In this document: one piece after another, positions 1-64,000 of the stretch
Position numbering within the stretch: position 1 is the stretch's first letter
How the letters are laid out: every line of letters starts with the position of its first letter
Translations under genes and position numbers: made by a program
The notes under the pieces: generated by a model
Databases searched by the model: none
Seen by the model: the letters and a program-made list of their open reading frames with translations, nothing else
What the model was told of the DNA's origin: nothing
Assembly (NCBI RefSeq): GCF_003666015.1
Contig: NZ_QPLT01000003.1
Span: 124,001-188,000, forward strand
Origin: Halorubrum sp. Atlit-26R
GTDB lineage: Archaea > Halobacteriota > Halobacteria > Halobacteriales > Haloferacaceae
Length of the DNA stretch: 64,000 bases
Direction of reading: 5' to 3'

Positions 1-290
1 GAGCCGCCCCGCACCGACTGGTCGCCGCCCGAGCAGAACGCCCAGCCGCCGTCCTTCTCCGAGGGGCCGTTCCCGGTGAGGAGGACGGTGCCGACGTCCG
101 CCTGCTTGCGCGCGTGATCCAGCGCGGCGTACAGCTCGTCGACCGTTCCCGGTCGGAACGCGTTGCGGACCGCGGGGCGGTCGAAGGCGATCCGGACCGC
201 GGGGACGTCGACGGCGCGGTGATAGGTGATGTCGTCGAACTCGTCGGTGACGGGCTCCCACGCGTCGGGATCGAAGATCTCCGAGACCAT
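1..290 (-). CDS. menB: 1,4-dihydroxy-2-naphthoyl-CoA synthase MenB (N-terminal part)
   Basis: The minus strand from the ATG at 290 encodes about 96 residues of a crotonase-fold enzyme; the rest lies beyond the left edge of the window. The segments FRPGTVDELYAALDHAR and GWAFCSGGDQSVRGG are characteristic of MenB, which closes the second ring of the naphthoate during menaquinone synthesis in the cytoplasm. FCSGGDQ forms part of the oxyanion-hole region. A TATA-like TTTATGA (minus strand, about 314-322) sits about 26 nt before the ATG, which fits a leaderless haloarchaeal transcript. The MenB assignment over other enoyl-CoA hydratases rests on these motifs and is fairly secure. Confidence 0.88.
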   Translation of the reverse strand, partial: MVSEIFDPDAWEPVTDEFDDITYHRAVDVPAVRIAFDRPAVRNAFRPGTVDELYAALDHARKQADVGTVLLTGNGPSEKDGGWAFCSGGDQSVRGG

Positions 291-453
291 GCCGGCTCCT
301 ACGTCCGGCCCGCTCATAAACGGCGTCGGATCGAATGAGGAGAAACCGCCGACTCAGTCGGACGCGGCGCCGCCGCGCCGCGCGACGAGGACGGGGAGCC
401 GATCCCAGCGTCTGGGACGGACGCCGGAGTCGCGGCTCGCCCGTCGGGACCCG

Positions 454-693
454 TCAGTCGTTCTGCGCGTACGCACCCTTCGGGTGCCCCTTGTGCTGGA
501 GGTTGCGGTTGTCGCGCTTCCGCGTCGCCGTCGCGGGGATGACCTCGCGGGTCGGGTCGATCTCCGACCGCGGCATCCCGGTGTAGCCGTGGTCCGGATG
601 CTCGGAGCAGTGTGCCATCGCGTCGTGCGAGCCCTCCCACGGGCCCTCGTCACAGCCGTCCGCCGTACAGACGAACACTATCTCCTCTGACAT
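454..693 (-). CDS. Small conserved Cys-containing protein, unknown function
   Basis: This 79-residue protein begins MSEEIVFVCTADGCDEGPWEG and contains Cys9 and Cys14 plus His/Cys at HDAMAHCSEH, a pattern that could bind one zinc ion. The C-terminal half is basic (ATATRKRDNRNLQHKG). A clear TATA-like TTTTTATA on the minus strand (719-726) lies about 28 nt upstream of the ATG, so transcription and a leaderless start look real. I do not recognise a named family. A minimal zinc-finger role is an inference from the Cys/His spacing only. Confidence 0.7.
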   Translation of the reverse strand: MSEEIVFVCTADGCDEGPWEGSHDAMAHCSEHPDHGYTGMPRSEIDPTREVIPATATRKRDNRNLQHKGHPKGAYAQND

Positions 694-800
694 GCTAACC
701 GGGGGTACCCGGCCGGTGTATAAAAACCTCGCACCGAAATTATCAGATTTGGATCTTCAGTTCCGCGCCATGAGACCGACTGACTGCGCGGCCGGACCCG

Positions 801-1574
801 CTAATCGCCGGCGGCGGGCGCGCCGAACAGCTCGACGCTCGTCCCGTCGTGTCGGCAGTCTTCGAGCGCGTGTTTGGCCGCGAAGCCGGCCTCGTGGGCG
901 GACGGGCCCCGGCCGACGCCGACCTGAAGCTCGATGTCGACGTCGTCTTGCACGTGGGCGACCGCCGACGAGAACGCCGTCTCGGGGAGGTCGGGGCAGA
1001 CCGCGATGATGTTGTCCCCGCCGACGAAGAAGGAGAGCGCGCCGTGCGCCTCGCGGAGGTGGCGCATCAGCGAGCCGTACGCTCGTTCGATGTTGATGAA
1101 CGTGTCGAACTCGTTGAGTCGGTCGGTGTACTTGCCGGTCGCGTTGACCACGTCGAAGTGCGCGACCTGGAGGTCCGACCGGTCGGTCTCCGAGAGGTAC
1201 TCGCCGGCGAGCACCTCGGTCCGGCTCTCGTCCTGCGCGCTGCCCGCGGTCTGGAGCCGCCGGTTCGCCGCTTCGAGCGCGTCCACGGGACGCTCGGCGA
1301 CGGCGGTCCCGAGGCTCACGCTGACCGGGTAGCGGTTGCCGATCGACTCCTGAAGGGTCGCGTGGGCCGCGCCGTCGACGCCGTTCGTCACCGCGATCAT
1401 GTTGTCGAAGCGGGTGAAGAAGACGTAGGCGTCGCGGTGGCCGAGGAACTGGGCGACGTCGGCGAACAGCCGCGACTGGAGCGTCTGGAGGTCCATCTCC
1501 CGGCGCGGCTCCGGCGTCGTCGTCCACGGCCCGTAGTTGTCGATCTGGACGAGGGTCACCTGAGTCGTCGTCAC
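801..1574 (-). CDS. gch3: GTP cyclohydrolase III (archaeal GTP cyclohydrolase IIa type)
   Basis: The enzyme opens the imidazole ring of GTP to give 2-amino-5-formylamino-6-ribosylamino-pyrimidinone phosphate, the first step of archaeal riboflavin and F420 synthesis. The 257-residue protein starts (V/M)TTTQVTLVQIDNYGPW, the usual N-terminus of the family, and carries two related nucleotidyl-cyclase-like halves marked by FTRFDNMIAVTNG and FVGGDNIIAV. The reading frame is open further upstream, to 1736, but that part is not homologous, so I place the start at the GTG at 1574. A second GTG at 1583 is possible. The gene stands alone and is transcribed convergently with nothing close downstream. 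Confidence 0.93.
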   Translation of the reverse strand: MTTTQVTLVQIDNYGPWTTTPEPRREMDLQTLQSRLFADVAQFLGHRDAYVFFTRFDNMIAVTNGVDGAAHATLQESIGNRYPVSVSLGTAVAERPVDALEAANRRLQTAGSAQDESRTEVLAGEYLSETDRSDLQVAHFDVVNATGKYTDRLNEFDTFINIERAYGSLMRHLREAHGALSFFVGGDNIIAVCPDLPETAFSSAVAHVQDDVDIELQVGVGRGPSAHEAGFAAKHALEDCRHDGTSVELFGAPAAGD

Positions 1575-1729
1575 AGTGAACACCGATACGGAACGCTGCC
1601 GCTTTACCCTTCCGTTATCCCGAAGGTGGAACCGGTACCGAGTTCGTGATCGTTCCGTCGGCGCCGGCGGCCGGCTGCCGACCCCTGCCCGGGCGCAACC
1701 CCTACGGCCGTGGCGCCCCCACTCGAGGT

Positions 1730-2509
1730 ATGGCATACAGCGGCGCCGTCGTCGACGTCGACGGCACGGTCGTGCGCGGCGACGATCCGATCCCGGGCGC
1801 CCCGGCGGGGTACCGGCACCTCCGCGAGGCCGGGGTCGAGCCCCTGTTCGTCTCGAACAATCCGACGAAGGCGCCGCCGGCGTACGTCGACCGCCTCGGC
1901 GCGGCGGGGTACGACGTCGACGCCGACCGCGTCTTCACCGCCGGCAGCGTGACGACGCGGTACCTCCGAGAGCATCACGCCGACGACGATCTCCTCTGTG
2001 TCGCTGCCCCGGGACTGCTCGACCAGTTCGCCGAGGCCGGCCTCTCGACGACCGACGACGTCGACGCCGCGGACGCCTTGGTCGCCTCCATCGACCGCGA
2101 GTTCGACTACGACGACCTCTGTACCGCGCTGTGGGCCTTAGAGCGCGACATCCCGTTCATCGGCACCGACCCCGACGTGGTGATCCCGGCCCCCGAGCGC
2201 GACGTGCCCGGGTCGGGCGCCGTGATCAACGCGATCGCGGGCGTCGCCGAGCGCGAGCCAGACGCCGTCCTCGGCAAGCCCTCCGACACCGCGATCGAGA
2301 TGGTGCGCGAGCGGCTCCCCTACCCCGCCGAGGAGTGTCTCGTCGTCGGCGACCGGCTCGACACGGACGTCGCGCTCGGGGAGCGCGCCGGGATGACGAC
2401 GGTGCTCGTCCGCTCGGGCGTCACCGACGACGACGACCTCGCCGCGTCCGCGATCGACCCGGACCACGTGATCGACCACCTCGGCGAAATCGACCGCGTC
2501 GTCGGCTGA
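1730..2509 (+). CDS. HAD-superfamily IIA sugar/aryl phosphatase (NagD-like)
   Basis: This 259-residue protein has all HAD motifs: the nucleophile loop VVDVDGTVVRGD near residue 7 (DxDGT), motif II FVSNNPTKAP, and the late motif GDRLDTDVALGERAG. The arrangement, with a C2 cap between motifs II and III, is that of the NagD/4-nitrophenylphosphatase subfamily, which dephosphorylates small sugar or glycolate phosphates in the cytoplasm. The ATG at 1730 follows GAGGT and gives a start immediately before the first beta strand; the longer upstream frame is not conserved-looking. The exact substrate cannot be told from sequence. Confidence 0.88.
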   Translation: MAYSGAVVDVDGTVVRGDDPIPGAPAGYRHLREAGVEPLFVSNNPTKAPPAYVDRLGAAGYDVDADRVFTAGSVTTRYLREHHADDDLLCVAAPGLLDQFAEAGLSTTDDVDAADALVASIDREFDYDDLCTALWALERDIPFIGTDPDVVIPAPERDVPGSGAVINAIAGVAEREPDAVLGKPSDTAIEMVRERLPYPAEECLVVGDRLDTDVALGERAGMTTVLVRSGVTDDDDLAASAIDPDHVIDHLGEIDRVVG

Positions 2510-2584
2510 GGACCGCGCAGCGCGCCGTCGATCACGTTCGCCGTGTGGGAAACAGTTATGTACCGCCGAGTGTTCCGCTCGCAC

Positions 2585-2698
2585 ATGGGAGTGGTTGACT
2601 CACACGAGAGCCGAACCGGGGACGACGAGGAGGACCCGGAGGAGTCCGTCCGCGTGCTGGAGGGACACGCGGTCCAGTTCAACGAGTATCGGTACTGA
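2585..2698 (+). CDS. Possible 37-residue acidic small protein
   Basis: A short ORF begins MGVVDSHESRTGDDEEDPEE and ends with HAVQFNEYRY before TGA. It sits between the HAD phosphatase and DUF92 genes in the same orientation. An AT-richer stretch (ACAGTTATGTA) precedes it by about 30 nt, where a promoter would be. The acidic middle and hydrophobic-aromatic tail are typical of haloarchaeal small proteins, and third codon positions are GC-rich. I do not recognise it, and at this length chance cannot be excluded. Confidence 0.4.
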   Translation: MGVVDSHESRTGDDEEDPEESVRVLEGHAVQFNEYRY

Positions 2699-2784
2699 GA
2701 GCGGCGTCGCGGGCGCTTCGGTCCGCGAGCGACCGCCCGACGGCTGTCGGGACCGTTAAGTGGTCGTCGGGGGTAGCCGGAGGT

Positions 2785-4119
2785 GTGATACGGAGGCTCC
2801 GACGCGCGAGCGTCTTCGCCGCGGTGGCCGCGCTCGCGGTCCTCGCGCCGTCGCTCGAGACCGCCGCCGCCGTCCCCTTCTTCGCCGTCGCCGGCGCGGC
2901 CTTCTTCGGCGTCCGCGACGGCGAGCTGTTCGAGACGCTGGCGCTGCCCGGCGACCGCGAGGCGGAGCGCCTCTACGGGCTCGTCTCCTTCGCGCTCGCC
3001 GGCGCGGGCCTCGCGCTGTTCGCCTCGCTGCCGCGCGCCCCGCTCCCGTACGAGGCGTTCGCGGCCGCGACGCTCGCGGTCGGCGTCGGCCGCCTCGGCC
3101 GGACGCTCGTCTCGCGGCGGACGACCGACGAGTTCCCGCTCGTCGCCGGCTACGTCGCCGCCGGGACGGCCGCCGCCCTCGCCGGTCAGATCGCGGTGCG
3201 GCTCCAGACCGGCGCCCCCGTCGACGCGGAGACGGTTCCCCTCCTCGTCTTCCTCGCCGCGGCGGCCGCGCTGACGGCGGCGCTCGTCCGCTCGCTCGTG
3301 TTCTCCCGGGACGCGCACATCACGACGATCCTCGTCGCGTTCGTGGTCTGGGGCTTCCTCGCTTTGGAACCGACCGTCGGCCCCCTCCTCATCGTCGTCG
3401 GCCTCGCGGTGACCGGCGCGCTCGGCTACGTCTCCTTCGCCATCGGCACCGCCTCGGTCGCCGGGATGCTCACCGGCGTCGTCTCGGCGCTGCTCGCGGT
3501 CGTCCTCGGCGGCGTCGGCTGGTTCCTCACCCTGATGTCCTTCTACGCGGTCGGCGGCCTCGCCTCGAAGTACCGGTTCGACGAGAAGGCGGCCCGGGGC
3601 GTGGCTCAGGAGAACGAGGGCGCCCGCGGCACCGGCAACGTGCTGGCGAACTCCGCGGTCGCGCTCGCGGCCGTGGTCGGCTACGCGGCCGCGCCCCACC
3701 TCGCGGTCCCGGCGGCGCCCCTCGGCTTCGCGTTCGCGGGCGCGACGGCGACCGCGATGGCCGACACACTCTCCTCGGAGATCGGCGGCCTCTTCGACGG
3801 CCCGCGGCTGGTGACGACGCTCCGCCGCGTCGAGCCCGGCACCGACGGCGCGATCACCTGGCAGGGCGAGCTGGCGGGCCTCTCCGGCGCGCTGCTCGTC
3901 GGCGCCCTCGCCGCGGGCGGGACGCCGGTCCTCGACCCGGTAACCCCGGGCGGAATCGCGGCGGGCGGCGCCGTGGTCGCCGCCGGCGTCGCCGGGATGA
4001 CCGTCGACAGCCTGCTCGGCGCCCTGATCGAGGGCGACCGAGTCGGCAACCAGGCCGTGAACTTCCTCGCGACGCTCGGCGGCGCGGTCGTTGCCGTCGC
4101 GCTCTGGGCGGTGGTGTGA
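2785..4119 (+). CDS. DUF92 family multi-pass membrane protein
   Basis: This 444-residue protein has roughly ten or more hydrophobic helices and the DUF92/TMEM19 signature: GWFLTLMSFYAVGGLASKY followed by RFDEKAARG, NVLANSAVA, and ATATAMADTLSSEIG near residue 325. DUF92 includes plant VTE6, a phytyl-phosphate kinase, so a prenyl-phosphate role is possible but unproven here. A large N-terminal membrane part (about residues 1-230) precedes the conserved domain. The GTG start lies about 30 nt after a weak AT element (GTTAAG). The stop is separated by a single base from the following GNAT gene, so the two are probably co-transcribed. Confidence 0.85.
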   Translation: MIRRLRRASVFAAVAALAVLAPSLETAAAVPFFAVAGAAFFGVRDGELFETLALPGDREAERLYGLVSFALAGAGLALFASLPRAPLPYEAFAAATLAVGVGRLGRTLVSRRTTDEFPLVAGYVAAGTAAALAGQIAVRLQTGAPVDAETVPLLVFLAAAAALTAALVRSLVFSRDAHITTILVAFVVWGFLALEPTVGPLLIVVGLAVTGALGYVSFAIGTASVAGMLTGVVSALLAVVLGGVGWFLTLMSFYAVGGLASKYRFDEKAARGVAQENEGARGTGNVLANSAVALAAVVGYAAAPHLAVPAAPLGFAFAGATATAMADTLSSEIGGLFDGPRLVTTLRRVEPGTDGAITWQGELAGLSGALLVGALAAGGTPVLDPVTPGGIAAGGAVVAAGVAGMTVDSLLGALIEGDRVGNQAVNFLATLGGAVVAVALWAVV

Positions 4120-4120
4120 G

Positions 4121-4558
4121 ATGACTCGCGAAGAACCCGACCCTCGGGTGCGCCCGGGACGACCGGCCGACGCCGACCGGATCCGCGAGCTCCAGTCGCA
4201 CCTCCGCCAGCCGAGCCCGGACCTGCTGGAGTACGGGCTCGCGGTGGGCGCCGCCCGCGTGAGCGTCGCCGACGGTCGCGTCGTCGGCTACCTGCTCCCG
4301 GTGGACGCCCCGAACCAGCCGGGCGTTCACCTCGCCGAACTGGTCGTCGCGCCCGGCTTCCGGCGCGAGGGGCGCGCCCGCGGGCTCCTCCGCGCGGCCA
4401 TCGCCGACGCCGACGGCCCGGTGACGCTCCAGGCGCACCCGGACAACGACGCGGCGCTCGCCCTCTACGAGTCGCTCGGCTTCGAGGTCGTCGAGCGGCG
4501 GCCGGACGCGTACGCCGACGGCGACGCGCTCGCCTTGCGGCTCGATCCGGACGCGTAG
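4121..4558 (+). CDS. GNAT family N-acetyltransferase
   Basis: The 145-residue protein shows the GNAT fold. It has [20 protein letters not shown] at about residue 68, matching motif A with the R-x-x-G-x-A acetyl-CoA pyrophosphate loop, and ending [19 protein letters not shown], the classic motif B where the Tyr often acts as general acid. The substrate is unknown. It begins one nucleotide after the DUF92 stop codon, which implies translational coupling or at least one mRNA. Confidence 0.87.
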
Positions 4559-4628
4559 CGGTTCCCCCTCGGCCCCGCGGGCCGCCGCAGGCACAAGGAC
4601 TATTCGAGCGCCACGCCTCCGGACAGCC

Positions 4629-5012
4629 ATGAGTGACGCCGACGCGGAGGCCGAGCCGATCGACGTCGACTTCGGCGAGAGCGGGTTGGTGCCGGCGGTC
4701 GCCCAGGACGCCGACTCCGGCGAGGTGTTGATGCTCGCGTACGTCTCGCCCGAGGCGCTGGCGCGCACCCGCGAGACCGGCGAGGCCCACTACTACTCCC
4801 GGTCCCGCGAGGAGATCTGGCACAAGGGAGGTACCTCCGGCCACACCCAGTCGGTCCGGGAGGTCCGGGTCGACTGCGACGCCGACACCCTTCTGTACCT
4901 CGTCGACCAGGCTGGCGGGGCCTGCCACACCGGTCACCGCTCGTGTTTCCACCGGACGATAGACGGCGAGCACGTCGGTGAGCGCGTCTTCGACCCCGAC
5001 GAGGTGTACTGA
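4629..5012 (+). CDS. hisI: Phosphoribosyl-AMP cyclohydrolase HisI
   Basis: HisI opens the adenine ring of phosphoribosyl-AMP in the third step of histidine synthesis. The 127-residue length and monofunctional form fit archaea. Visible motifs are [16 protein letters not shown] (substrate loop), [13 protein letters not shown] (Mg2+ aspartates), and CHTGHRSCF, where the cysteines with the Cys of the DCDAD loop bind zinc. No other his genes are next to it, so histidine genes are dispersed in this genome. It is followed after 3 nt by an unrelated coiled-coil protein on the same strand. Confidence 0.96.
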
Positions 5013-5015
5013 CCG

Positions 5016-6173
5016 ATGGCCGAGGCCGTCACGGAGAGCGACGGCGCCGACCCCGTCGCCGAGGCCGGCGAGGCGGCCGCGCGGCTCCGCGAGCGCTACG
5101 ACGAGCTCCGCCGGATCGAGTCCCGGATCGACGGCTACGGGCGCGACCGCGTCGAGGCGGCCGCGGACGCCTACCGCCGCGCGCAGCGGGTTCTCGACCG
5201 GTTCGAGGAGGACGCGGTCGGCTCGGGCGACTTCGAGTCGTACGTCCGCTTCCGCGGCGAGTTCGGCGACGCGGTCGACGTGGACGACGGCACGCCCGCA
5301 GGCGACGCCTTCGAGGCGGCCGACGAGGCGGTCGACAAGCGCCGGCTCTCGGAGTCGGACTTCGCAGCCGCCCGCGAGGCGCTGGAGCCGGCCGGGGAGT
5401 TCGTCGACCTCTTAGAGGCGCACGACGACGCGATCGACGACTACCGGGCGGCCCGGAAGGACGCCCGCGAGGCCCGCAAGCGCCTCGACGCCCGGCTCGA
5501 CGAGCTCCGCGAGATCGCGGAGATGGCCGACGCCGACCTCGGCGCCGACCTCGACCCCCTCGGCGATCCGATCGCGGCGTACGACGAGGCGGTCCGGGAG
5601 GCGTTCCGGGAGTTCTTCAAGTCGGCGTCCGCCCGCGAGGTGTTCGACTTCCTCGACCGCGCCGACGGGACCCCGTTCGTCGACGTCGACGTGCCGCCGA
5701 CGGACCTCGCGGAGTACGTCGAGACGCGCGCGGCCGGCAAGGAGCCGCCTGCGACGCTGCTCGAGTACGCCGACTACACGAACTCCAAGTTGGAGCACTA
5801 CGTCGACGACCCGGGGGCGCTCCGCACCGCAGTTGCGGTCCACCGGACGTACCTCGAACGCCTCGACGGCGAGCCGCTGACGCTCGACTGGCCGCCGAAG
5901 CCGGGCGACGAGCTCGCCTACGAGATCGACGAGCTGGTCCCGCTCGTCGGACGGATCGCGGACGACGAGACCGTCGCGACCCTGCGCTCCGTCCGGGAAC
6001 TGGCGCGGAGCGACGAGTACGAGCGGCTCCGCCGCGCGGCCGAGGTAAGACACGAGCTCGACGACGAGGACCTGGCCCTGATCGAGCGCGGCGAGGCCGA
6101 CGACCGCCTCGCCGAGGCCGAGCGGACGCGCTCGCTCGTCGACGACGTGCTGGCGGAGACGGAGCGGGAGTAG
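5016..6173 (+). CDS. Conserved haloarchaeal coiled-coil protein, unknown function
   Basis: This 385-residue soluble protein is highly charged and predicted mainly helical. Heptad-like stretches rich in Glu, Arg, Ala and Leu occupy about residues 20-65 (RLRERYDELRRIESRIDGYG) and 130-180. The C-terminal half contains a more globular part with LEYADYTNSKLEHYVDDPGA. It starts 3 nt after hisI, so the two are probably co-transcribed. I do not recognise an enzymatic motif; it resembles one of the haloarchaea-specific DUF families, without a firm assignment. Confidence 0.8.
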   Translation: MAEAVTESDGADPVAEAGEAAARLRERYDELRRIESRIDGYGRDRVEAAADAYRRAQRVLDRFEEDAVGSGDFESYVRFRGEFGDAVDVDDGTPAGDAFEAADEAVDKRRLSESDFAAAREALEPAGEFVDLLEAHDDAIDDYRAARKDAREARKRLDARLDELREIAEMADADLGADLDPLGDPIAAYDEAVREAFREFFKSASAREVFDFLDRADGTPFVDVDVPPTDLAEYVETRAAGKEPPATLLEYADYTNSKLEHYVDDPGALRTAVAVHRTYLERLDGEPLTLDWPPKPGDELAYEIDELVPLVGRIADDETVATLRSVRELARSDEYERLRRAAEVRHELDDEDLALIERGEADDRLAEAERTRSLVDDVLAETERE

Positions 6174-6255
6174 GTTCGACTCGGCGCGGTCGGTGACTGG
6201 ACGCCCGCCGCTCCGGAGTGCGGATTTTTAAGCCCCGTCGCGGCCGAGCGACCGT

Positions 6256-6654
6256 ATGACCAGATTCGACGCCGCGACCGAGGACGAGCGGCTGAAGCTG
6301 TTCGCCGACGCCGCGGCCGCGCACCGCGCGCGCTCCGGCGACGTGATGACCGTCGACGTCGACCCCGACAGCGACGACACCGAGGGCGGCGAGGTGCCGC
6401 CGTGGATCCAGCTGGCGGGCACCGAGCTCATCATGGACTGTACCGACGAGGAGTTAGACCGCCTGAAGGACCTGCTCTCCGAGTTCCCCGAGTTCCGGAT
6501 CGACGAGCTCGTCAGCCCCGAGGAGGCCGAGGGGACGAACGCCGTCGTCACCGCGCGGTCGGACGCGAACCGCGTCGCGGGGTTCGTCGAGCGCGCGTTC
6601 CGCGAGGTGTACGAGCTCGACGACGAATACCGGGCGTGGGTGACGGCGATCTGA
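6256..6654 (+). CDS. Conserved haloarchaeal protein, unknown function
   Basis: The 132-residue acidic protein starts MTRFDAATEDERLKLFADAA after an AT-rich promoter-like TTTTTAAG (6225-6232), about 25-30 nt upstream. It has an internal WIQLAGTELIMDCTDEELDRL segment and a C-terminal NRVAGFVERAFREVYELDDEY helix. There are no membrane segments or catalytic motifs I can name. Codon use matches its neighbours, so it is a real resident gene of unknown role. Confidence 0.8.
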   Translation: MTRFDAATEDERLKLFADAAAAHRARSGDVMTVDVDPDSDDTEGGEVPPWIQLAGTELIMDCTDEELDRLKDLLSEFPEFRIDELVSPEEAEGTNAVVTARSDANRVAGFVERAFREVYELDDEYRAWVTAI

Positions 6655-6752
6655 CGGCGGCGGATTCGGCCGAGGAGCTGGTACGGTACCGGTAGCGCAC
6701 AAATATCTGAGCAGTGCGAAGATATTTTGATAACCGGTCCGTACGCGTCGCC

Positions 6753-7280
6753 ATGACCGACTTCGATCCCGCCCCCGATTCAGAGGCGGGCGAGTCGCGG
6801 TGGCAGGCGGGGACCGACACGTTCGGTCGCGTCTACGACGCGGTCCTCGGTCTGACGTCGCCGACGGCTTACACCGACGTGGCCGACCTCGCGGACTGCT
6901 CGCCGAACGCGGCGAAGAAGCACCTTGACCGGCTGGCGGAGATGGGCGTCGCCCGCGCGAACCGAGAGAGTCGCCCGGCGACGTACGAGCGGAACGAGGG
7001 GTACCTCGAATGGCAGGACGCGAGCCGGATCGCGGCCGACCTCTCGGTCGAGGAGATCATCGACCGGGTCGCCGAACTCGAAGCGCGGCGGTCCGAGTAC
7101 GAGTCGCGGTTCGACGCGGACGACCCGAGCGCCGTCTCCGTGTTCGACGCCGCCGACCACGAGACCGTCCACGAGCGGATGGAGGCGGTGAGCGACTGGC
7201 GCCGAGCGATTCGGGACCGCCGGCTCTACGAGCTCGCGCGCCGGCTCGCGGAGAACGACGGACGCCTGATCCCCGCCTGA
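6753..7280 (+). CDS. Winged-helix transcriptional regulator (DUF7342-type)
   Basis: The 175-residue protein carries an N-terminal HTH: TSPTAYTDVADLADCSPNAA then KKHLDRLAEMGVA, the recognition helix and wing of an ArsR/MarR-like fold. The rest (SVEEIIDRVAELEARRSEYE) looks like a helical dimerisation arm. I start at the ATG at 6753 rather than 6714 because the homologous block begins there and because AGATATTTTGATAA (about 6720-6733) reads as the TATA region. It ends 2 nt before the next gene. The pair of HTH plus small partner recurs in haloarchaea and suggests a two-gene regulatory or toxin-antitoxin-like unit; that role is inferred. Confidence 0.82.
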   Translation: MTDFDPAPDSEAGESRWQAGTDTFGRVYDAVLGLTSPTAYTDVADLADCSPNAAKKHLDRLAEMGVARANRESRPATYERNEGYLEWQDASRIAADLSVEEIIDRVAELEARRSEYESRFDADDPSAVSVFDAADHETVHERMEAVSDWRRAIRDRRLYELARRLAENDGRLIPA

Positions 7281-7282
7281 AG

Positions 7283-7720
7283 ATGGATCCCTCGGAAGGC
7301 GATGCGAGGAACGGTTCGACCGGCCCGCCGGACCGACAGACGCTGCGACTGCTCGAACGGCAGTTGATCTCTGACCCACTCGTCGCCGCGACCGAGTTCG
7401 AGCCGGACCCGTACGAACCGCGGTCGCTGCGGGCGGTGCTGGACGCGGACCGATATCCCGATCCGGTGACCGCGGCCCGGGTCGACGTCCGGTGGTTCAC
7501 GACGGACGATTTCTCGATCCACTACGTCGAAGACCGGGGCGACGACCGCTGGGAGTGTCGGTGGGACCGACATCCGAACGCGCACGACGCTCGGGTCCAC
7601 TTCCACGAGCCGCCGACCGGCGCCGAGGTGTCGCCCCTCGATCTACCGTCGCTCCACCCCCTCGAAGTGTACTCGACGGCGTTCGAAGCGATCGAACGGC
7701 GGGTCGAATCGCTGTGGTGA
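7283..7720 (+). CDS. Small partner protein of the HTH regulator
   Basis: The 145-residue protein begins 2 nt after the HTH gene. Its core, DVRWFTTDDFSIHYVEDRGD followed by CRWDRHPNAHDARVHFHEPP, is rich in Trp, His, Arg and Asp, and looks like a compact beta-rich domain with possible catalytic or nucleic-acid-contacting residues. The N-terminal third contains LRAVLDADRYPDPVTAAR. I have seen this kind of protein paired with DUF7342-like HTH genes in haloarchaea, but no biochemical role is known to me. The tight spacing argues for co-translation with the regulator. Confidence 0.75.
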   Translation: MDPSEGDARNGSTGPPDRQTLRLLERQLISDPLVAATEFEPDPYEPRSLRAVLDADRYPDPVTAARVDVRWFTTDDFSIHYVEDRGDDRWECRWDRHPNAHDARVHFHEPPTGAEVSPLDLPSLHPLEVYSTAFEAIERRVESLW

Positions 7721-7744
7721 GGGAGGGACGCCGGATTTGGTAAC

Positions 7745-8296
7745 TTAGTGGAAGCCGCGGTCGACGTCGTCCTCGTCGATCAGGTCGTCGAGCTCGCTCG
7801 TGAGCAGCTCCTCGGCCTCGTCGAAGGTGTCCGAGAGTTCGTCGAGCTCGTCGGGGCGGCCGTCGAACTCGTACTCCATCGGGCCGAACGCGGGCGACTC
7901 GACGGCCTCCATCACGTCCTCGAAGAGGTGGTCGGGGTCGGTGGGCGCCTCGGCGTGGACCTTCAGCGTCTCCGTGAGCCGCGTCGCCATCTCCTCGGCG
8001 TGGTCCTCGTCTTCCGGCGCCGACTGAACCGCGAACCGCCCGTCGCTGTCGGCGTCGGGGAGGAGCGGGTCGAGCTCGTCGTCGACCTTGCGGGCGACCT
8101 GTGCGCCGACGCCGCGCAGGTCGCGGGGGTTCTTCGCGTACGTCTTCAGGTGGTAGAGGCCGACGCTCGGGTGGCCGAAGTAGAGGTCCTCGCCGAGGCC
8201 GCCCTCGCGGGAGCCGGCGACCGCGCGCCAGCCGTCGGGGTCGGTCGAGTCGCTCGCGACGTCCGCGAGGATGTCGTCCCAGTCTCGTACGCGCAT
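7745..8296 (-). CDS. Conserved haloarchaeal acidic protein, unknown function
   Basis: This 183-residue protein has an N-terminal globular part (GEDLYFGHPSVGLYHLKTYA, then KNPRDLRGVGAQVARKVD) and a very acidic C-terminal helix ending DDLIDEDDVDRGFH. The promoter is plain: TTATAAAT on the minus strand (about 8308-8316) lies roughly 15-20 nt before the ATG, consistent with a leaderless message. It is divergent from the Dna2-like gene. No enzymatic motif is visible; I do not assign a function. Confidence 0.78.
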   Translation of the reverse strand: MRVRDWDDILADVASDSTDPDGWRAVAGSREGGLGEDLYFGHPSVGLYHLKTYAKNPRDLRGVGAQVARKVDDELDPLLPDADSDGRFAVQSAPEDEDHAEEMATRLTETLKVHAEAPTDPDHLFEDVMEAVESPAFGPMEYEFDGRPDELDELSDTFDEAEELLTSELDDLIDEDDVDRGFH

Positions 8297-8343
8297 GTCG
8301 GTCCACTATTTATAAGTGAACCCGCTTGAGCGTGTCGGTGCCG

Positions 8344-8400
8344 GCGGGGCGGGCGGCGGCGGTGCCGCCGCGCCACGCGCACCGCCGCCGCCCGCCCCGC
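8344..8400. repeat. 22-bp perfect inverted repeat (hairpin) between divergent genes
   Basis: Positions 8344-8365 and 8379-8400 are exact reverse complements over 22 bp, separated by a 13-nt loop. One arm is made almost only of G-runs (GGGG, GGG, GG, GG, GG), so that strand could also form a G-quadruplex. It lies between the promoter of the acidic protein gene and the T-rich promoter element at 8423-8428 of the Dna2-like gene. It could be a cruciform site, a bidirectional insulator/terminator, or a protein-binding site; none of these can be proved from sequence alone. Confidence 0.85.
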
Positions 8401-8451
8401 GCCGACCGCGACCACCGACAGCGTTTTTCGGTGCCGCCGCCGAGCGGGGAC

Positions 8452-11190
8452 GTGAACGTTCGCGGGCCGATCGTCTCCGTCGGGGAGGCGCGGACGGTGT
8501 CGACGTCGTACGGCGAGCGCGACCTCCGCGAGGTGCGGGTCCGGCCCGACCGCGGCGCGGGCGACCCGGTCGACGTGACGCTGTGGGGGAAGTGGACGGA
8601 GACCGCGGAACACGCGGAGCCGGGGATGGAGCTGCTCGTCACCGACCCGGAAGAAGACGAGTACCGCGGCGAGACGGGGTACGCGACGACCGACGAGTCG
8701 TGGGTCGTCCTCCAGCCCGACTTCCTCGTCGACGTGACCGGGATCCGCTCGTGGGTCCAGTGTCCGCGGATGTACTATTTAAATAAGCTCTCCGGGATCC
8801 CGCTCAACTACCCGGTCGTCAAGGGGACCATCGTCCACGAGGTGTTCGGGGACTTGCTCCGCGGGATGGAGTTAGAGGAGTCCGTGGAGGACCGCGTCGC
8901 CGAGGCGGGGCTCGAACTCGGGCTCCTCGGCTACGAGACGGAGGAGGTGGAAGACGAGGTGCGGCGCAACGCCGCCGCGGTCGAGGGGTGGCTCGCGCAG
9001 GGCACCCTGAGCGACGAGGACACGTGGCGCTCGGAGTTCTCGCTCATCTCGCCGACGTTCGGTTTAAAAGGGCGGGCCGACGCGCTCCGGCGCGGCACCC
9101 CCGTCGAGCTGAAGACCGGGAAGAACACCAAGCGGGAGCCGCGCTTCCACGACAAGGTCCAGGCCGCCTGCTACGCGCTCATGCTCGACGAGCGCGGCGT
9201 CGACCCCGACATCGGCACGCTGCTGTACACGAAGAACACCGCCCTCGATCGCAACGAGGAGTCGGGCGACCTCGCGCCCGCCAAGGAGTTCACGGTCGGG
9301 CGGGGCTTCCTTGAGTTCGTCGTGCGCGAGCGCAACGCCCTCGCGGCGATGGAGTGGCGCGCGCTCAACGACCCCGGCGAGCGTCCCACGGTGCCGACGG
9401 GGTACGAGGCGGACGCGACCTGCAGCTACTGCTTCGAGCAGGACGCCTGTATGGTCGTCTCCGGGCGGCTCGACCAGGAGTCGAAGGCGGGCCAGATCGG
9501 GACGCCGGTGCCCGACGCCGAGCGCGACTACTTCGACCGCTTCTACGTCGCCCTCGAAGAGGAGCGCCGCGAGACCCACGCCGAGTACCGGAAGCTGTGG
9601 GAGCAGACGCCCGAGGAGCGCGCCGCGGACGACCGCGCGCTGATCGACCTCGAACCGGTCGCGCAGACCGAGATCGACGACGCCCGCTGGGAGCTGCGCG
9701 CGCGGAAGCCCGGCGACGCCGTCTCGAAGCTCCGCGAGGGCGACGTGGCGCTCGCGAGCGACGGCGACCCGGTCTCCGGTCACGCCGAGCTCGGGCGGAT
9801 CACCGAACTCGGGAAAGGCGAGGTCGTCGTCGAGACGGACGAGCCGGTCGAGCTGCGGCGGCTCGACGTCTACCCCTCCGAGATCTCGGTCGACCGCTCG
9901 CTCACCGCGCTCCACGACGCGGTCCTGAAGGGCGACCCCGACCGCAAGGACGTGATCTTCGGCCGCCGGGAACCCGAGTTCCGGGACCAAGCCGAGCGAC
10001 CGCCGGGCAGCCCCGGGAGTGGCGACTCGAACGACCCGGAGGACTCGGACGACTCGGACGCCTACATCGACAACAACGACGCCCAGAACGAGGCGGTCGA
10101 ACTCGCGGTCGACGCCGAGGACCTCGCGCTGATCCACGGCCCGCCCGGCACCGGGAAGACGTACACCATCGCCCGGACGATCCGGGCCTTGGTCGCCGAG
10201 GGGAACCGGGTGCTCCTCTCGGCGTTCACGAACCGCGCGGTCGACAACGCCCTCGAAGCGCTGCGCGACCAGGGGTTCGAAGAGGTGCTGCGCGTCGGCA
10301 CCGAGACCGGCGTCCGCGACGACATGCGGGACGTGCGGCTCGTCCAGCGCGGCGAGCCGAACGCGAAGGCCGCGGAGCTGCGGGACGCGCCGGTCGTCGC
10401 CGCCACCACCGCGGCCTGCGGCTCCCGCGTCATGCGCGAGTGCGAGTTCGACGTGGCCCTCGTCGACGAGGCCTCGCAGCTCACGGAGCCGGGGACCCAC
10501 GCCGCGATCAACCTCGCCGACCGGTTCGTCCTCGTCGGCGACCACGAGCAGCTTCCGCCGGTCGTCCGCGCGGAGAACGACCTTCAGACCTCGCTGTTCC
10601 AGCGCCTCATCGAGACGTACCCCGACGCGAGCGTCATGCTCGACCGCCAGTACCGGATGAGCCAGCGCATCCAGGCGTTCGCCTCCGCGGAGTTCTACGA
10701 CGGCGCGCTCCGCCCCGCCACGCCCGAGGTGGCCGGGCAGACCCTCCACGACCTCGGCGTCGACCCCGACGCGCTCGCGCCCGAGCTGACGGGCGGCGTG
10801 GGGTTCGTCGATCCCGACGGCGAGCGCGACGGGAACCGGAACGTCCGCGAGGCCGAGCGCGTCGCCGCGGTTGTCGACGCCTACGTCGCCGCGGGCGTCG
10901 ACCCGGAGGACATCGGCGTCATCGCCCCGTTCCGCGCGCAGGTCGCGGAGGTCGGGCGCCGGACCGACGTGACGGTCGACACCGTCGACCGCTTCCAGGG
11001 CTCCTCGAAGGAGGTCATCCTCGTCTCGTTCGTCGCGACCGGCGACCTCGACGGCCCCATCTTCGAGGACCACCGCCGGATAAACGTCGCGCTCACCCGG
11101 GCGAAGAAGCAGCTGACGCTCGTCGGCGACGCCGACGCGCTCGGCTCCGACCCGTTCTACGCGCGGATGCTCGACTGGGCGCGGCGGTGA
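8452..11190 (+). CDS. Dna2-like protein: Cas4-type nuclease fused to superfamily 1 helicase
   Basis: The 912-residue protein joins an N-terminal OB-like region (about 1-90), a RecB/Cas4 nuclease with WVQCPRMYYLN, His129, Asp210 (GRADAL), Glu219 and Lys221 (VELKTGK), and a [4Fe-4S] set Cys104, Cys324, Cys327, Cys333, then an SF1B helicase: GPPGTGKTYT from about 563, ALVDEASQ, GDHEQLPPV, DRQYRMSQ, DTVDRFQGSS, and NVALTRAKKQL. This is the layout of eukaryotic Dna2, which cleaves flaps and resects DNA ends. I choose the GTG at 8452, about 28 nt after TTTTT; an in-frame GTG at 8431 and a longer low-complexity extension to 8326 are less likely. Confidence 0.9.
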   Translation: MNVRGPIVSVGEARTVSTSYGERDLREVRVRPDRGAGDPVDVTLWGKWTETAEHAEPGMELLVTDPEEDEYRGETGYATTDESWVVLQPDFLVDVTGIRSWVQCPRMYYLNKLSGIPLNYPVVKGTIVHEVFGDLLRGMELEESVEDRVAEAGLELGLLGYETEEVEDEVRRNAAAVEGWLAQGTLSDEDTWRSEFSLISPTFGLKGRADALRRGTPVELKTGKNTKREPRFHDKVQAACYALMLDERGVDPDIGTLLYTKNTALDRNEESGDLAPAKEFTVGRGFLEFVVRERNALAAMEWRALNDPGERPTVPTGYEADATCSYCFEQDACMVVSGRLDQESKAGQIGTPVPDAERDYFDRFYVALEEERRETHAEYRKLWEQTPEERAADDRALIDLEPVAQTEIDDARWELRARKPGDAVSKLREGDVALASDGDPVSGHAELGRITELGKGEVVVETDEPVELRRLDVYPSEISVDRSLTALHDAVLKGDPDRKDVIFGRREPEFRDQAERPPGSPGSGDSNDPEDSDDSDAYIDNNDAQNEAVELAVDAEDLALIHGPPGTGKTYTIARTIRALVAEGNRVLLSAFTNRAVDNALEALRDQGFEEVLRVGTETGVRDDMRDVRLVQRGEPNAKAAELRDAPVVAATTAACGSRVMRECEFDVALVDEASQLTEPGTHAAINLADRFVLVGDHEQLPPVVRAENDLQTSLFQRLIETYPDASVMLDRQYRMSQRIQAFASAEFYDGALRPATPEVAGQTLHDLGVDPDALAPELTGGVGFVDPDGERDGNRNVREAERVAAVVDAYVAAGVDPEDIGVIAPFRAQVAEVGRRTDVTVDTVDRFQGSSKEVILVSFVATGDLDGPIFEDHRRINVALTRAKKQLTLVGDADALGSDPFYARMLDWARR

Positions 11191-11650
11191 GACGGGCCTC
11201 AAGCTGACTCGTTCACACTCGTGAGCAACAGCCCAGACCGCTTATAAATCGATGCGGTGGCGCGTGCCTGCGAGGCCGCGGAGCGGCCGAGCAGCACCGC
11301 GCGAGGGAGTCAGTCGCCGGAGCGAAGCGGAGGCGACTGACGAGGCTGGGGAGGTGTGAGGTGCGGTGCGGTCGCGGTCGGGTGGGACTCAAAGGGGCAG
11401 TCGCGCGGGCGCCGTAGGCGAGGCAAGCACTGGAAGGAGCGAGCAACGCGAGCGACTGAAGCGCGCAGCGAGCGTACGGCGCCCGCGCGACTGGGGCTTT
11501 GGCGGTGTTCACAGTCGATCCGTCATCAGTTGTTTATAAGTGAACGTATGGGGCATTAGACGTGTTTTCCGCCAATTCGTCATCAGCCTTTTATAAGCAA
11601 GCGTCGGAGAATTTGGCGGCGTTCGCTGCGGCGCCAGCGGTCGCGTTCTT
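11191..11650. other. Intergenic region with structured repeat copy A and TATA-like direct repeats
   Basis: This 460-nt gap has no convincing protein gene. Most of it is copy A of a dispersed element (11243-11507). Downstream, two 20-nt direct repeats starting CGTCATCAG and ending TTTATAAG (11521-11540 and 11578-11597, 17 of 20 identical) carry TATA-like cores that could drive transcription antisense to the purC 3' end. A third TTTATAAG overlaps the purC stop codon. Confidence 0.7.
11243..11507 (+). repeat. Dispersed hairpin-rich element, copy A (candidate structured RNA)
   Basis: Copy A resembles copy B at 52711-52987 in inverted orientation. In order it holds TTATAAAT, GGCGCGTGCCTGCGA, a short hairpin (11274-11279 with 11283-11288), a 10-bp hairpin (GTCAGTCGCC, 11309-11318, with 11332-11341), the linker GAGGCTGGGGAGGTGTGAGG, GGGACTCAAAGGGGCAG, and a 19-bp perfect hairpin (11398-11416 with 11475-11493, loop 58 nt), ending GACTGGGGCTTTGG. 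The linkers match copy B while the stems differ but remain paired. A TATA box at the left end would allow its own transcription. Function is unknown: an ncRNA or a non-autonomous mobile element are the two main options. Confidence 0.8.
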
Positions 11651-12697
11651 TTATAAGTCGTCGGCCGCGTCCAGCGCCGCCTCGATCCCCGGAACGTCGA
11701 ACCACTCGCGGTCGGTGTACGCGTTCGTCCCGGCCGCGTACAGGTCCGAGACGGCCTCGACGACCGCCGTCGGAAGCGGCTCGGGCTCGCGGTCGCAGAG
11801 CTCGCGCCAGTCGTCGATGTCGCGGCCCGCGACCGACTCCTTCGCCTCCTTCACGGCGTCGACCCAGTCGGGGTCGTTCGCCTTGTACCACTGGCGGACG
11901 ACCTCCTTCGAGATGCCGCGACCACCGTACGAAAATCGGTTCTCGTCGAAGGTGCCGACCACGTCCGCGACCCGGAGCTCGCCGTCGACGTAGAGGCACT
12001 CGATCTTCCCGTCCTCGTGGACGAATCCGGTCGCCTCGGCGCGCTCGGTGACGACGCGGTTCACGTCGAGCGCGAGCGATTCGAGGGCGTCGACATCCGC
12101 GACCCCCGCGATCTCGTCGGCCTCGGCGCGGGTCAGGTACCGGTCCTGCTGCTCGTACTTCGTCGAGAACTCCACGACCGGCTCCGGGAGGTCGGCCGGC
12201 TCGTCGGGCCAGTCGCCGTCGGGCCCGCCGAGGTCGTCGAGGCCGAAGTCGGCGGGCTCTCTGCGGCGCCGCAGACTCGACCCGACCGGAACCCGGTTGC
12301 GGAAGACGACCTCCAGCGGAACGAGGTAGTTCTCCCCGCCCGCGGCGTGGAACGCGTCGTAGTCGTAGCCGGCGTGGGGGCCCTCGTACGGGAGGTCCGG
12401 CACCTGCGTCAGGTCGATGGCCATCTCCGTCGGCGGGGCGCCCGCCTCGTCGAGCGGCACGACATCCCCGGAGTCGGCGTCCGCGACCCCTCGGTAGTGG
12501 GTCGGGACCCCCTCGCGCTCCAGCAGTTCGAAGTTGAACGCGCCCATGGTACAGAGGCTCGCGCCCTTGTTCGGGATCGCGTCGGGCATCTGCCCCCAGT
12601 CGAACACCGAGTAGGCGTCCGTGAAGACGAACCGCCCCCGACCGAGGCCCTCGGCGGTCGCCGGCTCGTCGACGCGGAACTCCTTGACGCTCGTCAT
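11651..12697 (-). CDS. purC: Phosphoribosylaminoimidazole-succinocarboxamide synthase PurC
   Basis: PurC condenses CAIR with aspartate, using ATP, in purine synthesis. The 348-residue protein begins [20 protein letters not shown] with [47 protein letters not shown] and [25 protein letters not shown], which fit the SAICAR-synthase ATP-grasp-like fold in its longer haloarchaeal form. The frame stays open upstream to 12793, but the ATG at 12697 gives the family N-terminus. The stop codon TAA overlaps a TTTATAAG element. No other purine gene is adjacent. Confidence 0.93.
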
Positions 12698-12846
12698 GGC
12701 GGATACCGCGACCGCCTCCCACAAGAAGGTTTCAGTTACGTGGTCACCTCGGGGCACCTCGATCCGATTCGATCCACGAGTACGGATCAACACGACCGCG
12801 CCCTCGCATCGAAAGCGACACCCGGCTCGCCCGCCCAGCCCGAGGC

Positions 12847-13518
12847 ATGAACGATGCGCGCGAGGTCGTCGTCCTCCGGTACGGCCACCGTCCGGGGCGC
12901 GACGACCGCATGACGACGCACGTCGGGCTGACGGCGCGGGCGCTCGGTGCCGACCGGGTGATCTTCCCCGACAACGCCGGCCAGTCGGCGGAGACCGTCC
13001 GCGACATCACCGACCGGTTCGGCGGCCCGTTCGCGGTCGAACTCCGGGACGACCAGAAGGCGATCGTCCGAAACTGGAACGGCGTCGTCGTCCACCTCAC
13101 GATGTACGGCGAGCGCGTCCAAGACGTCGAGGCGGACGTTCGCGAGGCCGTCGGCCTCGACGAGCCCGAGGTGGTCGGGGAGGCGTCGCCGCCGCGCGAC
13201 CTCCTCGTCGTGGTCGGCGGCGAGAAGGTGCCGTGGGCGCTGTACGAGCGCGCCGACTTCAACGTGGGCGTGACGAACCAGCCGCACTCCGAGGTCGCCG
13301 GGCTCGCCGTCTTCCTCGACCGCCTGTTCGAGGGCGCGGAACTCGACCGCGAGTGGGCGGACGCCGACCGCCGCGTGGTCCCGGAGGCGACCGGCAAGAC
13401 GGTGGTCGACGCGGACGGAGGGCCAGCGGAGGGGAACGGGGACGGTGCCGGGGAGGGGCCGGCGGAGGAGAAGGGAGACGAATCCGAGGGGGCAGGCGGG
13501 ACGGCCGACCGAGACTGA
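12847..13518 (+). CDS. trm56: tRNA (cytidine(56)-2'-O)-methyltransferase Trm56
   Basis: This archaea-specific SPOUT enzyme methylates the 2'-O of C56 in the T-loop of tRNAs. The 223-residue protein shows [20 protein letters not shown] at the N-terminus, [17 protein letters not shown], and the C-terminal knot region [20 protein letters not shown] followed by [20 protein letters not shown]. After about residue 180 a low-complexity Gly/Glu-rich tail of some 35 residues follows ([13 protein letters not shown]), typical of halophilic extensions. It is divergent from purC and ends 6 nt from the KaiC gene stop on the other strand. Confidence 0.92.
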
Positions 13519-13524
13519 AGCGCG

Positions 13525-15003
13525 CTACTCCCCGTCGTTCCGGTCCGCCTCCCGGTCGACGACCTCCGGCGTGCCGCTCAGGATGCCGCGGAACCCGGAC
13601 ATCGGCTCGCCGACGGTGATCCCGTGTTCCGTAATCGCGAACTCGCGGATCGTGCGCTCGAAGTCGCTCGTCCGCTTCTTGAGGACGCCGATCGCCTTCC
13701 GGATCTCGCCGTCGACCTCGAGGTGGCGGAGGAAGAGGATGTTGTCGGCGAGGTAGCTGACGTTCTCCATCGTCGCGTGGAACTCGCCCGTGACGTTCCG
13801 GGTCTCGTCGACGAAGATCCCCGTCACGCCCGCGTTCTTGAGGTAGCGGCCGAGCGCGTGTATCTGCTGGATCATCTGATCGCCCTCGCCGCGAAGCGTC
13901 AGCCGGTAGCCGGCGATGCCGTCGACCATGACGATGTCGGCGCCTTCCGCCTCGACCTCGTCGCGGACCATCCGCGCGAACTCCTGTGGCGACCGCTCTA
14001 ACGCCTCCACCTCGACCACTTCGAGGGTCCCCCGCTCCATCATCTGGTCCACCGGGATGTTGACGGCCCGCGACCGGGCGAGGAACGTCTCTTTCGTCTC
14101 CTCGAACAGGTAGATGACGGAGCGCTCGCCCCGCCCCGCGGCCTCCTTCATGAACTGCGTACTGAGAGTCGTCTTGCCCACGCCGGTCGGCCCGCTCACG
14201 ATGCTGACGGTGCCGCGCTCTATCCCGCCGTGGAGCAGCTCGTCGACCTCCGGGATGCCGGAGGAGATCTGCTCGAACTCGCCGTCGTCCCCGCGGTACG
14301 CCCCGGGCTGGAGCGCGGGGTACGCCTCGATCCCCGACTCGGTGATCCGGTACGCGTGATCGCCGCTCTGGGTCTCGGAGCCGCGGAACTTCGGCACGCG
14401 GACCGTCTTGCCGTACGACGCGGCGTCCAGCCGGATCGTCCCGTCGGTGATGAACTCCAGGTCGTCCGTGGGCAGCGACTCGGTGTTCTGGACGGTGAAC
14501 AGCACCGTCGCGCCTCGGTCTTTTAAAAATCGCATGAACCCGACCACCTGTTTCCGGAACTGGTAGTCGTCGGACAACAGGAAGCGGAGCTGCGTCAGCG
14601 GGTCGACGACGACTCGGTCCGGGTCGACCGCTCTGACGCCCTCGACGATGCGGTCGGTCAGCGGCTCCCGCTCGACCTCCGAGGGGGCGAACACCTCGTA
14701 CGACTCGTCCTCGACGAACGCGTCGGCGCTCGGGCTTAAATCGAGGAACTCGATCGCGTCGGTGTCGAACCCGAGCGCCGCGGCGTTCGCCTTCAGGTCG
14801 CGGAGGTCCTCCTCGAGGTTGACGAAGAGCGCCGTCTCCCCCTCGTCGACGCCCTGCTGGAGGAAGTGGAAGCTCAGGATGGTCTTCCCGCTGCCGGCCT
14901 GCCCGCGGATCATGTAGCTCCGTTCCGGAACGAGGCCCCCGGACAGCACCTCGTCGAGACCGGCGATGCCGGTCGACGCCCGCTCGGCCGTTGTCGATGT
15001 CAT
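13525..15003 (-). CDS. KaiC-like tandem RecA ATPase
   Basis: The 492-residue protein has two KaiC domains. The first has the P-loop GQAGSGKTILSFHFLQQ near residue 40 and VVDPLTQLRFLL; the second has GPTGVGKTTLSTQFMKEA near residue 280 and IVMVDGIAGYRLTL. Each has the acidic residue pair after the beta strand (LFEETKET in domain two). In archaea such proteins act in signalling rather than as a full clock, since kaiA/kaiB are absent. The start at 15003 (MTSTTAERASTGIAGLDEVL) is chosen over the ATG at 15030 because the family block begins there. It is divergent from a LOV histidine kinase, which suggests linked light or redox signalling; that link is inferred. Confidence 0.88.
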   Translation of the reverse strand: MTSTTAERASTGIAGLDEVLSGGLVPERSYMIRGQAGSGKTILSFHFLQQGVDEGETALFVNLEEDLRDLKANAAALGFDTDAIEFLDLSPSADAFVEDESYEVFAPSEVEREPLTDRIVEGVRAVDPDRVVVDPLTQLRFLLSDDYQFRKQVVGFMRFLKDRGATVLFTVQNTESLPTDDLEFITDGTIRLDAASYGKTVRVPKFRGSETQSGDHAYRITESGIEAYPALQPGAYRGDDGEFEQISSGIPEVDELLHGGIERGTVSIVSGPTGVGKTTLSTQFMKEAAGRGERSVIYLFEETKETFLARSRAVNIPVDQMMERGTLEVVEVEALERSPQEFARMVRDEVEAEGADIVMVDGIAGYRLTLRGEGDQMIQQIHALGRYLKNAGVTGIFVDETRNVTGEFHATMENVSYLADNILFLRHLEVDGEIRKAIGVLKKRTSDFERTIREFAITEHGITVGEPMSGFRGILSGTPEVVDREADRNDGE

Positions 15004-15076
15004 ACCCGCCCAGTCGGCCGCGACCGTCATATAAATGGGTAGTTCTTAGTGGGTTCCCACCCTCATACGAGTAAAG

Positions 15077-16591
15077 ATGGGTTCGGAGCCGGAGCCGGCT
15101 GTCGGTGGCGCCGACAGCCACCGGTCCGTCGATCCCGGCGACGGAGACGCCCGAACCACCGACCGCGGGCGCGGAGAGGCGATGCCCGCGGGCGACGACG
15201 CGACGGTCCTCCTCCTGATGGACGCCGACCGCGACCGCGAGCTGCTCGCCGAGGCGCTGGGCGACCGGTACCGGGTCCGGACGGCCGTCGAGCCGTCGGC
15301 GCTCGACCGCAAGTTCGACTGCTGTATCCTCGACACGGCCGCCTTCGACGCCGTCGATGGCGCCGTGGACGAGCGCCGCGACCGGGCGGACCCCGCGTTC
15401 CTGCCGTTCGTGCTGCTGGTGAGCGAGGGCTCGGGGAGCGGACCGGCCGACCGCGCGTGGGAGCGCGTCGACGACGTCATCGAGCTGCCGGTCGCCCGGC
15501 GGGCGCTGCTCACGCGAGTGTCGAACCTAGTCAAGCGGCGGATGACCTCGCTCCGACTCAGGCGGACCGTCGCCGACCTGCGGCTCAAGGAGCGCGCGAT
15601 GGACGAGGCGCCCGTCGGGATCACCCTCGCGCGGGCGACGGACGGCGACGACAACCCGATGGGGTACATCAACGGCGCGTTCGAGGAGCTGACGGGGTAC
15701 GGCCAGGGGATGCTCGGCGAGGACTGCCGGTTCCTTCAGGGACCGGACAGCTCGGACGAGACGCGGGCGGAGATCCGGACCGGGATCGACGAGGAACGGC
15801 CGGTCGACGTGGACGTCCTCAACTACCGGAAGAGCGGACAGAAGTTCTGGAACCGCCTCCAGATAGAACCCCTCCGGAACGAGTCGGGCGATGTCACGCA
15901 CTTCGTCGGGTTCCAGGCGGACATCACCGAGCGGAAGATCCGCGAGCGACGGTTAGAGGTAATGGCGCGGGTGCTCAACCACAACCTCCGGAACAAGATG
16001 AACCTCATCTCGGGGTACGCGGACCTGCTCCGGAACGACCCCGACGAGGAGTCGCGGCGCCGGGCGCTCGACGTGATCACCGAGACGGCCGCGGACCTCA
16101 CCGGAATCGCGTCCGCCGTCCAGACCGTCGACGAGACGGTCTCCGCGCCCCCGCTCGACGCCCCGCTCGACCTCCGCGACGAGCTGATCGAGCTCCGGAA
16201 CCGGATCCGCAGCCGCTACCCGGACGCCGAGGTGACCCTCTCGCTCCCGGACGACGACCCGATCGAGGCGACGGTCGTCGGGCTCCCCGTCGCCGTGGCG
16301 GAAGCGGTCGAGAACGCCGTGAAGCACAACGACGACCCGTCGCCGTCGGTCGAGGTGCGCGTCGAGCGCAGTCCGCCGGGATGGGTCGCGATCGAGGTCG
16401 AGGACGACGGCCCCGGGATCCCGGACCACGAGACGCAGGTGTTAGTGGCGGGCGAGACGTCGCTGACCCACGCCGACCGGCTCGGCATCTGGCTCATGTA
16501 CTGGGTCGTGGCGAAGGCGGGCGGCGAGTTCGACGTCGACACCGCGGAGAACGGGACGACGATCCGGATCGAAGTGCCGGTCGATCCCTGA
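15077..16591 (+). CDS. LOV-domain sensor histidine kinase with N-terminal receiver-like domain
   Basis: The 504-residue protein has an N-terminal receiver-like region (residues about 40-135, DATVLLLMDADRDRELLAEA, Asp in CCILDTAAF), a PAS domain of LOV type, then HisKA and HATPase. The LOV signature is GEDCRFLQGPDSSDE with candidate flavin-adduct Cys217, plus NYRKSGQKFWNRLQIEPLRN and FVGFQADITER. The phospho-acceptor is probably His302 in LNHNLRN, with ENAVKHND and DDGPGIPD for ATP binding. It has no transmembrane helix, so it is likely a soluble blue-light or redox sensor. Output may be the divergent KaiC ATPase or an unlinked regulator. Confidence 0.87.
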   Translation: MGSEPEPAVGGADSHRSVDPGDGDARTTDRGRGEAMPAGDDATVLLLMDADRDRELLAEALGDRYRVRTAVEPSALDRKFDCCILDTAAFDAVDGAVDERRDRADPAFLPFVLLVSEGSGSGPADRAWERVDDVIELPVARRALLTRVSNLVKRRMTSLRLRRTVADLRLKERAMDEAPVGITLARATDGDDNPMGYINGAFEELTGYGQGMLGEDCRFLQGPDSSDETRAEIRTGIDEERPVDVDVLNYRKSGQKFWNRLQIEPLRNESGDVTHFVGFQADITERKIRERRLEVMARVLNHNLRNKMNLISGYADLLRNDPDEESRRRALDVITETAADLTGIASAVQTVDETVSAPPLDAPLDLRDELIELRNRIRSRYPDAEVTLSLPDDDPIEATVVGLPVAVAEAVENAVKHNDDPSPSVEVRVERSPPGWVAIEVEDDGPGIPDHETQVLVAGETSLTHADRLGIWLMYWVVAKAGGEFDVDTAENGTTIRIEVPVDP

Positions 16592-16619
16592 TCGGGGGTC
16601 GAGCCCGCCCCGTGACGCG

Positions 16620-17585
16620 CTACAGCGCTCGCTTCGAGCGGAGCCGCGCGAGCCGCGTCCGCGCCTCCTGCCGGCTCGTCCCGCGCACCCGACCCGTCTC
16701 GGCGTCGGCCATGGAGACGAAGGAGAGGCGGTCGAGGAGGGGCGGCCAGTCGCCGGCGCCCGCGGCGTCGCCGGCGAACGCGACCGCGTTGCCGAGCCCC
16801 TCGCGCTCCTCGGTCCCGGCCCGCGCGACCAGCGCGTCCGCGGCGCGGCGCCCGCCGGCCACGGCGAGCCGGTCGCCGACCGTCGCGGGGACCCACGCCG
16901 GGAGGAGGAGCAGCCAGCACAGGACGCCGGCGGCCGCGTACGCCCACGACGGGACGCGCTCGCGGTCCGGCTCGTACCCGTGGATCCGGTTGACGCGTCG
17001 GTCCGCGGCGGTGCGGTCGCCGCGCCGCCCCACGAGCAGCGTCGCGAGCAGCGCCGCGGTCTCGACGGCCGCCAGCGCCGGGAGCGTCGCGGTCGTGAGC
17101 AGCGCCTGCCGCGTCCGCAGCCGGACGAGCGCGTGGCGCAGCGCGGCGTCGCGGTCGGCCTTCGGGAGGGCGAGCAGGCGCGTCGAGACGACGAGCCGTG
17201 CCCCCCGGTAGCCGTCCGTGACGGCGACGTTCGCGGCGTCGGCGCGGACCGCGGTCACCTCGGGCGCGTCGACGCCGACCTCGGCCGCGAGCGACTCGAC
17301 GCGGTCGGCGACGAAGTCGGCGCGGCGGTCGTCGAGGTCGGCGGCGGGGAGCCGCGCGATCCGCCTGTCGACGAGGACCGGGCCGAGCGTCGCCGAAGCA
17401 GCGGGACCGACGGCGACCGCGGCGAGCAGTCCCCCGGGCGCGCCGAGGGGGACGAGCGCGAGCCCGTTCGGGCCGAGTAGCGCGGCGAGCGGGACCAGCG
17501 GGACCGCCGCCAGCACCGCCGGGACCGCGAGGAGCCCGAGGGCGCCGAGCGCGCGTCGCCCCCGTCCGTCCACCGAGTCTGCCAT
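16620..17585 (-). CDS. M48 (HtpX-like) membrane protein without the zinc site
   Basis: The 321-residue protein has two N-terminal hydrophobic helices, then a domain that follows the M48 pattern: ANVAVTDGYRGARLVVSTRL, then LPKADRDAALRHALVRLRTR, where active M48 enzymes have HELAH, and a second pair of membrane helices. Here the HExxH motif reads RHALVR, and the downstream E-x-x-A-D site reads RRAADAL. Both metal-binding sites are therefore lost, so it is probably not a protease. The C-terminus (GTSRQEARTRLARLRSKRAL) is basic. It is convergent with the LOV kinase gene. Homology is judged by motif order and is moderately certain. Confidence 0.7.
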   Translation of the reverse strand: MADSVDGRGRRALGALGLLAVPAVLAAVPLVPLAALLGPNGLALVPLGAPGGLLAAVAVGPAASATLGPVLVDRRIARLPAADLDDRRADFVADRVESLAAEVGVDAPEVTAVRADAANVAVTDGYRGARLVVSTRLLALPKADRDAALRHALVRLRTRQALLTTATLPALAAVETAALLATLLVGRRGDRTAADRRVNRIHGYEPDRERVPSWAYAAAGVLCWLLLLPAWVPATVGDRLAVAGGRRAADALVARAGTEEREGLGNAVAFAGDAAGAGDWPPLLDRLSFVSMADAETGRVRGTSRQEARTRLARLRSKRAL

Positions 17586-17731
17586 ACGGGCGAGTGTGAG
17601 CCACGGCGCGTAAAGCTCTGCCGGACCCGCGGGTCGACGGGGGTCCGGAAGGTGAATGCTCCGGCATCGAGCCGCGGCCGCGACCGCGCCTTTCGGAGGT
17701 TTTAACCGGATTCCACCACCAGTTTACCGCA

Positions 17732-18256
17732 ATGGCTTTTGAGGATCTACTGAACGACCCCGTCATCCAGAAGTACCTCCACGAGCTGGTGGGACCGACG
17801 GGGATGCCGGTCGCGGCCGCGCCCCCCGACGGCGAGGTCACCGACGAGGAGCTGGCCGAGGAGCTCGGCTTAGAGCTCAACGACGTGCGGCGCGCGCTGT
17901 TCATCCTGTACGAGAACGACCTGGCGACGTACCGGCGCGTCCGCGACGAGGACTCCGGGTGGCTCACGTACCTGTGGACGTTCCACTACGACAACATCCC
18001 GGAGAACCTCCAGGAAGAGATGTACCGGCTGCTCGAGGCCTTAGAGGAGCGCGAGGAGTACGAGCGCACCCACGAGTTCTACCTCTGTGAGGTGTGTTCG
18101 ATCCGCTTCGAGTTCGGCGAGGCGATGGACTTCGGCTTCGAGTGCCCGGAGTGCGGTTCCCCCCTCGAAGCGATGGACAACGACCGGCTCCGCGACGCGA
18201 TGGACCAGCGCATCGAGGCGCTGCGCGACGAGCTCAACGCGGACGTGACCGGCTGA
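17732..18256 (+). CDS. tfe: Transcription factor E (TFE, TFIIE-alpha homolog)
   Basis: TFE stabilises the open complex with TBP, TFB and RNA polymerase. The 174-residue protein has the N-terminal winged helix (FEDLLNDPVIQKYLHELVG, then VTDEELAEELGLELNDVRRA, YENDLATYRRVRDED) and a C-terminal zinc ribbon with CEVCSIRFEFGEAMDFGFECPECG (split here as CEVC and CPEC pairs). A TTTTAA element (17700-17705) lies about 30 nt before the ATG. Its stop overlaps the start of the DUF2110 gene (TGATG), so the two are translationally coupled. Confidence 0.97.
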   Translation: MAFEDLLNDPVIQKYLHELVGPTGMPVAAAPPDGEVTDEELAEELGLELNDVRRALFILYENDLATYRRVRDEDSGWLTYLWTFHYDNIPENLQEEMYRLLEALEEREEYERTHEFYLCEVCSIRFEFGEAMDFGFECPECGSPLEAMDNDRLRDAMDQRIEALRDELNADVTG

Positions 18257-18951
18257 TGGTCGTCCTCGCAACCAAGTGCTACGTCGAGGGCGACGCCCGC
18301 GACCGCGCGCTCGACGGGATGAACTCGCTCGTCGCCAACGACGTCGGCGAGCTCGACGTCGACTGGCAGGTGGGCGTCCGCGACGACGACTTCGTCCAGG
18401 TCGACGTGACCGGCGAGGACGCGCCCGTCGCGCGCAACGTCCTCGCGGAGACGTGGGGCGAGGTCGTCGCCCACGACGGCGGACTGGAGGCTGGCGAGGA
18501 GTACGTCGGCACCCTCGAGTCGTGGGACGACGTCGGGGTCACCCTCGACGCCGGCGTCGACGTGTTCGTCCCCGCCGACGAGCTGGGGCTCGGCGTCGGC
18601 TCGCCGGAGCAGGTCGTCGAGCGGTTCGGCCTCGTCCAGCACCTCCCGATGCGGTTCGTCTACGGCGGCGACGCCGACGACCCGGACGCGGAGCCGACCC
18701 GGCTCGCCGACGCCGAGCGCGACCGCCTGTACGACTGGCAGCGCGGCGACGGCCGGGTGAACGTCAACTCCGCGACGCGCGGCGAGACGCGCGCGACGGT
18801 GAACCGCGCGGGCCACGCGCAGGACATCGTCACCGTCGAGCGGCTCGGACTCCTCGAACAGAGCATCGTCTGCGCGGAAGGGACTGACCCGCCGGGGTTA
18901 CTCGCCGCCATCGGCTCGTACCTCCCGGCCGAGATGCGCTGTGTGGTCTAA
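18256..18951 (+). CDS. DUF2110 family protein
   Basis: The 231-residue soluble protein starts MVVLATKCYVEGDARDRALD and shares one base with the tfe stop codon. A central EEYVGTLESWDDVGVTLDAG segment resembles an S1/OB-like strand pattern, and the C-terminus carries HAQDIVTVERLGLLEQSIVC. DUF2110 is an archaeal family of unknown function commonly found beside tfe. The coupling suggests a role linked to transcription, but no direct evidence exists in the sequence. Confidence 0.85.
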   Translation: MVVLATKCYVEGDARDRALDGMNSLVANDVGELDVDWQVGVRDDDFVQVDVTGEDAPVARNVLAETWGEVVAHDGGLEAGEEYVGTLESWDDVGVTLDAGVDVFVPADELGLGVGSPEQVVERFGLVQHLPMRFVYGGDADDPDAEPTRLADAERDRLYDWQRGDGRVNVNSATRGETRATVNRAGHAQDIVTVERLGLLEQSIVCAEGTDPPGLLAAIGSYLPAEMRCVV

Positions 18952-18966
18952 CCAGATCCGAGAACC

Positions 18967-19746
18967 GTGAACAGACGCTTCGCGCTCGCGGTGGCGGCGA
19001 TCGCCCTCCTCGCGGTCAGCGCCGGCTGCCTCGGCTACGCGACCGGCGGCGGCGAGGTGACGAACGAGACGCTCGACGCTGAGCCGCCCCGCGAGTACGA
19101 GTTCGACACGGACCGGGACGCCGCGTTCACCCTCTCGACGGACGCGAGGTACACCGCCGTGTACGCGGTCGGCGACCGGGAGGAGATCCGGCTGTACGAG
19201 CAGACGCCGTACGCGGGCGACCAGCCCCTGGAGTTCGAGGCGTTCCGGTATCGGTACCCCGACGGCGAGGTGATCACGGGCAGCGAGTTCCGCGCCCGCG
19301 GCGGCGAGATCGAGCGGACGACCGACGAGACGTGGATCCGGTTCGCGGACGACATGGCGGGCGGGGAAGCGGCGTTCTCGGGCGCCGGGTCGCCGCGCCG
19401 GTTCACGATGCGCGCCTACGTCGAGGGGTCGTACGCCGTGACGCTCCCGCCGGGCTTCACCACGGAGTTCCCGATCGTCGGCCACGTGTCGCCGCGTGAC
19501 CACTCCGTCGAGGCGGTCGGCGACCGCGACCGGATCGTCTGGGACGAGGTGTCGGGCGGCTCGATCGTCGTCCAGTCGTACCGCGAGGGCGACTTAGTGG
19601 TGTTCGGCGTCATCCTCGTGATCGGAGCGGTCGCCGCGGTCGCCGGGACGGTCTACTTCCGGCGACAGCTGGAGGCGCTCCGGGAGCGCCGCCGCGACCT
19701 CGGTTTGGGCGTCTACGACGACGATGACGACGACGGCTTGCTCTGA
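18967..19746 (+). CDS. DUF5803-type lipoprotein with C-terminal membrane anchor
   Basis: This 259-residue protein starts at a GTG with MNRRFALAVAAIALLAVSAG and then Cys, a clear lipobox for Sec-dependent lipid attachment. The exported part is about 190 residues, with EYEFDTDRDAAFTLSTDARY at its start. A hydrophobic helix at about 209-228 (VVFGVILVIGAVAAVAGTVY) and a short basic then acidic tail (YDDDDDDGLL) follow. It is thus tethered at both ends, outside the cell. It is the third gene of the tfe cluster, 15 nt after DUF2110. The function is unknown. Confidence 0.83.
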   Translation: MNRRFALAVAAIALLAVSAGCLGYATGGGEVTNETLDAEPPREYEFDTDRDAAFTLSTDARYTAVYAVGDREEIRLYEQTPYAGDQPLEFEAFRYRYPDGEVITGSEFRARGGEIERTTDETWIRFADDMAGGEAAFSGAGSPRRFTMRAYVEGSYAVTLPPGFTTEFPIVGHVSPRDHSVEAVGDRDRIVWDEVSGGSIVVQSYREGDLVVFGVILVIGAVAAVAGTVYFRRQLEALRERRRDLGLGVYDDDDDDGLL

Positions 19747-19821
19747 CGGCCGCGGGCGCGTCGATCCCCGAACGCCGCCCCCGCCGCGGTCCTTTTCTAC
19801 CGCGCGCCGCTTGAGTCGGGT

Positions 19822-20520
19822 ATGAACGCCGCCGTCGTCACCGTCGGGGACGAACTCCTCGTCGGTGACACCGAGAACACGAACGCCACCTGGCTCTGCG
19901 ACCGTCTCGACGCGCGGGGCGTCGCCGTCCGGCGCGTGACAGTCGTGCCGGACGAGGTGAGCGAAATCGCGCGCGTCGTCAACGAGTACCACGCCGAGTA
20001 CGACGCGGTGATCGTCACCGGCGGTCTCGGGCCGACGCACGACGACGTGACGATGGAGGCGGTCGCGGCCGCGTTCGGCCGCGACCTCGTCGAGAACGAG
20101 GAGGCGGCCGCGTGGCTCGCCGAGCGCGGGTACAGCGGGAGCGACCTCGCGGCGGAGACGACGCACCTCCCCGCTGACTGCCGGCCGCTGCCGAACGAGG
20201 CCGGGGTCGCGCCGGGCGCGGTCGTCGAGTCCGTCTACGTCCTGCCCGGCGTCCCGACGGAGATGAAGGCGATGTTCGAGCTGGTCGCAGACGAGTTCGC
20301 GGGGACGCTCACCCACGTGCTCACCGTCGACGTCGACGAGCCGGAGAGCGAGCTGCTGGACCGGTTCGCGTCGCTGCGCGAGCGGTTCGACGTGCGCGTC
20401 GGCTCCTACCCGGGCGAGGTCGTGACCGTGAAGATCACCGCCGAGAGCGAGGCGGAGGCCGAACTCGCCGCGGCGTGGATCCGCGAGCACACGGACGCGG
20501 TCGAGGAAGAGTCCGCCTGA
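19822..20520 (+). CDS. CinA-like molybdopterin-binding domain protein
   Basis: The 232-residue protein is a stand-alone MoCF/CinA N-terminal domain. Visible motifs are VVTVGDELLVGDTENTNATW at the start, TGGLGPTHDDVTMEAVAAAF at about residue 70, and VYVLPGVPTEMKAMFE. In bacteria this domain is fused to an NMN deamidase; the deamidase half is absent here, as is usual in archaea, so a pyrophosphatase (ADP-ribose or nicotinamide nucleotide) role is possible only by analogy. It follows the tfe cluster after a 75-nt gap. Confidence 0.88.
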   Translation: MNAAVVTVGDELLVGDTENTNATWLCDRLDARGVAVRRVTVVPDEVSEIARVVNEYHAEYDAVIVTGGLGPTHDDVTMEAVAAAFGRDLVENEEAAAWLAERGYSGSDLAAETTHLPADCRPLPNEAGVAPGAVVESVYVLPGVPTEMKAMFELVADEFAGTLTHVLTVDVDEPESELLDRFASLRERFDVRVGSYPGEVVTVKITAESEAEAELAAAWIREHTDAVEEESA

Positions 20521-20543
20521 CGGTACAGGTGCGAGCGCTCTGC

Positions 20544-20657
20544 CTAGCGGTACAGGTACGCGACCCACACGGCGACGAGCGCGAGGCTCGCGAGCAGGAC
20601 CGCGCCCGCGGTCGCGCTGATCGGCAGCGGCTCCGTCACGGCGGCTTCGAGGATCAT
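20544..20657 (-). CDS. 37-residue single-span membrane protein
   Basis: The ORF encodes MILEAAVTEPLPISATAGAV and then a hydrophobic stretch LLASLALVAVWVAYLYR, giving one helix of about 20 residues ending in Arg. An AATACTTAAG element on the minus strand (about 20685-20694) lies 30-35 nt upstream. It lies between converging neighbours and has normal codon bias. Small single-helix proteins of this kind are common and often unannotated in haloarchaea. No function can be given. Confidence 0.55.
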   Translation of the reverse strand: MILEAAVTEPLPISATAGAVLLASLALVAVWVAYLYR

Positions 20658-20792
20658 GTCTCGGCGTTGTTCTGGGGATGTCTTAAGTATTGATTCTCGC
20701 GCGACCCGTCCGTCCGCGGTCGGCCCCGCCGTCGGCGACCCGCGGCTTCCGGACGCGTCCCGTTTAAGAGTCCAGCGCGGTGAACGTCGGGT

Positions 20793-21947
20793 ATGCACGT
20801 GGGGATCGTCGTGAATCCGGTCGCCGGCATGGGCGGCCGCGTCGGACTGAAGGGGACCGACGGGAAGGTGGCCGAGGCGGTCGAGCGCGGCGCGGAGCCC
20901 CGGGCGCCGGACCGAGCGAAGCGCATGCTCGACCGGCTGGCCGCGGTCGCCCCCGAGACGGAGGTCTCCGTCGCCGCGGACCCGATGGGCGAGTCGATCG
21001 TCCGCGAGGCGGGCTTCGGTCCCGTCCGCGTCGTCGACCCCTTCGACGGCGAGGGCTCGGAGTCGACTGTGCCCCCCGAGCCGACGGGGACGACCGCGGC
21101 CCACACCGCCGCGGTCGTGCGGGCGTTCGCGGGGAACGACGGGGACGGAGCGGCCGCGGCCGAGACCGAAGCGAGCGGCGGCGACCCCGTCGACATCGTC
21201 CTGTTCGTCGGCGGCGACGGCACCGCCGCGGACGTCGCGGCCGCGCTGGAGGGGACGGACGTGCCGATGCTCGGCGTTCCCGCGGGCGTGAAGGTGTACT
21301 CCTCCGTCTTCGCCGTCTCGCCGGAGGACGCCGCCGAGGTCGCGGCGTCGTTCTCGCGGACCGAGCGCCGCGAGGTGATGGACATCGACGAGGACGCCTA
21401 CCGCGAGGGGGAGGTCAACCCGACGCTCCGCGGGGTCGCGCACGTCCCGGTCGCGGACGACCTCCAGTCGTCGAAACAGACCGCGAGCGGGACCGTCGAG
21501 TCGCTGGCAGAGGGCGTGGCGGCCGACATCCGCGGTCGCGACGGCGACGGCGTCACCTTCGTTCTCGGCCCGGGGTCGACAGTGGGCGCGATCAAAGACG
21601 AGCTCGGCTTCGAGCCGTCCCCGATCGGGGTCGACGTGTGGCGCGACGGCGAGGTGATCGCCTACGACGCGACGGAGGCCGAGATCCTCGACGCGCTCGG
21701 CGAGGAGAACGTGATCGTCGTCTCACCCATCGGCGGGCAGGGGTTCGTCTTCGGCCGCGGCAACCCCCAGATCTCGCCGGCCGTGATCCGGCGCTGCGAC
21801 CTCCGGATCGTCGCCTCGCGCGCGAAGCTCGACGACGTGCGCGCCCTCCGCGTCGACACCGACGACCCCGACCTCGACGACGAGCTCGCGGGGTGGGTCC
21901 GCGTCCGCGTCGGGAAGTTCGAGACGCGGATGATGAAGATCGTCTGA
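20793..21947 (+). CDS. ATP-NAD kinase-like protein (COG3199)
   Basis: The 384-residue protein has the NAD kinase/diacylglycerol kinase fold: MHVGIVVNPVAGMGGRVGLK at the N-terminus, the GGDGT loop in VDIVLFVGGDGTAADVAAAL (about residue 135), VPMLGVPAGVKVYSSVFAV, and VIVVSPIGGQGFVFGRGNPQ near the end. COG3199 members are longer than canonical NadK and their substrate is less certain. The insert between residues 60 and 125 is low-complexity and acidic. The gene is single, downstream of an AT-richer promoter region. Confidence 0.85.
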   Translation: MHVGIVVNPVAGMGGRVGLKGTDGKVAEAVERGAEPRAPDRAKRMLDRLAAVAPETEVSVAADPMGESIVREAGFGPVRVVDPFDGEGSESTVPPEPTGTTAAHTAAVVRAFAGNDGDGAAAAETEASGGDPVDIVLFVGGDGTAADVAAALEGTDVPMLGVPAGVKVYSSVFAVSPEDAAEVAASFSRTERREVMDIDEDAYREGEVNPTLRGVAHVPVADDLQSSKQTASGTVESLAEGVAADIRGRDGDGVTFVLGPGSTVGAIKDELGFEPSPIGVDVWRDGEVIAYDATEAEILDALGEENVIVVSPIGGQGFVFGRGNPQISPAVIRRCDLRIVASRAKLDDVRALRVDTDDPDLDDELAGWVRVRVGKFETRMMKIV

Positions 21948-22176
21948 CCGGGCGGTGTCGTCTCCCGTCGGAGCCGCTTCGGGCGGACAACGCACCGAGA
22001 CGGCTGTGCGGCGGGCAGGCGGACGGAACGGCTTCGCCGAGAGGGTAGTTCGTCCGACTTGTGACCGCAGCGAGGACGCACCTGCCGGACTATCGCTCGG
22101 TAATCGAAGACGTGGACGCGAAGCCGGTGCTGGAAGGCAGCCGGAACGCGGAAAACGGTCAGGGGTCGAGCTCGGT

Positions 22177-23955
22177 TCAGGTGCCTATCGCGGCGAACGT
22201 GAACACGAGCGCGAGGTACGCGGCGACGATGACGACCGCCAACACCGGGACCAGTGAGAAGTGGTTGTGGCTCCCGTTATTGCCGTCGACTTCACCGCGC
22301 TCGACGGCGTCAACGTCGACTTCGCCGGATTCGATGGCGTCGGCAGATGGCATTACCTCGGGGAGTCCCTTGCGTCTGGCGTCGAACTTATTGAGGACGA
22401 GCACTGCGGCCGCCGTCAGAACGAGCGCTAGTGGCAAGGCGACGTAGGCCGTCTGGAGGCCCAGACCGTATAGTATGAGCACGAACACCGTGACCACCGC
22501 GGCAGTTCCCGCGAACGGTATCTGGGTATTGACGTGGTCGATGTGATCAGAGCCCGAGAAGATCGACGACATGACCGTCGTGTCACTGATTGGCGAGCTG
22601 TGATCGCCGTAGATGGCGCCGCCGAACAGCACCCCAACGAGTACGGGGAGAATAGAGGGGCCGACCAGTTCATACCCCAGCGGGATTGCCAGGGGGGTCA
22701 GAATGGCCATCGTTCCCCAGGAGGTACCGGTCGTGAAGGCCACGAACATCGCCGCGAGGAAGATGATCACCGGGAGAAAGGTCCCGGGAATGCCGCTGCC
22801 GACCATCGCGTCGACGATGACCTGCGCGGTGCCGACCCTCTCGGCGGCTAAGCCGATCGACCACGCCAGCACGATAATCGCGATGGCGATGTTCATCGTT
22901 TTGAATCCCTGGATGATGGTGTCGCTGGCCGTTTCGAGGTCCATCGTCCGGTAGCCGAGCGCGCCGATAAAGCCGGACACCATGAACGCGAAGGAACCGT
23001 ACAGCAGACCGAGGGCCACGTCGGTCTCCTGGAACGCCTCCGAGATGCTGACGCCAAGGTTGTGGCCACCACCGAGCCACCACATCGAGACCAGGCTAAC
23101 GACGAGCAACACCAAGATAGGGCCGAAGAAATTCACGAGCGTCGGATTCTTATCACTGGGTTCGCCGACGTCCTGCGAGACGTCCGACAGCGGCGTCGCG
23201 TCCTCCCGAATGGTCCGACCAGTGGAACGCGCCCGCCACTCGGCGTCGAGCATCGGACCGAAGAACCGCTGGGTGATCGCGATGAACCCGACCATGAAGA
23301 ACGCCATGAAACAGTAGATGTTCCACGGGATGCTCTGGAGGAACAGTCCGAATGGCGTCATCCCGAGTTCCGAGGCAGTGATCGTGGCAGCCTCGAAGCC
23401 GGCGATAATCATCGATACCTGATACCCGATCCAAGACGACACCGGCCCGAACGTCGCCACGGGCGAGGTCGTCGAGTCGAGCGCGTAGGCGTGCATCTCT
23501 CGGGAGGAGCGGTTCTCCTGAGCGAGATCCCGCGTGGCGTTGCCCGTGACAATCGTGCTGGTGTATGAGCTGAAGAAGATGAACACCCCGATGAGCCAGG
23601 TGAGGATCTGCGACTCGCGGGCGCTGTCGACTCGGTCGCCGATCCACTGCTCCAGTGCCAGAATGCCCCCAGAGCGGTGAATGAACGCCGCACCCGCCCC
23701 CATGAACATGATGAGGATGATGAACTTCGTGTTGAACGGCGACCGAAACACCTCAACGAGCCAGTCCATAGTGAGTGCTGTCGCGGCGATAGGATTCCAC
23801 CCGGCCACGATCATCGCACCGATCCAGACGCCGGCGAACAGGGACACTAACACCTGCCGTGTCGTCATCGCCAGTACGATCGCGAGAAGTGGCGGTGCCA
23901 ACGCCAACAGACCGTAAGTTGTGGTGGTCACAGACAGGATTGAATATTGGTCCAT
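22177..23955 (-). CDS. NhaC-type Na+/H+ antiporter family protein
   Basis: The 592-residue protein has about 12 hydrophobic helices. Typical NhaC-superfamily parts are LLAIVLAMTTRQVLVSLFAG, TSTIVTGNATRDLAQENR, TTSPVATFGPVSSWIGYQ, FTTGTSWGTMAILTPLAIPL and GGAIYGDHSSPISDTTVMSS, the last holding the Asp/His residues expected in the transport path. The C-terminus carries an acidic segment before a last helix. The substrate may be Na+ or a small organic anion. GC content and third-position bias are lower than in neighbouring genes, which suggests later acquisition. An AT-rich promoter (ATATATAC) lies directly upstream. Confidence 0.88.
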   Translation of the reverse strand: MDQYSILSVTTTTYGLLALAPPLLAIVLAMTTRQVLVSLFAGVWIGAMIVAGWNPIAATALTMDWLVEVFRSPFNTKFIILIMFMGAGAAFIHRSGGILALEQWIGDRVDSARESQILTWLIGVFIFFSSYTSTIVTGNATRDLAQENRSSREMHAYALDSTTSPVATFGPVSSWIGYQVSMIIAGFEAATITASELGMTPFGLFLQSIPWNIYCFMAFFMVGFIAITQRFFGPMLDAEWRARSTGRTIREDATPLSDVSQDVGEPSDKNPTLVNFFGPILVLLVVSLVSMWWLGGGHNLGVSISEAFQETDVALGLLYGSFAFMVSGFIGALGYRTMDLETASDTIIQGFKTMNIAIAIIVLAWSIGLAAERVGTAQVIVDAMVGSGIPGTFLPVIIFLAAMFVAFTTGTSWGTMAILTPLAIPLGYELVGPSILPVLVGVLFGGAIYGDHSSPISDTTVMSSIFSGSDHIDHVNTQIPFAGTAAVVTVFVLILYGLGLQTAYVALPLALVLTAAAVLVLNKFDARRKGLPEVMPSADAIESGEVDVDAVERGEVDGNNGSHNHFSLVPVLAVVIVAAYLALVFTFAAIGT

Positions 23956-24123
23956 GAAAAATATTCGTATATATCTACAACGGCTTCCGTGAGATACCGG
24001 AATATCCTGAACGCTCCTCGGTCGAAATACATCATAATTCGAGTTCGCTCTGGCCGTGCGAGAGACTGAGCGAAGGTCTCGCGCGCTGAGGCCGTGCGAA
24101 TAGGATTGTCAAGAGTTTCGGGG

Positions 24124-24774
24124 TTACGTTCCGGGCTGCTTCTCGGTTAGCAGTTTCAGCCCGAACCCGATCAGTACGCTACCGCTCGCGTACTGGATGA
24201 ATCTAGAAACCGTCTCGGAGTCAACGATAATGTGCCGTACCCGACTGGCGAACGCGACCACGATCAGGAGGTACAGGACGCTGAGAGTGGCGTAGGTCAG
24301 CCCCAGAATCGACATCTGGAGAGATACGCTTGCGGTCCGAGAGATGAACTGCGGGAAGAACGCGAGGACGAAGACGGCAACCTTCGGATTGGAGACGTTG
24401 ATCGTCACTGCTTGCCTGTATGAGCGTCTAAGCGAGGAGTTCGTTTCTGAGATGGTATTCCGAATCTCGAACTCCTCGTCGTGTCGGAACGCCTGAACGC
24501 CCAGGTAGACGAGATAGGCGACGCCGAGGTACTTCACGACGGTGTATGTAAGCGCCGAGGTTCGGAGGATCGCGGCTAATCCGAGTACCGCTGCCGTCGT
24601 GTGAACGAGGATTCCTGTGGCCGTTCCGCACGCGGCGGCCGCCCCGGCATAGCGCCCGCGACGGAGACTCTCCGTCAAGGTGTATATCGTATCCGGGCCG
24701 GGAGAAAGAATGACCACTATCGCCGCCGAAACAAACGTGACAAGGGTTGTGTGGTCAAAAACGAGTACGTTCAT
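24124..24774 (-). CDS. LysE/RhtB family amino acid exporter
   Basis: The 216-residue protein has six predicted helices and the family N-terminus VVILSPGPDTIYTLTESLRR. Further landmarks are KYLGVAYLVYLGVQAFRHDE and TINVSNPKVAVFVLAFFPQF, the conserved N-P-K block of LysE proteins, and YASGSVLIGFGLKLL at the end. It should export amino acids or related small metabolites. The gene shares the lower GC content of the NhaC gene 168 nt downstream, on the same strand, so both may have been gained together. Confidence 0.9.
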   Translation of the reverse strand: MNVLVFDHTTLVTFVSAAIVVILSPGPDTIYTLTESLRRGRYAGAAAACGTATGILVHTTAAVLGLAAILRTSALTYTVVKYLGVAYLVYLGVQAFRHDEEFEIRNTISETNSSLRRSYRQAVTINVSNPKVAVFVLAFFPQFISRTASVSLQMSILGLTYATLSVLYLLIVVAFASRVRHIIVDSETVSRFIQYASGSVLIGFGLKLLTEKQPGT

Positions 24775-24893
24775 TTAAAAGAGGCCACTACGGGATTTTC
24801 AGCCCGACAATACGGGATGATTTCCTGTCAAAACCGTCAACGCGGAGTGGGGATCTGTATTCAGCACAGATATGCTATCGGCTACCGCAGATT

Positions 24894-25100
24894 TCAACGA
24901 AGCCGAATAAAAAGCGTTTGATCCTCCCACGACCTCGGGGAGCAGTCTGCTTTGTCGATTCCGACGACGACACGGCTACCGCAGTATCTGAGGGAGTGAT
25001 TGTTCGTGTCTCGGTCGACGAAGCGTAGACCGATCAGTTCGGTAGCCCCGAGCTTCGTACCTCCCTGCTGGGACTCCGTCAGGAGATAGCGGTAGACCAT
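24894..25100 (-). CDS. Possible 68-residue small protein
   Basis: The ORF begins MVYRYLLTESQQGGTKLGAT and ends with EDQTLFIRLR. A TTTATAAA box on the minus strand (25129-25136) lies about 29 nt upstream of the ATG, the normal distance for a leaderless haloarchaeal gene, which is the main argument for it. Codon bias is weaker than in core genes, like the rest of this low-GC segment. I do not recognise a family. The remaining sequence from 24775 to 25195 holds nothing else I can support. Confidence 0.4.
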   Translation of the reverse strand: MVYRYLLTESQQGGTKLGATELIGLRFVDRDTNNHSLRYCGSRVVVGIDKADCSPRSWEDQTLFIRLR

Positions 25101-25195
25101 AGTCGTCGGACGGCGACACGCGACTCGATTTATAAACGCCGACCGTTGACGCCGCCGACAGACAGCCCTTTGTCGCTCGCTACACCCGGAGTCGT

Positions 25196-25759
25196 ATGGG
25201 ACGCGAGAAGGAGCGGATGCTCGCCGGTGAGGCGTACGACCCGTCGGCCCCCGAACTCGTCGCCGATCGCCGGCGCGCACGGGACCGCTGCCGGCGGTAC
25301 AACGACACCGCGCCGACGGAGACCGACCGCCGGGATCGCCTGCTCAGCGAGCTGTTCGGCGACGTCGGAGACGACGCGACGATCCTACCGCCGTTCCGCT
25401 GCGACTACGGGTACAACGTCGGCGTCGGCGACGGCTTCTTCGCGAACTACGGCTGCGTCTTCTTAGACGTCGCACCGGTCGCGTTCGGCGAGAACTGTCA
25501 GCTCGGGCCGGGCGTCCACGTCTACACCGCGACGCACCCGATCGACCCCGAGGAGCGCGCGGCCGGGCTGGAGTTCGGCGACCCCGTCACTGTCGGCGAC
25601 GACGTCTGGATCGGGGGCCGGGCGGTGCTCACGCCCGGGGTCGAGGTCGGCGACGGCGCGGTCGTCGCGGCCGGAGCCGTGGTGGTGGACGACGTGCCGG
25701 CGCGGACGGTGGTCGGCGGCAACCCGGCCGAGACGATCCGAGAAATCGACGACGAGTGA
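25196..25759 (+). CDS. Sugar O-acetyltransferase (Maa/LacA/NodL type)
   Basis: The 187-residue protein has the Maa N-terminal helix block (KERMLAGEAYDPSAPELVAD) followed by a left-handed beta-helix of hexapeptide repeats, FRCDYGYNVGVGDGFFANYG, HVYTATHPIDPEERAAGLEF with the probable catalytic His, and the closing VVGGNPAETIREI. It transfers acetyl from acetyl-CoA to a sugar hydroxyl. It is convergent with prs, 3 nt apart. The acceptor is unknown. Confidence 0.9.
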   Translation: MGREKERMLAGEAYDPSAPELVADRRRARDRCRRYNDTAPTETDRRDRLLSELFGDVGDDATILPPFRCDYGYNVGVGDGFFANYGCVFLDVAPVAFGENCQLGPGVHVYTATHPIDPEERAAGLEFGDPVTVGDDVWIGGRAVLTPGVEVGDGAVVAAGAVVVDDVPARTVVGGNPAETIREIDDE

Positions 25760-25762
25760 CCT

Positions 25763-26623
25763 CTACCGCGAGTCCAGCGCGTCGACCACCGCGGGCGCGA
25801 CGCTGACGACGCTACAGCCGCGCTCGACGGTGTCGGTGCCCACGATCCGGTCGACGCCGGCGGCACGGAGCTTCGTCACCGCGTTGGCCGCGAGGACCGG
25901 GTGGACGCAGGCGGTCAGCACCCGCGCGGCGCCGCGGTCGGTGAGGACGGCGACCGACTCGCTCATCGTGGAACCGGTCGCGATGATGTCGTCGACGACG
26001 ACCACGTCGCGGTCGGCGACCGGCGCGTCGGAGGGCGACACCGCGACGGCGCCCGTCTCGCGGTCGCGGTGCTTCTCGAAGTAGTCCGTCTCGCCGGCGC
26101 CGTAGGCGTCGCGGACGGTGGCGGCCGCGTCGATCGCCCCTTCGTCCGGCGCGAGGAAGAGCGGGTCGTCGAGGTCGGCCGGGAGCGGAGCCGCGAGGAC
26201 GCCCGCGGCGTCGACCGTCTCGGCGGGGACGTCGAAGAAGTCGGCGACGGTCGTCTCGTGGGGGTTGACGAGGACGACGCGGTCGGTCCCGGTCGAGATC
26301 GCCCGCGCCATCGCGCGGGCCGAGACCGGCTCGCCGTCGCCGAAGGAGTCGTCCTGGCGCGCGTACCCCATATAGGGGACAACGGTCGTCACGTCCGTCG
26401 CGCCGGCCTCGCGGACGGCGTCTTGGAGCTGGAGCAGTTCGACCCACGCCTCGTCGGAGTCGGTCGCGGCGACGATCACGGCCTCGTCGGCGTCGAAGTC
26501 GGGCACCGCGGCGAGCCCCTCCCCGTCCGGGAACCGGTCGTATGTCGGGGTGGCGAGCGCCCGGCCCGTCTCCGCGGCGAGCGCGGCCGCGAGCTGCTGC
26601 GAGCTGGACCCGGGTACGATCAT
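25763..26623 (-). CDS. prs: Ribose-phosphate pyrophosphokinase (PRPP synthetase)
   Basis: The enzyme makes PRPP from ribose-5-phosphate and ATP for nucleotide, histidine and tryptophan synthesis. The 286-residue protein starts MIVPGSSSQQLAAALAAETG and has VVPYMGYARQDDSFGDGEPV (ATP-binding region), VLVNPHETTVADFF, and the PRPP loop DVVVVDDIIATGSTMSES. This is the short archaeal form. The frame continues upstream to 26746, but the ATG at 26623 matches the family start. Confidence 0.95.
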   Translation of the reverse strand: MIVPGSSSQQLAAALAAETGRALATPTYDRFPDGEGLAAVPDFDADEAVIVAATDSDEAWVELLQLQDAVREAGATDVTTVVPYMGYARQDDSFGDGEPVSARAMARAISTGTDRVVLVNPHETTVADFFDVPAETVDAAGVLAAPLPADLDDPLFLAPDEGAIDAAATVRDAYGAGETDYFEKHRDRETGAVAVSPSDAPVADRDVVVVDDIIATGSTMSESVAVLTDRGAARVLTACVHPVLAANAVTKLRAAGVDRIVGTDTVERGCSVVSVAPAVVDALDSR

Positions 26624-26786
26624 GGGCGTCCGTTCCGCGGACTCCGGTAAACCAGTTTCCTTACCGCGCGGACCCGGTGGGACGCTCGGCCGCGGAACAC
26701 ACGGCGCCGCCGCGAGCCACGCGAGCGCGACCCACACCGGCCCCACAGGGGCGGATATTTACGGGCGCGGCGGGTACGAGCGCCCA

Positions 26787-27443
26787 ATGAGCGACACCGA
26801 AGCCGGCGCGCGCGTCGGACTCCCCTGTCCGTCGTGTTCGCCCGACGAGCCGACCGTCCACGAGGTCCTCAGCCCGGGCGGGCAGGCCACCGTGCGCTGT
26901 ACCGAGTGCGACCACACGCACAAAACCGAGATACCGGAAGAAGAGACCGTTTCCGTCACGATCGTCGTCTCGCAGGACGGCGACTCCTTCACGACGACGA
27001 TGGACGTGCCCGCCGAGGGCGACGTCGGCACCGGCGAGGAGTTCGTCGTCGACACGGACGAGGCGCTGATGCAGGTGCGGATCACCGGGATCGAACTCGG
27101 CCCGGAGAACCGCGTCGAGGAGGCCGACATCACCGACGTCGAGACGCTGTGGACCCGCGCCGTCGACAACGTCGCGGTCCCCGTCACGCTCCACCCGAAG
27201 GACGGCGAAGCGGACCAGACGCGCTCGCTGCGCGTGAACGTCCCCGGCGACTACGAGTTCACCGTCGACGAGACCGTCGAGTTCGGCGAGGAGGAGTTCA
27301 CCGTCGAGGGGCTCCAGATCCGCGAGGACGCGCCCGAGTACCGCCACGAGAAGCTCGACCACCCCGGCGACCTCGCCTACGCGAAGGACCTCAAGCGGGT
27401 GTACGCCCGCGACGAGACGCTCACCGCGTGGTCGGCCTGGTAG
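26787..27443 (+). CDS. Haloarchaeal HVO_0476-type zinc finger protein
   Basis: The 218-residue protein starts with a zinc ribbon, LPCPSCSPDEPTVHEVLSPG then RCTECDHTHKTEIP, giving two CxxC pairs. Behind it comes a beta-rich domain of repeated strands (VSVTIVVSQDGDSFTTTMDV; LMQVRITGIELGPENRVEEA; VTLHPKDGEADQTRSLRVNV). The order matches the HVO_0476 family of haloarchaea, which has no known role. Promoter: GATATTTA at about 26754-26761, 26-30 nt upstream. Confidence 0.82.
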   Translation: MSDTEAGARVGLPCPSCSPDEPTVHEVLSPGGQATVRCTECDHTHKTEIPEEETVSVTIVVSQDGDSFTTTMDVPAEGDVGTGEEFVVDTDEALMQVRITGIELGPENRVEEADITDVETLWTRAVDNVAVPVTLHPKDGEADQTRSLRVNVPGDYEFTVDETVEFGEEEFTVEGLQIREDAPEYRHEKLDHPGDLAYAKDLKRVYARDETLTAWSAW

Positions 27444-28054
27444 AGCGACCGACGCCCCGCCGCGACCGACGCGGTCGGCCCCGACTCGCCGGGCCGGCGA
27501 TCCTCATACCAACATAAACAATTATGAAGGATACGCTCGTTAGTCGAGTCGTGCCACCCGTAGTACACGACTGACGCACGCTCGACGGCGGGGACGACGG
27601 CCGGTCCCGGCGGTCCGAGCACGCGCGAGGCGACCGAGACCGAACCGACGACCGACCGATCGGGTCCATCTTCGAACGCGGCTGACGACGGTGCGACCGA
27701 TGCCGACGACGGAATCGAAGACCTGCCGACCGCAGCCGAGGCGATCGCGCAGTGTGCGGCGACGTTCGACTCGTCCGACACCCGGCGGATCGCGAACGGG
27801 ACCGACCGCTGGAACGAGTACGCTGGCTCGTCGCACTGACGGCGCGGCCGGATCCTTTTATTCCACGGCGCGACTACCGACGAGCGGCCGATGACGAACC
27901 ACCGCTCCGAGCCGGACTCGGCACCCGGCGACGACGAGCCCTATGAGTGCCGAGGCCACGCTTTCCCAGACGCCGCGCACCCGCCCGCCGCGGAGCGGTC
28001 ACCGTCGTCGCCACTTCCGAAGTTGTCTTTCCGGTCGGGCGTGAACGGGAGGCC
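27444..28054. other. Intergenic region with little secure coding
   Basis: Apart from the startless ORF, this 611-nt region holds two TATA-like sites (about 27513-27525 and CCTTTTATTCC at 27854-27864). An ATG at 27891 lies about 30 nt after the second, but its frame gives a non-conserved-looking peptide. It may be a leader of the winged-helix gene at 28055. I see no RNA gene or repeat. Confidence 0.5.
27564..27839 (+). pseudogene. Startless ORF, possible gene remnant
   Basis: One frame is open from just after a TAG at 27561 to the TGA at 27837 and reads like a haloarchaeal protein (ATDADDGIEDLPTAAEAIAQ, then RRIANGTDRWNEYAGSSH), but contains no ATG, GTG or TTG in frame. Upstream, a TATA-like element (ATAAACAATTATG, about 27515) precedes a GTG at 27551 that reads VPPVVHD and then hits TGA. 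A frameshift near 27573 would join the two. This may be a decayed gene, a sequencing error, or chance in GC-rich DNA. I do not recognise a family. Confidence 0.3.
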
Positions 28055-28405
28055 ATGTCCGACGACTCGACCGACGAGCACACTCGGCTCGTCGACCAGA
28101 ACGGTCTCACTCGGCTGTTCGCCAACCGCGTTCGCGCGCGGATACTCGTGACGCTGTTTTACGCCGAGGAGCCGCTCCCGGTCCCCCGCATCGCCGAGGT
28201 CGCCGGCGTCGACCAGACGGTCGTCCACGAGGCGCTCGACCCGCTCGGCGCGTTCGACGTGATCGAGACGCACCGAGACGGGGAGCGACCGCGCTACGCG
28301 GTCGACGCGGACGACGACCTCGCCGCGGCGCTCCTGCGGGTCGCCGAGCTGGCGACGGAGCGGTACCACCGCGAGGACGTGGAGATCCCGGGTCCGGACG
28401 AGTAG
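28055..28405 (+). CDS. Winged-helix DNA-binding protein
   Basis: The 116-residue protein is almost entirely one winged helix: VDQNGLTRLFANRVRARILV (helix 1), AEEPLPVPRIAEVAGVDQTV (turn), and recognition helix VHEALDPLGAFDVIETHRDG. The C-terminal helix ends YHREDVEIPGPDE. It is likely a local transcriptional regulator with no obvious ligand domain. An overlapping frame starts upstream at 27947, but the ATG at 28055 gives the domain boundary. It is convergent with the next gene. Confidence 0.83.
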   Translation: MSDDSTDEHTRLVDQNGLTRLFANRVRARILVTLFYAEEPLPVPRIAEVAGVDQTVVHEALDPLGAFDVIETHRDGERPRYAVDADDDLAAALLRVAELATERYHREDVEIPGPDE

Positions 28406-28435
28406 CCCGCTCCCGACGCGGCGGCCGACGAGCCC

Positions 28436-28966
28436 TCAGCGGATCCGGACCGTCGTCTCGTCGTACACGCCGGCCGCCTCGGGGTCGGCGACGGTGAGCC
28501 CGGCGCCGATCGTGTGTTCGCCCCGCTCGGCCGGCGCCCACGTCCGGTCGTCCGTCTTGAACTGCCCCGACCACGTCCGGTGGAAGCGCCGCCGCTCGCC
28601 GCGGTCGAGGACGAGCTGCCCGTCGGTCTCGGGCAGCGGCTCCGGCACGTGCGAGGCGTCCCGGTGCCCGTCGACGTGCCACGTCCACGGGACCGGCGCC
28701 CGAGTCCGTACCGTCACGGGGACGGGAAGGGGGTTGCGAACCGTTATCGCGACCGGGACGGGCTCGTCCCGGTCGTACGCGTCGGCGGCCGTCTCGACGG
28801 TCACGGAGACGGCTCGGCGGTGAACCCGCTGCGGGAGCAGCCACCGCGAGAGCGACGCGGCCGGCAGGCTCCGCATCGCCCGCGGCTTCTCTCGGTCGTC
28901 GGTCGTGTTCGGCCGGAAGGGGTCGTCGTCGTCGCGGTCGACCCCGTCGGCGCGTGATCCGCGCAT
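28436..28966 (-). CDS. Hypothetical protein with a beta-sandwich domain
   Basis: The 176-residue protein has a basic N-terminal region (about 1-50, with ASLSRWLLPQRVHRRAVSVT) and a beta-rich C-terminal domain, VPVAITVRNPLPVPVTVRTR, then VPWTWHVDGHRDASHVPEPL and TWSGQFKTDDRTW. The strand pattern resembles intracellular proteinase inhibitor (BsuPI-like) or CARDB-like domains; this is a weak inference. No signal peptide is visible. The 36-bp tandem repeat lies directly upstream of its start. Confidence 0.65.
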   Translation of the reverse strand: MRGSRADGVDRDDDDPFRPNTTDDREKPRAMRSLPAASLSRWLLPQRVHRRAVSVTVETAADAYDRDEPVPVAITVRNPLPVPVTVRTRAPVPWTWHVDGHRDASHVPEPLPETDGQLVLDRGERRRFHRTWSGQFKTDDRTWAPAERGEHTIGAGLTVADPEAAGVYDETTVRIR

Positions 28967-29022
28967 CTATCGGTCCTTGCCGCGAGCGGGAATAAGTGTG
29001 CCGTCGGTCCCCCTCGACGCCC

Positions 29023-29237
29023 GGAGGTCGACCGGGGGCGGCGACCCGCCCGGCGCTCGGAGGTCGACCGGGGGCGGCGACCCGCCCGGCGCTCGGAGGT
29101 CGACCGGGGGCGGCGACCCGCCCGACGCTCGGAGGTCGACCGGGGGCGGCGACCCGCCCGGCGCTCGGAGGTCGACCGGGGGCGGCGACCCGCCCGACGC
29201 TCGGAGGTCGACCGGCTGCGGCGACCCGCACGGCTCG
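29023..29237. repeat. 36-bp tandem repeat, six copies
   Basis: Units start at 29023, 29059, 29095, 29131, 29167 and 29203; the last is degenerate. Each starts GGAGGTCGACCGGGGGCGG, includes the palindrome GGTCGACC, and ends in GGCGCTC or GACGCTC, the two endings being mixed among units. The period is a multiple of three, so open frames run through it, but they have no flanking protein homology. It lies between the end of the ABC operon and the start of the hypothetical gene at 28966, so it could affect either termination or that promoter. Confidence 0.9.
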
Positions 29238-29250
29238 ACCGGGACCGCGG

Positions 29251-30567
29251 TCAGTCGTCGACCGGGACGCCGGAGTCGCCGGCGTCGCGGTCGGCCCGCC
29301 CGCCGCCGGGTTCGGCCTCGTACGCCGGGTCGAAGAGGTGACACGCGATCCGACCGGCGTCGACGTCTCGGAGCGCCGGCTCGTCGGTGGCACAGGGCGT
29401 CTCGAAGGTGTTAAGCGCCGTTTCGGCGGCCTCGAACTCGCCGGCCGCGAGGGACTCGACCGCCTCGGACACCACGCCCTCGGCCTCGGGGTCGGAGAGC
29501 GTCTCGGGGACGCCCGTCTCGGCGCGGATCGCGTCCGTCACCGGCCCGTCGGCGGCCTCGGCGAGCGACTCGACCGCGAGCTCGCGGTCGCTGACCTGAT
29601 GGCGCAGGGACAGCACCGCGCGCCACTCGTCCTGTCCGAACTCGTAGTCGGCCGGTGGGATCACCCTGGGGCAGCGCGTGTGGAACCGACAGCCGGAGGG
29701 CGGTCCGATCGGCGAGGGGACCGACCCTTCGAGGAGGATCCGGTCGCCCTCCCACAGCGGGTCCGGCTCCGGGATCGCGGACAGCAGCGCCTCGGTGTAG
29801 GGGTGTTGCGGGGCCGTGAACAGCTCCGTCGGCGTCCCGACCTCGGCGATCTTCCCGAGGTACATGACGGCGATCTGGTCGGCGATGTGCTCGACGACCG
29901 AGAGGTCGTGCGCGATGAACAGGTACGCGATCCCGAACTCGTCTTGGAGGTCCTCCAAGAGGTTGAGGATCTGCGCCTGGACGGAGACGTCGAGCGCGGA
30001 GACGGGCTCGTCGCAGACGATGAAGTCGGGGTCGACTGCCAGCGCGCGGGCGATGCCGATCCGCTGGAGCTGGCCGCCGGAGAACTCGTGCGGATAGCGG
30101 CTCGCGTGGGTGGCGTTGAGCCCGACGCGTTCGAGCAGTTCCTTGATCCGCTGGTCCCGCGAGACCGCGTCGTCCTCGATGCCGTGGATGTCGAGCGCCT
30201 CGCCGATGATGTCGTTGACCGTCAGGCGGGGGTTGAGGCTCGACTGCGGGTTCTGGAAGATGATCTGCATCTCCTTTCGGAGGTCGCGGAGCTCGTTCGC
30301 CGACAGCTCCGTGATGTCGCGCCCTTTGAAGTACACCGACCCGGCCGTCGGCTCGCGCAGCTGGAGCACCGAACGGCCGATGGTGCTTTTCCCGCAGCCG
30401 CTCTCCCCGACCAGCCCCAGCGTCTCGCCCTCGCGGATCTCGAAGGAGACGCCGTCGACGGCCTCGACGTCCCGCTGGCGGCCGAGGATGCGGTCGATGA
30501 AGTCGGAGTCGGACTTGTAGTACTTCTCTAAGTTCTCGACGCGGAGCAGGGGCTCGCCGTCGCTCAC
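29251..30567 (-). CDS. Peptide-type ABC transporter ATP-binding protein (DppF/OppF type)
   Basis: The 438-residue ATPase begins with GTG, overlapping the previous gene's TGA by GTGA. It has Walker [11 protein letters not shown]-loop [18 protein letters not shown], signature [15 protein letters not shown], Walker [15 protein letters not shown] and the H-loop [10 protein letters not shown]. The C-terminal oligopeptide-transporter extension has [10 protein letters not shown]. Beyond it, about 80 extra acidic residues end in [10 protein letters not shown]. The upstream in-frame extension to 30783 lies inside the preceding gene and is rejected. It is the last gene of a five-gene operon. Confidence 0.9.
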
Positions 30568-31649
30568 GGCCGCTCCCCCTCCGAGGCGGCGGCCGGATCG
30601 TCGCCCGGCCCGCCGGCGTCGCGGACGGTCACCTCGTAGTCGAGCTCGCCGCGGAGTTCGCCGGTGTGCGCGAGGCAGGCCGCGACCTGCGCGTCGCTTT
30701 CGATCGGATCGGCCGGCTCGCCGGTTTCGGTCTCGACGAGTTCCGGCTCGGTCCGCGTACAGGCCTCCTCCGCGTACGGGCACCGCGGGTGGAAGTTACA
30801 CCCCGGCGGCACCTCGATCAGGTCCGGCATCCGGCCCGGGATCGTCTGGAGGCGGTCGCGCTCGTCGCCGATCCGCGGGATCGAGCTCATCAGGCCGACC
30901 GTGTACGGGTGTTGCGGGTCGTAGTAGATGTCCTCGACGGGCGCCATCTCCACCGGGTGCCCCGCGTACATCACCATGACGCGGTCGCAGAACTCGGCGA
31001 CGACGCCGAGGTCGTGGGTGATGAGCTGGATCGCCGTGTCGAACTCGGTCGCGACCTCTTCGAGGAGGTCGAGGATCTGCGCCTCGATGGTGACGTCGAG
31101 CGCGGTGGTCGGCTCGTCGGCGATGATCAGGTCCGGGTCACACGAGAGCGCGATCGCGATCACCGCCCGCTGTTGCATCCCGCCGGAGAACTGGTGGGGG
31201 TAGTCGGTGTACCGCTCCGCCGCCGAGGGGATTCCCACGGACTCTAAGGTCTCGATCGCACGCTCCTTGGCGGCCGCCTCCCCCAGTCCGAGGTGGTAGC
31301 GGATCGCCTCCGATATCTGCTCGCCGACGGTGTACGCCGGGTTGAGCGCGGTCTGGGCGTCCTGGAAGATCATCGCGATCTCGTTGCCGCGCAGGTCGCG
31401 GACCTCCTCGTCGCTCATCTCTAAGATGTTCTCGCCTTTGAACCGGATCTCTCCGCTCTCGATGACGCCCGGGTCGTCGAGCAGGCGCATCAGCGCGAGG
31501 CTGGTGACGCTCTTCCCGGCGCCGCTCTCGCCGACCACGCCGAACCGCTCGCCCGCCTCGATGCGGTACGAGAGGTCGTTGGTGGCCTTGACGACCCCGT
31601 CTTCGGTGTAGAACCGAACGTTGAGGTCCTCGACTTCGAGCATCGCCAT
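30564..31649 (-). CDS. Peptide-type ABC transporter ATP-binding protein (DppD/OppD type)
   Basis: The 361-residue ATPase starts [20 protein letters not shown]. Motifs are Walker [11 protein letters not shown]-loop [20 protein letters not shown], signature [15 protein letters not shown], Walker [15 protein letters not shown], and H-loop [12 protein letters not shown]. The oligopeptide-transporter C-terminal block is [19 protein letters not shown], with cysteines that can bind a cluster in some homologs. Its ATG shares one base with the preceding permease's stop, and its stop overlaps the next ATPase, so the operon is tightly coupled. Confidence 0.92.
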
Positions 31650-32728
31650 CAGCGGAACCCCCCGCTCTGCTGGGTGTCCCCCTGCGGGTCGAACGCGTCG
31701 CGGACGCCGTCGCCGACCAGGTTGATCGCCATCACGAACAGGAAGATCGCGAGCCCGGGGAACGCCCCGGCCCACCAGCGCCCGCGGGCGATGGCGTCCT
31801 GCTCCACGTTGAGCATGACGCCCCACTCGGCGCTGGCCGGCGAGAGCCCGAGCCCGATGAATCCGAGCGCCGCCGCCGCGAGGACGGTCGTGCCGATGCT
31901 GAGCGTCGCCTGAACGATCACCGGCGCCATCGCGTTCGGCAGGATGTGTCGGGTGATGATCGATCGGTCGCGGGAGCCGAGCGCCTTCGCGGCGGTGACG
32001 TAGTCGTTCTCCTTGACGCTCAGGATCTCGCCGCGGATGATGCGGGCGTACGGGAGCCAGCCGACGGCGACCAGCGCGAGGATCATCTCCCAGTAGCCGC
32101 GGCCGAGGACCGCGATGACCGCGATCGCGAGCACGATGAACGGGAACGCGTAGAGCATGTCGACGAAGCGCATGATGAGCTCGTCGATCTTGCCGCCGTA
32201 GTAGCCGGCGATCGAGCCGAGCGGGACGCCGACCAGCAGCGCGACCGCGACCGCGATGAAGCCGATAGAGAGGCTCCAGCGACCGCCGTACATGATACGC
32301 GAGAGGATGTCGCGGCCCGCCCAGTCGGTGCCGAACAGGTGGAGGCCGGTGGGCGGCCACGCGAGCGTGTTCTCCAGCGTCGGCTCCGTGTAGCCGGTGA
32401 TGATGTTCTGTGCCGCCGGGTCGGCCGGGGCCAGCGACAGCGGTTGGATCGTCTGGCCGCCGAGCAGCGGGACGCCCGGCGGCGCCTGGATCGGCCGAGC
32501 GAACACCGCGAGCAGCACCATGAACGCGATGACGGCCCCCCCGAACAGCGCGAGGCGGTTCCGCTTGAACCGGAGCCAGGCGAACTCGAGCCGTCCCCGG
32601 CCCTCCTTCGCCTGGAGCCCCGGCTCCCACGAGGAGAGCGGGTCGCGCTCCTCGACGCGGTCGACGTCGAAGCCGCTGACCCGTATTCGTCCGCGTTCGG
32701 TCGTGGTCGTTGAAGTGTCGGATGACAT
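31649..32728 (-). CDS. Peptide-type ABC transporter permease (DppC/OppC type)
   Basis: The 359-residue protein has an N-terminal cytoplasmic segment, one hydrophobic helix at about 55-75 (RLALFGGAVIAFMVLLAVFA), a long outer loop (including TEPTLENTLAWPPTGLHLFG), and the five-helix permease core with the EAA-loop region YVTAAKALGSRDRSIITRHI. GTDWAGRDILSRIMYGGRWS is typical of DppC. Two nucleotides separate it from the upstream permease gene. Confidence 0.92.
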   Translation of the reverse strand: MSSDTSTTTTERGRIRVSGFDVDRVEERDPLSSWEPGLQAKEGRGRLEFAWLRFKRNRLALFGGAVIAFMVLLAVFARPIQAPPGVPLLGGQTIQPLSLAPADPAAQNIITGYTEPTLENTLAWPPTGLHLFGTDWAGRDILSRIMYGGRWSLSIGFIAVAVALLVGVPLGSIAGYYGGKIDELIMRFVDMLYAFPFIVLAIAVIAVLGRGYWEMILALVAVGWLPYARIIRGEILSVKENDYVTAAKALGSRDRSIITRHILPNAMAPVIVQATLSIGTTVLAAAALGFIGLGLSPASAEWGVMLNVEQDAIARGRWWAGAFPGLAIFLFVMAINLVGDGVRDAFDPQGDTQQSGGFR

Positions 32729-32730
32729 TG

Positions 32731-33681
32731 TTAATATCGAATTCGAGGGTCGAGGTACGCGTAGAGCACGTCCGCGAGGAAGTTCGCGAGGATCACCGCG
32801 ACGCCGATGAGCAACACGATCGCCTGGATCACCGGGAAGTCGCGGTTGCCGACGCGGTCGACGAGCAGGCGCCCGATCCCCGGGTACGCGAAGACGATCT
32901 CGACGACGACGGAGCCGCTGATGATGAACGCCACCTGGATCGCGGCCACGGTGACGACCGAGATGAGCGAGTTGCGCAGGACGTGTTTCCGGACGACGCT
33001 GCGCTCGGGAAGCCCCTTCGCGCGCGCGGTCCGGACGTAGTCTTTGTCGAGCTCTTCGACCATCGACGAGCGCATCAGCCGCATCATCAGCGCCGTCGAT
33101 CCCGTCCCGATCGCGATCGCCGGGAGCAGGGTGTACGAGAGCATCTCGACGCTCAACAGGCCCTGATCGGTGGGCGGGAGGACGGGGAAGAGCCCGAGCC
33201 CGCTAGCGAACACGAGCAGCAGCATGAGCCCGAGCCAGAAGTTCGGGATCGCGATACCGAGCAGGGCGAACACGCGGCTCACCTGATCGATCTTCGTGTT
33301 GCGGTAGTACGCGGCGAGAATACCGGAGGGGATCGCCGTGACGACGGTGACGCCGAACGCCATCACGCCCATCACGAGCGTGTACGGCAGCCGGCTCATG
33401 ATCTCGTCTATCACCGGGCTCCGCGTGATGATCGAGCGGCCGAAGTCGCCCTGGGCGGCGCTCGTCACCCAGTCGATGTACTGGATGTAGACGGGCTGGT
33501 CTAAGCCGTACTCCGCCCGTATCTCGGCCTCGACCGCCGGGTCGAGCTCGGTGAACAGGGTGATGAAGTCGATCGGGTCGCCGGGGATCGCGTGGACCAT
33601 CCCGAACGTGATGAGCGAGATGCCCAGCAGTAACGGGATGGTGACGAGACCGCGTTTCAGAACGAATCGTTGGAGACTCAT
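32731..33681 (-). CDS. Peptide-type ABC transporter permease (DppB/OppB type)
   Basis: The 316-residue protein has six helices, starting LKRGLVTIPLLLGISLITFG, with HAIPGDPIDF then the long periplasmic-equivalent loop, LDQPVYIQYIDWVTSAAQGD and FGRSIITRSPV, typical for DppB. The EAA loop is DYVRTARAKGLPERSVVRKH, and the end is LADVLYAYLDPRIRY. It forms the channel with the DppC-like permease. It is second in the operon, 41 nt after the binding-protein gene. Confidence 0.93.
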   Translation of the reverse strand: MSLQRFVLKRGLVTIPLLLGISLITFGMVHAIPGDPIDFITLFTELDPAVEAEIRAEYGLDQPVYIQYIDWVTSAAQGDFGRSIITRSPVIDEIMSRLPYTLVMGVMAFGVTVVTAIPSGILAAYYRNTKIDQVSRVFALLGIAIPNFWLGLMLLLVFASGLGLFPVLPPTDQGLLSVEMLSYTLLPAIAIGTGSTALMMRLMRSSMVEELDKDYVRTARAKGLPERSVVRKHVLRNSLISVVTVAAIQVAFIISGSVVVEIVFAYPGIGRLLVDRVGNRDFPVIQAIVLLIGVAVILANFLADVLYAYLDPRIRY

Positions 33682-33722
33682 CGAGTGGTGTGAATGTGGG
33701 GTGGGATGGCGGACTCCGTCCG

Positions 33723-35432
33723 TTACTCCGCCGGGTAGACGATCTCGTCGAGGTGCGGCTTGTACAGCGTGTTGTACCGGTTACTGGAGTTCGGGTGCGG
33801 ACTCCACTGGTCGACGGACTCGATGTTCTCGGCGTTCAACACGTCGATCTGGTCGCTCGTCCACATGTTCGCCAGCGGGGCGTCGCGCGCGACGATCTCC
33901 TGAATGTCTTGGTAGATCGTCTGGCGGTCGTCGACGTTCACCGTCGTCTGCCCCTGCTGGATGAGCTCGTCCATCTCCTCGTTCTCGTAGAGGTTCCAGT
34001 TGAACCCGTCCGGAACGTGCTGATCGGAGGCGAGCAGCTGGGTGATGTGGCCGTCGGGGTCGGAGCCGCCGGTCCAACCGATGCCGACGACGTCGGTGCT
34101 CTGTGCGGCCCCCTCGGGGTCGAGCAGGAACGGGACGAGGTCGTCGAACGCCCGCACGTCGAGGCTGGCGTCGAAGTACTCCGTCTGGTCCATCGTCTGC
34201 TGGATGATCTCCATCCAGCGCTCGCGGGTGCGGTTGACGTTCGTGATGAACGAGATCTCGAACGGCGCCTCGATCCCCTCCTCCTCGAACGCCTCGCCGA
34301 TGAGTTCGAGGCCGCGCTCCTCGTCCTCGCCGGTGTACTCGTCGATCAGCGCCTGCTCCTGGTCGGCGTCGAAGTACGCGCCGAGACCGGGACTGATCGG
34401 GCCCGCGAGCTCGGTGGCGTTGCCGCCGAAGACGGCCTGGATAACGTCCGCCTTCGGGATGAGGCGGGTCATCCCGCGCCGGAGCTTCTGGTTGGAGAAC
34501 GGCGACTGCTGGACCGGGTAGGTGATGAAGTCGAACCCGACCGCCTCGGCGGAGACGACCTGTCCGGTCTGGTTCCCCCACTGGTCGAGCTCGAACGGCG
34601 CGGCGTTGTCGATCATGTCGAGCTCGCCGTTGGCCATCGCCTCCTCCTGGGAGACCTGCTCGGGGACGACGCGGATGACGACGCGGTCCCACGGCGCCGT
34701 ACTCGGGTAGTCGTCGCCGTCGTACCAGTAGTCCTCGTAGGGGACGAGGACCGCGCGGTCCTCCTCCTGGAACTCGTCGAGCACCCACGGCCCGGTGCCG
34801 AGGGTCTGGGCGGTGAAGTCGTGGTCGTCCTCTTCCGGGCTCTCGCTGATCGCGTCGGTCTTGCTCGTCAGGATCGGCACCGCCGACAGGTCGGCGAGGA
34901 ACGGGGCGTGGGGCTGGCTGGAGGTGATCTCGACCTCGTAGTCGCCGACCACCTCGACGTTCTCGATGAAGGAGACGTCGGCGTCGTTGGTCGTGCCGCT
35001 CGTCCGATTGATCGAGAACGCGACGTCCTCGGCGGTGAACTCGTCGCCGTTGTGGAAGGTGACTCCCTCCCGCAGCGTGAAGTTGTACGTCGTCTCGTCG
35101 ACCTGCTCGAACTCGCTGGCGAGCTCCCCGCGGTACTCGCTCAGGTCGAACAGCGGCGCGACGAGCCGCTCGTAGGCCATCGTCCCGACGACGGAGTTGG
35201 AGGTCGCGTCGGTGATGATCGTCGGGTCGAAGGTGCCGGGGTTCGCGCCGGCGGACGCGACGAACTCGGCCGTGCCGTCGCCGCCGTCGCCGCCGTCGGA
35301 GCCGTCACCGCCGTCGCCGCCGTCGCCGCCCGCGCACCCAGCGAGCCCGACTACGCCTGTCCCCCCCATCGCAGCGAGAACCCGGCGGCGAGTGGATGCG
35401 GTTCGTTCCGTCGAATCGTCACTATGTGACAT
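33723..35432 (-). CDS. Family 5 extracellular solute-binding lipoprotein (peptide type)
   Basis: The 569-residue protein has a Tat signal (STRRRVLAAMGGTGVVGLAG then Cys33) with a lipobox, a Gly/Asp/Ser-rich linker typical of haloarchaeal surface lipoproteins, and the SBP_bac_5 domain: LREGVTFHNGDEFTAEDVAF, APFLADLSAVPILTSKTDAI, and LRRGMTRLIPKADVIQAVFG. It captures peptides or similar ligands outside the cell for the permeases and ATPases that follow. It is the first gene of the operon, with an AT-rich upstream region (35433-35490) carrying TATA-like sequences. Confidence 0.92.
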   Translation of the reverse strand: MSHSDDSTERTASTRRRVLAAMGGTGVVGLAGCAGGDGGDGGDGSDGGDGGDGTAEFVASAGANPGTFDPTIITDATSNSVVGTMAYERLVAPLFDLSEYRGELASEFEQVDETTYNFTLREGVTFHNGDEFTAEDVAFSINRTSGTTNDADVSFIENVEVVGDYEVEITSSQPHAPFLADLSAVPILTSKTDAISESPEEDDHDFTAQTLGTGPWVLDEFQEEDRAVLVPYEDYWYDGDDYPSTAPWDRVVIRVVPEQVSQEEAMANGELDMIDNAAPFELDQWGNQTGQVVSAEAVGFDFITYPVQQSPFSNQKLRRGMTRLIPKADVIQAVFGGNATELAGPISPGLGAYFDADQEQALIDEYTGEDEERGLELIGEAFEEEGIEAPFEISFITNVNRTRERWMEIIQQTMDQTEYFDASLDVRAFDDLVPFLLDPEGAAQSTDVVGIGWTGGSDPDGHITQLLASDQHVPDGFNWNLYENEEMDELIQQGQTTVNVDDRQTIYQDIQEIVARDAPLANMWTSDQIDVLNAENIESVDQWSPHPNSSNRYNTLYKPHLDEIVYPAE

Positions 35433-35640
35433 AGTATCTAATCATTACCCAGACGGTAAAATCTATCCCATTTATTTCGTTCGGTACTGTCTATGAATTG
35501 CCACGGCGAGGGCCGGTCGAGCGGGCGAGCAAAAGCGACGCACCGGCGAGCCGAGGCGACCGTTCGCGAGCCAACGCGACGGAGCGTCCCGGCCCCGATC
35601 GGAAGGACCGTTTTTACTGGCCCGGGCGATACCGCTACCC

Positions 35641-35844
35641 ATGGACCACCGCTGTCCGGACTGCGGCGTCACGATGGAGGAAGTGGAGTTCAGCATGGGC
35701 GACGCGTGGAACGCGCACGTCAAGACCGGCGAGAAGCGGTCGGGGCTCCTCGGGAAGCTCGGAATGAACGAGCGCAAGGAGCTGACCACCGTCATGTGTC
35801 CCGAGTGCGGGCTGGTGCGGCACTACGCCGAGTTCGAGGAGTGA
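35641..35844 (+). CDS. Small zinc-ribbon protein
   Basis: The 67-residue protein has CPDC at residues 5-8 and CPEC near residue 54, a two-knuckle zinc ribbon (MDHRCPDCGVTMEEVEFSMG and VMCPECGLVRHYAEFEE), with a basic link between. A TTTTTA element (35610-35615) lies about 28 nt upstream. Similar small zinc proteins are abundant in haloarchaea and their roles are mostly unknown. It may or may not be tied to the neighbouring peptide genes. Confidence 0.83.
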   Translation: MDHRCPDCGVTMEEVEFSMGDAWNAHVKTGEKRSGLLGKLGMNERKELTTVMCPECGLVRHYAEFEE

Positions 35845-35938
35845 GGCGGGCCGCGTCGGTCTCCGCGCCGACCGCACGGCTCCGACACCGGACAGTTCCG
35901 GTCGGGGCTTTATTCACTCGCGCGCCGGACGAGTGCGT

Positions 35939-37597
35939 ATGGAGCCAGACTTAGACCGATTCACGTCGCGCCGATCGACCGTGTACGGCCGGCGCGGCGT
36001 GGTGGCGACCAGCCAGCCGCTCGCGAGCGAGGCGGGGATCGAAGTCCTCAGAGAAGGCGGGAACGCGTTCGACGCCGCGGTCGCGACCGCCGCCGCGCTC
36101 AACGTCGTCGAGCCCACCTCGACCGGGCTGGGGGGCGACGTGTTCGCGCTGTACCGGACCGCGGACGGCGAGGTCGGCGCGATGCGCTCGTGCGGCGGGG
36201 CGCCCGCGGACGCGACGATCGAGAACGTCCGTACCGCGTTGGCGGAGGACGACGACGCCGAGTCGTACTACCCCGACGACGGCGGCTACGCGGTCGACGA
36301 CGCCGGCGAGGCCGGGATGCCCTTTTACGGCCCGCACGCGGTCACGGTTCCCGGGACGGCGCGCGGCTGGGAGGCGACCGTCGAGGAGTTAGGGCGGCTC
36401 ACCCTCGCCGACGCGCTCGCGCCGGCGATCCGCTACGCGACCGAGGGGTATCCCGTCTCCGAGGTAATCGCCTCCTACTGGGCGAGCGCCGACGAGCTGT
36501 TCACCGACGACCACGCCCGCGAGGCGTTCCTGTTCGACGGCGAGCCGCCGGGCGTCGGGCAGACGGTGACGCTCCCGCGGCTCGGCGAGTCCATGCGGAA
36601 GATCGCCGAGGAGGGCGCCGACGTCGTCTACGAGGGCGAGATCGCCGAGGCGATCGCCGACGAGGTCCAGTCGCAGGGCGGGTTCATGACCGTCGACGAC
36701 CTCGCCGGCTTCGAGGTCGAGTGGCCCGACCCGGTGTCGACGACCTACAACGGCGCCGAGGTGTACGAGCTCCCGCCGAACAACCAGGGACTGATCGCCC
36801 TCGAGGCGCTCAACGTCGCGGGCGAGCTCGGCGCGGGCGAGTACGACTACGACTCGCCGGAGCGCGTCCACTACTTCGCCGAGGCGATGAAGCGGGCCTT
36901 CCACGACGGCCACCGCTACATCACCGACCCCGAGTACGAGGAGATTCCGCCGCTGGCGTCCGCGGAGTGGGCGACCGAGCGCGCCGCCGGCGTCGGCGCG
37001 GCCGCCTCGCACGACGTCTCCTTCGGCGTGCCGAACGCGAACGCCGAGGACGCCGACACCGTCCTCCTCACCGTCGCCGACGACGCGGGCAACGTCGTCT
37101 CGTACATCAACTCTCGGTTCGCCGGCTTCGGCTCCGGGCTCGTCGCGGGCGACACCGGCATCGCGCTCCAGAACCGCGGCGCGTCGTTCTCGCTCGACCC
37201 GGACCACCCGAACGCGCTCGAACCCGGGAAGCGCCCGTTCCACACGCTCATCCCGGGCGTCGTCCGGTTCGACGAGGACGACTGGGCGGCGTTCGGCGTG
37301 ATGGGCGGGTACATGCAGCCGCAGGGCCACGTCCAGGTGATCTCGAACATCGTCGACTACGACATGCCGCTCCAGCGCGCGCTCGACGAGCCGCGGTGGC
37401 GCTACCGCGAGAGCGGCGAGCTGGGGCTCGAGCCGCACTTCGACGACGACGCCGCGGCGAAGCTGGTCCGGAGGGACCACGACGTGCGGACGCTCTCGCC
37501 GGTCATGTTCGGCGGCGCACAGATCGCCCGGAACCGGGACGGGGTCCTCTCGGCCGCCACGGAACCCCGGAAGGACGGGAACGCGCAGGGGTACTGA
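35939..37597 (+). CDS. ggt: Gamma-glutamyltransferase family protein
   Basis: The 552-residue protein spans both GGT chains without a signal peptide. It has GVVATSQPLASEAGIEVLRE, NAFDAAVATAAALNVVEPTS with GLGGDVFALY, and the C-terminal part DADTVLLTVADDAGNVVSYI, where a Thr after ED would be the autocleavage nucleophile, plus GKRPFHTLIPGVV and VMGGYMQPQGHVQV. It should hydrolyse or transfer gamma-glutamyl groups; haloarchaea use gamma-glutamylcysteine as main thiol, so that is a possible substrate. The ATG at 35939 lies about 29 nt after CTTTATT. The zinc ribbon gene and a peptide transporter operon are beside it. Confidence 0.9.
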   Translation: MEPDLDRFTSRRSTVYGRRGVVATSQPLASEAGIEVLREGGNAFDAAVATAAALNVVEPTSTGLGGDVFALYRTADGEVGAMRSCGGAPADATIENVRTALAEDDDAESYYPDDGGYAVDDAGEAGMPFYGPHAVTVPGTARGWEATVEELGRLTLADALAPAIRYATEGYPVSEVIASYWASADELFTDDHAREAFLFDGEPPGVGQTVTLPRLGESMRKIAEEGADVVYEGEIAEAIADEVQSQGGFMTVDDLAGFEVEWPDPVSTTYNGAEVYELPPNNQGLIALEALNVAGELGAGEYDYDSPERVHYFAEAMKRAFHDGHRYITDPEYEEIPPLASAEWATERAAGVGAAASHDVSFGVPNANAEDADTVLLTVADDAGNVVSYINSRFAGFGSGLVAGDTGIALQNRGASFSLDPDHPNALEPGKRPFHTLIPGVVRFDEDDWAAFGVMGGYMQPQGHVQVISNIVDYDMPLQRALDEPRWRYRESGELGLEPHFDDDAAAKLVRRDHDVRTLSPVMFGGAQIARNRDGVLSAATEPRKDGNAQGY

Positions 37598-37807
37598 GAC
37601 GGGGGGCGACCGCCCCGGACGCAGCCCACCGGTTTTCTATCAGTGAGAGGTCATGACGCCGCGTTCGCCGTCGGCCGCCGATCGGCGAACGGTCGGTAGA
37701 GCACGGCTGTACCGAATAAAGCCGAACTGATTCGTCCGAACGCCGTCGCTGTGGTATTTGTGGTCGTGGGTACACTTATAACGACTCGTATGGTATACGC
37801 TCACAGA

Positions 37808-39199
37808 ATGACGCGAAGAATCCAGCGACGCGACGTGCTCAAGGGCGCCGGTGCGGCCGGCATCGCGGGGCTCGCCGGCTGTTCGACGGAGAGCGGCGAC
37901 GGATCGGACGGCGGCGACGGCGGCGACGGATCGGACGGCGGCGACGGTGGCGACGGATCGGACGGAAGCGACGGTGGCGACGGGGGAGACAGCAACAACA
38001 TCCCTGACGCAGTGATGGTCGTCGGCTTCCCGCAGTCCGGTATCCAGCTGTTCCGCGACTTCTACTCCGAGTTCGCCGACAGCGCGCCCGACCTCGACAT
38101 CATCGTCCCCGACGGGCTGATCGACGGCGACCTCCCCGGCGAGGTCGACAACGACATGAACAACGTCATCGGCACCGCGCCCTCCGCGGGCGGTCCCGGC
38201 GCGGAGTTCTTCACCGAGTCCTATCAGGAGGAGTACGGCGAGGAGCCCGGCGTCTTCACCGCGCAGGCGTACGACGCGATGGCGGTCGAGATCCTCGCGG
38301 CGACCGCGGCGGGCGAGAACGACGGCGAGGCGATCCGCGACCGCGTCCGGACCGTCGCCAACCCCGGCGGCGAGGAGTTCGGTCCCGCGGACCTCCCCGA
38401 GGCCGTCGAGACGGTCGCCGGGGGCGACCCGGTCCACTACGTGGGCGCGTCCTCGAGCGTCAACTTCGACGTCAACGGCGACATGGCCACCGCGGCCTAC
38501 GACATCATCGACTTCCAGGACGGCGAGCTCGTCACCCTCGACACCGTCGAGTTCGGGAACGAGCTCTCCGAGGAGGACCGGAACGCGACCGCGGCCGACC
38601 CGGTCGGCGTCGACTCGTTCACCGCTCGGATCGGCGTGTTGATGCCGGAGACCGGCGACCTCGGTCCGCTCGGCGCGCCGATCCGCGACGGCGCGCTGCT
38701 CGCGGCCACCCAGGTCAACGACGCCGGCATCAACGTCGACGTCGAGACCAGAGTGGAAGACACCCAGACCGACCCGCAGGCCGGCATCTCGGGGGCGAAC
38801 GCCATCGTCAACGCCGGCTACGGCGCGGTCGTCGGCCCGGCGTCGTCGAACGTCAACCTCCAGGTCGCCGAGCAGGTGTTCATCCCCAACGGCGTCGTCG
38901 GCATCTCGCCATCCTCGACCGACCCGAACGTCACGGACCTCGAGGACAACGGCTACATCTTCCGGACCGCGCCCTCCGACCTGCTTCAGGGGCCCGCGAT
39001 GGCGGACCTCGCCGTGGGCGACAACGTCGGCGCCGAGAGCTCGGCCACGCTGTACCTCAACGACGCCTACGGGCAGTCGTTAGAGGAGGCGTACGTGAAC
39101 GCCTTCGAGGAGCGCGACGGGACGATCGACCAGCGCGTCTCCTTCGAGCCGAACCAAGCGACGTACACCAGCCAGTGGTCGAGCGTGCTGAACGAGTAG
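37808..39199 (+). CDS. LivJ-type substrate-binding lipoprotein, apparently circularly permuted
   Basis: The 463-residue protein has a Tat-like signal with lipobox (RRDVLKGAGAAGIAGLAG, Cys25) and a Gly/Asp/Ser-rich linker to about 63. It then starts with what is normally the second half of a Peripla_BP_6 protein (DAVMVVGFPQSGIQLFRDFY to about residue 258), passes a short linker, and only at residue 271 begins the normal first half (ARIGVLMPETGDLGPLGAPI, then SNVNLQVAEQVFIPNGVVGI), ending at ATYTSQWSSVLNE. The last residues and the first of the C-half are neighbours in normal homologs. No permease or ATPase gene is adjacent. A CTTATAA box lies at 37775-37781. Confidence 0.85.
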   Translation: MTRRIQRRDVLKGAGAAGIAGLAGCSTESGDGSDGGDGGDGSDGGDGGDGSDGSDGGDGGDSNNIPDAVMVVGFPQSGIQLFRDFYSEFADSAPDLDIIVPDGLIDGDLPGEVDNDMNNVIGTAPSAGGPGAEFFTESYQEEYGEEPGVFTAQAYDAMAVEILAATAAGENDGEAIRDRVRTVANPGGEEFGPADLPEAVETVAGGDPVHYVGASSSVNFDVNGDMATAAYDIIDFQDGELVTLDTVEFGNELSEEDRNATAADPVGVDSFTARIGVLMPETGDLGPLGAPIRDGALLAATQVNDAGINVDVETRVEDTQTDPQAGISGANAIVNAGYGAVVGPASSNVNLQVAEQVFIPNGVVGISPSSTDPNVTDLEDNGYIFRTAPSDLLQGPAMADLAVGDNVGAESSATLYLNDAYGQSLEEAYVNAFEERDGTIDQRVSFEPNQATYTSQWSSVLNE

Positions 39200-39336
39200 G
39201 AGTCCGCCCGAGCCGTTCGCCGATTTTTCGCGCCTTGTGAGCCGCCGCGCTCGTCGACGAGCGGTGGGACTGTGGAGGTCGATCCCGAGAGTTATTTATA
39301 AAGTCGATTCGGCGGCGCGTCGCGCCTCGCCGCCGG

Positions 39337-39747
39337 TCACTCCCTGTACGCCTCGCGCAGGAACACCAGTGCCCCGCCCAGCATCGCGAGGTTGCCGAAG
39401 AAGGCGAGCCGCTCGCCGCTCTTGTCGTCCTCGTCGGCGTTCCAGAAGTCGTGTATCGTCGCGGTGACGACGGTCAGGAACGCGACCGCCGCGCCGGTCG
39501 CAATTCGGGGGAGGCGCCAGAGCGCGATCCCGAGGCCGGCGACCGCCATCATACCGGACGCGAACGGCGCGGCGACGTCCGGCATCGGGACGCCGGCCGA
39601 CTCGGCGTACTCGATCGTGTCCTCCATGTCGCGGAAGTCCTCCGAGGCCTGCGCGGCGAGGCCGACGCCGAGCAGGACGCGGCCGAGCCGGGACGGCGCG
39701 CCGCGGTCTGCCGCCTCGTCGCTCGTCTCTGGGTCTTCGTCGCTCAT
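39337..39747 (-). CDS. DoxX-like small membrane protein
   Basis: The 136-residue protein has four predicted helices after an acidic N-terminus: GRVLLGVGLAAQASEDFRDM, FASGMMAVAGLGIALWRLPR, IATGAAVAFLTVVTATIHDF and LAFFGNLAMLGGALVFLREA. The pattern, including the loop H-D-F-W before the last helix, fits the DoxX family of respiratory or thiosulfate-related membrane proteins. Haloarchaeal members are of unknown function. The start at 39747 gives a leader that is acidic, not a signal. Confidence 0.82.
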   Translation of the reverse strand: MSDEDPETSDEAADRGAPSRLGRVLLGVGLAAQASEDFRDMEDTIEYAESAGVPMPDVAAPFASGMMAVAGLGIALWRLPRIATGAAVAFLTVVTATIHDFWNADEDDKSGERLAFFGNLAMLGGALVFLREAYRE

Positions 39748-39807
39748 ACCTCCCGTAACGGCGTCGCGCCTCATAAATCGCGGTGGCGGCGGGAGCGGTG
39801 CGCTTCG

Positions 39808-40674
39808 TCAGATCCCGTCGATCCGCGCCAGCACCCGGCTCGTCGCCGGCGCGTCGAAGGCCATCGGGCGTCGCCACCAGGGGCCCTTCCCGGAGTCGCT
39901 CGACAGGTCGGTGACGATCGGGTTCGCCTCGGTGCCCGCGTCCGGCTCGCTCAGCGGGACGACGCGGTCGAAGAGCCCGGACGCGTCTGGGTCGCCGACC
40001 GCGACCACGCGGGCGTCGAAGGGATCGCGTTTCAGGTGCGCGTTCGTCGGCGCGGCCGCGGCGGCGGCCGCGCGGTCGACGGTCCCGTCGCCGCCGTCTC
40101 CCTCCCCCGCCGAGAGCACGCGCTCGACCCGCATCCCGGCGAAGAGGTACGCGCCCCAGTCGGGCGCGAGGTCGGTATCGACGTCGACCCCTCGCTCGCG
40201 GAGCCACGCACCGTCGCGGTCGTCGACGCCCTCGTCGCCCGCGCTCCCGTCGCCGCCTGTGCGCTCGGCGGCGTCGCCGACCTGTTCGCTGCCCGGCCCC
40301 ACCCAGTCGTGCGGCCGGAGCGTCAGCGTCGCGTAAAAGAGGAGCCAGTCGCCGGGGACGAGGTCAGCGATCCGGCCTGCCTTCACGCCGTACGGGTCGC
40401 CGTAGGTCGCCCGTTCGCGGCCGTGAACCCCCGGGAACTCGGGGTCCGCGTGGACGGGCGTCGCTCGTAGATCGTCGGGGATCGCGAACGGGAGGTCGAG
40501 GTCGCCGTAGGTCGGCACCGGCTCGTCGACCGCGAACCGATCGCGCGGGAGCGTCGCGGCCGACTCAGGGATCGGGACGTACGCGAACGACCCGTCCGGA
40601 TAGACGGGGCCGCGGAACCCGGGCTCGTTCGTGTTGGCGGCGACGTTGACGGCGAGTGCGCGGGGCCCGGGCAT
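39808..40674 (-). CDS. Nmad3-like putative nucleotide-modification-associated protein
   Basis: The 288-residue protein starts MPGPRALAVNVAANTNEPGF with RGPVYPDGSFAYVPIPE, the pattern of Nmad3 proteins (nucleotide modification associated domain 3), plus VPGDWLLFYATLTLRPHDW and YLFAGMRVERVL. Nmad domains were named from their co-occurrence with DNA base-modification genes, but their own activity is unknown. Acidic low-complexity inserts lie at about 130-160 and 185-200. It is 18 nt after the DJ-1 gene on the same strand and likely co-transcribed. The family assignment is from motif memory and is moderate. Confidence 0.65.
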   Translation of the reverse strand: MPGPRALAVNVAANTNEPGFRGPVYPDGSFAYVPIPESAATLPRDRFAVDEPVPTYGDLDLPFAIPDDLRATPVHADPEFPGVHGRERATYGDPYGVKAGRIADLVPGDWLLFYATLTLRPHDWVGPGSEQVGDAAERTGGDGSAGDEGVDDRDGAWLRERGVDVDTDLAPDWGAYLFAGMRVERVLSAGEGDGGDGTVDRAAAAAAAPTNAHLKRDPFDARVVAVGDPDASGLFDRVVPLSEPDAGTEANPIVTDLSSDSGKGPWWRRPMAFDAPATSRVLARIDGI

Positions 40675-40692
40675 GCGAAAAAATCGAGCGAC

Positions 40693-41286
40693 TCAGTCCG
40701 CCGTCGCGGCGGCCCCCTCGTGTTCGATCTCGGTGCCGAGCAGGTCGAGGAACTGCGCGATCCACTCCGGGTGGTCGGGCCACGCCTGCCCGGTGACGAG
40801 GTTGCCGTCGGTCGTCACGCCGTCGACCCACGAGCAGCCGGCGGCCTCGACCTCGGGTCTGACGGCCGGGTACGCCGTCATCTCGTAGCCGTCGAGCACG
40901 CCCGCGGCCGCGAGGATCTGCGGGCCGTGACAGATCGACGCGACGGGCTTGTCGGCCTCGAAGAAGTGCCGCACCGCGTCGAGCACCTCGTCGTACCCCC
41001 GGAGGTACTCGGGGGCGCGCCCGCCGGGAACGACTAAGGCGTCGTAGTCGGCCGGCTCGACGTCGTCGAAGCCGTGGGTGAGCTCGAAATTGTGCCCGCG
41101 CTCCTCTAAGTACGTCTGGTCGCCGCGGAAGTCGTGGATCGCGGTCTTGACCGCGTCGCCCGCCTCCTTCTCCGGGCAGACGGCGTGGACCTCGTGGCCG
41201 ACCGCCTGAAGCGCCTGAAACGGCACCATGATCTCGTAGTCCTCGCCGAAGTCGCCGACGATCATCAGTATCTGTTGTCCTGTCAT
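40693..41286 (-). CDS. DJ-1/PfpI family class I glutamine amidotransferase-like protein
   Basis: The 197-residue protein has the DJ-1/PfpI fold: [40 protein letters not shown], and the nucleophile elbow [20 protein letters not shown] with Cys and His adjacent. C-terminal residues [20 protein letters not shown] complete the site. Such proteins are glyoxalase III-like, deglycase or protease, and which applies cannot be read from the sequence. A long intergenic gap leads to the next upstream gene at 41459. Confidence 0.9.
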
Positions 41287-41393
41287 GCGAGTAACACCAC
41301 TCGGTAGTACGCGCTACTGCCCATTAACGGTACTGGGGGCGGGTACCATGGCACGCTCGCTCTCGAAAGCGGCCCTCGTGCCGTCAACCGGAC

Positions 41394-41459
41394 GGCGGAC
41401 GTGTGGGAGACCGGCGGACGTGTGGGAGACCGGCGGACGTGTGGGAGACCGGCGGGCGT
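41394..41459. repeat. 19-bp tandem repeat, three copies plus a partial
   Basis: The unit GGCGGACGTGTGGGAGACC is repeated at 41394, 41413 and 41432, followed by GGCGGGCGT as an incomplete fourth copy. It lies directly after the stop codon of the minus-strand acyltransferase gene, on the 3' side. It could affect transcript ends, but is more probably replication slippage. Confidence 0.9.
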
Positions 41460-42370
41460 CAGCGGGGTCGGTTCGGCGGCCGGAGGTCCCGCTGAAACTC
41501 GTCGAACTGTTCGAGGTCCTCGGGGAGCTCGTACTCGATCTCCCGGTCGTCTTGGTTGTCGGGGAGCCGCCCGTCTTCGAGCTCCTCGGCGGCCTCCTCC
41601 CAGCCGGGCTTCACGCGGACGCTGCGCGCGGGCGACCCGACGACGACGTGATGTGGCGGGACGTCGCCCTGAACGACGGAGCGCGCGCCGACGACGCTGT
41701 TCTCGCCGACCCGGCAGCCCGCCCTGACCATCGCGTCGTAGGTGACGCGGGCGTCCGCCTCGACGATCGTGTGGAAGTTCCGGACCTCGGTCTGGTCGAC
41801 GATGTCGTGGTCGTGGCTGTACAGGTGGACGCCGTCGGAGATGGAGGCGCGGTCGCCGATCGTCAGCTTCCCGCGGTCGTCGAGGTGGACGTCGTCGTGG
41901 ATCACGACGTTGTCGCCCACTTCGATGTTGTGGCCGTAGGTGACGGAGATCCCCTTGAAGAAGCGGCAGTTGTCCCCACACTCGGCGAACAGGTGGTTCC
42001 CGAGCATCTGCCGGAAGCGGAGCGCGAACTCGACGTTGTCGGCCATCGGTGTGGCGTCGAACTGGCGCCAGAGCCACTGGAGGTGTTTCGAGCGCTGGAA
42101 CCGCTCTTCGTCCTTCTCGGCGTAGTACTCCGACTCCAGCGTCGCGTTACACGGGTCGTATCCCTGGAGACGGACGCGCTCGGCGCGCGACACGGACTCG
42201 CCGCTCTGCCACGCCTCCCACGCCTCGCGGTCGCCGTGGAGGTCGATCAGCACGTCGCGGACGACCTCGCAGGTGTCCTCGTCCGAGGAGAGCCGCTCGT
42301 CCACCTCGTCGATGAACCCTCGGACCCCGGCCTCCGCGCCGTCGGGCAGGGACACGTGTCGCTTTGTCAT
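41459..42370 (-). CDS. Left-handed beta-helix acyltransferase
   Basis: The 303-residue protein has an N-terminal helical region of about 120 residues (including KHLQWLWRQFDATPMADNVE) and a hexapeptide-repeat domain: FFKGISVTYGHNIEVGDNVV, DGVHLYSHDHDIVDQTEVRN with the likely catalytic His, ARVTYDAMVRAGCRVGENSV and VVVGSPARSVRVKPG. It resembles an acetyltransferase with a longer front domain than Maa. I start at the ATG at 42370 rather than 42397. The acceptor is unknown. Confidence 0.86.
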   Translation of the reverse strand: MTKRHVSLPDGAEAGVRGFIDEVDERLSSDEDTCEVVRDVLIDLHGDREAWEAWQSGESVSRAERVRLQGYDPCNATLESEYYAEKDEERFQRSKHLQWLWRQFDATPMADNVEFALRFRQMLGNHLFAECGDNCRFFKGISVTYGHNIEVGDNVVIHDDVHLDDRGKLTIGDRASISDGVHLYSHDHDIVDQTEVRNFHTIVEADARVTYDAMVRAGCRVGENSVVGARSVVQGDVPPHHVVVGSPARSVRVKPGWEEAAEELEDGRLPDNQDDREIEYELPEDLEQFDEFQRDLRPPNRPR

Positions 42371-42433
42371 CGGCCCTCCTTCGTCGCCGTCACTCAAAGG
42401 GATTCGGTTGTGCGAACGCGACGCCCGATCCGG

Positions 42434-42610
42434 TCAGTACAGTTCGGCGTTGACGAACAGGGCGACAACCAGCCCGACGAACAGCACGACGAAGGCCACG
42501 ACGATTCCGGCGGCCCCGAACGACAGCAACAAGGCGGTGACCGAGACGACGGCGATGACCGCGAGGAGGGCGACGACGGCGTCGAGCCGACGGCGGAGGG
42601 CGTCGTCCAT
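42434..42610 (-). CDS. 58-residue two-helix membrane protein
   Basis: The protein starts MDDALRRRLDAVVALLAVIA and has two hydrophobic helices (about 11-31 and 34-53) ending FVNAELY. The positive N-terminus (RRR) suggests the N-terminus is inside. The longer frame upstream is not plausible coding. Such DUF-type small membrane proteins are frequent in haloarchaea. Confidence 0.7.
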   Translation of the reverse strand: MDDALRRRLDAVVALLAVIAVVSVTALLLSFGAAGIVVAFVVLFVGLVVALFVNAELY

Positions 42611-42755
42611 GGCCGCCCGGTGGGCGACGAGCGGGTAATATCCAACGGTGCGACGCTGCCGGCCGCACCGCGGTCCGCCGCGGCTGTGGGCCGTCGGTTC
42701 CCTCGATCCGAGACCGACCGCGCCCGATAAGTGTCCCGACCGCCAATCGGGACGT

Positions 42756-43829
42756 ATGCGACATCGCGAACTCGGTAACTCGGGCGTCGAGGTCTCGGAG
42801 ATCGGCTTCGGCGCGTGGGTCGTCGGCACCGACTGGTGGGGCGACCGCTCGGACGAGCAGGCGGTCGGGATGGTCGAGGAGGCGCTCGACGCGGGCGTCA
42901 CCTACGTCGACACCGGCGACGTGTACGGTCACGGCGACAGCGAGGAGATAATCGGGGAGGCGATCGACGGCCGCCGCGACGAGGTGACGCTGTCGACGAA
43001 GATCGGCTACGACTTCTACGACAACCCGCAGGCCGGCCACGGCGAGCTCCCGAAGGAGCTCAACGAGGAGTACCTCACCGAGGCGTTCGAGGCCTCGCTG
43101 GACCGCCTCGACACCGACTACGTCGACGTGCTCCAGCTCCACAACGCCGACGTCGACGAGGTGACGCCCGAGGTGCGCGACCTCCTCCGCGAGTGGAAGG
43201 AGTCTGGGCGGGTCCGCGCGCTCGGCTGGGCGCTCGGCCCCTCGATCGGCTGGCTCGCCGAGGGCGACGCCGCCGTCGAGTACGAGGAGTTCGACGCGGT
43301 CCAGACCGTGTTCAACCTCTTCGAGCAGGAGCCCGGGCGCCACTTCGTGGAGACGATCCGCGAGAGCGACTCGGACACGTCCGTCATCGCGCGCGTCCCG
43401 CACTCCTCCGGCCTCCTCAACGAGCAGGTGACGCCCGACACCGTCCTCGAAGACGGCGACCACCGCTCGCACCGCCCGAAGGAGTGGTACGAGACGGGCT
43501 GGGAGAAGGTCGACGCGATCCGCTTCCTCGAAGATCCGGAGCACAGCGAGGGGACGCGCACGATGGCGCAGGCCGCGATCCGCTGGCTGCTCGCGCACGA
43601 CGAGGTCGCCTCCGTCACGCCCACCTTCCGCGACGGCGACGACATCGCCGAGTGGAGCGCCGCCGCGGACGTACCGCCGGTCTCCGACGCCGAGTACGAC
43701 CGCCTCGAAGAGCTGTACGCCCGCAACTTCGATATCGACCGTGACGACGGCATGGACGTCCTCCGCACCTCCGTCGACGGCGAGGATATCGAGGCCGCCG
43801 GCCTCGACAAGCGCGCGGCCTCGTACTGA
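42756..43829 (+). CDS. Aldo/keto reductase
   Basis: The 357-residue oxidoreductase shows the family tetrad: Asp in VTYVDTGDVYGHGDSEEIIG (with Tyr55 in the same run), Lys in STKIGYDF, and His in VDVLQLHNADVDE. NADPH-binding residues lie in the C-terminal AAIRWLLAHDEVASVTPTFR. The barrel is longer than usual, with an extra segment at about 230-260 (HSSGLLNEQV). It is expected to reduce carbonyls in the cytoplasm. The ATG at 42756 is 26-30 nt after GATAAG. Confidence 0.93.
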   Translation: MRHRELGNSGVEVSEIGFGAWVVGTDWWGDRSDEQAVGMVEEALDAGVTYVDTGDVYGHGDSEEIIGEAIDGRRDEVTLSTKIGYDFYDNPQAGHGELPKELNEEYLTEAFEASLDRLDTDYVDVLQLHNADVDEVTPEVRDLLREWKESGRVRALGWALGPSIGWLAEGDAAVEYEEFDAVQTVFNLFEQEPGRHFVETIRESDSDTSVIARVPHSSGLLNEQVTPDTVLEDGDHRSHRPKEWYETGWEKVDAIRFLEDPEHSEGTRTMAQAAIRWLLAHDEVASVTPTFRDGDDIAEWSAAADVPPVSDAEYDRLEELYARNFDIDRDDGMDVLRTSVDGEDIEAAGLDKRAASY

Positions 43830-44152
43830 GCGGCGGGCCCGCCGCCCGCTTCGACGCTGCCCGCTTCGACGTTGCCGTTCGACCCGCCTTTTTCGCCTCG
43901 AAACCGCACGGCTGCGAGCGGTTAGTGCGTGTGTGGAACACTTTCACCACGCTCCCGATACCGCCGCGACCGGCGACCGCGCCGCTGGCGACGGTAGGAA
44001 CGGTGGCTCGGTGGAAACCCGTCGTCACAGGGGGCTCAGTGGGGGTAACCGACTCGTCATCGCCACCACGCCGATCGTTGCGCGGTCGCGGGTATAAATG
44101 GCTCGCGACGGGTCCGGAACCCGTTTGAACCTCCGCGCCCTCTGGTTCCTCC
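43830..44152. other. Intergenic region with promoter of the Bat-like gene
   Basis: No coding sequence is convincing here. A T-run (CTTTTTCG, 43887-43893) follows the aldo/keto reductase gene and may end its transcript. A pair of near-identical 15-nt direct repeats, GCCCGCTTCGACG(C/T)T, lies at about 43845-43874. A good TATA box GGTATAAATGG (44091-44101) sits about 55 nt before the Bat-like ATG, so that transcript would have a short leader. Confidence 0.6.
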
Positions 44153-44893
44153 ATGCGGGAAGTGACGTTCCGGATCCACCACGCGGGGGAGCCGGAGTGC
44201 GAGGTGAGCGCGCGCCACCCGGAGGTGCGGTACCGCTCGGTCTCCTCGATGACCGGCAGCGGCCCCGAGCGCAAGCGGATCGCGGAACTCACGGGGCCGC
44301 CGGGGGAGATCGAGGCGTTCGTCGAGGAGTTCCGCGAGTTCGACCTCATCGTCTCCGCGGAGCCGCTCGCACCGATCGAGGGAACCCACGCCTACGTCGC
44401 GCTGACGATCGACGTCGCGGCGGCCGACTGGGACGGGATCGGCGACCGGTTCTCGCGGATGGGGATCCACTACCGAACGGGGACGACCATCTCGGGCGGG
44501 GTGGAGCGCTGGACGGCGTACTTGGAGGACGACGACGACCTCTCGGCGGTGATGCGCGAGCTGGAGCGCGGCGGCAACGAGGTGGAGCTCGCGCGGAACG
44601 TGGAGCTCGCCTCGATCGAGCGCTCACCGCAGCTCCCCGCGTCCGGCCTCCTCGACGGACTCACCGACAGACAGCGGGAGGTCCTCGCGACCGCGATCGC
44701 CGCGGGCTACTACGACCACGGCGGCGGCGTCGGCGTCGAGGAAGTCGCCGCGGAGCTGGGGCTCGGCTCGACGACGGTGTGGGAACACCTCTCACGGGCC
44801 GAGTCGGCGGTGATGAACGCGCTGTTCGACCGGTTCGCCGACGGCGAGCCGGTCGAGGCCGTGCGCGAGACGGACCGGACCGACCGGTCGTGA
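44153..44893 (+). CDS. Bat-type HTH transcriptional activator-like protein
   Basis: The 246-residue protein ends with the HTH_10 domain typical of bacterio-opsin activator homologs: LLDGLTDRQREVLATAIAAG, YYDHGGGVGVEEVAAELGLG and STTVWEHLSRAESAVMNALF. The front 160 residues are an effector-like domain starting MREVTFRIHHAGEPECEVSA, with no PAS or GAF signature I can recognise. It probably regulates a small regulon; targets are unknown. It has its own TATA box upstream. Confidence 0.88.
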   Translation: MREVTFRIHHAGEPECEVSARHPEVRYRSVSSMTGSGPERKRIAELTGPPGEIEAFVEEFREFDLIVSAEPLAPIEGTHAYVALTIDVAAADWDGIGDRFSRMGIHYRTGTTISGGVERWTAYLEDDDDLSAVMRELERGGNEVELARNVELASIERSPQLPASGLLDGLTDRQREVLATAIAAGYYDHGGGVGVEEVAAELGLGSTTVWEHLSRAESAVMNALFDRFADGEPVEAVRETDRTDRS

Positions 44894-44960
44894 ACCCGAC
44901 GGAACCGACGTGAACGGGGTCAGACCAACGCTTTTGTAGCTTCGGGACGGACCGCCGCGT

Positions 44961-45152
44961 ATGGACGAGGGAACGGTGACCGTGCCGGACGAGCAGTACG
45001 AGCGCCTCGCGGCCCTCGCCGCCGCCCGCGGCGTGAGCCCCGAGACGCAGCTGGCCCGCCTGATCGACGACGCGTACGCCGGGCTCGACGGCGACGGCGA
45101 CGCGCCCGAGTCGCTCCCGCTCGGCGTCTGCGACGGCTCCGACGAGGAGTAG
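44961..45152 (+). CDS. Small ribbon-helix-helix-like protein
   Basis: The 63-residue protein starts MDEGTVTVPDEQYERLAALA with a beta strand then a helix (ARGVSPETQLARLIDDAYAG), as in CopG/ribbon-helix-helix dimers. The C-terminus is acidic and flexible. It may bind DNA as a dimer or be an antitoxin without a visible toxin; no partner gene is beside it. Confidence 0.65.
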   Translation: MDEGTVTVPDEQYERLAALAAARGVSPETQLARLIDDAYAGLDGDGDAPESLPLGVCDGSDEE

Positions 45153-45210
45153 TGCCGGGTCGATCCGGCGAGGCGCTCGTGAGCCGCCGCGTCGGGCTCG
45201 GCCGGGTCGC

Positions 45211-46602
45211 TCACTCGTCGTAGGGCCACCGCCCGCCCGTCTTCAGCTCCTCGACGTACCCCTCGTCGATCGCGTCGCGGATCGACTCCCGCGAGCGGTG
45301 TTCGACCGCCACTTCCCCGGTCGCGAACCGGTAGACGGCCGCAGTCACGAGCGTCGCCATCTCGCGGAGGTCCCGCGAGTCGAGCTTGTCGAGGGTGTCG
45401 GCGTGGGTGTGGCCCCAGCCGCGCCCGGACTGGTCGCTGGTCGTCGAGGCCATCACGGCCGGGATCCCCTCCTGGACGAACGCCCACTGGTCGCCGTGCG
45501 GCGAGATGGTCTCGCCGGTCGTCAGGGGCGCGTCGAACGCGTCGGCGACGGCCTCGAACGTCGAGCGCATCCCGTCGAACCCGTTCGTCCCGACGCGGAG
45601 GTTCCGGGAACTACAGGCGCCGTCGAGGTTGACCACGCAGGCGATCTCCTCTTTCGGGGTCGTCTCCGCGGCGTGGTACGCCCCCCACAGCCCGATCTCT
45701 TCGGAGCCGAACGTGACGAGACGTACCCGCGTGTCGAGGTCGCCCTCGACGCCCGCGAGCAGGCGCCCAACCTCCGCAACGAGCGCCGAGCCGGCGCCGT
45801 TGTCGTTGGCGCCGTCGCTCACGTCGTGGGCGTCGACGTGCGCGGTGAGGTACACCGCCTCGTCGGTGTCCGGGCCGACCTCCGCGACCGCGTTCACCGA
45901 GGTCGTCGGCTCGTTCCGGCAGTCGACGTCGATCGAAACCGTCGGTCGGTCGGCGTCGCCGCTTCCCTCTCCCTCCGCTCCGTCGGCGTCCGCGGCCGCG
46001 ACGAGCCGCGAGAGCCGGTCGCCGACCTCCTTCGAGACGCCGACCGCCGGGATCGGGCCGGGCCGGTTGTGGTAGCCGATCTCGCCGGTGGGCGGAAGCG
46101 CCCCCTCGATGTGGTTCCGGAAGACGAACCCGACCGCGCCGCGCTCCGCGGCCGCGACGTACTTCTCCATCCGGTGGATCCAGCGGTCGTGGCTGTCGGG
46201 AGTGCGCGAGGAGGCCATGGCAACCGCGCCCTCCAGCTCCTCTTCCGCGGCCGCGAACTCCTCGTCGGTGCCGTCCCCCACGTCGACGAGCGGGGCCGTC
46301 GCCTCGCCGCTCGGCGTGCCCGGCAGCGCGATCACCTCGTGGGAGTTCTCGTGGCGCCGCTCGACCGCGCCCGACACCGCGAGCGACGACTCGCCGCGCC
46401 ACCAGCCGGGGATCTCGAACTCGTCGAGTCCGGCGTTCCGCAGGCCGGCGTCCTCGAACGCCTCGACGACGCGCTCGGCGCCGCGGCGCTCGCCGGTCGA
46501 TCCCGCCATGCGATTCCCGATGTCGGTCAGGTCCGTGAGGAGGTCCCATCCGAAGTCGCTCGTCCGCGCGTCGCCGACGACGCGGTCCGGTAGCTCGGTC
46601 AT
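45211..46602 (-). CDS. M28 family metallopeptidase (aminopeptidase type)
   Basis: The 463-residue protein has a protease-associated insert (about 120-210) and a M28 catalytic core: VYLTAHVDAHDVSDGANDNG (zinc His and bridging Asp), VTFGSEEIGLWGAYHAAETT (catalytic Glu pair), and VVNLDGACSS. The last His ligand is in GWGHTHADTLDKLDSRDL. There is no signal peptide, so it is probably cytosolic and acts on peptides. It is convergent with the small RHH-like gene. Confidence 0.92.
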   Translation of the reverse strand: MTELPDRVVGDARTSDFGWDLLTDLTDIGNRMAGSTGERRGAERVVEAFEDAGLRNAGLDEFEIPGWWRGESSLAVSGAVERRHENSHEVIALPGTPSGEATAPLVDVGDGTDEEFAAAEEELEGAVAMASSRTPDSHDRWIHRMEKYVAAAERGAVGFVFRNHIEGALPPTGEIGYHNRPGPIPAVGVSKEVGDRLSRLVAAADADGAEGEGSGDADRPTVSIDVDCRNEPTTSVNAVAEVGPDTDEAVYLTAHVDAHDVSDGANDNGAGSALVAEVGRLLAGVEGDLDTRVRLVTFGSEEIGLWGAYHAAETTPKEEIACVVNLDGACSSRNLRVGTNGFDGMRSTFEAVADAFDAPLTTGETISPHGDQWAFVQEGIPAVMASTTSDQSGRGWGHTHADTLDKLDSRDLREMATLVTAAVYRFATGEVAVEHRSRESIRDAIDEGYVEELKTGGRWPYDE

Positions 46603-46681
46603 ACGGTCCGGTCGTGCCCTGGGCGAAAAGGGGTTGCGGGAGCGCGGGTCGCCGCGTCGGGCCTCGGGCGGCCGTCCCGGC

Positions 46682-47389
46682 TCACTTCCACTCCTCCGCG
46701 GCCTCGGCGGCCTGCATCTCGCCCTTGGCCCGCCGCGGCGCCCGCCGCAGGGTCAGCGCCAGCACGACGAGGTAGAACCCGGCGACGGCCGCGAGCACGA
46801 GCGCGCCCGGCAGCGCGCCGACCGCGGCCGTCTCGACGACGCCGCTCCCCGGGGGCGTGAACACGGTGAGCCTGACGACCCACGCGGCGATGAGGACGGA
46901 GACGAGCGGCGCGTACACCCGCCGGAGGCGCCGCGACACCGCCTCGACGGCCGGCATCTTGATCGTCGGCTCGCGGAGGTCCTCGCTGAGCAGCTCCCGC
47001 CAGTTCGACTGTTCGACCCCCTCCGGGTCGAGCGCGTTCGCGAACACGTTCTCCTCTAAGAGCCGCACGCGCGACCGCCAGACGTCGAAGGTCCGGTACC
47101 GGCGGGTCTCGATGCCGAGAAACACGCTGAGCATGACGAGCCCGATGAGCAGCACGTAGTGCGGCCGCGACTCGCTGGAGAAGGTCCACGTGAGCAGCGA
47201 CGCCGTCACCACCACCGCCCAGTTGGTCGTCCGGTCGATGCGGGTCCGCCACGAGCTCGTTCGCCCGAGCTCGCCGCGGTAGGTGTGGGCCATCAGCGAG
47301 AGGAGGTCGGAGCGGTCGGTCGCGGCCTCGGCGGCGACCTCGCGCTCCTCCCGGGACTTCGGGTCGAAGTCCTCCGGTGGGTCGGACAT
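46682..47389 (-). CDS. DUF2270 family membrane protein
   Basis: The 235-residue protein has four helices in two pairs, WAVVVTASLLTWTFSSESRP and VLLIGLVMLSVFLGIETRRY, then APLVSVLIAAWVVRLTVF and ALVLAAVAGFYLVVLALTLR. The conserved LSLMAHTYRGELGRTSSWRT and FDVWRSRVRLLEENVFANAL blocks define DUF2270. Function is unknown. The stop is 79 nt from the start of the M28 gene on the same strand, so they may share a transcript. Confidence 0.85.
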   Translation of the reverse strand: MSDPPEDFDPKSREEREVAAEAATDRSDLLSLMAHTYRGELGRTSSWRTRIDRTTNWAVVVTASLLTWTFSSESRPHYVLLIGLVMLSVFLGIETRRYRTFDVWRSRVRLLEENVFANALDPEGVEQSNWRELLSEDLREPTIKMPAVEAVSRRLRRVYAPLVSVLIAAWVVRLTVFTPPGSGVVETAAVGALPGALVLAAVAGFYLVVLALTLRRAPRRAKGEMQAAEAAEEWK

Positions 47390-47463
47390 ACGGACCCGTA
47401 CCGCGGCGGGACGGGTAAAAAGGGGGGCCGGGCGCGTCCGCCCGGAGTTCGGCGTCGCTGGTC

Positions 47464-47799
47464 TCAGGCCGGGTCCGCCGCGGACACCTCGATCTCGACG
47501 TCGGCGGGGTCGACGCCGATCCGCGCGAACTGCGTCCGGACGTGCTCGCGGGCCGCCGCGACCGCCTGGTCGCGGGTGTCGAACCCGCGGGGCATCGGCT
47601 CCTCGAAGGCGACGCGGATCTCCTCGCCGTCGACGACGAGCGGGGAGCCGCCGCTCTCGACCTCGTAGAAGGAGTCGCACACCCACACGTACGGGGCGTC
47701 CTCGTTCGGCGCGCCCTTGTACGCGGGCGGCTCCTCGCCGCGCTCGAACACCGTGCCGGTGAGGTCCGTCCCGCCGCCGCTGCCGCGAACGAGTATCAT
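47464..47799 (-). CDS. Small conserved haloarchaeal protein (DUF7113-like)
   Basis: The 111-residue protein starts MILVRGSGGGTDLTGTVFER and has APYVWVCDSFYEVESGGSPL and a C-terminal helix DQAVAAAREHVRTQFARIGV. It is an alpha/beta protein of unknown function. The in-frame extension up to 47892 is low-complexity and is rejected. It is divergent from the HerA-like ATPase. Confidence 0.78.
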   Translation of the reverse strand: MILVRGSGGGTDLTGTVFERGEEPPAYKGAPNEDAPYVWVCDSFYEVESGGSPLVVDGEEIRVAFEEPMPRGFDTRDQAVAAAREHVRTQFARIGVDPADVEIEVSAADPA

Positions 47800-47924
47800 G
47801 CCACGGGTACGGGGTCGAGCGGGATAAGGGCCCCGTGACCGGCGCTCCGCGCCCGGTCGGGGGCGGGGCGGCCGCCCGGGGCGCGAGGGCAAACGCTTTC
47901 GGCCCGGCGACCGGTGGATCCGCC

Positions 47925-49808
47925 ATGACGCTGGAGGACTTCACCGAGTTCAGCGGTGACGACGACGCCGACGGCCGCGCGGACGAGGTCGACTCCGCGG
48001 CCGACGGCGGAAGCGCCGCTGACGCCGACGACGCGCCCGGTGACGCCGCGCGGGCGGACGCGTCGGCGGGCGGGTCCGGGTCCGACGCGCGCGGCGACGC
48101 CGAGGACGATTTCACCGCCTACGACGCGACGCCGGCCGGGAGCGACGCGGGGCTCGGCGTCGTGTCGGTGTCACAGGGGCTCCGGGTCGCCGAGGAGGAG
48201 GAGGAGACGTCGCTGAAGGCGTTCGTCACGACCGGCAACCGCGAGTCGGTGCGGCTCGGGAAGTACCTCCTGATCCCGTACCCGGACGGCGAGCGGCTGT
48301 TCTGCCGGATCACCGGACTGGAGTACGCACAGGAGTTCCAGTCGGACGACGCGACGGAGATTCACGCCCGCCGGCAGATGCGCCGCGACGACTTCGCCGA
48401 GCGCGACTACAAGTTCGTCGCCGACCTGGAGCCGATGTCGGTGGTGTACGGCGCGGGCGACGACATGAAACGCCGGATGACGGACCGGGTGCCCAAGCCC
48501 GGCGCCGTCGTCGAGGAGGCGGCCGACGACGCCGAGATCAAGACGGGACTGAAGATCCCCGACGACGGCGTCTTCCTCGGCCACCTCTCGGTCGGCGGCG
48601 AGAAGGTCCGGACCGCGGCGGAGCCCCCCACGGTCGACTACCGGGTGAAGGACGACTACGCCGACGGCGACCCGCTGGCGTTCCGGCACACGCTCGTCGC
48701 CGGCGGCACCGGGTCGGGGAAGACCCACGCCTCGAAGAATGTCCTCCGGCAGTACCTCGATTCGGACCGGACCTATCCGATGGGCGACGGCCGCGAGTCG
48801 CGGATGGCGGTCGTCCAGTTCGACCCGCAGGACGAGTACGCGCAGATGCACGACGACAACCCCGACCTCGACGACGCGTTCGCCCGGCGCCTCGAACGGG
48901 AGGGGATCGCCCACGGCGGCCACGACGACACCGTCGCCCTCGTCCCGCGAGTCGCGAACGCGACGTACCCCGGCGAGGGGCACCGCGCCGAGCGCGTCGA
49001 GTTCACGATCCCCTTCTCGCTGGCGGACGACATGCCGTGGCTGGTCGCCGGGTCCGGGCTCAACGACAACCAGTACCCCGCGCTGTTGACGCTGCTCAAC
49101 CGTTTCTTCGACGACTACGGTGACTCGGGCACCTACAGCCAGTTCCTCTCGTACCTCGACGACCCGGCGCTCAAAGAGGAGCTCCACGAGAGCGGTCGGG
49201 TCCACGAGGCGACGTTCGACGCCGTCAAGCGCCGGGTTCGGGGCGTCCCGAGCGGCGTGTTCGACCAGGACGCGAAGCCGATCACGGAGCTCGACCACAC
49301 GCTCGTCCGCCCCGGCGGGCTCTCGGTCGTCCCCACCTACCACCTGCCGACCTCCCGGCAGAAGGAGATCGTCGTCCTCGCGGTCGCGGGCCTGCTCGTC
49401 GACGACAAGCTCTCGAACGACCCGTCGAGCGACCGGATCAAGGAGACGCCGCTCCTGGTCGGGATGGACGAGGCCCACAACTTCCTCGCCGACGCCGACA
49501 ACGTTCAGGCCCAAAAGGTCGTCCAGAAGTTCACGGAGGCCGCCAAGCAGGGCCGCAAGGAGCGGCTCGGGCTCTTCCTGATCACGCAGGACCCGCAGGA
49601 CGTGGCCGAGTCGGTGTTCAAGCAGGTGAACACGAAGATCGTGTTGAACCTCGGCGACGAGGACGCGATCTCCAGCGTCAACATCCCGACGAACCTCGCC
49701 GGGAAGGTGCCGTACATGGAGAAGGGGCAGATGGTCGTCTACTCGCCCGACAACTCCGAGCCCGTCGAGCTGATCGGCCTCTCGGAGTGCGTGACGCGGC
49801 ACGACTGA
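47925..49808 (+). CDS. HerA-like ATPase
   Basis: The 627-residue protein has an acidic N-terminal region (about 1-80), a HAS-barrel domain (LKAFVTTGNRESVRLGKYLL), then a FtsK/HerA RecA-type ATPase: FRHTLVAGGTGSGKTHASKN (Walker A), MAVVQFDPQDEYAQMHDDNP, and Walker B TPLLVGMDEAHNFLADADNV, with FLITQDPQDVAESVFKQVNT near the end. HerA works with NurA in DNA-end resection, but no NurA gene is adjacent. It may be one of several haloarchaeal HerA paralogs with a different role. Confidence 0.9.
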   Translation: MTLEDFTEFSGDDDADGRADEVDSAADGGSAADADDAPGDAARADASAGGSGSDARGDAEDDFTAYDATPAGSDAGLGVVSVSQGLRVAEEEEETSLKAFVTTGNRESVRLGKYLLIPYPDGERLFCRITGLEYAQEFQSDDATEIHARRQMRRDDFAERDYKFVADLEPMSVVYGAGDDMKRRMTDRVPKPGAVVEEAADDAEIKTGLKIPDDGVFLGHLSVGGEKVRTAAEPPTVDYRVKDDYADGDPLAFRHTLVAGGTGSGKTHASKNVLRQYLDSDRTYPMGDGRESRMAVVQFDPQDEYAQMHDDNPDLDDAFARRLEREGIAHGGHDDTVALVPRVANATYPGEGHRAERVEFTIPFSLADDMPWLVAGSGLNDNQYPALLTLLNRFFDDYGDSGTYSQFLSYLDDPALKEELHESGRVHEATFDAVKRRVRGVPSGVFDQDAKPITELDHTLVRPGGLSVVPTYHLPTSRQKEIVVLAVAGLLVDDKLSNDPSSDRIKETPLLVGMDEAHNFLADADNVQAQKVVQKFTEAAKQGRKERLGLFLITQDPQDVAESVFKQVNTKIVLNLGDEDAISSVNIPTNLAGKVPYMEKGQMVVYSPDNSEPVELIGLSECVTRHD

Positions 49809-49820
49809 CGGCGGGGCCCG

Positions 49821-50231
49821 TCAGACCCGCACGACCAGCGTGTCCGCCCACCGGTCGCCGAGCCGCTGGCTGTTCGGCGAGTCGGCGATGAACACGACGC
49901 CCGCGAGGATCAACAGCAGCGAGGCGCCGCCGACGATCTTGGTGACGTTCCGGACGACGGCGCCGACGGCGGAGGCCTCGTCGCCGCTCTCGTCGACGAC
50001 CCTGATCCCGACGACCCACTTCCCGGGCGTGTGCCCCCAGACCGCTTCCGACACGACGTACCAGCCCACCGTGACGAGGAGGAACGCGAGGTCGGCGAGG
50101 CCGCCCGAAACGGCCCCGACCGCCAGCGAGACGACGGCGGCGACGGCGAGACCTGCGACCATGTCGATGAGCCACGCGCCGCCGCGGGCACTAACCGACG
50201 CTAACTGCGACCGCGCGTACGGGGTGCTCAT
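49821..50231 (-). CDS. RDD family membrane protein
   Basis: The 136-residue protein is a RDD domain: the first helix has RGGAWLIDMVAGLAVAAVVS with the R-x-x-A-x-x-I-D motif, the second FLLVTVGWYVVSEAVWGHTP, and the conserved GKWVVGIRVVDESGDEASAV loop. RDD proteins are thought to act in ion transport or as accessory membrane proteins. It overlaps no neighbours. Confidence 0.9.
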   Translation of the reverse strand: MSTPYARSQLASVSARGGAWLIDMVAGLAVAAVVSLAVGAVSGGLADLAFLLVTVGWYVVSEAVWGHTPGKWVVGIRVVDESGDEASAVGAVVRNVTKIVGGASLLLILAGVVFIADSPNSQRLGDRWADTLVVRV

Positions 50232-50372
50232 ACGAGTCGGTACACGGGGGCCGGCAAGTGTTTTGTGACGACCGCTCCGTCGCGCGGTCCCCGGATACGC
50301 CCCTCGAAGCAGATTGCCGCCGCGTCGGAGTCGTCGTCGGACTTTTTATCCGGTGCGGGCGAACCGCCGCGT

Positions 50373-50828
50373 ATGAGCAAACGCATCCTCGTCGCGGTCG
50401 ACGGCTCGGAGGAGGCCGCCGAAGCGCTCCGGTTCGCGGCCGCCGAGTGGCCCGAGGCCGACCTCACGGCGCTCCACGTGATCAACCCCGCCGACTCGGC
50501 GACGGGCGCCGACGGCGGGTTCCCGGGCGCCTCCGACCAGTGGTACGCGAGCGCCAAGCAGCGCGGCGAGCGGATCCTCTCCGAGGCGGCGGAGGCGGTC
50601 GACCGGGAGATCGACACGCGGCTGGAGGTCGGTCGCCCGACGAAGACGATCCTCGCCGTGGCGGGCGGCGAGAAGCCGGTCGGCGAGGAGGACGACGTTC
50701 CCGGCGAGCCGTTCGACCACGTCGTGCTGGCGAGTCGCGGCCGGACCGGGCTCTCGCGGGTCCTCCTCGGCAGCGTCGCGGAGGCCGTGGTTCGCCGCGC
50801 CGAGGCGCCGGTGACGGTCGTCCGGTGA
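50373..50828 (+). CDS. Universal stress protein UspA family
   Basis: The 151-residue protein has SKRILVAVDGSEEAAEALRF and the ATP-binding G-rich motif HVVLASRGRTGLSRVLLGSV then AEAVVRRAEAPVTVVR, the nucleotide-binding type of UspA. CTTTTTATCC (50342-50351) lies about 25-30 nt before the ATG. Expected role: stress response through ATP-bound dimers. It is single in this region. Confidence 0.94.
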   Translation: MSKRILVAVDGSEEAAEALRFAAAEWPEADLTALHVINPADSATGADGGFPGASDQWYASAKQRGERILSEAAEAVDREIDTRLEVGRPTKTILAVAGGEKPVGEEDDVPGEPFDHVVLASRGRTGLSRVLLGSVAEAVVRRAEAPVTVVR

Positions 50829-50853
50829 GTTGAGTCCCGAGAGCGACTCGCCG

Positions 50854-51141
50854 CTATTCCTCGGCGCGCTCGGCCGCGACCACCTCGCCGACCATCGACC
50901 ACCCCTCCTCGTCGGGCCCCGAGCGGCCGAGCAGGATCCGCTCGTAGTCGTCGGAGGTGATCAGCCGGAAGTCGGCGTCGCCGTCGGCGTCGGTCCGGAC
51001 GCCCTCGCCGCGGAACTCCCGCTGGAAGAACTCCGTCGACGAGAACTCGAAGACGCCGGTCTCGCCCGAGTCGAGTTCGAGCCGCACCGCTCGGGGCTGG
51101 ACGTTGTGGATCCGCTTCGCGATCGGGTGAAGGTCCGGCAT
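50854..51141 (-). CDS. Conserved haloarchaeal protein, unknown function
   Basis: The 95-residue protein, MPDLHPIAKRIHNVQPRAVR, looks like a small beta-barrel-like domain (RAVRLELDSGETGVFEFSST, EFRGEGVRTDADGDADFRLI). It has no named family I can place. The promoter region contains AATAAAAG at about 51164-51171 on the plus strand (CTTTTATT on the minus strand), 25-30 nt upstream of the ATG, so the gene is likely expressed. Confidence 0.75.
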   Translation of the reverse strand: MPDLHPIAKRIHNVQPRAVRLELDSGETGVFEFSSTEFFQREFRGEGVRTDADGDADFRLITSDDYERILLGRSGPDEEGWSMVGEVVAAERAEE

Positions 51142-51241
51142 ACCGGCCGGTCGGGGCGGTCCGAATAAAAGCCGTCGGCTCCGGTCGTCGCGGCCCTACT
51201 ACTTTAATGCCTCACGGCGCGTCAGGACGGTGAGAATCATC

Positions 51242-51961
51242 ATGTTAGAAGCATCGCTCACCTACCTTCGCGACGGCGACGACGCCGTCACTACCGCCGT
51301 CATCGGCGGGCTCCTGCTGCTCGCGAGTCCGCTCATCATCCCCTCGGTCCTGATCTTCGGCTACCTGACGCGCGTCGTGCGGCGCACCGCCGACGGCGAC
51401 GACGAGCCGCCGGCCTTCGAGGCGTGGGGAGCGCTCTTCGTCGACGGCCTGAAGGCATTCGCCGTCGCGTTCGTCTACTCGCTGCTGCCGCTCGGGGTCC
51501 TCGCGGCCGCCGCGTTCGTCGCCCTCGGCGCGTTCGTGGTCGTCCCCGGCGACGGGAGCGTCGGGGCGGGGACGGTCGCGGTCGGGCTGTTCGTCCTCGT
51601 CGCGGGCTTCGTCGCCCTGGTCCTGTCGCTCGTCGGGCTCTACGTGACGCCCGCGGCGCTGGCCGCGGTGGCCGACTCGGGGAAGGTCGGCGACGGCTTC
51701 GCCCTCGGGACGCTCTGGGGCGTCGTCACGAAGCGGGCGTACGCGACGGGGTGGATCACGGCGGCGGTCGTCGTCCTCGCCGGCGCGCTCGCGATCGGCG
51801 TGCTCTCCACCGTCCCGATCCTCGGAACGATAGCGGGCGTGTTCGTCCAGTTCTACGCGCTCGTCGCCGCGGCCGCCATCGTCGGCTGGACGTGGACCGA
51901 CGTGCGCCCGGTCGCGACCGAACCGCCTGAGCCGGACCCCGCGGAACGGCCCGCGGTGTAA
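51242..51961 (+). CDS. DUF4013-like membrane protein
   Basis: The 239-residue protein has an N-terminal helix (LEASLTYLRDGDDAVTTAVI then GGLLLLASPLIIPSVLIFGY) and about five further helices, with GDGFALGTLWGVVTKRAYAT and WITAAVVVLAGALAIGVLST. DUF4013 proteins are multi-pass membrane proteins of unknown role. A CTTTAAT box lies at about 51203; from there, the GTG at 51230 or the ATG at 51242 are both plausible starts. I list the ATG. Confidence 0.82.
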   Translation: MLEASLTYLRDGDDAVTTAVIGGLLLLASPLIIPSVLIFGYLTRVVRRTADGDDEPPAFEAWGALFVDGLKAFAVAFVYSLLPLGVLAAAAFVALGAFVVVPGDGSVGAGTVAVGLFVLVAGFVALVLSLVGLYVTPAALAAVADSGKVGDGFALGTLWGVVTKRAYATGWITAAVVVLAGALAIGVLSTVPILGTIAGVFVQFYALVAAAAIVGWTWTDVRPVATEPPEPDPAERPAV

Positions 51962-52013
51962 CCGGTCGGAATCGAAAACAGCGCTGAAAAGCGGAAACCG
52001 CAAGCAGGCGGCG

Positions 52014-52490
52014 TTACTCGTCGAGGACGTCGTCGTACTCGCCGGCGTCGACGCGGTCGTCGAACGTCCGGGCGTCCTCGCCCTCGATGGTGACGCCGAG
52101 GGAGGCGCAGGTGCCGCCGACCTCCTTGGCGGCGGCCTTCGTGTCGTACGCGAGCAGGTCGCTCGACTTCTGCTCGGCGACCGTCTTCACTTGCTCGATC
52201 GACATGTCGGCGACGAAGTTCTCTTGGGGCTCGCCGGAGCCGGTCTCGAAGCCGGCCTCGTCCTTGATGAGCTCCGCGGTGGGCGGCACGCCGACCTCGA
52301 TGGTGAAGGAGCCGTCGTCGTCGTACTCGACGGTGACGGGCACCTCCATGCCGTCGAAGGCAGCGGTCTCGTCGTTGATCTCCGCGACGACGTCCTGGAC
52401 GTCCACCGGCGTCGGTCCGAGCTCGGGACCGAGCGGCGGGCCGGGGTTGGCCTGCCCGCCGGGGACGAGCGCTTCGATAGTTCCAGCCAT
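52014..52490 (-). CDS. rpl11: 50S ribosomal protein L11
   Basis: The 158-residue protein has the L11 N-terminal proline-rich segment (ALVPGGQANPGPPLGPELGP then TPVDVQDVVAEIN) and the C-terminal RNA-binding domain (DMSIEQVKTVAEQKSSDLLA, VGGTCASLGVTIEGEDARTF). It binds 23S rRNA at the GTPase-associated centre. GTTAAAAG on the minus strand (52514-52521) lies about 27 nt before the ATG. It is not next to L1/L10/L12 in this window. Confidence 0.97.
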   Translation of the reverse strand: MAGTIEALVPGGQANPGPPLGPELGPTPVDVQDVVAEINDETAAFDGMEVPVTVEYDDDGSFTIEVGVPPTAELIKDEAGFETGSGEPQENFVADMSIEQVKTVAEQKSSDLLAYDTKAAAKEVGGTCASLGVTIEGEDARTFDDRVDAGEYDDVLDE

Positions 52491-53017
52491 GTCCGTACGA
52501 ACCCGTCGCCGACTTTTAACGGTTGTTCTTTCGGGCAGGGGGAGTCAGCGGTTCGCACACCATAGATATCGGGTAACTGGCGGTGAACCACCCATTCGGC
52601 GAGCGACGCTTCTTCAGTACGTGTATATAAAAGATCTCGCGATACCGAATGGAACGCTAACGAATCTCTAGCCGCTCACTTATAAATAGTCGATACCGGG
52701 GCGGCCGTGACCACCTCCAAAGCCCCAGTCGCGAGGAGCCCGTACGCTCGCTGCGCTCCTCACTCGGTCGCTACCGCTCCCTCGTTGCGGTGCTTGCGTC
52801 GCCTACGGGCTCCTCGCGACTGCCCCTTTGAGTCCCGCCCCGCACCGCACAGCAACCGCACCTCACACCTCCCCAGCCTCGTCGGCCTCCCTGCGGTCGG
52901 CCGACTCCCTCGCGCGTGCGACTCGCGGCCTCCGCTTCGCTCCGGCCGCTCGCAGGCACGCGCCAACGGCTCGTTTATTTATAAGTCGTGTCCACACAGG
53001 GTCGAAGGCACCCTCGA
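52491..53017. other. Intergenic region holding repeat copy B
   Basis: The 527-nt region contains the L11 promoter, a stretch with an AT-rich GTATATAAAAG element (52622-52632) that could start a transcript rightward, another TTATAAAT at 52680-52687, and then copy B of the dispersed element (52711-52987). I see no real coding sequence; the frames that cross the repeat are artefacts of its GC content. Confidence 0.7.
52711..52987 (-). repeat. Dispersed hairpin-rich element, copy B (candidate structured RNA)
   Basis: Read on the minus strand it has the same order as copy A: CTTATAAATAAAC, GGCGCGTGCCTGCGA, a hairpin with GCGGCC and GGCCGC arms, GTCGGCC paired with GGCCGAC, GAGGCTGGGGAGGTGTGAGG, GGGACTCAAAGGGGCAG, and a 19-bp perfect hairpin (52726-52744 with 52804-52822, loop 59 nt), ending GACTGGGGCTTTGG. 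Compared with copy A, the 19-bp stem differs at four internal pairs, all compensated. In copy B the flanking GCGCGTGC and GCACGCGC can also pair and enclose the first hairpin. It lies between L11 and an MFS gene. Confidence 0.8.
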
Positions 53018-54394
53018 CTACGAGTCGACCACGCTCGCCGGGTCGCTCGAACCCGTCCCGTCCGCGACGCGGCCGGGGAGGAACGTCCCGGTCTCACGGC
53101 GGACGCCCAGCAGGAGCACGCCCCCGGCGAGGAGCGGCAGGGCGGCGCAGGCGGCGTATATCGGGGTGAACCCGACCGCCTCGATCAGGGGGAGCGACAC
53201 CATGGGTCCGAGCCCGCCCCCGACGTCGCCGAGGACGTTGTTCGTCCCCGAGGCGCGCCCCATCCGCTCGTCGGGCGTGAGGTCCGCGAGCAGGGCCATC
53301 ATCGGGCCGCTCGTCCCGCCCTGTCCGGCGCCGATGAAGACGCAGGCGAGGCCCAAAGAGAGGACCGACCCGGCCCGCGCGAGCAGCAGGAACCCGACGA
53401 ACGAGACGGCGAGGAACGCCAGCAGGATCGGCGTCCGGGAGTCGCGGGTGTCGGAGACCCGCCCGCCGACGAGCATGAAGAACGCGGCCGAGACGACCGT
53501 GCCGGCCATGAACAGCCCGGAGGTGCCCTGCGGGGCGAGGCCGAACAGCGAGATGTCCTCGGCGCCGAGGAACAGCACGAGCGTCGAAAAGAGCGCGCCG
53601 ATGTACGCGAACATCAGCCCGAAGTTGACTAAGCCGACCGTCACGGCCGGAATCGCTGTGTCGACCTCCCACGGCTTGATCGAATCGTCGGACCGGTCGC
53701 CGGTGACGTGCGTCTCCGGGACGTACCGGTACGCGACCACGCTGGCCGTGAGCGCGAACGCGGCGGCGACGGTGAACGCGGCGACGTTGCCCGCGACCGC
53801 CGAGACGATCCCGCCGAGCACGAGGCCGGCCGGGAACCCCATCGTTATCCCGCCGCGGACGATCCCCATGTTCGTCCCCCGCGAGCCGCTGTCGGAGAGG
53901 TCGGCCGCGATGGTGTACGCGGTCGCGAACACCGCGGCGGAGCCGAGCCCCCAGAGGATCCGCGCGAGCAGGAACCACGTCTCGGGCGCGACGGCGACGC
54001 CGATCGGCGCGAACCACTCCTCCGCGCCGACGACGAGGGGGCCGGCCGCGAACGTCGGCAGCGAGGCCGCGAGCGGGCGGAGCGTCTCGGCGGGCGGCAT
54101 CGCGAGCGCGACGACGTAGCCGAGCGTGGCGACCCCCTCGACGAACAGCCCGACGACGAACGGCGTGCGCGTCCCGTACCGGTCGACGAGGGCGCCGGCC
54201 GGCGCGTTCGCGACGAGCCGCACCCACCGGTTCGCGGAGAGGATCGCCCCCACCATGAACGCCGAGATGCCGAGGACCGCGCCGAGGTTCGGTAAGATCG
54301 GGAAGACGACGCCGCCGCCGAAGCCGACGAAGAACGTGCTCGCGATCACCGCGAGCAGCACCGGCGGCGGCCGCTCGAACCCGAACCAGGTCAT
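53018..54394 (-). CDS. MFS transporter (efflux type)
   Basis: The 458-residue protein has 12 predicted helices and the MFS loop-2 motif VRLVANAPAGALVDRYGTRT (G-x-x-x-D-R-x-G-x-R). The start is MTWFGFERPPPVLLAVIAST, and its ATG overlaps the stop of the TetR gene. The pairing with a TetR repressor and an operator upstream is the standard pattern for a drug or metabolite efflux pump. Substrate unknown. Copy B of the dispersed repeat lies just downstream. Confidence 0.92.
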   Translation of the reverse strand: MTWFGFERPPPVLLAVIASTFFVGFGGGVVFPILPNLGAVLGISAFMVGAILSANRWVRLVANAPAGALVDRYGTRTPFVVGLFVEGVATLGYVVALAMPPAETLRPLAASLPTFAAGPLVVGAEEWFAPIGVAVAPETWFLLARILWGLGSAAVFATAYTIAADLSDSGSRGTNMGIVRGGITMGFPAGLVLGGIVSAVAGNVAAFTVAAAFALTASVVAYRYVPETHVTGDRSDDSIKPWEVDTAIPAVTVGLVNFGLMFAYIGALFSTLVLFLGAEDISLFGLAPQGTSGLFMAGTVVSAAFFMLVGGRVSDTRDSRTPILLAFLAVSFVGFLLLARAGSVLSLGLACVFIGAGQGGTSGPMMALLADLTPDERMGRASGTNNVLGDVGGGLGPMVSLPLIEAVGFTPIYAACAALPLLAGGVLLLGVRRETGTFLPGRVADGTGSSDPASVVDS

Positions 54395-55137
54395 TCGCGG
54401 TCGCCCGCCGGCCCGTCGGTCTCCGGCCTTTCGGGCTCCGAGCCGTCGGCGTCGTCGGCGTCAGTTCCCGAACCGTCCGGCTCGCGCCGCAGCTCGTCGA
54501 TCGCGTCGTCGAGCGGCGGCAGTTCCACCCCGTCGGCGAGCAGCGGCCCGACGGTCCGCCGGAGCGCCGCCTCCGCGACCTCGCGGGTGTACCCCTCGCC
54601 CTCGTCGCCGCGCTCGGCGCCCGCGAGCGTGATCTGTCGGGTCCGCGCGCCGTCGAGGGTCGCCACGAGCAGGGCCGCCGTCTCCTCGACGTCGACGTCG
54701 CGGAAGACGCCCGCCTCGATGCCGTCCGCGAGGATGTCGGCGACGGTCCCTCGCAGCAGCCGGTCGCTGCGCGCCAGCTGCTCGCGGATCCGCTCGTTGA
54801 ACGGGCCCTGGGTGCGGAGCTCCAACAGGGCGATGTGGAACGCCTCGCGGTCGGCCTCGTCGGGCGCGAAGACGAACCACCCGACGAACTGGACTAACCG
54901 GTCGACGGGCGGGTCGTCGGCGCGGGCGGCGATCCGCTCCTCGGAATCGGAGATGATGTACTCTAAGAAGGCGACGAGCAGGTCCTCCTTCGTGTCGTAG
55001 TGGTAGTGGAGCAGCGACTTGCTCTTCGAGCACTCGTCGGCGATGTCCTGCATCGTCAGGTCGGCGTAGCCGTGAGCGCGGAGGGCGCCGTACACCCCGT
55101 CCATGATCTCCGTTGCCGCGCTCGGCGTGTCGCTCAT
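54391..55137 (-). CDS. TetR family transcriptional repressor
   Basis: The 248-residue protein has the TetR HTH at the start (VYGALRAHGYADLTMQDIAD, then ECSKSKSLLHYHYDTKEDLL) and a ligand domain of helices to about 195. A low-complexity acidic tail follows (DGSGTDADDADGSEPERPET). It overlaps the MFS gene by four bases (ATGA), so both are coupled. The perfect 18-bp palindrome at 55138-55155 directly before the ATG is its likely operator, giving autoregulation of repressor and pump. Confidence 0.93.
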   Translation of the reverse strand: MSDTPSAATEIMDGVYGALRAHGYADLTMQDIADECSKSKSLLHYHYDTKEDLLVAFLEYIISDSEERIAARADDPPVDRLVQFVGWFVFAPDEADREAFHIALLELRTQGPFNERIREQLARSDRLLRGTVADILADGIEAGVFRDVDVEETAALLVATLDGARTRQITLAGAERGDEGEGYTREVAEAALRRTVGPLLADGVELPPLDDAIDELRREPDGSGTDADDADGSEPERPETDGPAGDRE

Positions 55138-55155
55138 TGACTGACCGGTCAGTCA
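55138..55155. promoter_or_regulatory. TetR operator, perfect 18-bp palindrome
   Basis: The sequence TGACTGACCGGTCAGTCA is its own reverse complement and touches the start codon of the tetR gene at 55137. Palindromes of this type (GACTGACCGGTCAGTC core) are typical binding sites of TetR repressors. Its place at the transcript start fits blocking of RNA polymerase. Confidence 0.9.
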
Positions 55156-55309
55156 GCGAGCGGTAAATCCCTATCGGTCGGGGCCGTCCGGCGGCGAGTC
55201 AGATCGCCGTCGAAGTGACCCGTCGCTCGCGGGGGGACGCGCTCCGGCGCCGCCGCTCGGGGGACGAGAACGGTCGAAAAGCCGATTCGCCTCGGGTGTC
55301 GTCGCCGAC

Positions 55310-55504
55310 TTACAGACGGGTGACGTTCGACGCGCGCGGACCCTTGTCCGCCTCCTCGATGTCGAACTCGACTTCCTGACCCTCTTCGAGGTCCGGGCCG
55401 CCGACGTCCTCCATGTGGAAGAACACGTCCTCGTCCGCGTCGTCAGTCGAGATGAAACCGTAGCCGCCAGTGTCGTTGAAGAAGTCAACTTCGCCTTTCG
55501 CCAT
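55310..55504 (-). CDS. cspA: Cold shock domain protein CspA
   Basis: The 64-residue protein is a single cold shock domain: AKGEVDFFNDTGGYGFISTD (RNP1 KG-x-GFI type region) and EDVFFHMEDV (RNP2). It binds single-stranded RNA or DNA. Minus-strand CTTATATG (about 55527-55534) lies about 25 nt before the ATG. The longer frame upstream is rejected since the CSP start is exact. Confidence 0.95.
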   Translation of the reverse strand: MAKGEVDFFNDTGGYGFISTDDADEDVFFHMEDVGGPDLEEGQEVEFDIEEADKGPRASNVTRL

Positions 55505-55707
55505 TGCGACCGAAGAAGCGGGAGTGGGACATATAAGGCTTCCGCGACGTGCCGCGGCGTGGAACGGCGTCGCACGGGAACGGCGTCGGGCGGGCTCTGC
55601 TCGGGGGTGTCCGCCCCGCCCGCGAGAAGCGGCCGAGTTCCGGGACGCAGGAGCGAGCAACGCCGTGTTAGTAACTACTATACGACCCCGGTTCAGAACC
55701 GTTAGGT

Positions 55708-56133
55708 ATGAGTCAGTCGTACAATCGAGGCCTCATCGAGGACTTCGGCCGCTGGCGGGAGTTCGAGGCGGGGATGTGGGCGTGGATCTTCCACAAGTTC
55801 ACGGGATGGGTGCTCATCGGGTACCTGTTCACGCACATCGCCGTGTTGAGTACGGGGATTCCGGCGGCGGGCGCGAGTCAGGCGGCGATCAACGCGGGCA
55901 CCGACGTGTACACGCAGACGATCGTCTCCTTGGAGGGGCTGCTGCTCGTGCGCCTCTTGGAGGTCGGCCTGCTCGCGGTGGCGGTCTTCCACATGCTCAA
56001 CGGGACGCGGCTCCTCCTCACGGACCTCGGCATCGGGCTGGACGCACAGGACAAGAGCTTCTACGCGTCGCTAATCTTAACCGGAGCGATCACCGTCGCG
56101 TCCGTCCCGACGTTCATCGCGGGGGCGTTCTGA
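55708..56133 (+). CDS. sdhC: Succinate dehydrogenase cytochrome b556 subunit SdhC
   Basis: The 141-residue membrane subunit has [20 protein letters not shown] at the first helix, with His residues that may bind heme, and further helices at [20 protein letters not shown] and [20 protein letters not shown]. It anchors complex II in the membrane and passes electrons to menaquinone. A TATA-like CTACTATACG lies about 28-30 nt upstream. It is the first gene of sdhCDBA, one base ahead of sdhD. Confidence 0.93.
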
Positions 56134-56134
56134 G

Positions 56135-56506
56135 ATGGCCGAGCGCTACTCCTCGTTCCAGTCGGGCGGCCGGATGTGGTTCCTCCAGCGGGTCACGGCG
56201 GTCTTCCTGCTGGTGGTGTTGGCGTTCCACTTCTTCCTGCTCCACTTCGTCCACCACGCCGACGAGGTGTCGTTCCTCGCCAGCGCCGGTCGGATGGAGT
56301 CGCTGAGCTACTACTCGCTGATGATCCTCTTCCTCGTGACCGCGACGTTCCACGGGGTCAACGGCGTCTACAACGCCCTAGTGAACCAGGGCCTCACCGG
56401 CACGAAACGCACCGTGATCAAGTGGACGCTCGTCGCCGCGAGCGTCGTGCTGATCGCGCAGGGAATCCGCACCGCGAACGCGTGGGCGGGCATCGGACTC
56501 TACTGA
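56135..56506 (+). CDS. sdhD: Succinate dehydrogenase membrane anchor SdhD
   Basis: The 123-residue protein has three helices, MWFLQRVTAVFLLVVLAFHF, LSYYSLMILFLVTATFHGVN and TVIKWTLVAASVVLIAQGIR. The His in ATFHGVNG is a candidate heme ligand. It begins one base after the sdhC stop. It pairs with SdhC in the membrane. Confidence 0.93.
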   Translation: MAERYSSFQSGGRMWFLQRVTAVFLLVVLAFHFFLLHFVHHADEVSFLASAGRMESLSYYSLMILFLVTATFHGVNGVYNALVNQGLTGTKRTVIKWTLVAASVVLIAQGIRTANAWAGIGLY

Positions 56507-56513
56507 ACCGACC

Positions 56514-57404
56514 ATGAGCACGCAAATTCCGAAGCAGACCGAAGAATCGACCGAGACCGACGCCGAGGCGGAGCCCGCCTCGAAGGGCGACGAGCGCCGC
56601 GCCGAGAAGCGCCGCCGCGCGGCCGAGCGCCGCGAACAGCGGCAGGCGGAGGAGGCGGAGAAGGCGGCCGCCGACGAGAGCACGGTCGAGCTGAAGGTGT
56701 TCCGCTACGACCCGCAGGTCGAGGGGAAACAGGAGCCGCGCTTCGACACGTTCCACGTCCCGTTCACGAAGGGGATGACCGTCCTCGACGCGCTGATGTA
56801 CGCGCGCGACACGTACGACTCCTCGCTCACGTTCCGCCACTCCTGCCGGCAGGCCGTCTGCGGCTCCGACGCCATGTTCGTCAACGGCGGGCAGAAGCTG
56901 GCGTGTAAGACCCAGATATCGGACCTCGACGAGCCGGTCCGGGTCGAGCCGCTCCCGCACGCCGAGGTGACGAAGGACCTCGTCGTCGACATGGAGCACT
57001 TCTACGACCAGATGGAGGCCGTCGAGCCGTACTTCCAGACGAACGAGTACCCGGACGGCGAGCTCGAAGAGCAGCGCCAGGACCGGGAGAACCGCGAGAA
57101 GATCAAGATGTCCACGCGCTGCATCTGGTGTGGCGCGTGCATGTCCTCGTGTAACATCGCCGCGGGCGACAACGAGTACCTCGGGCCGGCCGCGATCAAC
57201 AAGGCGTACCGGTTCGCGATGGACGAGCGCGAGGGCGAGGAGATGAAACAGAAGCGGCTCGAGATCATCGAGCAGGAGCACGGCGTCTGGCGGTGCCAGA
57301 CGCAGTTCTCCTGTACCGAGGTGTGCCCGAAGGACATCCCCCTCACCGAGCACATCCAGGAGCTGAAACGCGAGGCCGTCAAGAACAACCTGAAATTCTG
57401 GTAA
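56514..57404 (+). CDS. sdhB: Succinate dehydrogenase iron-sulfur subunit SdhB
   Basis: The 296-residue subunit has a 55-residue highly charged Arg/Glu/Ala-rich extension before the domain. It then has the [2Fe-2S] ferredoxin part (HSCRQAVCGSDAMFVNG and KLACK) and the C-terminal clusters: CIWCGACMSSCN and CQTQFSCTEVCPKDIPLTEH. It carries electrons from FAD to the quinone site. It starts 7 nt after sdhD. The extension is unusual for SdhB in general, and its role is unknown. Confidence 0.95.
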   Translation: MSTQIPKQTEESTETDAEAEPASKGDERRAEKRRRAAERREQRQAEEAEKAAADESTVELKVFRYDPQVEGKQEPRFDTFHVPFTKGMTVLDALMYARDTYDSSLTFRHSCRQAVCGSDAMFVNGGQKLACKTQISDLDEPVRVEPLPHAEVTKDLVVDMEHFYDQMEAVEPYFQTNEYPDGELEEQRQDRENREKIKMSTRCIWCGACMSSCNIAAGDNEYLGPAAINKAYRFAMDEREGEEMKQKRLEIIEQEHGVWRCQTQFSCTEVCPKDIPLTEHIQELKREAVKNNLKFW

Positions 57405-57457
57405 TCCCGACAGACAGTATCAAGGGACTCCGGAACTTACGAAATTACATACCAACA

Positions 57458-59287
57458 ATGCACGAACACGACGTCGTCGTCGTCGGGGCCGGCGGGGCGG
57501 GACTCCGGGCGGCGATCGCGGCACAGGAAGCGGGCGCGGACGTGGCGATGGTGTCGAAGCTCCATCCCGTCCGGTCCCACACCGGCGCGGCAGAGGGCGG
57601 GATCAACGCGGCGCTGCGCGACGCCGACTCCTGGGAGGACCACGCGTACGACACGATGAAGGGGTCCGACTACCTCGGCGACGCCCCCGCGGTGGAGGCG
57701 CTCTGCCAGGAGAGTCCCGAGGAGGTCATCCGCCTCGAACACTGGGGGATGCCGTTCTCTCGCGAGGACGACGGGCGCGTCTCCCAGCGGCCGTTCGGCG
57801 GCCTCTCCTTCCCGCGCACGACGTACGCGGGCGCCGAGACCGGCCACCAGATGCTCCACACGATGTACGAGCAGGTGGTCAAACGCGGAATCACGGTGTA
57901 CGACGAGTGGCACGTGATGGATCTGGCCGTCACCGACGAGGACGACCCCGCGGAGCGGACCTGCCACGGCGTGGTCGCCTACGACATCCAGAGCGGCGAG
58001 ATCAGCGGCTTCCGCGCCAAGGACGGCGTCATCCTCGCGACCGGCGGGATGGGGCAGGTGTTCGACCACACCACCAACGCGGTGGCGAACACCGGCGACG
58101 GGGTCGCGATGGCGTACCGCGCCGGCGTCCCGATGGAGGACATGGAGTTCATCCAGTTCCACCCGACGACGCTGCCGTCGACCGGCGTCCTCATCTCCGA
58201 GGGCGTCCGCGGCGAGGGGGGCATCCTCTACAACGAGGACGGCGAGCGGTTCATGTTCGAGCACGGCTACGCGAACAACGACGGCGAGCTCGCCTCCCGC
58301 GACGTGGTGTCCCGCGCCGAGCTCACCGAGGTCAACGAGGGCCGCGGCATCGAGGACGAGTACGTCCACCTCGACATGCGGCACCTCGGCGAGGAGCGCA
58401 TCCTCGACCGCCTGGAGAACATCCTCCACCTCGCGGAGGACTTCGAGGGCGCCGACGGGCTCACGGAGCCGATGCCGGTCAAGCCCGGACAGCACTACGC
58501 GATGGGCGGTATCGAGACGAACGAGTTCGGCGAGACCGTCATCGACGGGCTGTACGCCGCCGGCGAGTGCGCCTGCGCCTCCGTCCACGGCGCGAACCGC
58601 CTCGGCGGGAACGCCTTACCCGAACTCATCGTCTTCGGCAAGCGGGCCGGCCGCCACGCCGCGGGCGAGGAGATGGGCGAGGCCGAGGTCACGACCGGCC
58701 GGTCCAGCGACTGGGAGCCGGCCGACTACGAGTTCGGCGTCGAGGTCGGCGAGACGGACGGCTCGGACCCCGCCGCGGCCGACGGCGGCGCCGTCGCGAC
58801 CGACGCCGAGAGCGTCGTCGGGGGCGCCGTCGACCGGGCGCAGGAGCGCGTCGACGAGCTGCTCTCGCGGAAGGGTCGCAACCACGCGGAGATCCGCTCC
58901 GCGGTCCAGGAGACGATGACGGCGAACGTCAACGTGTTCCGCGAGGAGGGCCGGTTGGAGGAGACGCTCGAGGACCTCCGCGAGGCCCGCGAGGCGTACA
59001 AGGACGTCGCGGTGTCGGACCCGTCGCGGACGTTCAACACCGACCTCATCCACACCATCGAGACGCGGAACATCCTCGACCTCGCGGAGGCGCTGACGAT
59101 GGGCGCGCTCGCCCGCGAGGAGTTCCGGGGCGCCCACTGGCGCAAGGAGCATCAGGAGCGCAAAGACGAGGAGTGGCTGAAGCACACGCTCATCTCGTGG
59201 AACGACGGCGAGCCGGAGCTGTGGTACAAGCCCGTCGTCCTCGAGGGCGAGAACAAGACGTACGAGCCGAAGAGCCGCTCGTACTGA
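57458..59287 (+). CDS. sdhA: Succinate dehydrogenase flavoprotein subunit SdhA
   Basis: The 609-residue protein has the FAD site (DVVVVGAGGAGLRAAIAAQE), the covalent-FAD His in RSHTGAAEGGINAALR, and the succinate/fumarate site block (QFHPTTLPSTGVLISEGVRG, EYVHLDMRHLGEERILDRLE). The ATG at 57458 lies 53 nt after sdhB, in an AT-richer spacer. An Ala/Asp-rich insert is visible at about 430-455. It oxidises succinate to fumarate in the TCA cycle on the cytoplasmic face. Confidence 0.96.
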   Translation: MHEHDVVVVGAGGAGLRAAIAAQEAGADVAMVSKLHPVRSHTGAAEGGINAALRDADSWEDHAYDTMKGSDYLGDAPAVEALCQESPEEVIRLEHWGMPFSREDDGRVSQRPFGGLSFPRTTYAGAETGHQMLHTMYEQVVKRGITVYDEWHVMDLAVTDEDDPAERTCHGVVAYDIQSGEISGFRAKDGVILATGGMGQVFDHTTNAVANTGDGVAMAYRAGVPMEDMEFIQFHPTTLPSTGVLISEGVRGEGGILYNEDGERFMFEHGYANNDGELASRDVVSRAELTEVNEGRGIEDEYVHLDMRHLGEERILDRLENILHLAEDFEGADGLTEPMPVKPGQHYAMGGIETNEFGETVIDGLYAAGECACASVHGANRLGGNALPELIVFGKRAGRHAAGEEMGEAEVTTGRSSDWEPADYEFGVEVGETDGSDPAAADGGAVATDAESVVGGAVDRAQERVDELLSRKGRNHAEIRSAVQETMTANVNVFREEGRLEETLEDLREAREAYKDVAVSDPSRTFNTDLIHTIETRNILDLAEALTMGALAREEFRGAHWRKEHQERKDEEWLKHTLISWNDGEPELWYKPVVLEGENKTYEPKSRSY

Positions 59288-59591
59288 GCCGGCCGCCGGC
59301 GCTCGGCCGCTCGCGACGTAGTGGGTCCCGGCGCGGACCTTGCTGGGCGCCGTCGCGTCCCGACACGCCCCGCCGCGTCTCGCCCGATCGATCCGGATCG
59401 TTCACGATCTCTTATCCGTCGACGGTCGAAACTGGCCGTCGATACGCGTCGATTTTCGGTTCGTCGATCGACGTTGTCCACAGTGATCCCGGATAATTCG
59501 GGGGGAAGGAACGCTCTCTGCCCCCTTCCGAGTATTTCGACGAACGTTGAATAGGGGATTTATTATCGTCGAACCCAACGGATCGGACAAG
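59288..59591. other. Intergenic region before the small HTH gene
   Basis: The region has no ORF I can support. It ends in an AT-rich promoter region with GATTTATTATCG at about 59556-59567, 25-35 nt before the HTH ATG. A small inverted repeat GGAAGG/CCTTCC (about 59505-59530) lies before that and could be an operator or nothing. No RNA gene is seen. Confidence 0.55.
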
Positions 59592-59819
59592 ATGCTCGAA
59601 ACGGAGACCGCGTCCGCGACGGCCCCGTCGCTCCCCCGGGAGCTCCAGTCGCCCCGCGCCAAGCTCGTGTACCTCTACCTGACCACGAACGGCGACGCCA
59701 CCGTTTCCGAGATGGGCGAGTCGCTCGGGATGAAGAAGCTCTCCCTGTACAGCATCCTGAAGACCCTCCGCAGCGAGGGGCTCGTCGACTGCGACGGCGA
59801 CTGTTACGTGCCGAACTGA
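59592..59819 (+). CDS. Small winged-helix (MarR/TrmB-like) protein
   Basis: The 75-residue protein starts MLETETASATAPSLPRELQS and is one winged helix: AKLVYLYLTTNGDATVSEMG, then ESLGMKKLSLYSILKTLRSE, ending GLVDCDGDCYVPN. Many haloarchaea carry such minimal HTH proteins as local regulators. The upstream frame from 59547 is rejected because a promoter lies there. Targets are not evident. Confidence 0.85.
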   Translation: MLETETASATAPSLPRELQSPRAKLVYLYLTTNGDATVSEMGESLGMKKLSLYSILKTLRSEGLVDCDGDCYVPN

Positions 59820-59887
59820 CGCGGCGTCTTGTTGCCGCGTCGCGCCCGCGCCGGAGCGTTTAGGGACGCGGAGCGCGCAGGGCCACC

Positions 59888-60523
59888 GTGGACGCGAACC
59901 AGACGGAGTTCGAGAACCCGTTCGCGATGGACACCGACTGCGAGAACTGCGACGAGCTGTGCGGCGCCCGCGACCGCGTCGTCCACGGCTACGGCGACGT
60001 CGGCGCCGAGTTCCTCGTGGTCGGGACGGCGCCGACCGAAGCCGCCGAGCGCAACGGCGTCCCCTTCACCGGCGAGGGCGGCGGCGAGCGCGTCCAGTCG
60101 ATCTTCGGCGACCTCGGCTTCGTCCGGTCGGAGTCGGACGCCGCGGACCCGGACGTCCAGAACCTGTTCTTCACGAACCTGACGCGGTGTCGACACCCGG
60201 ACCGCGACCCGACGGACCGCGAGGTCGACACCTGCGAGCCGTTCCTCAACGCGGAGATCCGGATGATCAACCCCCAGATCATCGTGCCGGTCGGCGAGCG
60301 GCCCCTCCGCGAGCTTGCCGTCGAGTACACGACGCGCCGGCCGGACTCGTTCGACGTCGACGCCGAACACGCGACGACGATCCGCGGGCGCGGGTTCGAG
60401 CTGGTGCCGATGAAGGAGCCGGCGGAGATGAGCGACGACGAGGCCGACGCCTTCCGCGACCACATGCGCGAGAACGTGTTGAGCCGGGACTACCGGCAGA
60501 CGAAGGGGCGACGGAGCCGCTGA
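59888..60523 (+). CDS. Uracil-DNA glycosylase superfamily protein
   Basis: The 211-residue protein starts at GTG and has UDG-type parts: LVVGTAPTEAAERNGVPFTG (motif 1 region), FTNLTRCRHPDRDPTDREVD then TCEPFLNAEIRMINPQIIVP with VPVGERPLREL. Cysteines in CENCDELCGARDR and CRHP...C could form the iron-sulfur cluster of family 4. Motif 1 differs from the canonical GEAPG form and the closing HP motif reads KEPAEM, so catalysis may be altered. Expected role: base excision repair of deaminated cytosine. Confidence 0.8.
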   Translation: MDANQTEFENPFAMDTDCENCDELCGARDRVVHGYGDVGAEFLVVGTAPTEAAERNGVPFTGEGGGERVQSIFGDLGFVRSESDAADPDVQNLFFTNLTRCRHPDRDPTDREVDTCEPFLNAEIRMINPQIIVPVGERPLRELAVEYTTRRPDSFDVDAEHATTIRGRGFELVPMKEPAEMSDDEADAFRDHMRENVLSRDYRQTKGRRSR

Positions 60524-60562
60524 GCCGGCGGACCGCCGTTCGCCGCGAGCGCGCAGCGTCGT

Positions 60563-61738
60563 TCAGTCGTCGAGGTCGACGTCGTCGAGGAGCCCCTCGG
60601 TCGCCTCCTTGCTGTCGGCGCCGAACGCACAGTCGACGAGGATGTGCCCGCCAAGCGTCGACGGCGAGATCACCTGATCGGCGCCGGCGCGGCGGAGCTT
60701 GTCGACGTTCTCCCGCTGGGTCACCGCCGCGACGATCCGCACGTCCGGGTTGAGCTGGCGGGCGGTGAGGATGGCGAGCGCGTCGCGCGCGTCGTCCTCG
60801 GTCGCGGCGACGACCGCGCGGGCGCCGTCGAGGTTGACCCGTTCGAGCGGGTCGACGTCGCTGGGGTCCGCCGTGAAAACCGGGATGTCGCGCTCGGCGA
60901 GCCGCCTCGCGGCGGTCTCGTCTGGCGTCACGACGGCGTACTCGACGCCGTCGCGGGCGTCGAGCTCTTCGAGAATCGGTTCCGTCAGGTCCCCGTAGCC
61001 GAGCACGAGGACGTGGTCGTCGAGGAGGTCGATCTGTCTGTCTGTCATTTTTCCGAGCGCCTTGGAGAGCTGCGCCTCGATGGCGGGCGTGAGGAGGACC
61101 CCGAGCGCCACCGCGAACGCGGCGACGTTCATCACGAGCGAGGAGAGCACGAACAGCTGCGCGATGTCGGCGGCGGCGCCGGCCTCCGGGGTGATGTCCC
61201 CGTAGCCGACCGTGGAGGCGGTGACGACGGTGAAGTAGAACGCGTCAACGATCGTCTCGACGTCCCGAAACTGGTCGCGGAGCGCGTAGGTGCCGACCGT
61301 CCCGTACGAGAGGGCGGTCACGAGCGCCGCGCCCGCGGCGAGCTGGGTCGGCGACGGGGAGAACGTCCGGTCGAACCGCCCGCGGTTGTAGAGGAGCGCG
61401 GGCAGCGAGAGGACGGACAGCGCCACCAGCGGGAACGACAGCACCGACGCCTGCATCAGCCCCTGAATCGCCGTCAGCGGGAGCAACACCGCCGTCGAGT
61501 ACCACCCGACCCGGTAGCCGTTCTTCAGCGCGAAGCCGCTCCCGAGCATCGAGAAGCCCGTGATCGTCCCCGTGAACCCGACGGTCTGTCGGACGAAGTC
61601 GGGGACAAGCGGGGCGAGCGGCCCGGAGACTCCCACCCCCCCGATCTGGGCGAGCCCCGCGAGGATCGACAGCACCGCGACCGCGAACGTCAGGAGGATC
61701 GACGCTCGGACGGTCACCCAGTCCCGGGTCAGCTCCAT
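60563..61738 (-). CDS. Two-pore-type K+ channel with TrkA-N (RCK) domain
   Basis: The 391-residue protein has an N-terminal block of about four helices, then a pore domain: AFYFTVVTASTVGYGDITPE with selectivity filter TVGYGD (about residue 180), another helix, and a cytoplasmic NAD-binding RCK domain (DDHVLVLGYGDLTEPILEEL, AVVAATEDDARDALAILTAR). It conducts K+ under nucleotide control. It is divergent from the TrkA-C gene at 61875. Confidence 0.92.
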   Translation of the reverse strand: MELTRDWVTVRASILLTFAVAVLSILAGLAQIGGVGVSGPLAPLVPDFVRQTVGFTGTITGFSMLGSGFALKNGYRVGWYSTAVLLPLTAIQGLMQASVLSFPLVALSVLSLPALLYNRGRFDRTFSPSPTQLAAGAALVTALSYGTVGTYALRDQFRDVETIVDAFYFTVVTASTVGYGDITPEAGAAADIAQLFVLSSLVMNVAAFAVALGVLLTPAIEAQLSKALGKMTDRQIDLLDDHVLVLGYGDLTEPILEELDARDGVEYAVVTPDETAARRLAERDIPVFTADPSDVDPLERVNLDGARAVVAATEDDARDALAILTARQLNPDVRIVAAVTQRENVDKLRRAGADQVISPSTLGGHILVDCAFGADSKEATEGLLDDVDLDD

Positions 61739-61874
61739 ACCCCCGCGTCGCCGAGACCGGACTTAAACCCCGCGAGGCCGGAGCGCTTCCGCTGCGGTTT
61801 CGCGTGCCGCGCCCGCCTCTCGCGACGCGATCCCCGCCGACACACGTATAACCGCCCCGCCGGTTGAGGGGCGT

Positions 61875-63143
61875 ATGTCGCTGCCCGTCGAGATCGTCTT
61901 CGGCGTCTACCTCGGCGTCATCACCGGAATCGTCCCCGCGCTGGTGGCCGGGACCCTCGGGTTCGTGTTCAAGTACGTGACCGACGTGACGATCCCCGGG
62001 CTCGGGGTGGTCGTGCTGTCGCTCGCGATCGCCGGCGTCAACGGCGGGCTCCTCGCGCTCAACGACGAGACGATCCGGCGGTCGGAGCGCGCGCCGGCGA
62101 TCCTCACGGCGATCGTCGTGGTGTTGATGCTCTCGATGTACGCCCACGCGCAGGGGGACCGGCTCGGCGCCAGCGTCCCCAAACGCATCTCGCTCAAGCA
62201 GCTCCGCGACCGGACGCTCTCGACGGACGTGATCGAGCTCGTCGGCGGCCGCGGGCGCGTCTCCGTCGAGGTGGCGGGCGAGGTGAACGACATGGAGGGG
62301 TACCCGCCGCTGCCGGCCGACACGCGGACGGCGATCCTCGACGGCGACTGGACGTTCCCCGCTGACCTCCCGCTCGCGGAGCTGGAATCGCGGTTCGCGG
62401 AGCGGCTTCAGACTGAGCTCGACCTCGCCGACGTGGCGGTCCGGATCGACGAACGGGCGCGGGCGACGGTCTCGGCCGCGCCGCCCACCGGCGCGCTCTC
62501 GAAGCGGGTCCCGGCCGGGAAGCGCGCGGTGTCCGTGTCGGCGCTGGTCCCGACCGGGATCGCCCGCGGCGACGTCGTCCGCGTGATCACGCCCGACCTC
62601 GACGTCGAAGGAGCCGTCATCGCCGCCCGGTCCAGCGGGAAGCCGGAACCGGGCGCCGGCGCGGCACCGAAACCCACACCCGCCGCAGGCGACGGCCCGG
62701 ACCCGGACGACGACGCGCGGACCGACGGCGGCGAGGAGACCGTCGCCGCCCCGCCGGCGGCGACCGCCCCGACCACGACCGGCGGCGAGGGACGCGTGAC
62801 GCTCGCGCTCGACCGCTCCGAGGCGGCGGACCTCCTCCGCGCCGACCGCGGGCGCGTGCTGGTGCTGTCGCGGGGCACCCGCCGCGAGTACGAGCTCACG
62901 GCCCTGCTGCGCCGGGCTGGGAAGCGGTTCCGGAAGGTCTCCGTGATCGCCGGCGGGCCGCTGGACGGCCACACGATCGGCGAGGCCGAGGTCCGCGAGG
63001 CGTACGACGTGGCCGTCCTCGCGGCCCGCCACGAGTCATGGACGATCGCGCCCGACGGCTCGCAGTCGCTGTCGGCGGGCGACGACCTGTTCGTCGTCGG
63101 GAGCCGAGACGCGCTCGACCGGTTCGCGGAGGTGGCCGCGTGA
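61875..63143 (+). CDS. Membrane protein with C-terminal TrkA-C domain
   Basis: The 422-residue protein has three helices at the start (VEIVFGVYLGVITGIVPALV, TIPGLGVVVLSLAIAGVNGG, APAILTAIVVVLMLSMYAHA), a middle soluble region, an acidic proline-rich linker at about 250-295 and a TrkA-C domain at the end (VIAGGPLDGHTIGEAEVREA, SLSAGDDLFVVGSRDALDRF). It is likely a K+ transport regulator that binds a ligand in the last domain. Its stop overlaps the next gene (GTGA). CACGTATAACCG lies about 27 nt upstream. Confidence 0.85.
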   Translation: MSLPVEIVFGVYLGVITGIVPALVAGTLGFVFKYVTDVTIPGLGVVVLSLAIAGVNGGLLALNDETIRRSERAPAILTAIVVVLMLSMYAHAQGDRLGASVPKRISLKQLRDRTLSTDVIELVGGRGRVSVEVAGEVNDMEGYPPLPADTRTAILDGDWTFPADLPLAELESRFAERLQTELDLADVAVRIDERARATVSAAPPTGALSKRVPAGKRAVSVSALVPTGIARGDVVRVITPDLDVEGAVIAARSSGKPEPGAGAAPKPTPAAGDGPDPDDDARTDGGEETVAAPPAATAPTTTGGEGRVTLALDRSEAADLLRADRGRVLVLSRGTRREYELTALLRRAGKRFRKVSVIAGGPLDGHTIGEAEVREAYDVAVLAARHESWTIAPDGSQSLSAGDDLFVVGSRDALDRFAEVAA

Positions 63144-64000
63144 GCCCCTCGGTCGTCCCGCTTACCGCCCTCGCCGCGGTCGACGTGGGCTTCGCTCGGC
63201 CGCGGCAGGCGGCGGTCACGCTCGTCACGTTCGCGGTCGTCGCCACGCTCGTGGCCGGGGGCGCGGCGCTGGCCTACCGCTGGTACTTCCGCACGGAGAT
63301 CCCCGAGGGGGTGACCGGCCTGCTCGGCGTCTCGGTCGTCGCCTTATACCTCAACACGACCTCGCTGGGGTCGGTCGCGGTCGGCGACAATCCGGCCCTC
63401 CTCGCACCCGAGAGCGTCTTCTTCAACCTCGTCTCCCTGGGCGTCGCGGCGGTGACCGCCCCCGTCGGCCGGTACGCGGGCGACCGGCTCGCGGTCGACG
63501 TGTTCGCCCTCTCCGGCGCCAAGCAGCTCGAAGGAGAACTGAGCGGGATCGTGCGGGCGGTGGGGCGGTTCACGGCGGTGACGCTCCCCGGAGCCGACGA
63601 GATCGGCGACATGGACACGTACGACCCCGCCTCGCCGGAGAAGAAGGCGGAGCTCGCGGAGACGACCCTGCTGTTCCCGCGGAAGCTCTCCGAGGCGGAG
63701 CTCCGCGACCGGCTCGTTTCCCGGCTCAAAGACGAGTACGGCGTCGGCTACGTCGACGTCGACCTCGACGCCGACGGGAGCGTCGAGTTCTTCGCGGTCG
63801 GCTCCCGGGCCGCGGGGCTCGGCCCGACGCTCGCGCCGGGGTCGGCGGCGGTCGCGGTGTCGGCCGATCCGCCGAACAACGCCACCGTCGGCGACACGGT
63901 CCAGCTGTGGCGCGACGACCCGGAGCCGAAGCGCGTCGCGACCGGCGAACTGCGCGGCGTCGCCGGCGACGCCGTCACCGTCGCGCTCGACGAGTCGGAC
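63140..64000 (+). CDS. Membrane protein, TrkA-associated, partial
   Basis: The gene starts at GTG overlapping the previous stop and continues past the window end; about 287 residues are visible. The front has helices (AAVTLVTFAVVATLVAGGAA, VTGLLGVSVVALYLN, SVFFNLVSLGVAAVTA) followed by soluble parts with LLFPRKLSEAELRDRLVSRL and YGVGYVDVDLDADGSVEFFA. It is similar in layout to the preceding gene (membrane front, then potential TrkA-C later). It probably acts in the same K+ system. Confidence 0.8.
   Translation, partial: MSPSVVPLTALAAVDVGFARPRQAAVTLVTFAVVATLVAGGAALAYRWYFRTEIPEGVTGLLGVSVVALYLNTTSLGSVAVGDNPALLAPESVFFNLVSLGVAAVTAPVGRYAGDRLAVDVFALSGAKQLEGELSGIVRAVGRFTAVTLPGADEIGDMDTYDPASPEKKAELAETTLLFPRKLSEAELRDRLVSRLKDEYGVGYVDVDLDADGSVEFFAVGSRAAGLGPTLAPGSAAVAVSADPPNNATVGDTVQLWRDDPEPKRVATGELRGVAGDAVTVALDESD

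Follow-up and report, generated by a model that had tools for sequence, protein, structure and literature searches.

A high-copy dispersed element of Halorubrum with three hairpins that are replaced as modules

A REP unit is a short (~20–40 nt) single palindrome with a GTAG/GGAG foot. Haloarchaeal MITEs are among the subjects discussed in the Haloquadratum paper (PMC3119063). A survey of stem-loop repeats in 40 bacterial genomes does not mention haloarchaea (PMC2267715). We analyzed a window of 64,000 nucleotides from Halorubrum sp. Atlit-26R (contig NZ_QPLT01000003.1), which holds two copies, A and B, of a ~250-bp element that comprises three hairpins (P1, P2, and P3) and conserved linkers. 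An earlier note, made from the letters of this window, had stated that no named family was known to match the element, and this was right for Rfam 15: the E-value search gave nothing credible for the element, and the only match at the gathering score lay elsewhere in the window. That match, at 27886–27957 on the plus strand, was the C/D box RNA sR-tMet, which scored 79.2 bits, above its gathering score. The openly licensed literature on haloarchaeal repeats, structured RNAs, and promoters contained no description of the family, and it has apparently not been described before.

Copy A is located at 11242–11507 on the plus strand, and copy B at 52711–52987 on the minus strand. Both copies were read and aligned. 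They lie on opposite strands and share their linkers in the order given by the earlier note, and their stems differ in sequence while retaining pairing, as it had claimed. The four both-arm changes that it counted in the long stem were directly legible (CAGTCGCGCGGGCGCCGTA/TACGGCGCCCGCGCGACTG in copy A vs CAGTCGCGAGGAGCCCGTA/TACGGGCTCCTCGCGACTG in copy B). Copies A and B folded better than dinucleotide-shuffled sequence (z = -5.1 and -5.8, respectively), and 0 of 200 shuffles were equally good.

In copy A, all features are on the plus strand. The TATA-like motif TTATAAAT was read directly at 11242–11249, which corrects the earlier note; the motif was found at the same position in 113 of 193 copies. 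Hairpin P1 (11260–11302) has the form GCGCGTG.../...CGCGC with tandem G.A pairs and a variable upper stem. It is followed by hairpin P2 (GTCAGTCGCC...GGCGACTGAC, 11309–11341), the conserved core linker GAGGCTGGGGAGGTGTGAGG (11342–11361), and hairpin P3 (CAAAG-GGG-CAGTCGCG...CGCGACTG-GGG-CTTTG, 11390–11501). The cmsearch match covered 11259–11361 with 98.2 bits. A second correction is that copy A extends 3' past 11507 as 57–60-bp repeats to ~11657; direct reading gave three tandem units (57, 57, and 60 bp, 11487–11657), each ending with TTTATAAG.

In copy B, all features are on the minus strand: the TATA-like motif TTATAAAT (52977–52984), P1 (52912–52963), P2 (GTCGGCC...GGCCGAC, 52881–52905), the conserved core linker (52861–52880), P3 (52718–52830), and 3' unit(s) with TTTATAAG (52629–52735). 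The cmsearch match covered 52861–52964 with 64.8 bits. Orthologues of copy B in other species had up to six 3' units of 51 or 57 bp. Within the region 52491–53017, copy B occupies the spacer that precedes the start of rpl11. At this spacer, the core was present in 17 of 30 species, with 0–6 tandem 3' units, and in some other species the conserved rpl11 leader almost directly abuts the upstream gene.

The common plan of the element was read from 227 unique copies. The order is the TATA-like motif (59%), P1, GCGCGAGGGA, P2, the core, a variable CGGTGC-rich stretch, GGGACTCAAAGGGGCAG, the long hairpin P3, CTGGGGCTTTGG, and the 3' units. The consensus of P1 is GCGCGTG C CTGC GA ... GA GCAG CACGCGC, and P2 often combines a GCGAAGC apex with a GGA/GGA internal loop. 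At their feet, the hairpins have GAGTC/GACGAGG and CAAAGGGGCAG/CTGGGGCTTTG. The 3' end consists of one to several 51–60-bp units, all with the terminal TTTATAAG, which are sometimes identical within one locus and different between loci. The class I intergenic repeats of Halovirus HF2, a haloarchaeal virus, are similar in length (56–58 bp) and in having AT-rich promoter-like motifs (PMC8707807). However, their motifs TCTTTAAGTC and CGTCTNNTAGAG differ from the 57-bp unit of the element, and kinship was therefore rejected. A viral origin was also rejected, because phage records and viral contigs searched for the family held no copies and the 57-bp unit had no phage match.

The earlier count of two copies is correct for the window but not for the genome. 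A DNA search of the own genome gave 40 scored copies at 81–87% identity or better. When up to 3 mismatches were allowed, the 20-nt core gave 87 forward and 100 reverse matches, vs 1 match for the reversed control. The expectation of more copies was thus confirmed by ~187 in the own genome and many in relatives. Of the 392 genomes searched in the class, 47 were Halorubrum, and every one of these carried the element, with 15–195 copies each. Multiplied by ~265 bp, the copy number corresponds to ~1.2% of the genome here (187 copies) and 1.7% of genome G153 (195 copies). Outside Halorubrum, matches were patchy (40 of 345 genomes, mostly 1–20 each), and high counts were seen in G196 (121), G162 (135), and G172 (43). 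At least 98 loci were named, all of them Halorubrum among the matches listed. With a covariance model built from Halorubrum copies, six genomes outside Halorubrum, representing two families, gave 55 matches, and the core pattern alone was present in three further families. The relatives in other haloarchaeal genera, patchy in distribution, share two hairpins and the linkers; the P3 module was missing or different in most non-Halorubrum genera with covariance-model matches.

Two variant arrangements were observed. In G162, which belongs to the same order and another family, loci L288, L294, and L298 contain tail-to-tail inverted copy pairs without P3, joined by GTAGCTAGCTC / GAGCTAGCTAC palindromes; they represent a second architecture of the repeat family. 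Copies at L011, L019, L028, and L034 have an extra repeat in their flanks, with GTATTTAAATGGTCG... on the upstream side and CTCACTTACGACGTACTACACGTACTCCC on the downstream side, and apparently form a composite subfamily.

The earlier note had proposed that pairing is conserved over sequence, to be checked with a covariance-model search. The search returned many copies, and covariation in the larger alignments was far above chance. In 32 Halorubrum copies, 98.2% of cells in the P1+P2 structure were paired, vs 85.6 ± 0.7% in shuffled alignments, and 14 pairs were altered on both sides. The covariation score was 0.320, vs 0.104 ± 0.009 for shuffled alignments. Slid controls for this structure collapsed, and RNAalifold recovered the identical P1+P2 structure. 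In P3, positions 6, 11, and 12 were 90–97% Watson–Crick in 189 copies, vs 43–61% predicted by independent columns. For 30 copies from other genera, in an alignment fitted to the structure model, 91.4% of cells were paired vs 67.8 ± 1.1%, and 24 of 30 pairs were changed on both sides. The covariation beyond chance that is looked for in a structured ncRNA is therefore present, though module swapping generates much of it.

This swapping was observed at fixed sites. Most sites were common to genomes G000 and G153 (20/23 and 23/26). Where the flanks of a site were at least 94% identical, the mean identities of P1, P2, and P3 were 0.75, 0.66, and 0.78, respectively, whereas those of random copies were 0.70, 0.64, and 0.69. 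Stems at one orthologous site thus differ about as much as the stems of unrelated copies, and P1 and P2 were already different in pairs with 96–98.7% flank identity. Across copies, similarities of P1, P2, and P3 were nearly uncorrelated (0.06–0.14). An assembly artefact was rejected as the cause, because the single- or few-contig genomes G153, G038, G006, and G148 also differ at site B. Since even orthologous copies have had entire hairpins exchanged as modules, the differences between A and B, which had been read as compensatory changes, are no evidence of stepwise compensatory mutation. The simplest account of the exchange, we infer, is short-tract gene conversion. Exact tracts common to copies of one genome reached 78 nt. 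Shared tracts within a genome were no longer than those between genomes, so they do not reveal the donor of each swap. Hairpin replacement within ~1–4% flank divergence is a measurable readout of gene conversion among dispersed repeats in archaea. It also calls for caution, as covariation among repeats may stem from module swapping and does not by itself prove stepwise selection on RNA.

Despite the swapping, almost every module of the pool retains its pairing. One explanation is that the elements are inert old repeats, in which pairing persists mechanically through gene conversion and through the correction of imperfect palindromes by template switching, with no selection on folding. The whole-hairpin swaps agree with it, and so does the P3 top, which is inverted relative to the consensus in 5 of 189 copies (e.g., L017 and L032), as expected from recombination between inverted arms. 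However, palindrome correction does not explain why conservation across haloarchaeal families extends to the linkers, which lie outside the palindromes, and the mismatches in the stems are strand-specific. We consider inert repeats quite improbable.

For the strand signal, isolated stem mismatches were counted. G.T mismatches occupied 92 cells and A.C mismatches 27 (49:21 distinct contexts, p = 0.001), and the ratio in other genera was 16:3. The tandem G.A pairs of P1 were found in 183 of 193 copies, with G.A far above its complement C.T. With looser mismatch criteria, the G.T excess was gone (56:57 contexts). Mutation in the linkers was also about twofold asymmetric (C-to-T about twice G-to-A), and mutation bias could account for part of the strand signal. 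The G.T excess and the tandem G.A pairs suggest that the given strand folds single-stranded, as RNA or DNA.

If it folds as RNA, the copies may constitute a multi-copy ncRNA family, transcribed from their own promoters and acting in trans, e.g., through protein-binding purine-rich linkers. Strong covariation in two taxon sets, the tolerance of G.U-like mismatches on one strand, the near-fixed position of the TATA-like box, and linkers conserved across families are all consistent with this. If transcribed, the elements would rank among the most numerous archaeal RNA gene families. However, the own TATA box that the earlier note assigned to the element is doubtful. The hexamer is absent in 41% of copies. 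Where present, it is mostly 17–22 nt before the first stem, with a peak at -22 to -19 from GCGCGTG. An archaeal TATA box lies ~28 nt upstream of the transcription start (PMC8553660). The hexamer is therefore ~10 nt too close to P1, transcription would begin inside P1, and the motif does not explain an RNA with the whole P1. Neither a T-run nor any further 3' end signal was evident in the downstream consensus. A copy number that varies between 15 and 195 in a single genus, the lack of copies in most haloarchaeal genomes, and the inverted P3 tops also argue against an ncRNA family. An RNA gene with its own promoter is unproven, and we regard the ncRNA family as unlikely.

The genomic context was analyzed with genes called by a simple codon-usage script. 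None of 160 copies was inside a gene. The copies were located between convergent genes in 82 cases, between tandem genes in 69, and between divergent genes in 9, whereas all gene pairs comprised 247 convergent, 814 tandem, and 248 divergent ones. Convergent pairs thus accounted for 51% of copies vs 19% of gene pairs, and only 6% of copies were divergent. A cis-acting element at gene ends, such as an insulator, a transcription barrier, or a chromosome-organising site that works via extruded DNA hairpins or bound protein, might produce this pattern. The retention of sites between species and a spacing slightly evener than random (CV 0.84 vs 0.85–1.15) would also agree. However, the majority of convergent pairs have no copy, and promoter avoidance yields the identical pattern. 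Orientation in tandem contexts showed no preference (31 vs 38), so a sense 3'-UTR or terminator role was rejected. A 5'-leader role was rejected because copies are rare between divergent genes. Strand polarity along the G153 chromosome or by replichore was not significant (p = 0.09). We judge a gene-end function improbable.

Of the two readings offered by the earlier note, the ncRNA with its own TATA box was weakened, and the second, a non-autonomous element of a mobile or repetitive kind, fits best. The elements are intergenic, their sites are mostly kept between close species, their copy number varies between species, and their modules are replaced whole. We therefore favor, at about even chances, a high-copy dispersed structured non-autonomous repeat, REP/BIME- or MITE-like, that is inherited in place and has its hairpins overwritten by conversion. 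The conserved linkers would serve as homology arms, and short-tract conversion among the many copies would overwrite P1, P2, or P3 separately. The given strand, as RNA or exposed single-stranded DNA, may fold and present the linkers to a putative trans-acting protein. Recognition by such a protein would keep the fold and linkers conserved, and may have allowed past spread. A wider version is less likely, and we put it forward tentatively: haloarchaea-wide structured elements with fixed addresses, whose interchangeable hairpin cassettes are continually rewritten, with the other copies as a pool, by a dedicated or strongly favored conversion, and whose strand-specific fold, as RNA or single-stranded DNA, is recognized by a putative host factor.

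Several observations speak against the favored reading. The check for terminal duplications and empty sites proposed in the earlier note gave neither a target-site duplication nor a clean boundary at the aligned sites. No duplication was present at the four filled/empty site pairs aligned, including the clearest one, in which 559 bp at the filled site corresponded to 10 bp at the empty site; filled and empty sites differed by messy blocks with no sharp boundary. No autonomous partner was visible either. The ends are CTTATAAAT...ATTTATAAG, in which TTTATAA is itself near-palindromic, and no autonomous element sharing these termini was found. Within ~2 kb around 269 copies, flanking proteins included no recurrent family; the largest clusters were attributed, without individual inspection, to the element's own open frames. 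Plasmid records gave three matches, with no transposase adjoining the three annotated copies. For an active mobile element, so few plasmid copies and the lack of copies in phages and viral contigs are unusual. In addition, the conservation of linkers across haloarchaeal families hints at more than passive junk.

Compared with described systems, the repeat shares an intergenic location and a common predicted secondary structure with bacterial stem-loop repeats, e.g., ERIC (PMC2267715). It resembles haloarchaeal MITEs and other non-autonomous insertion-sequence derivatives in that its copies are short, non-coding, and dispersed, vary in number, and are patchily distributed. It also has TTTATAA at both ends. 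The differences from MITEs are that no target-site duplication, clean empty site, or parent element was found, and that the copies are mostly at sites common to species and have covarying stems. REP/BIME repeats, which are associated with RAYT transposases (PMC2817692), are similar in occurring at more than 100 per genome, in both orientations, as extragenic hairpin-forming sequences, and the element is likewise a high-copy extragenic hairpin repeat. However, REP/BIME repeats are short single palindromes. The element is neither a short single palindrome nor provided with a GTAG/GGAG foot, and no recurrent partner transposase was seen within ~2 kb of the copies; instead, it is an archaeal repeat whose three hairpins and long conserved linkers span ~250 bp, and it swaps its hairpins as modules.
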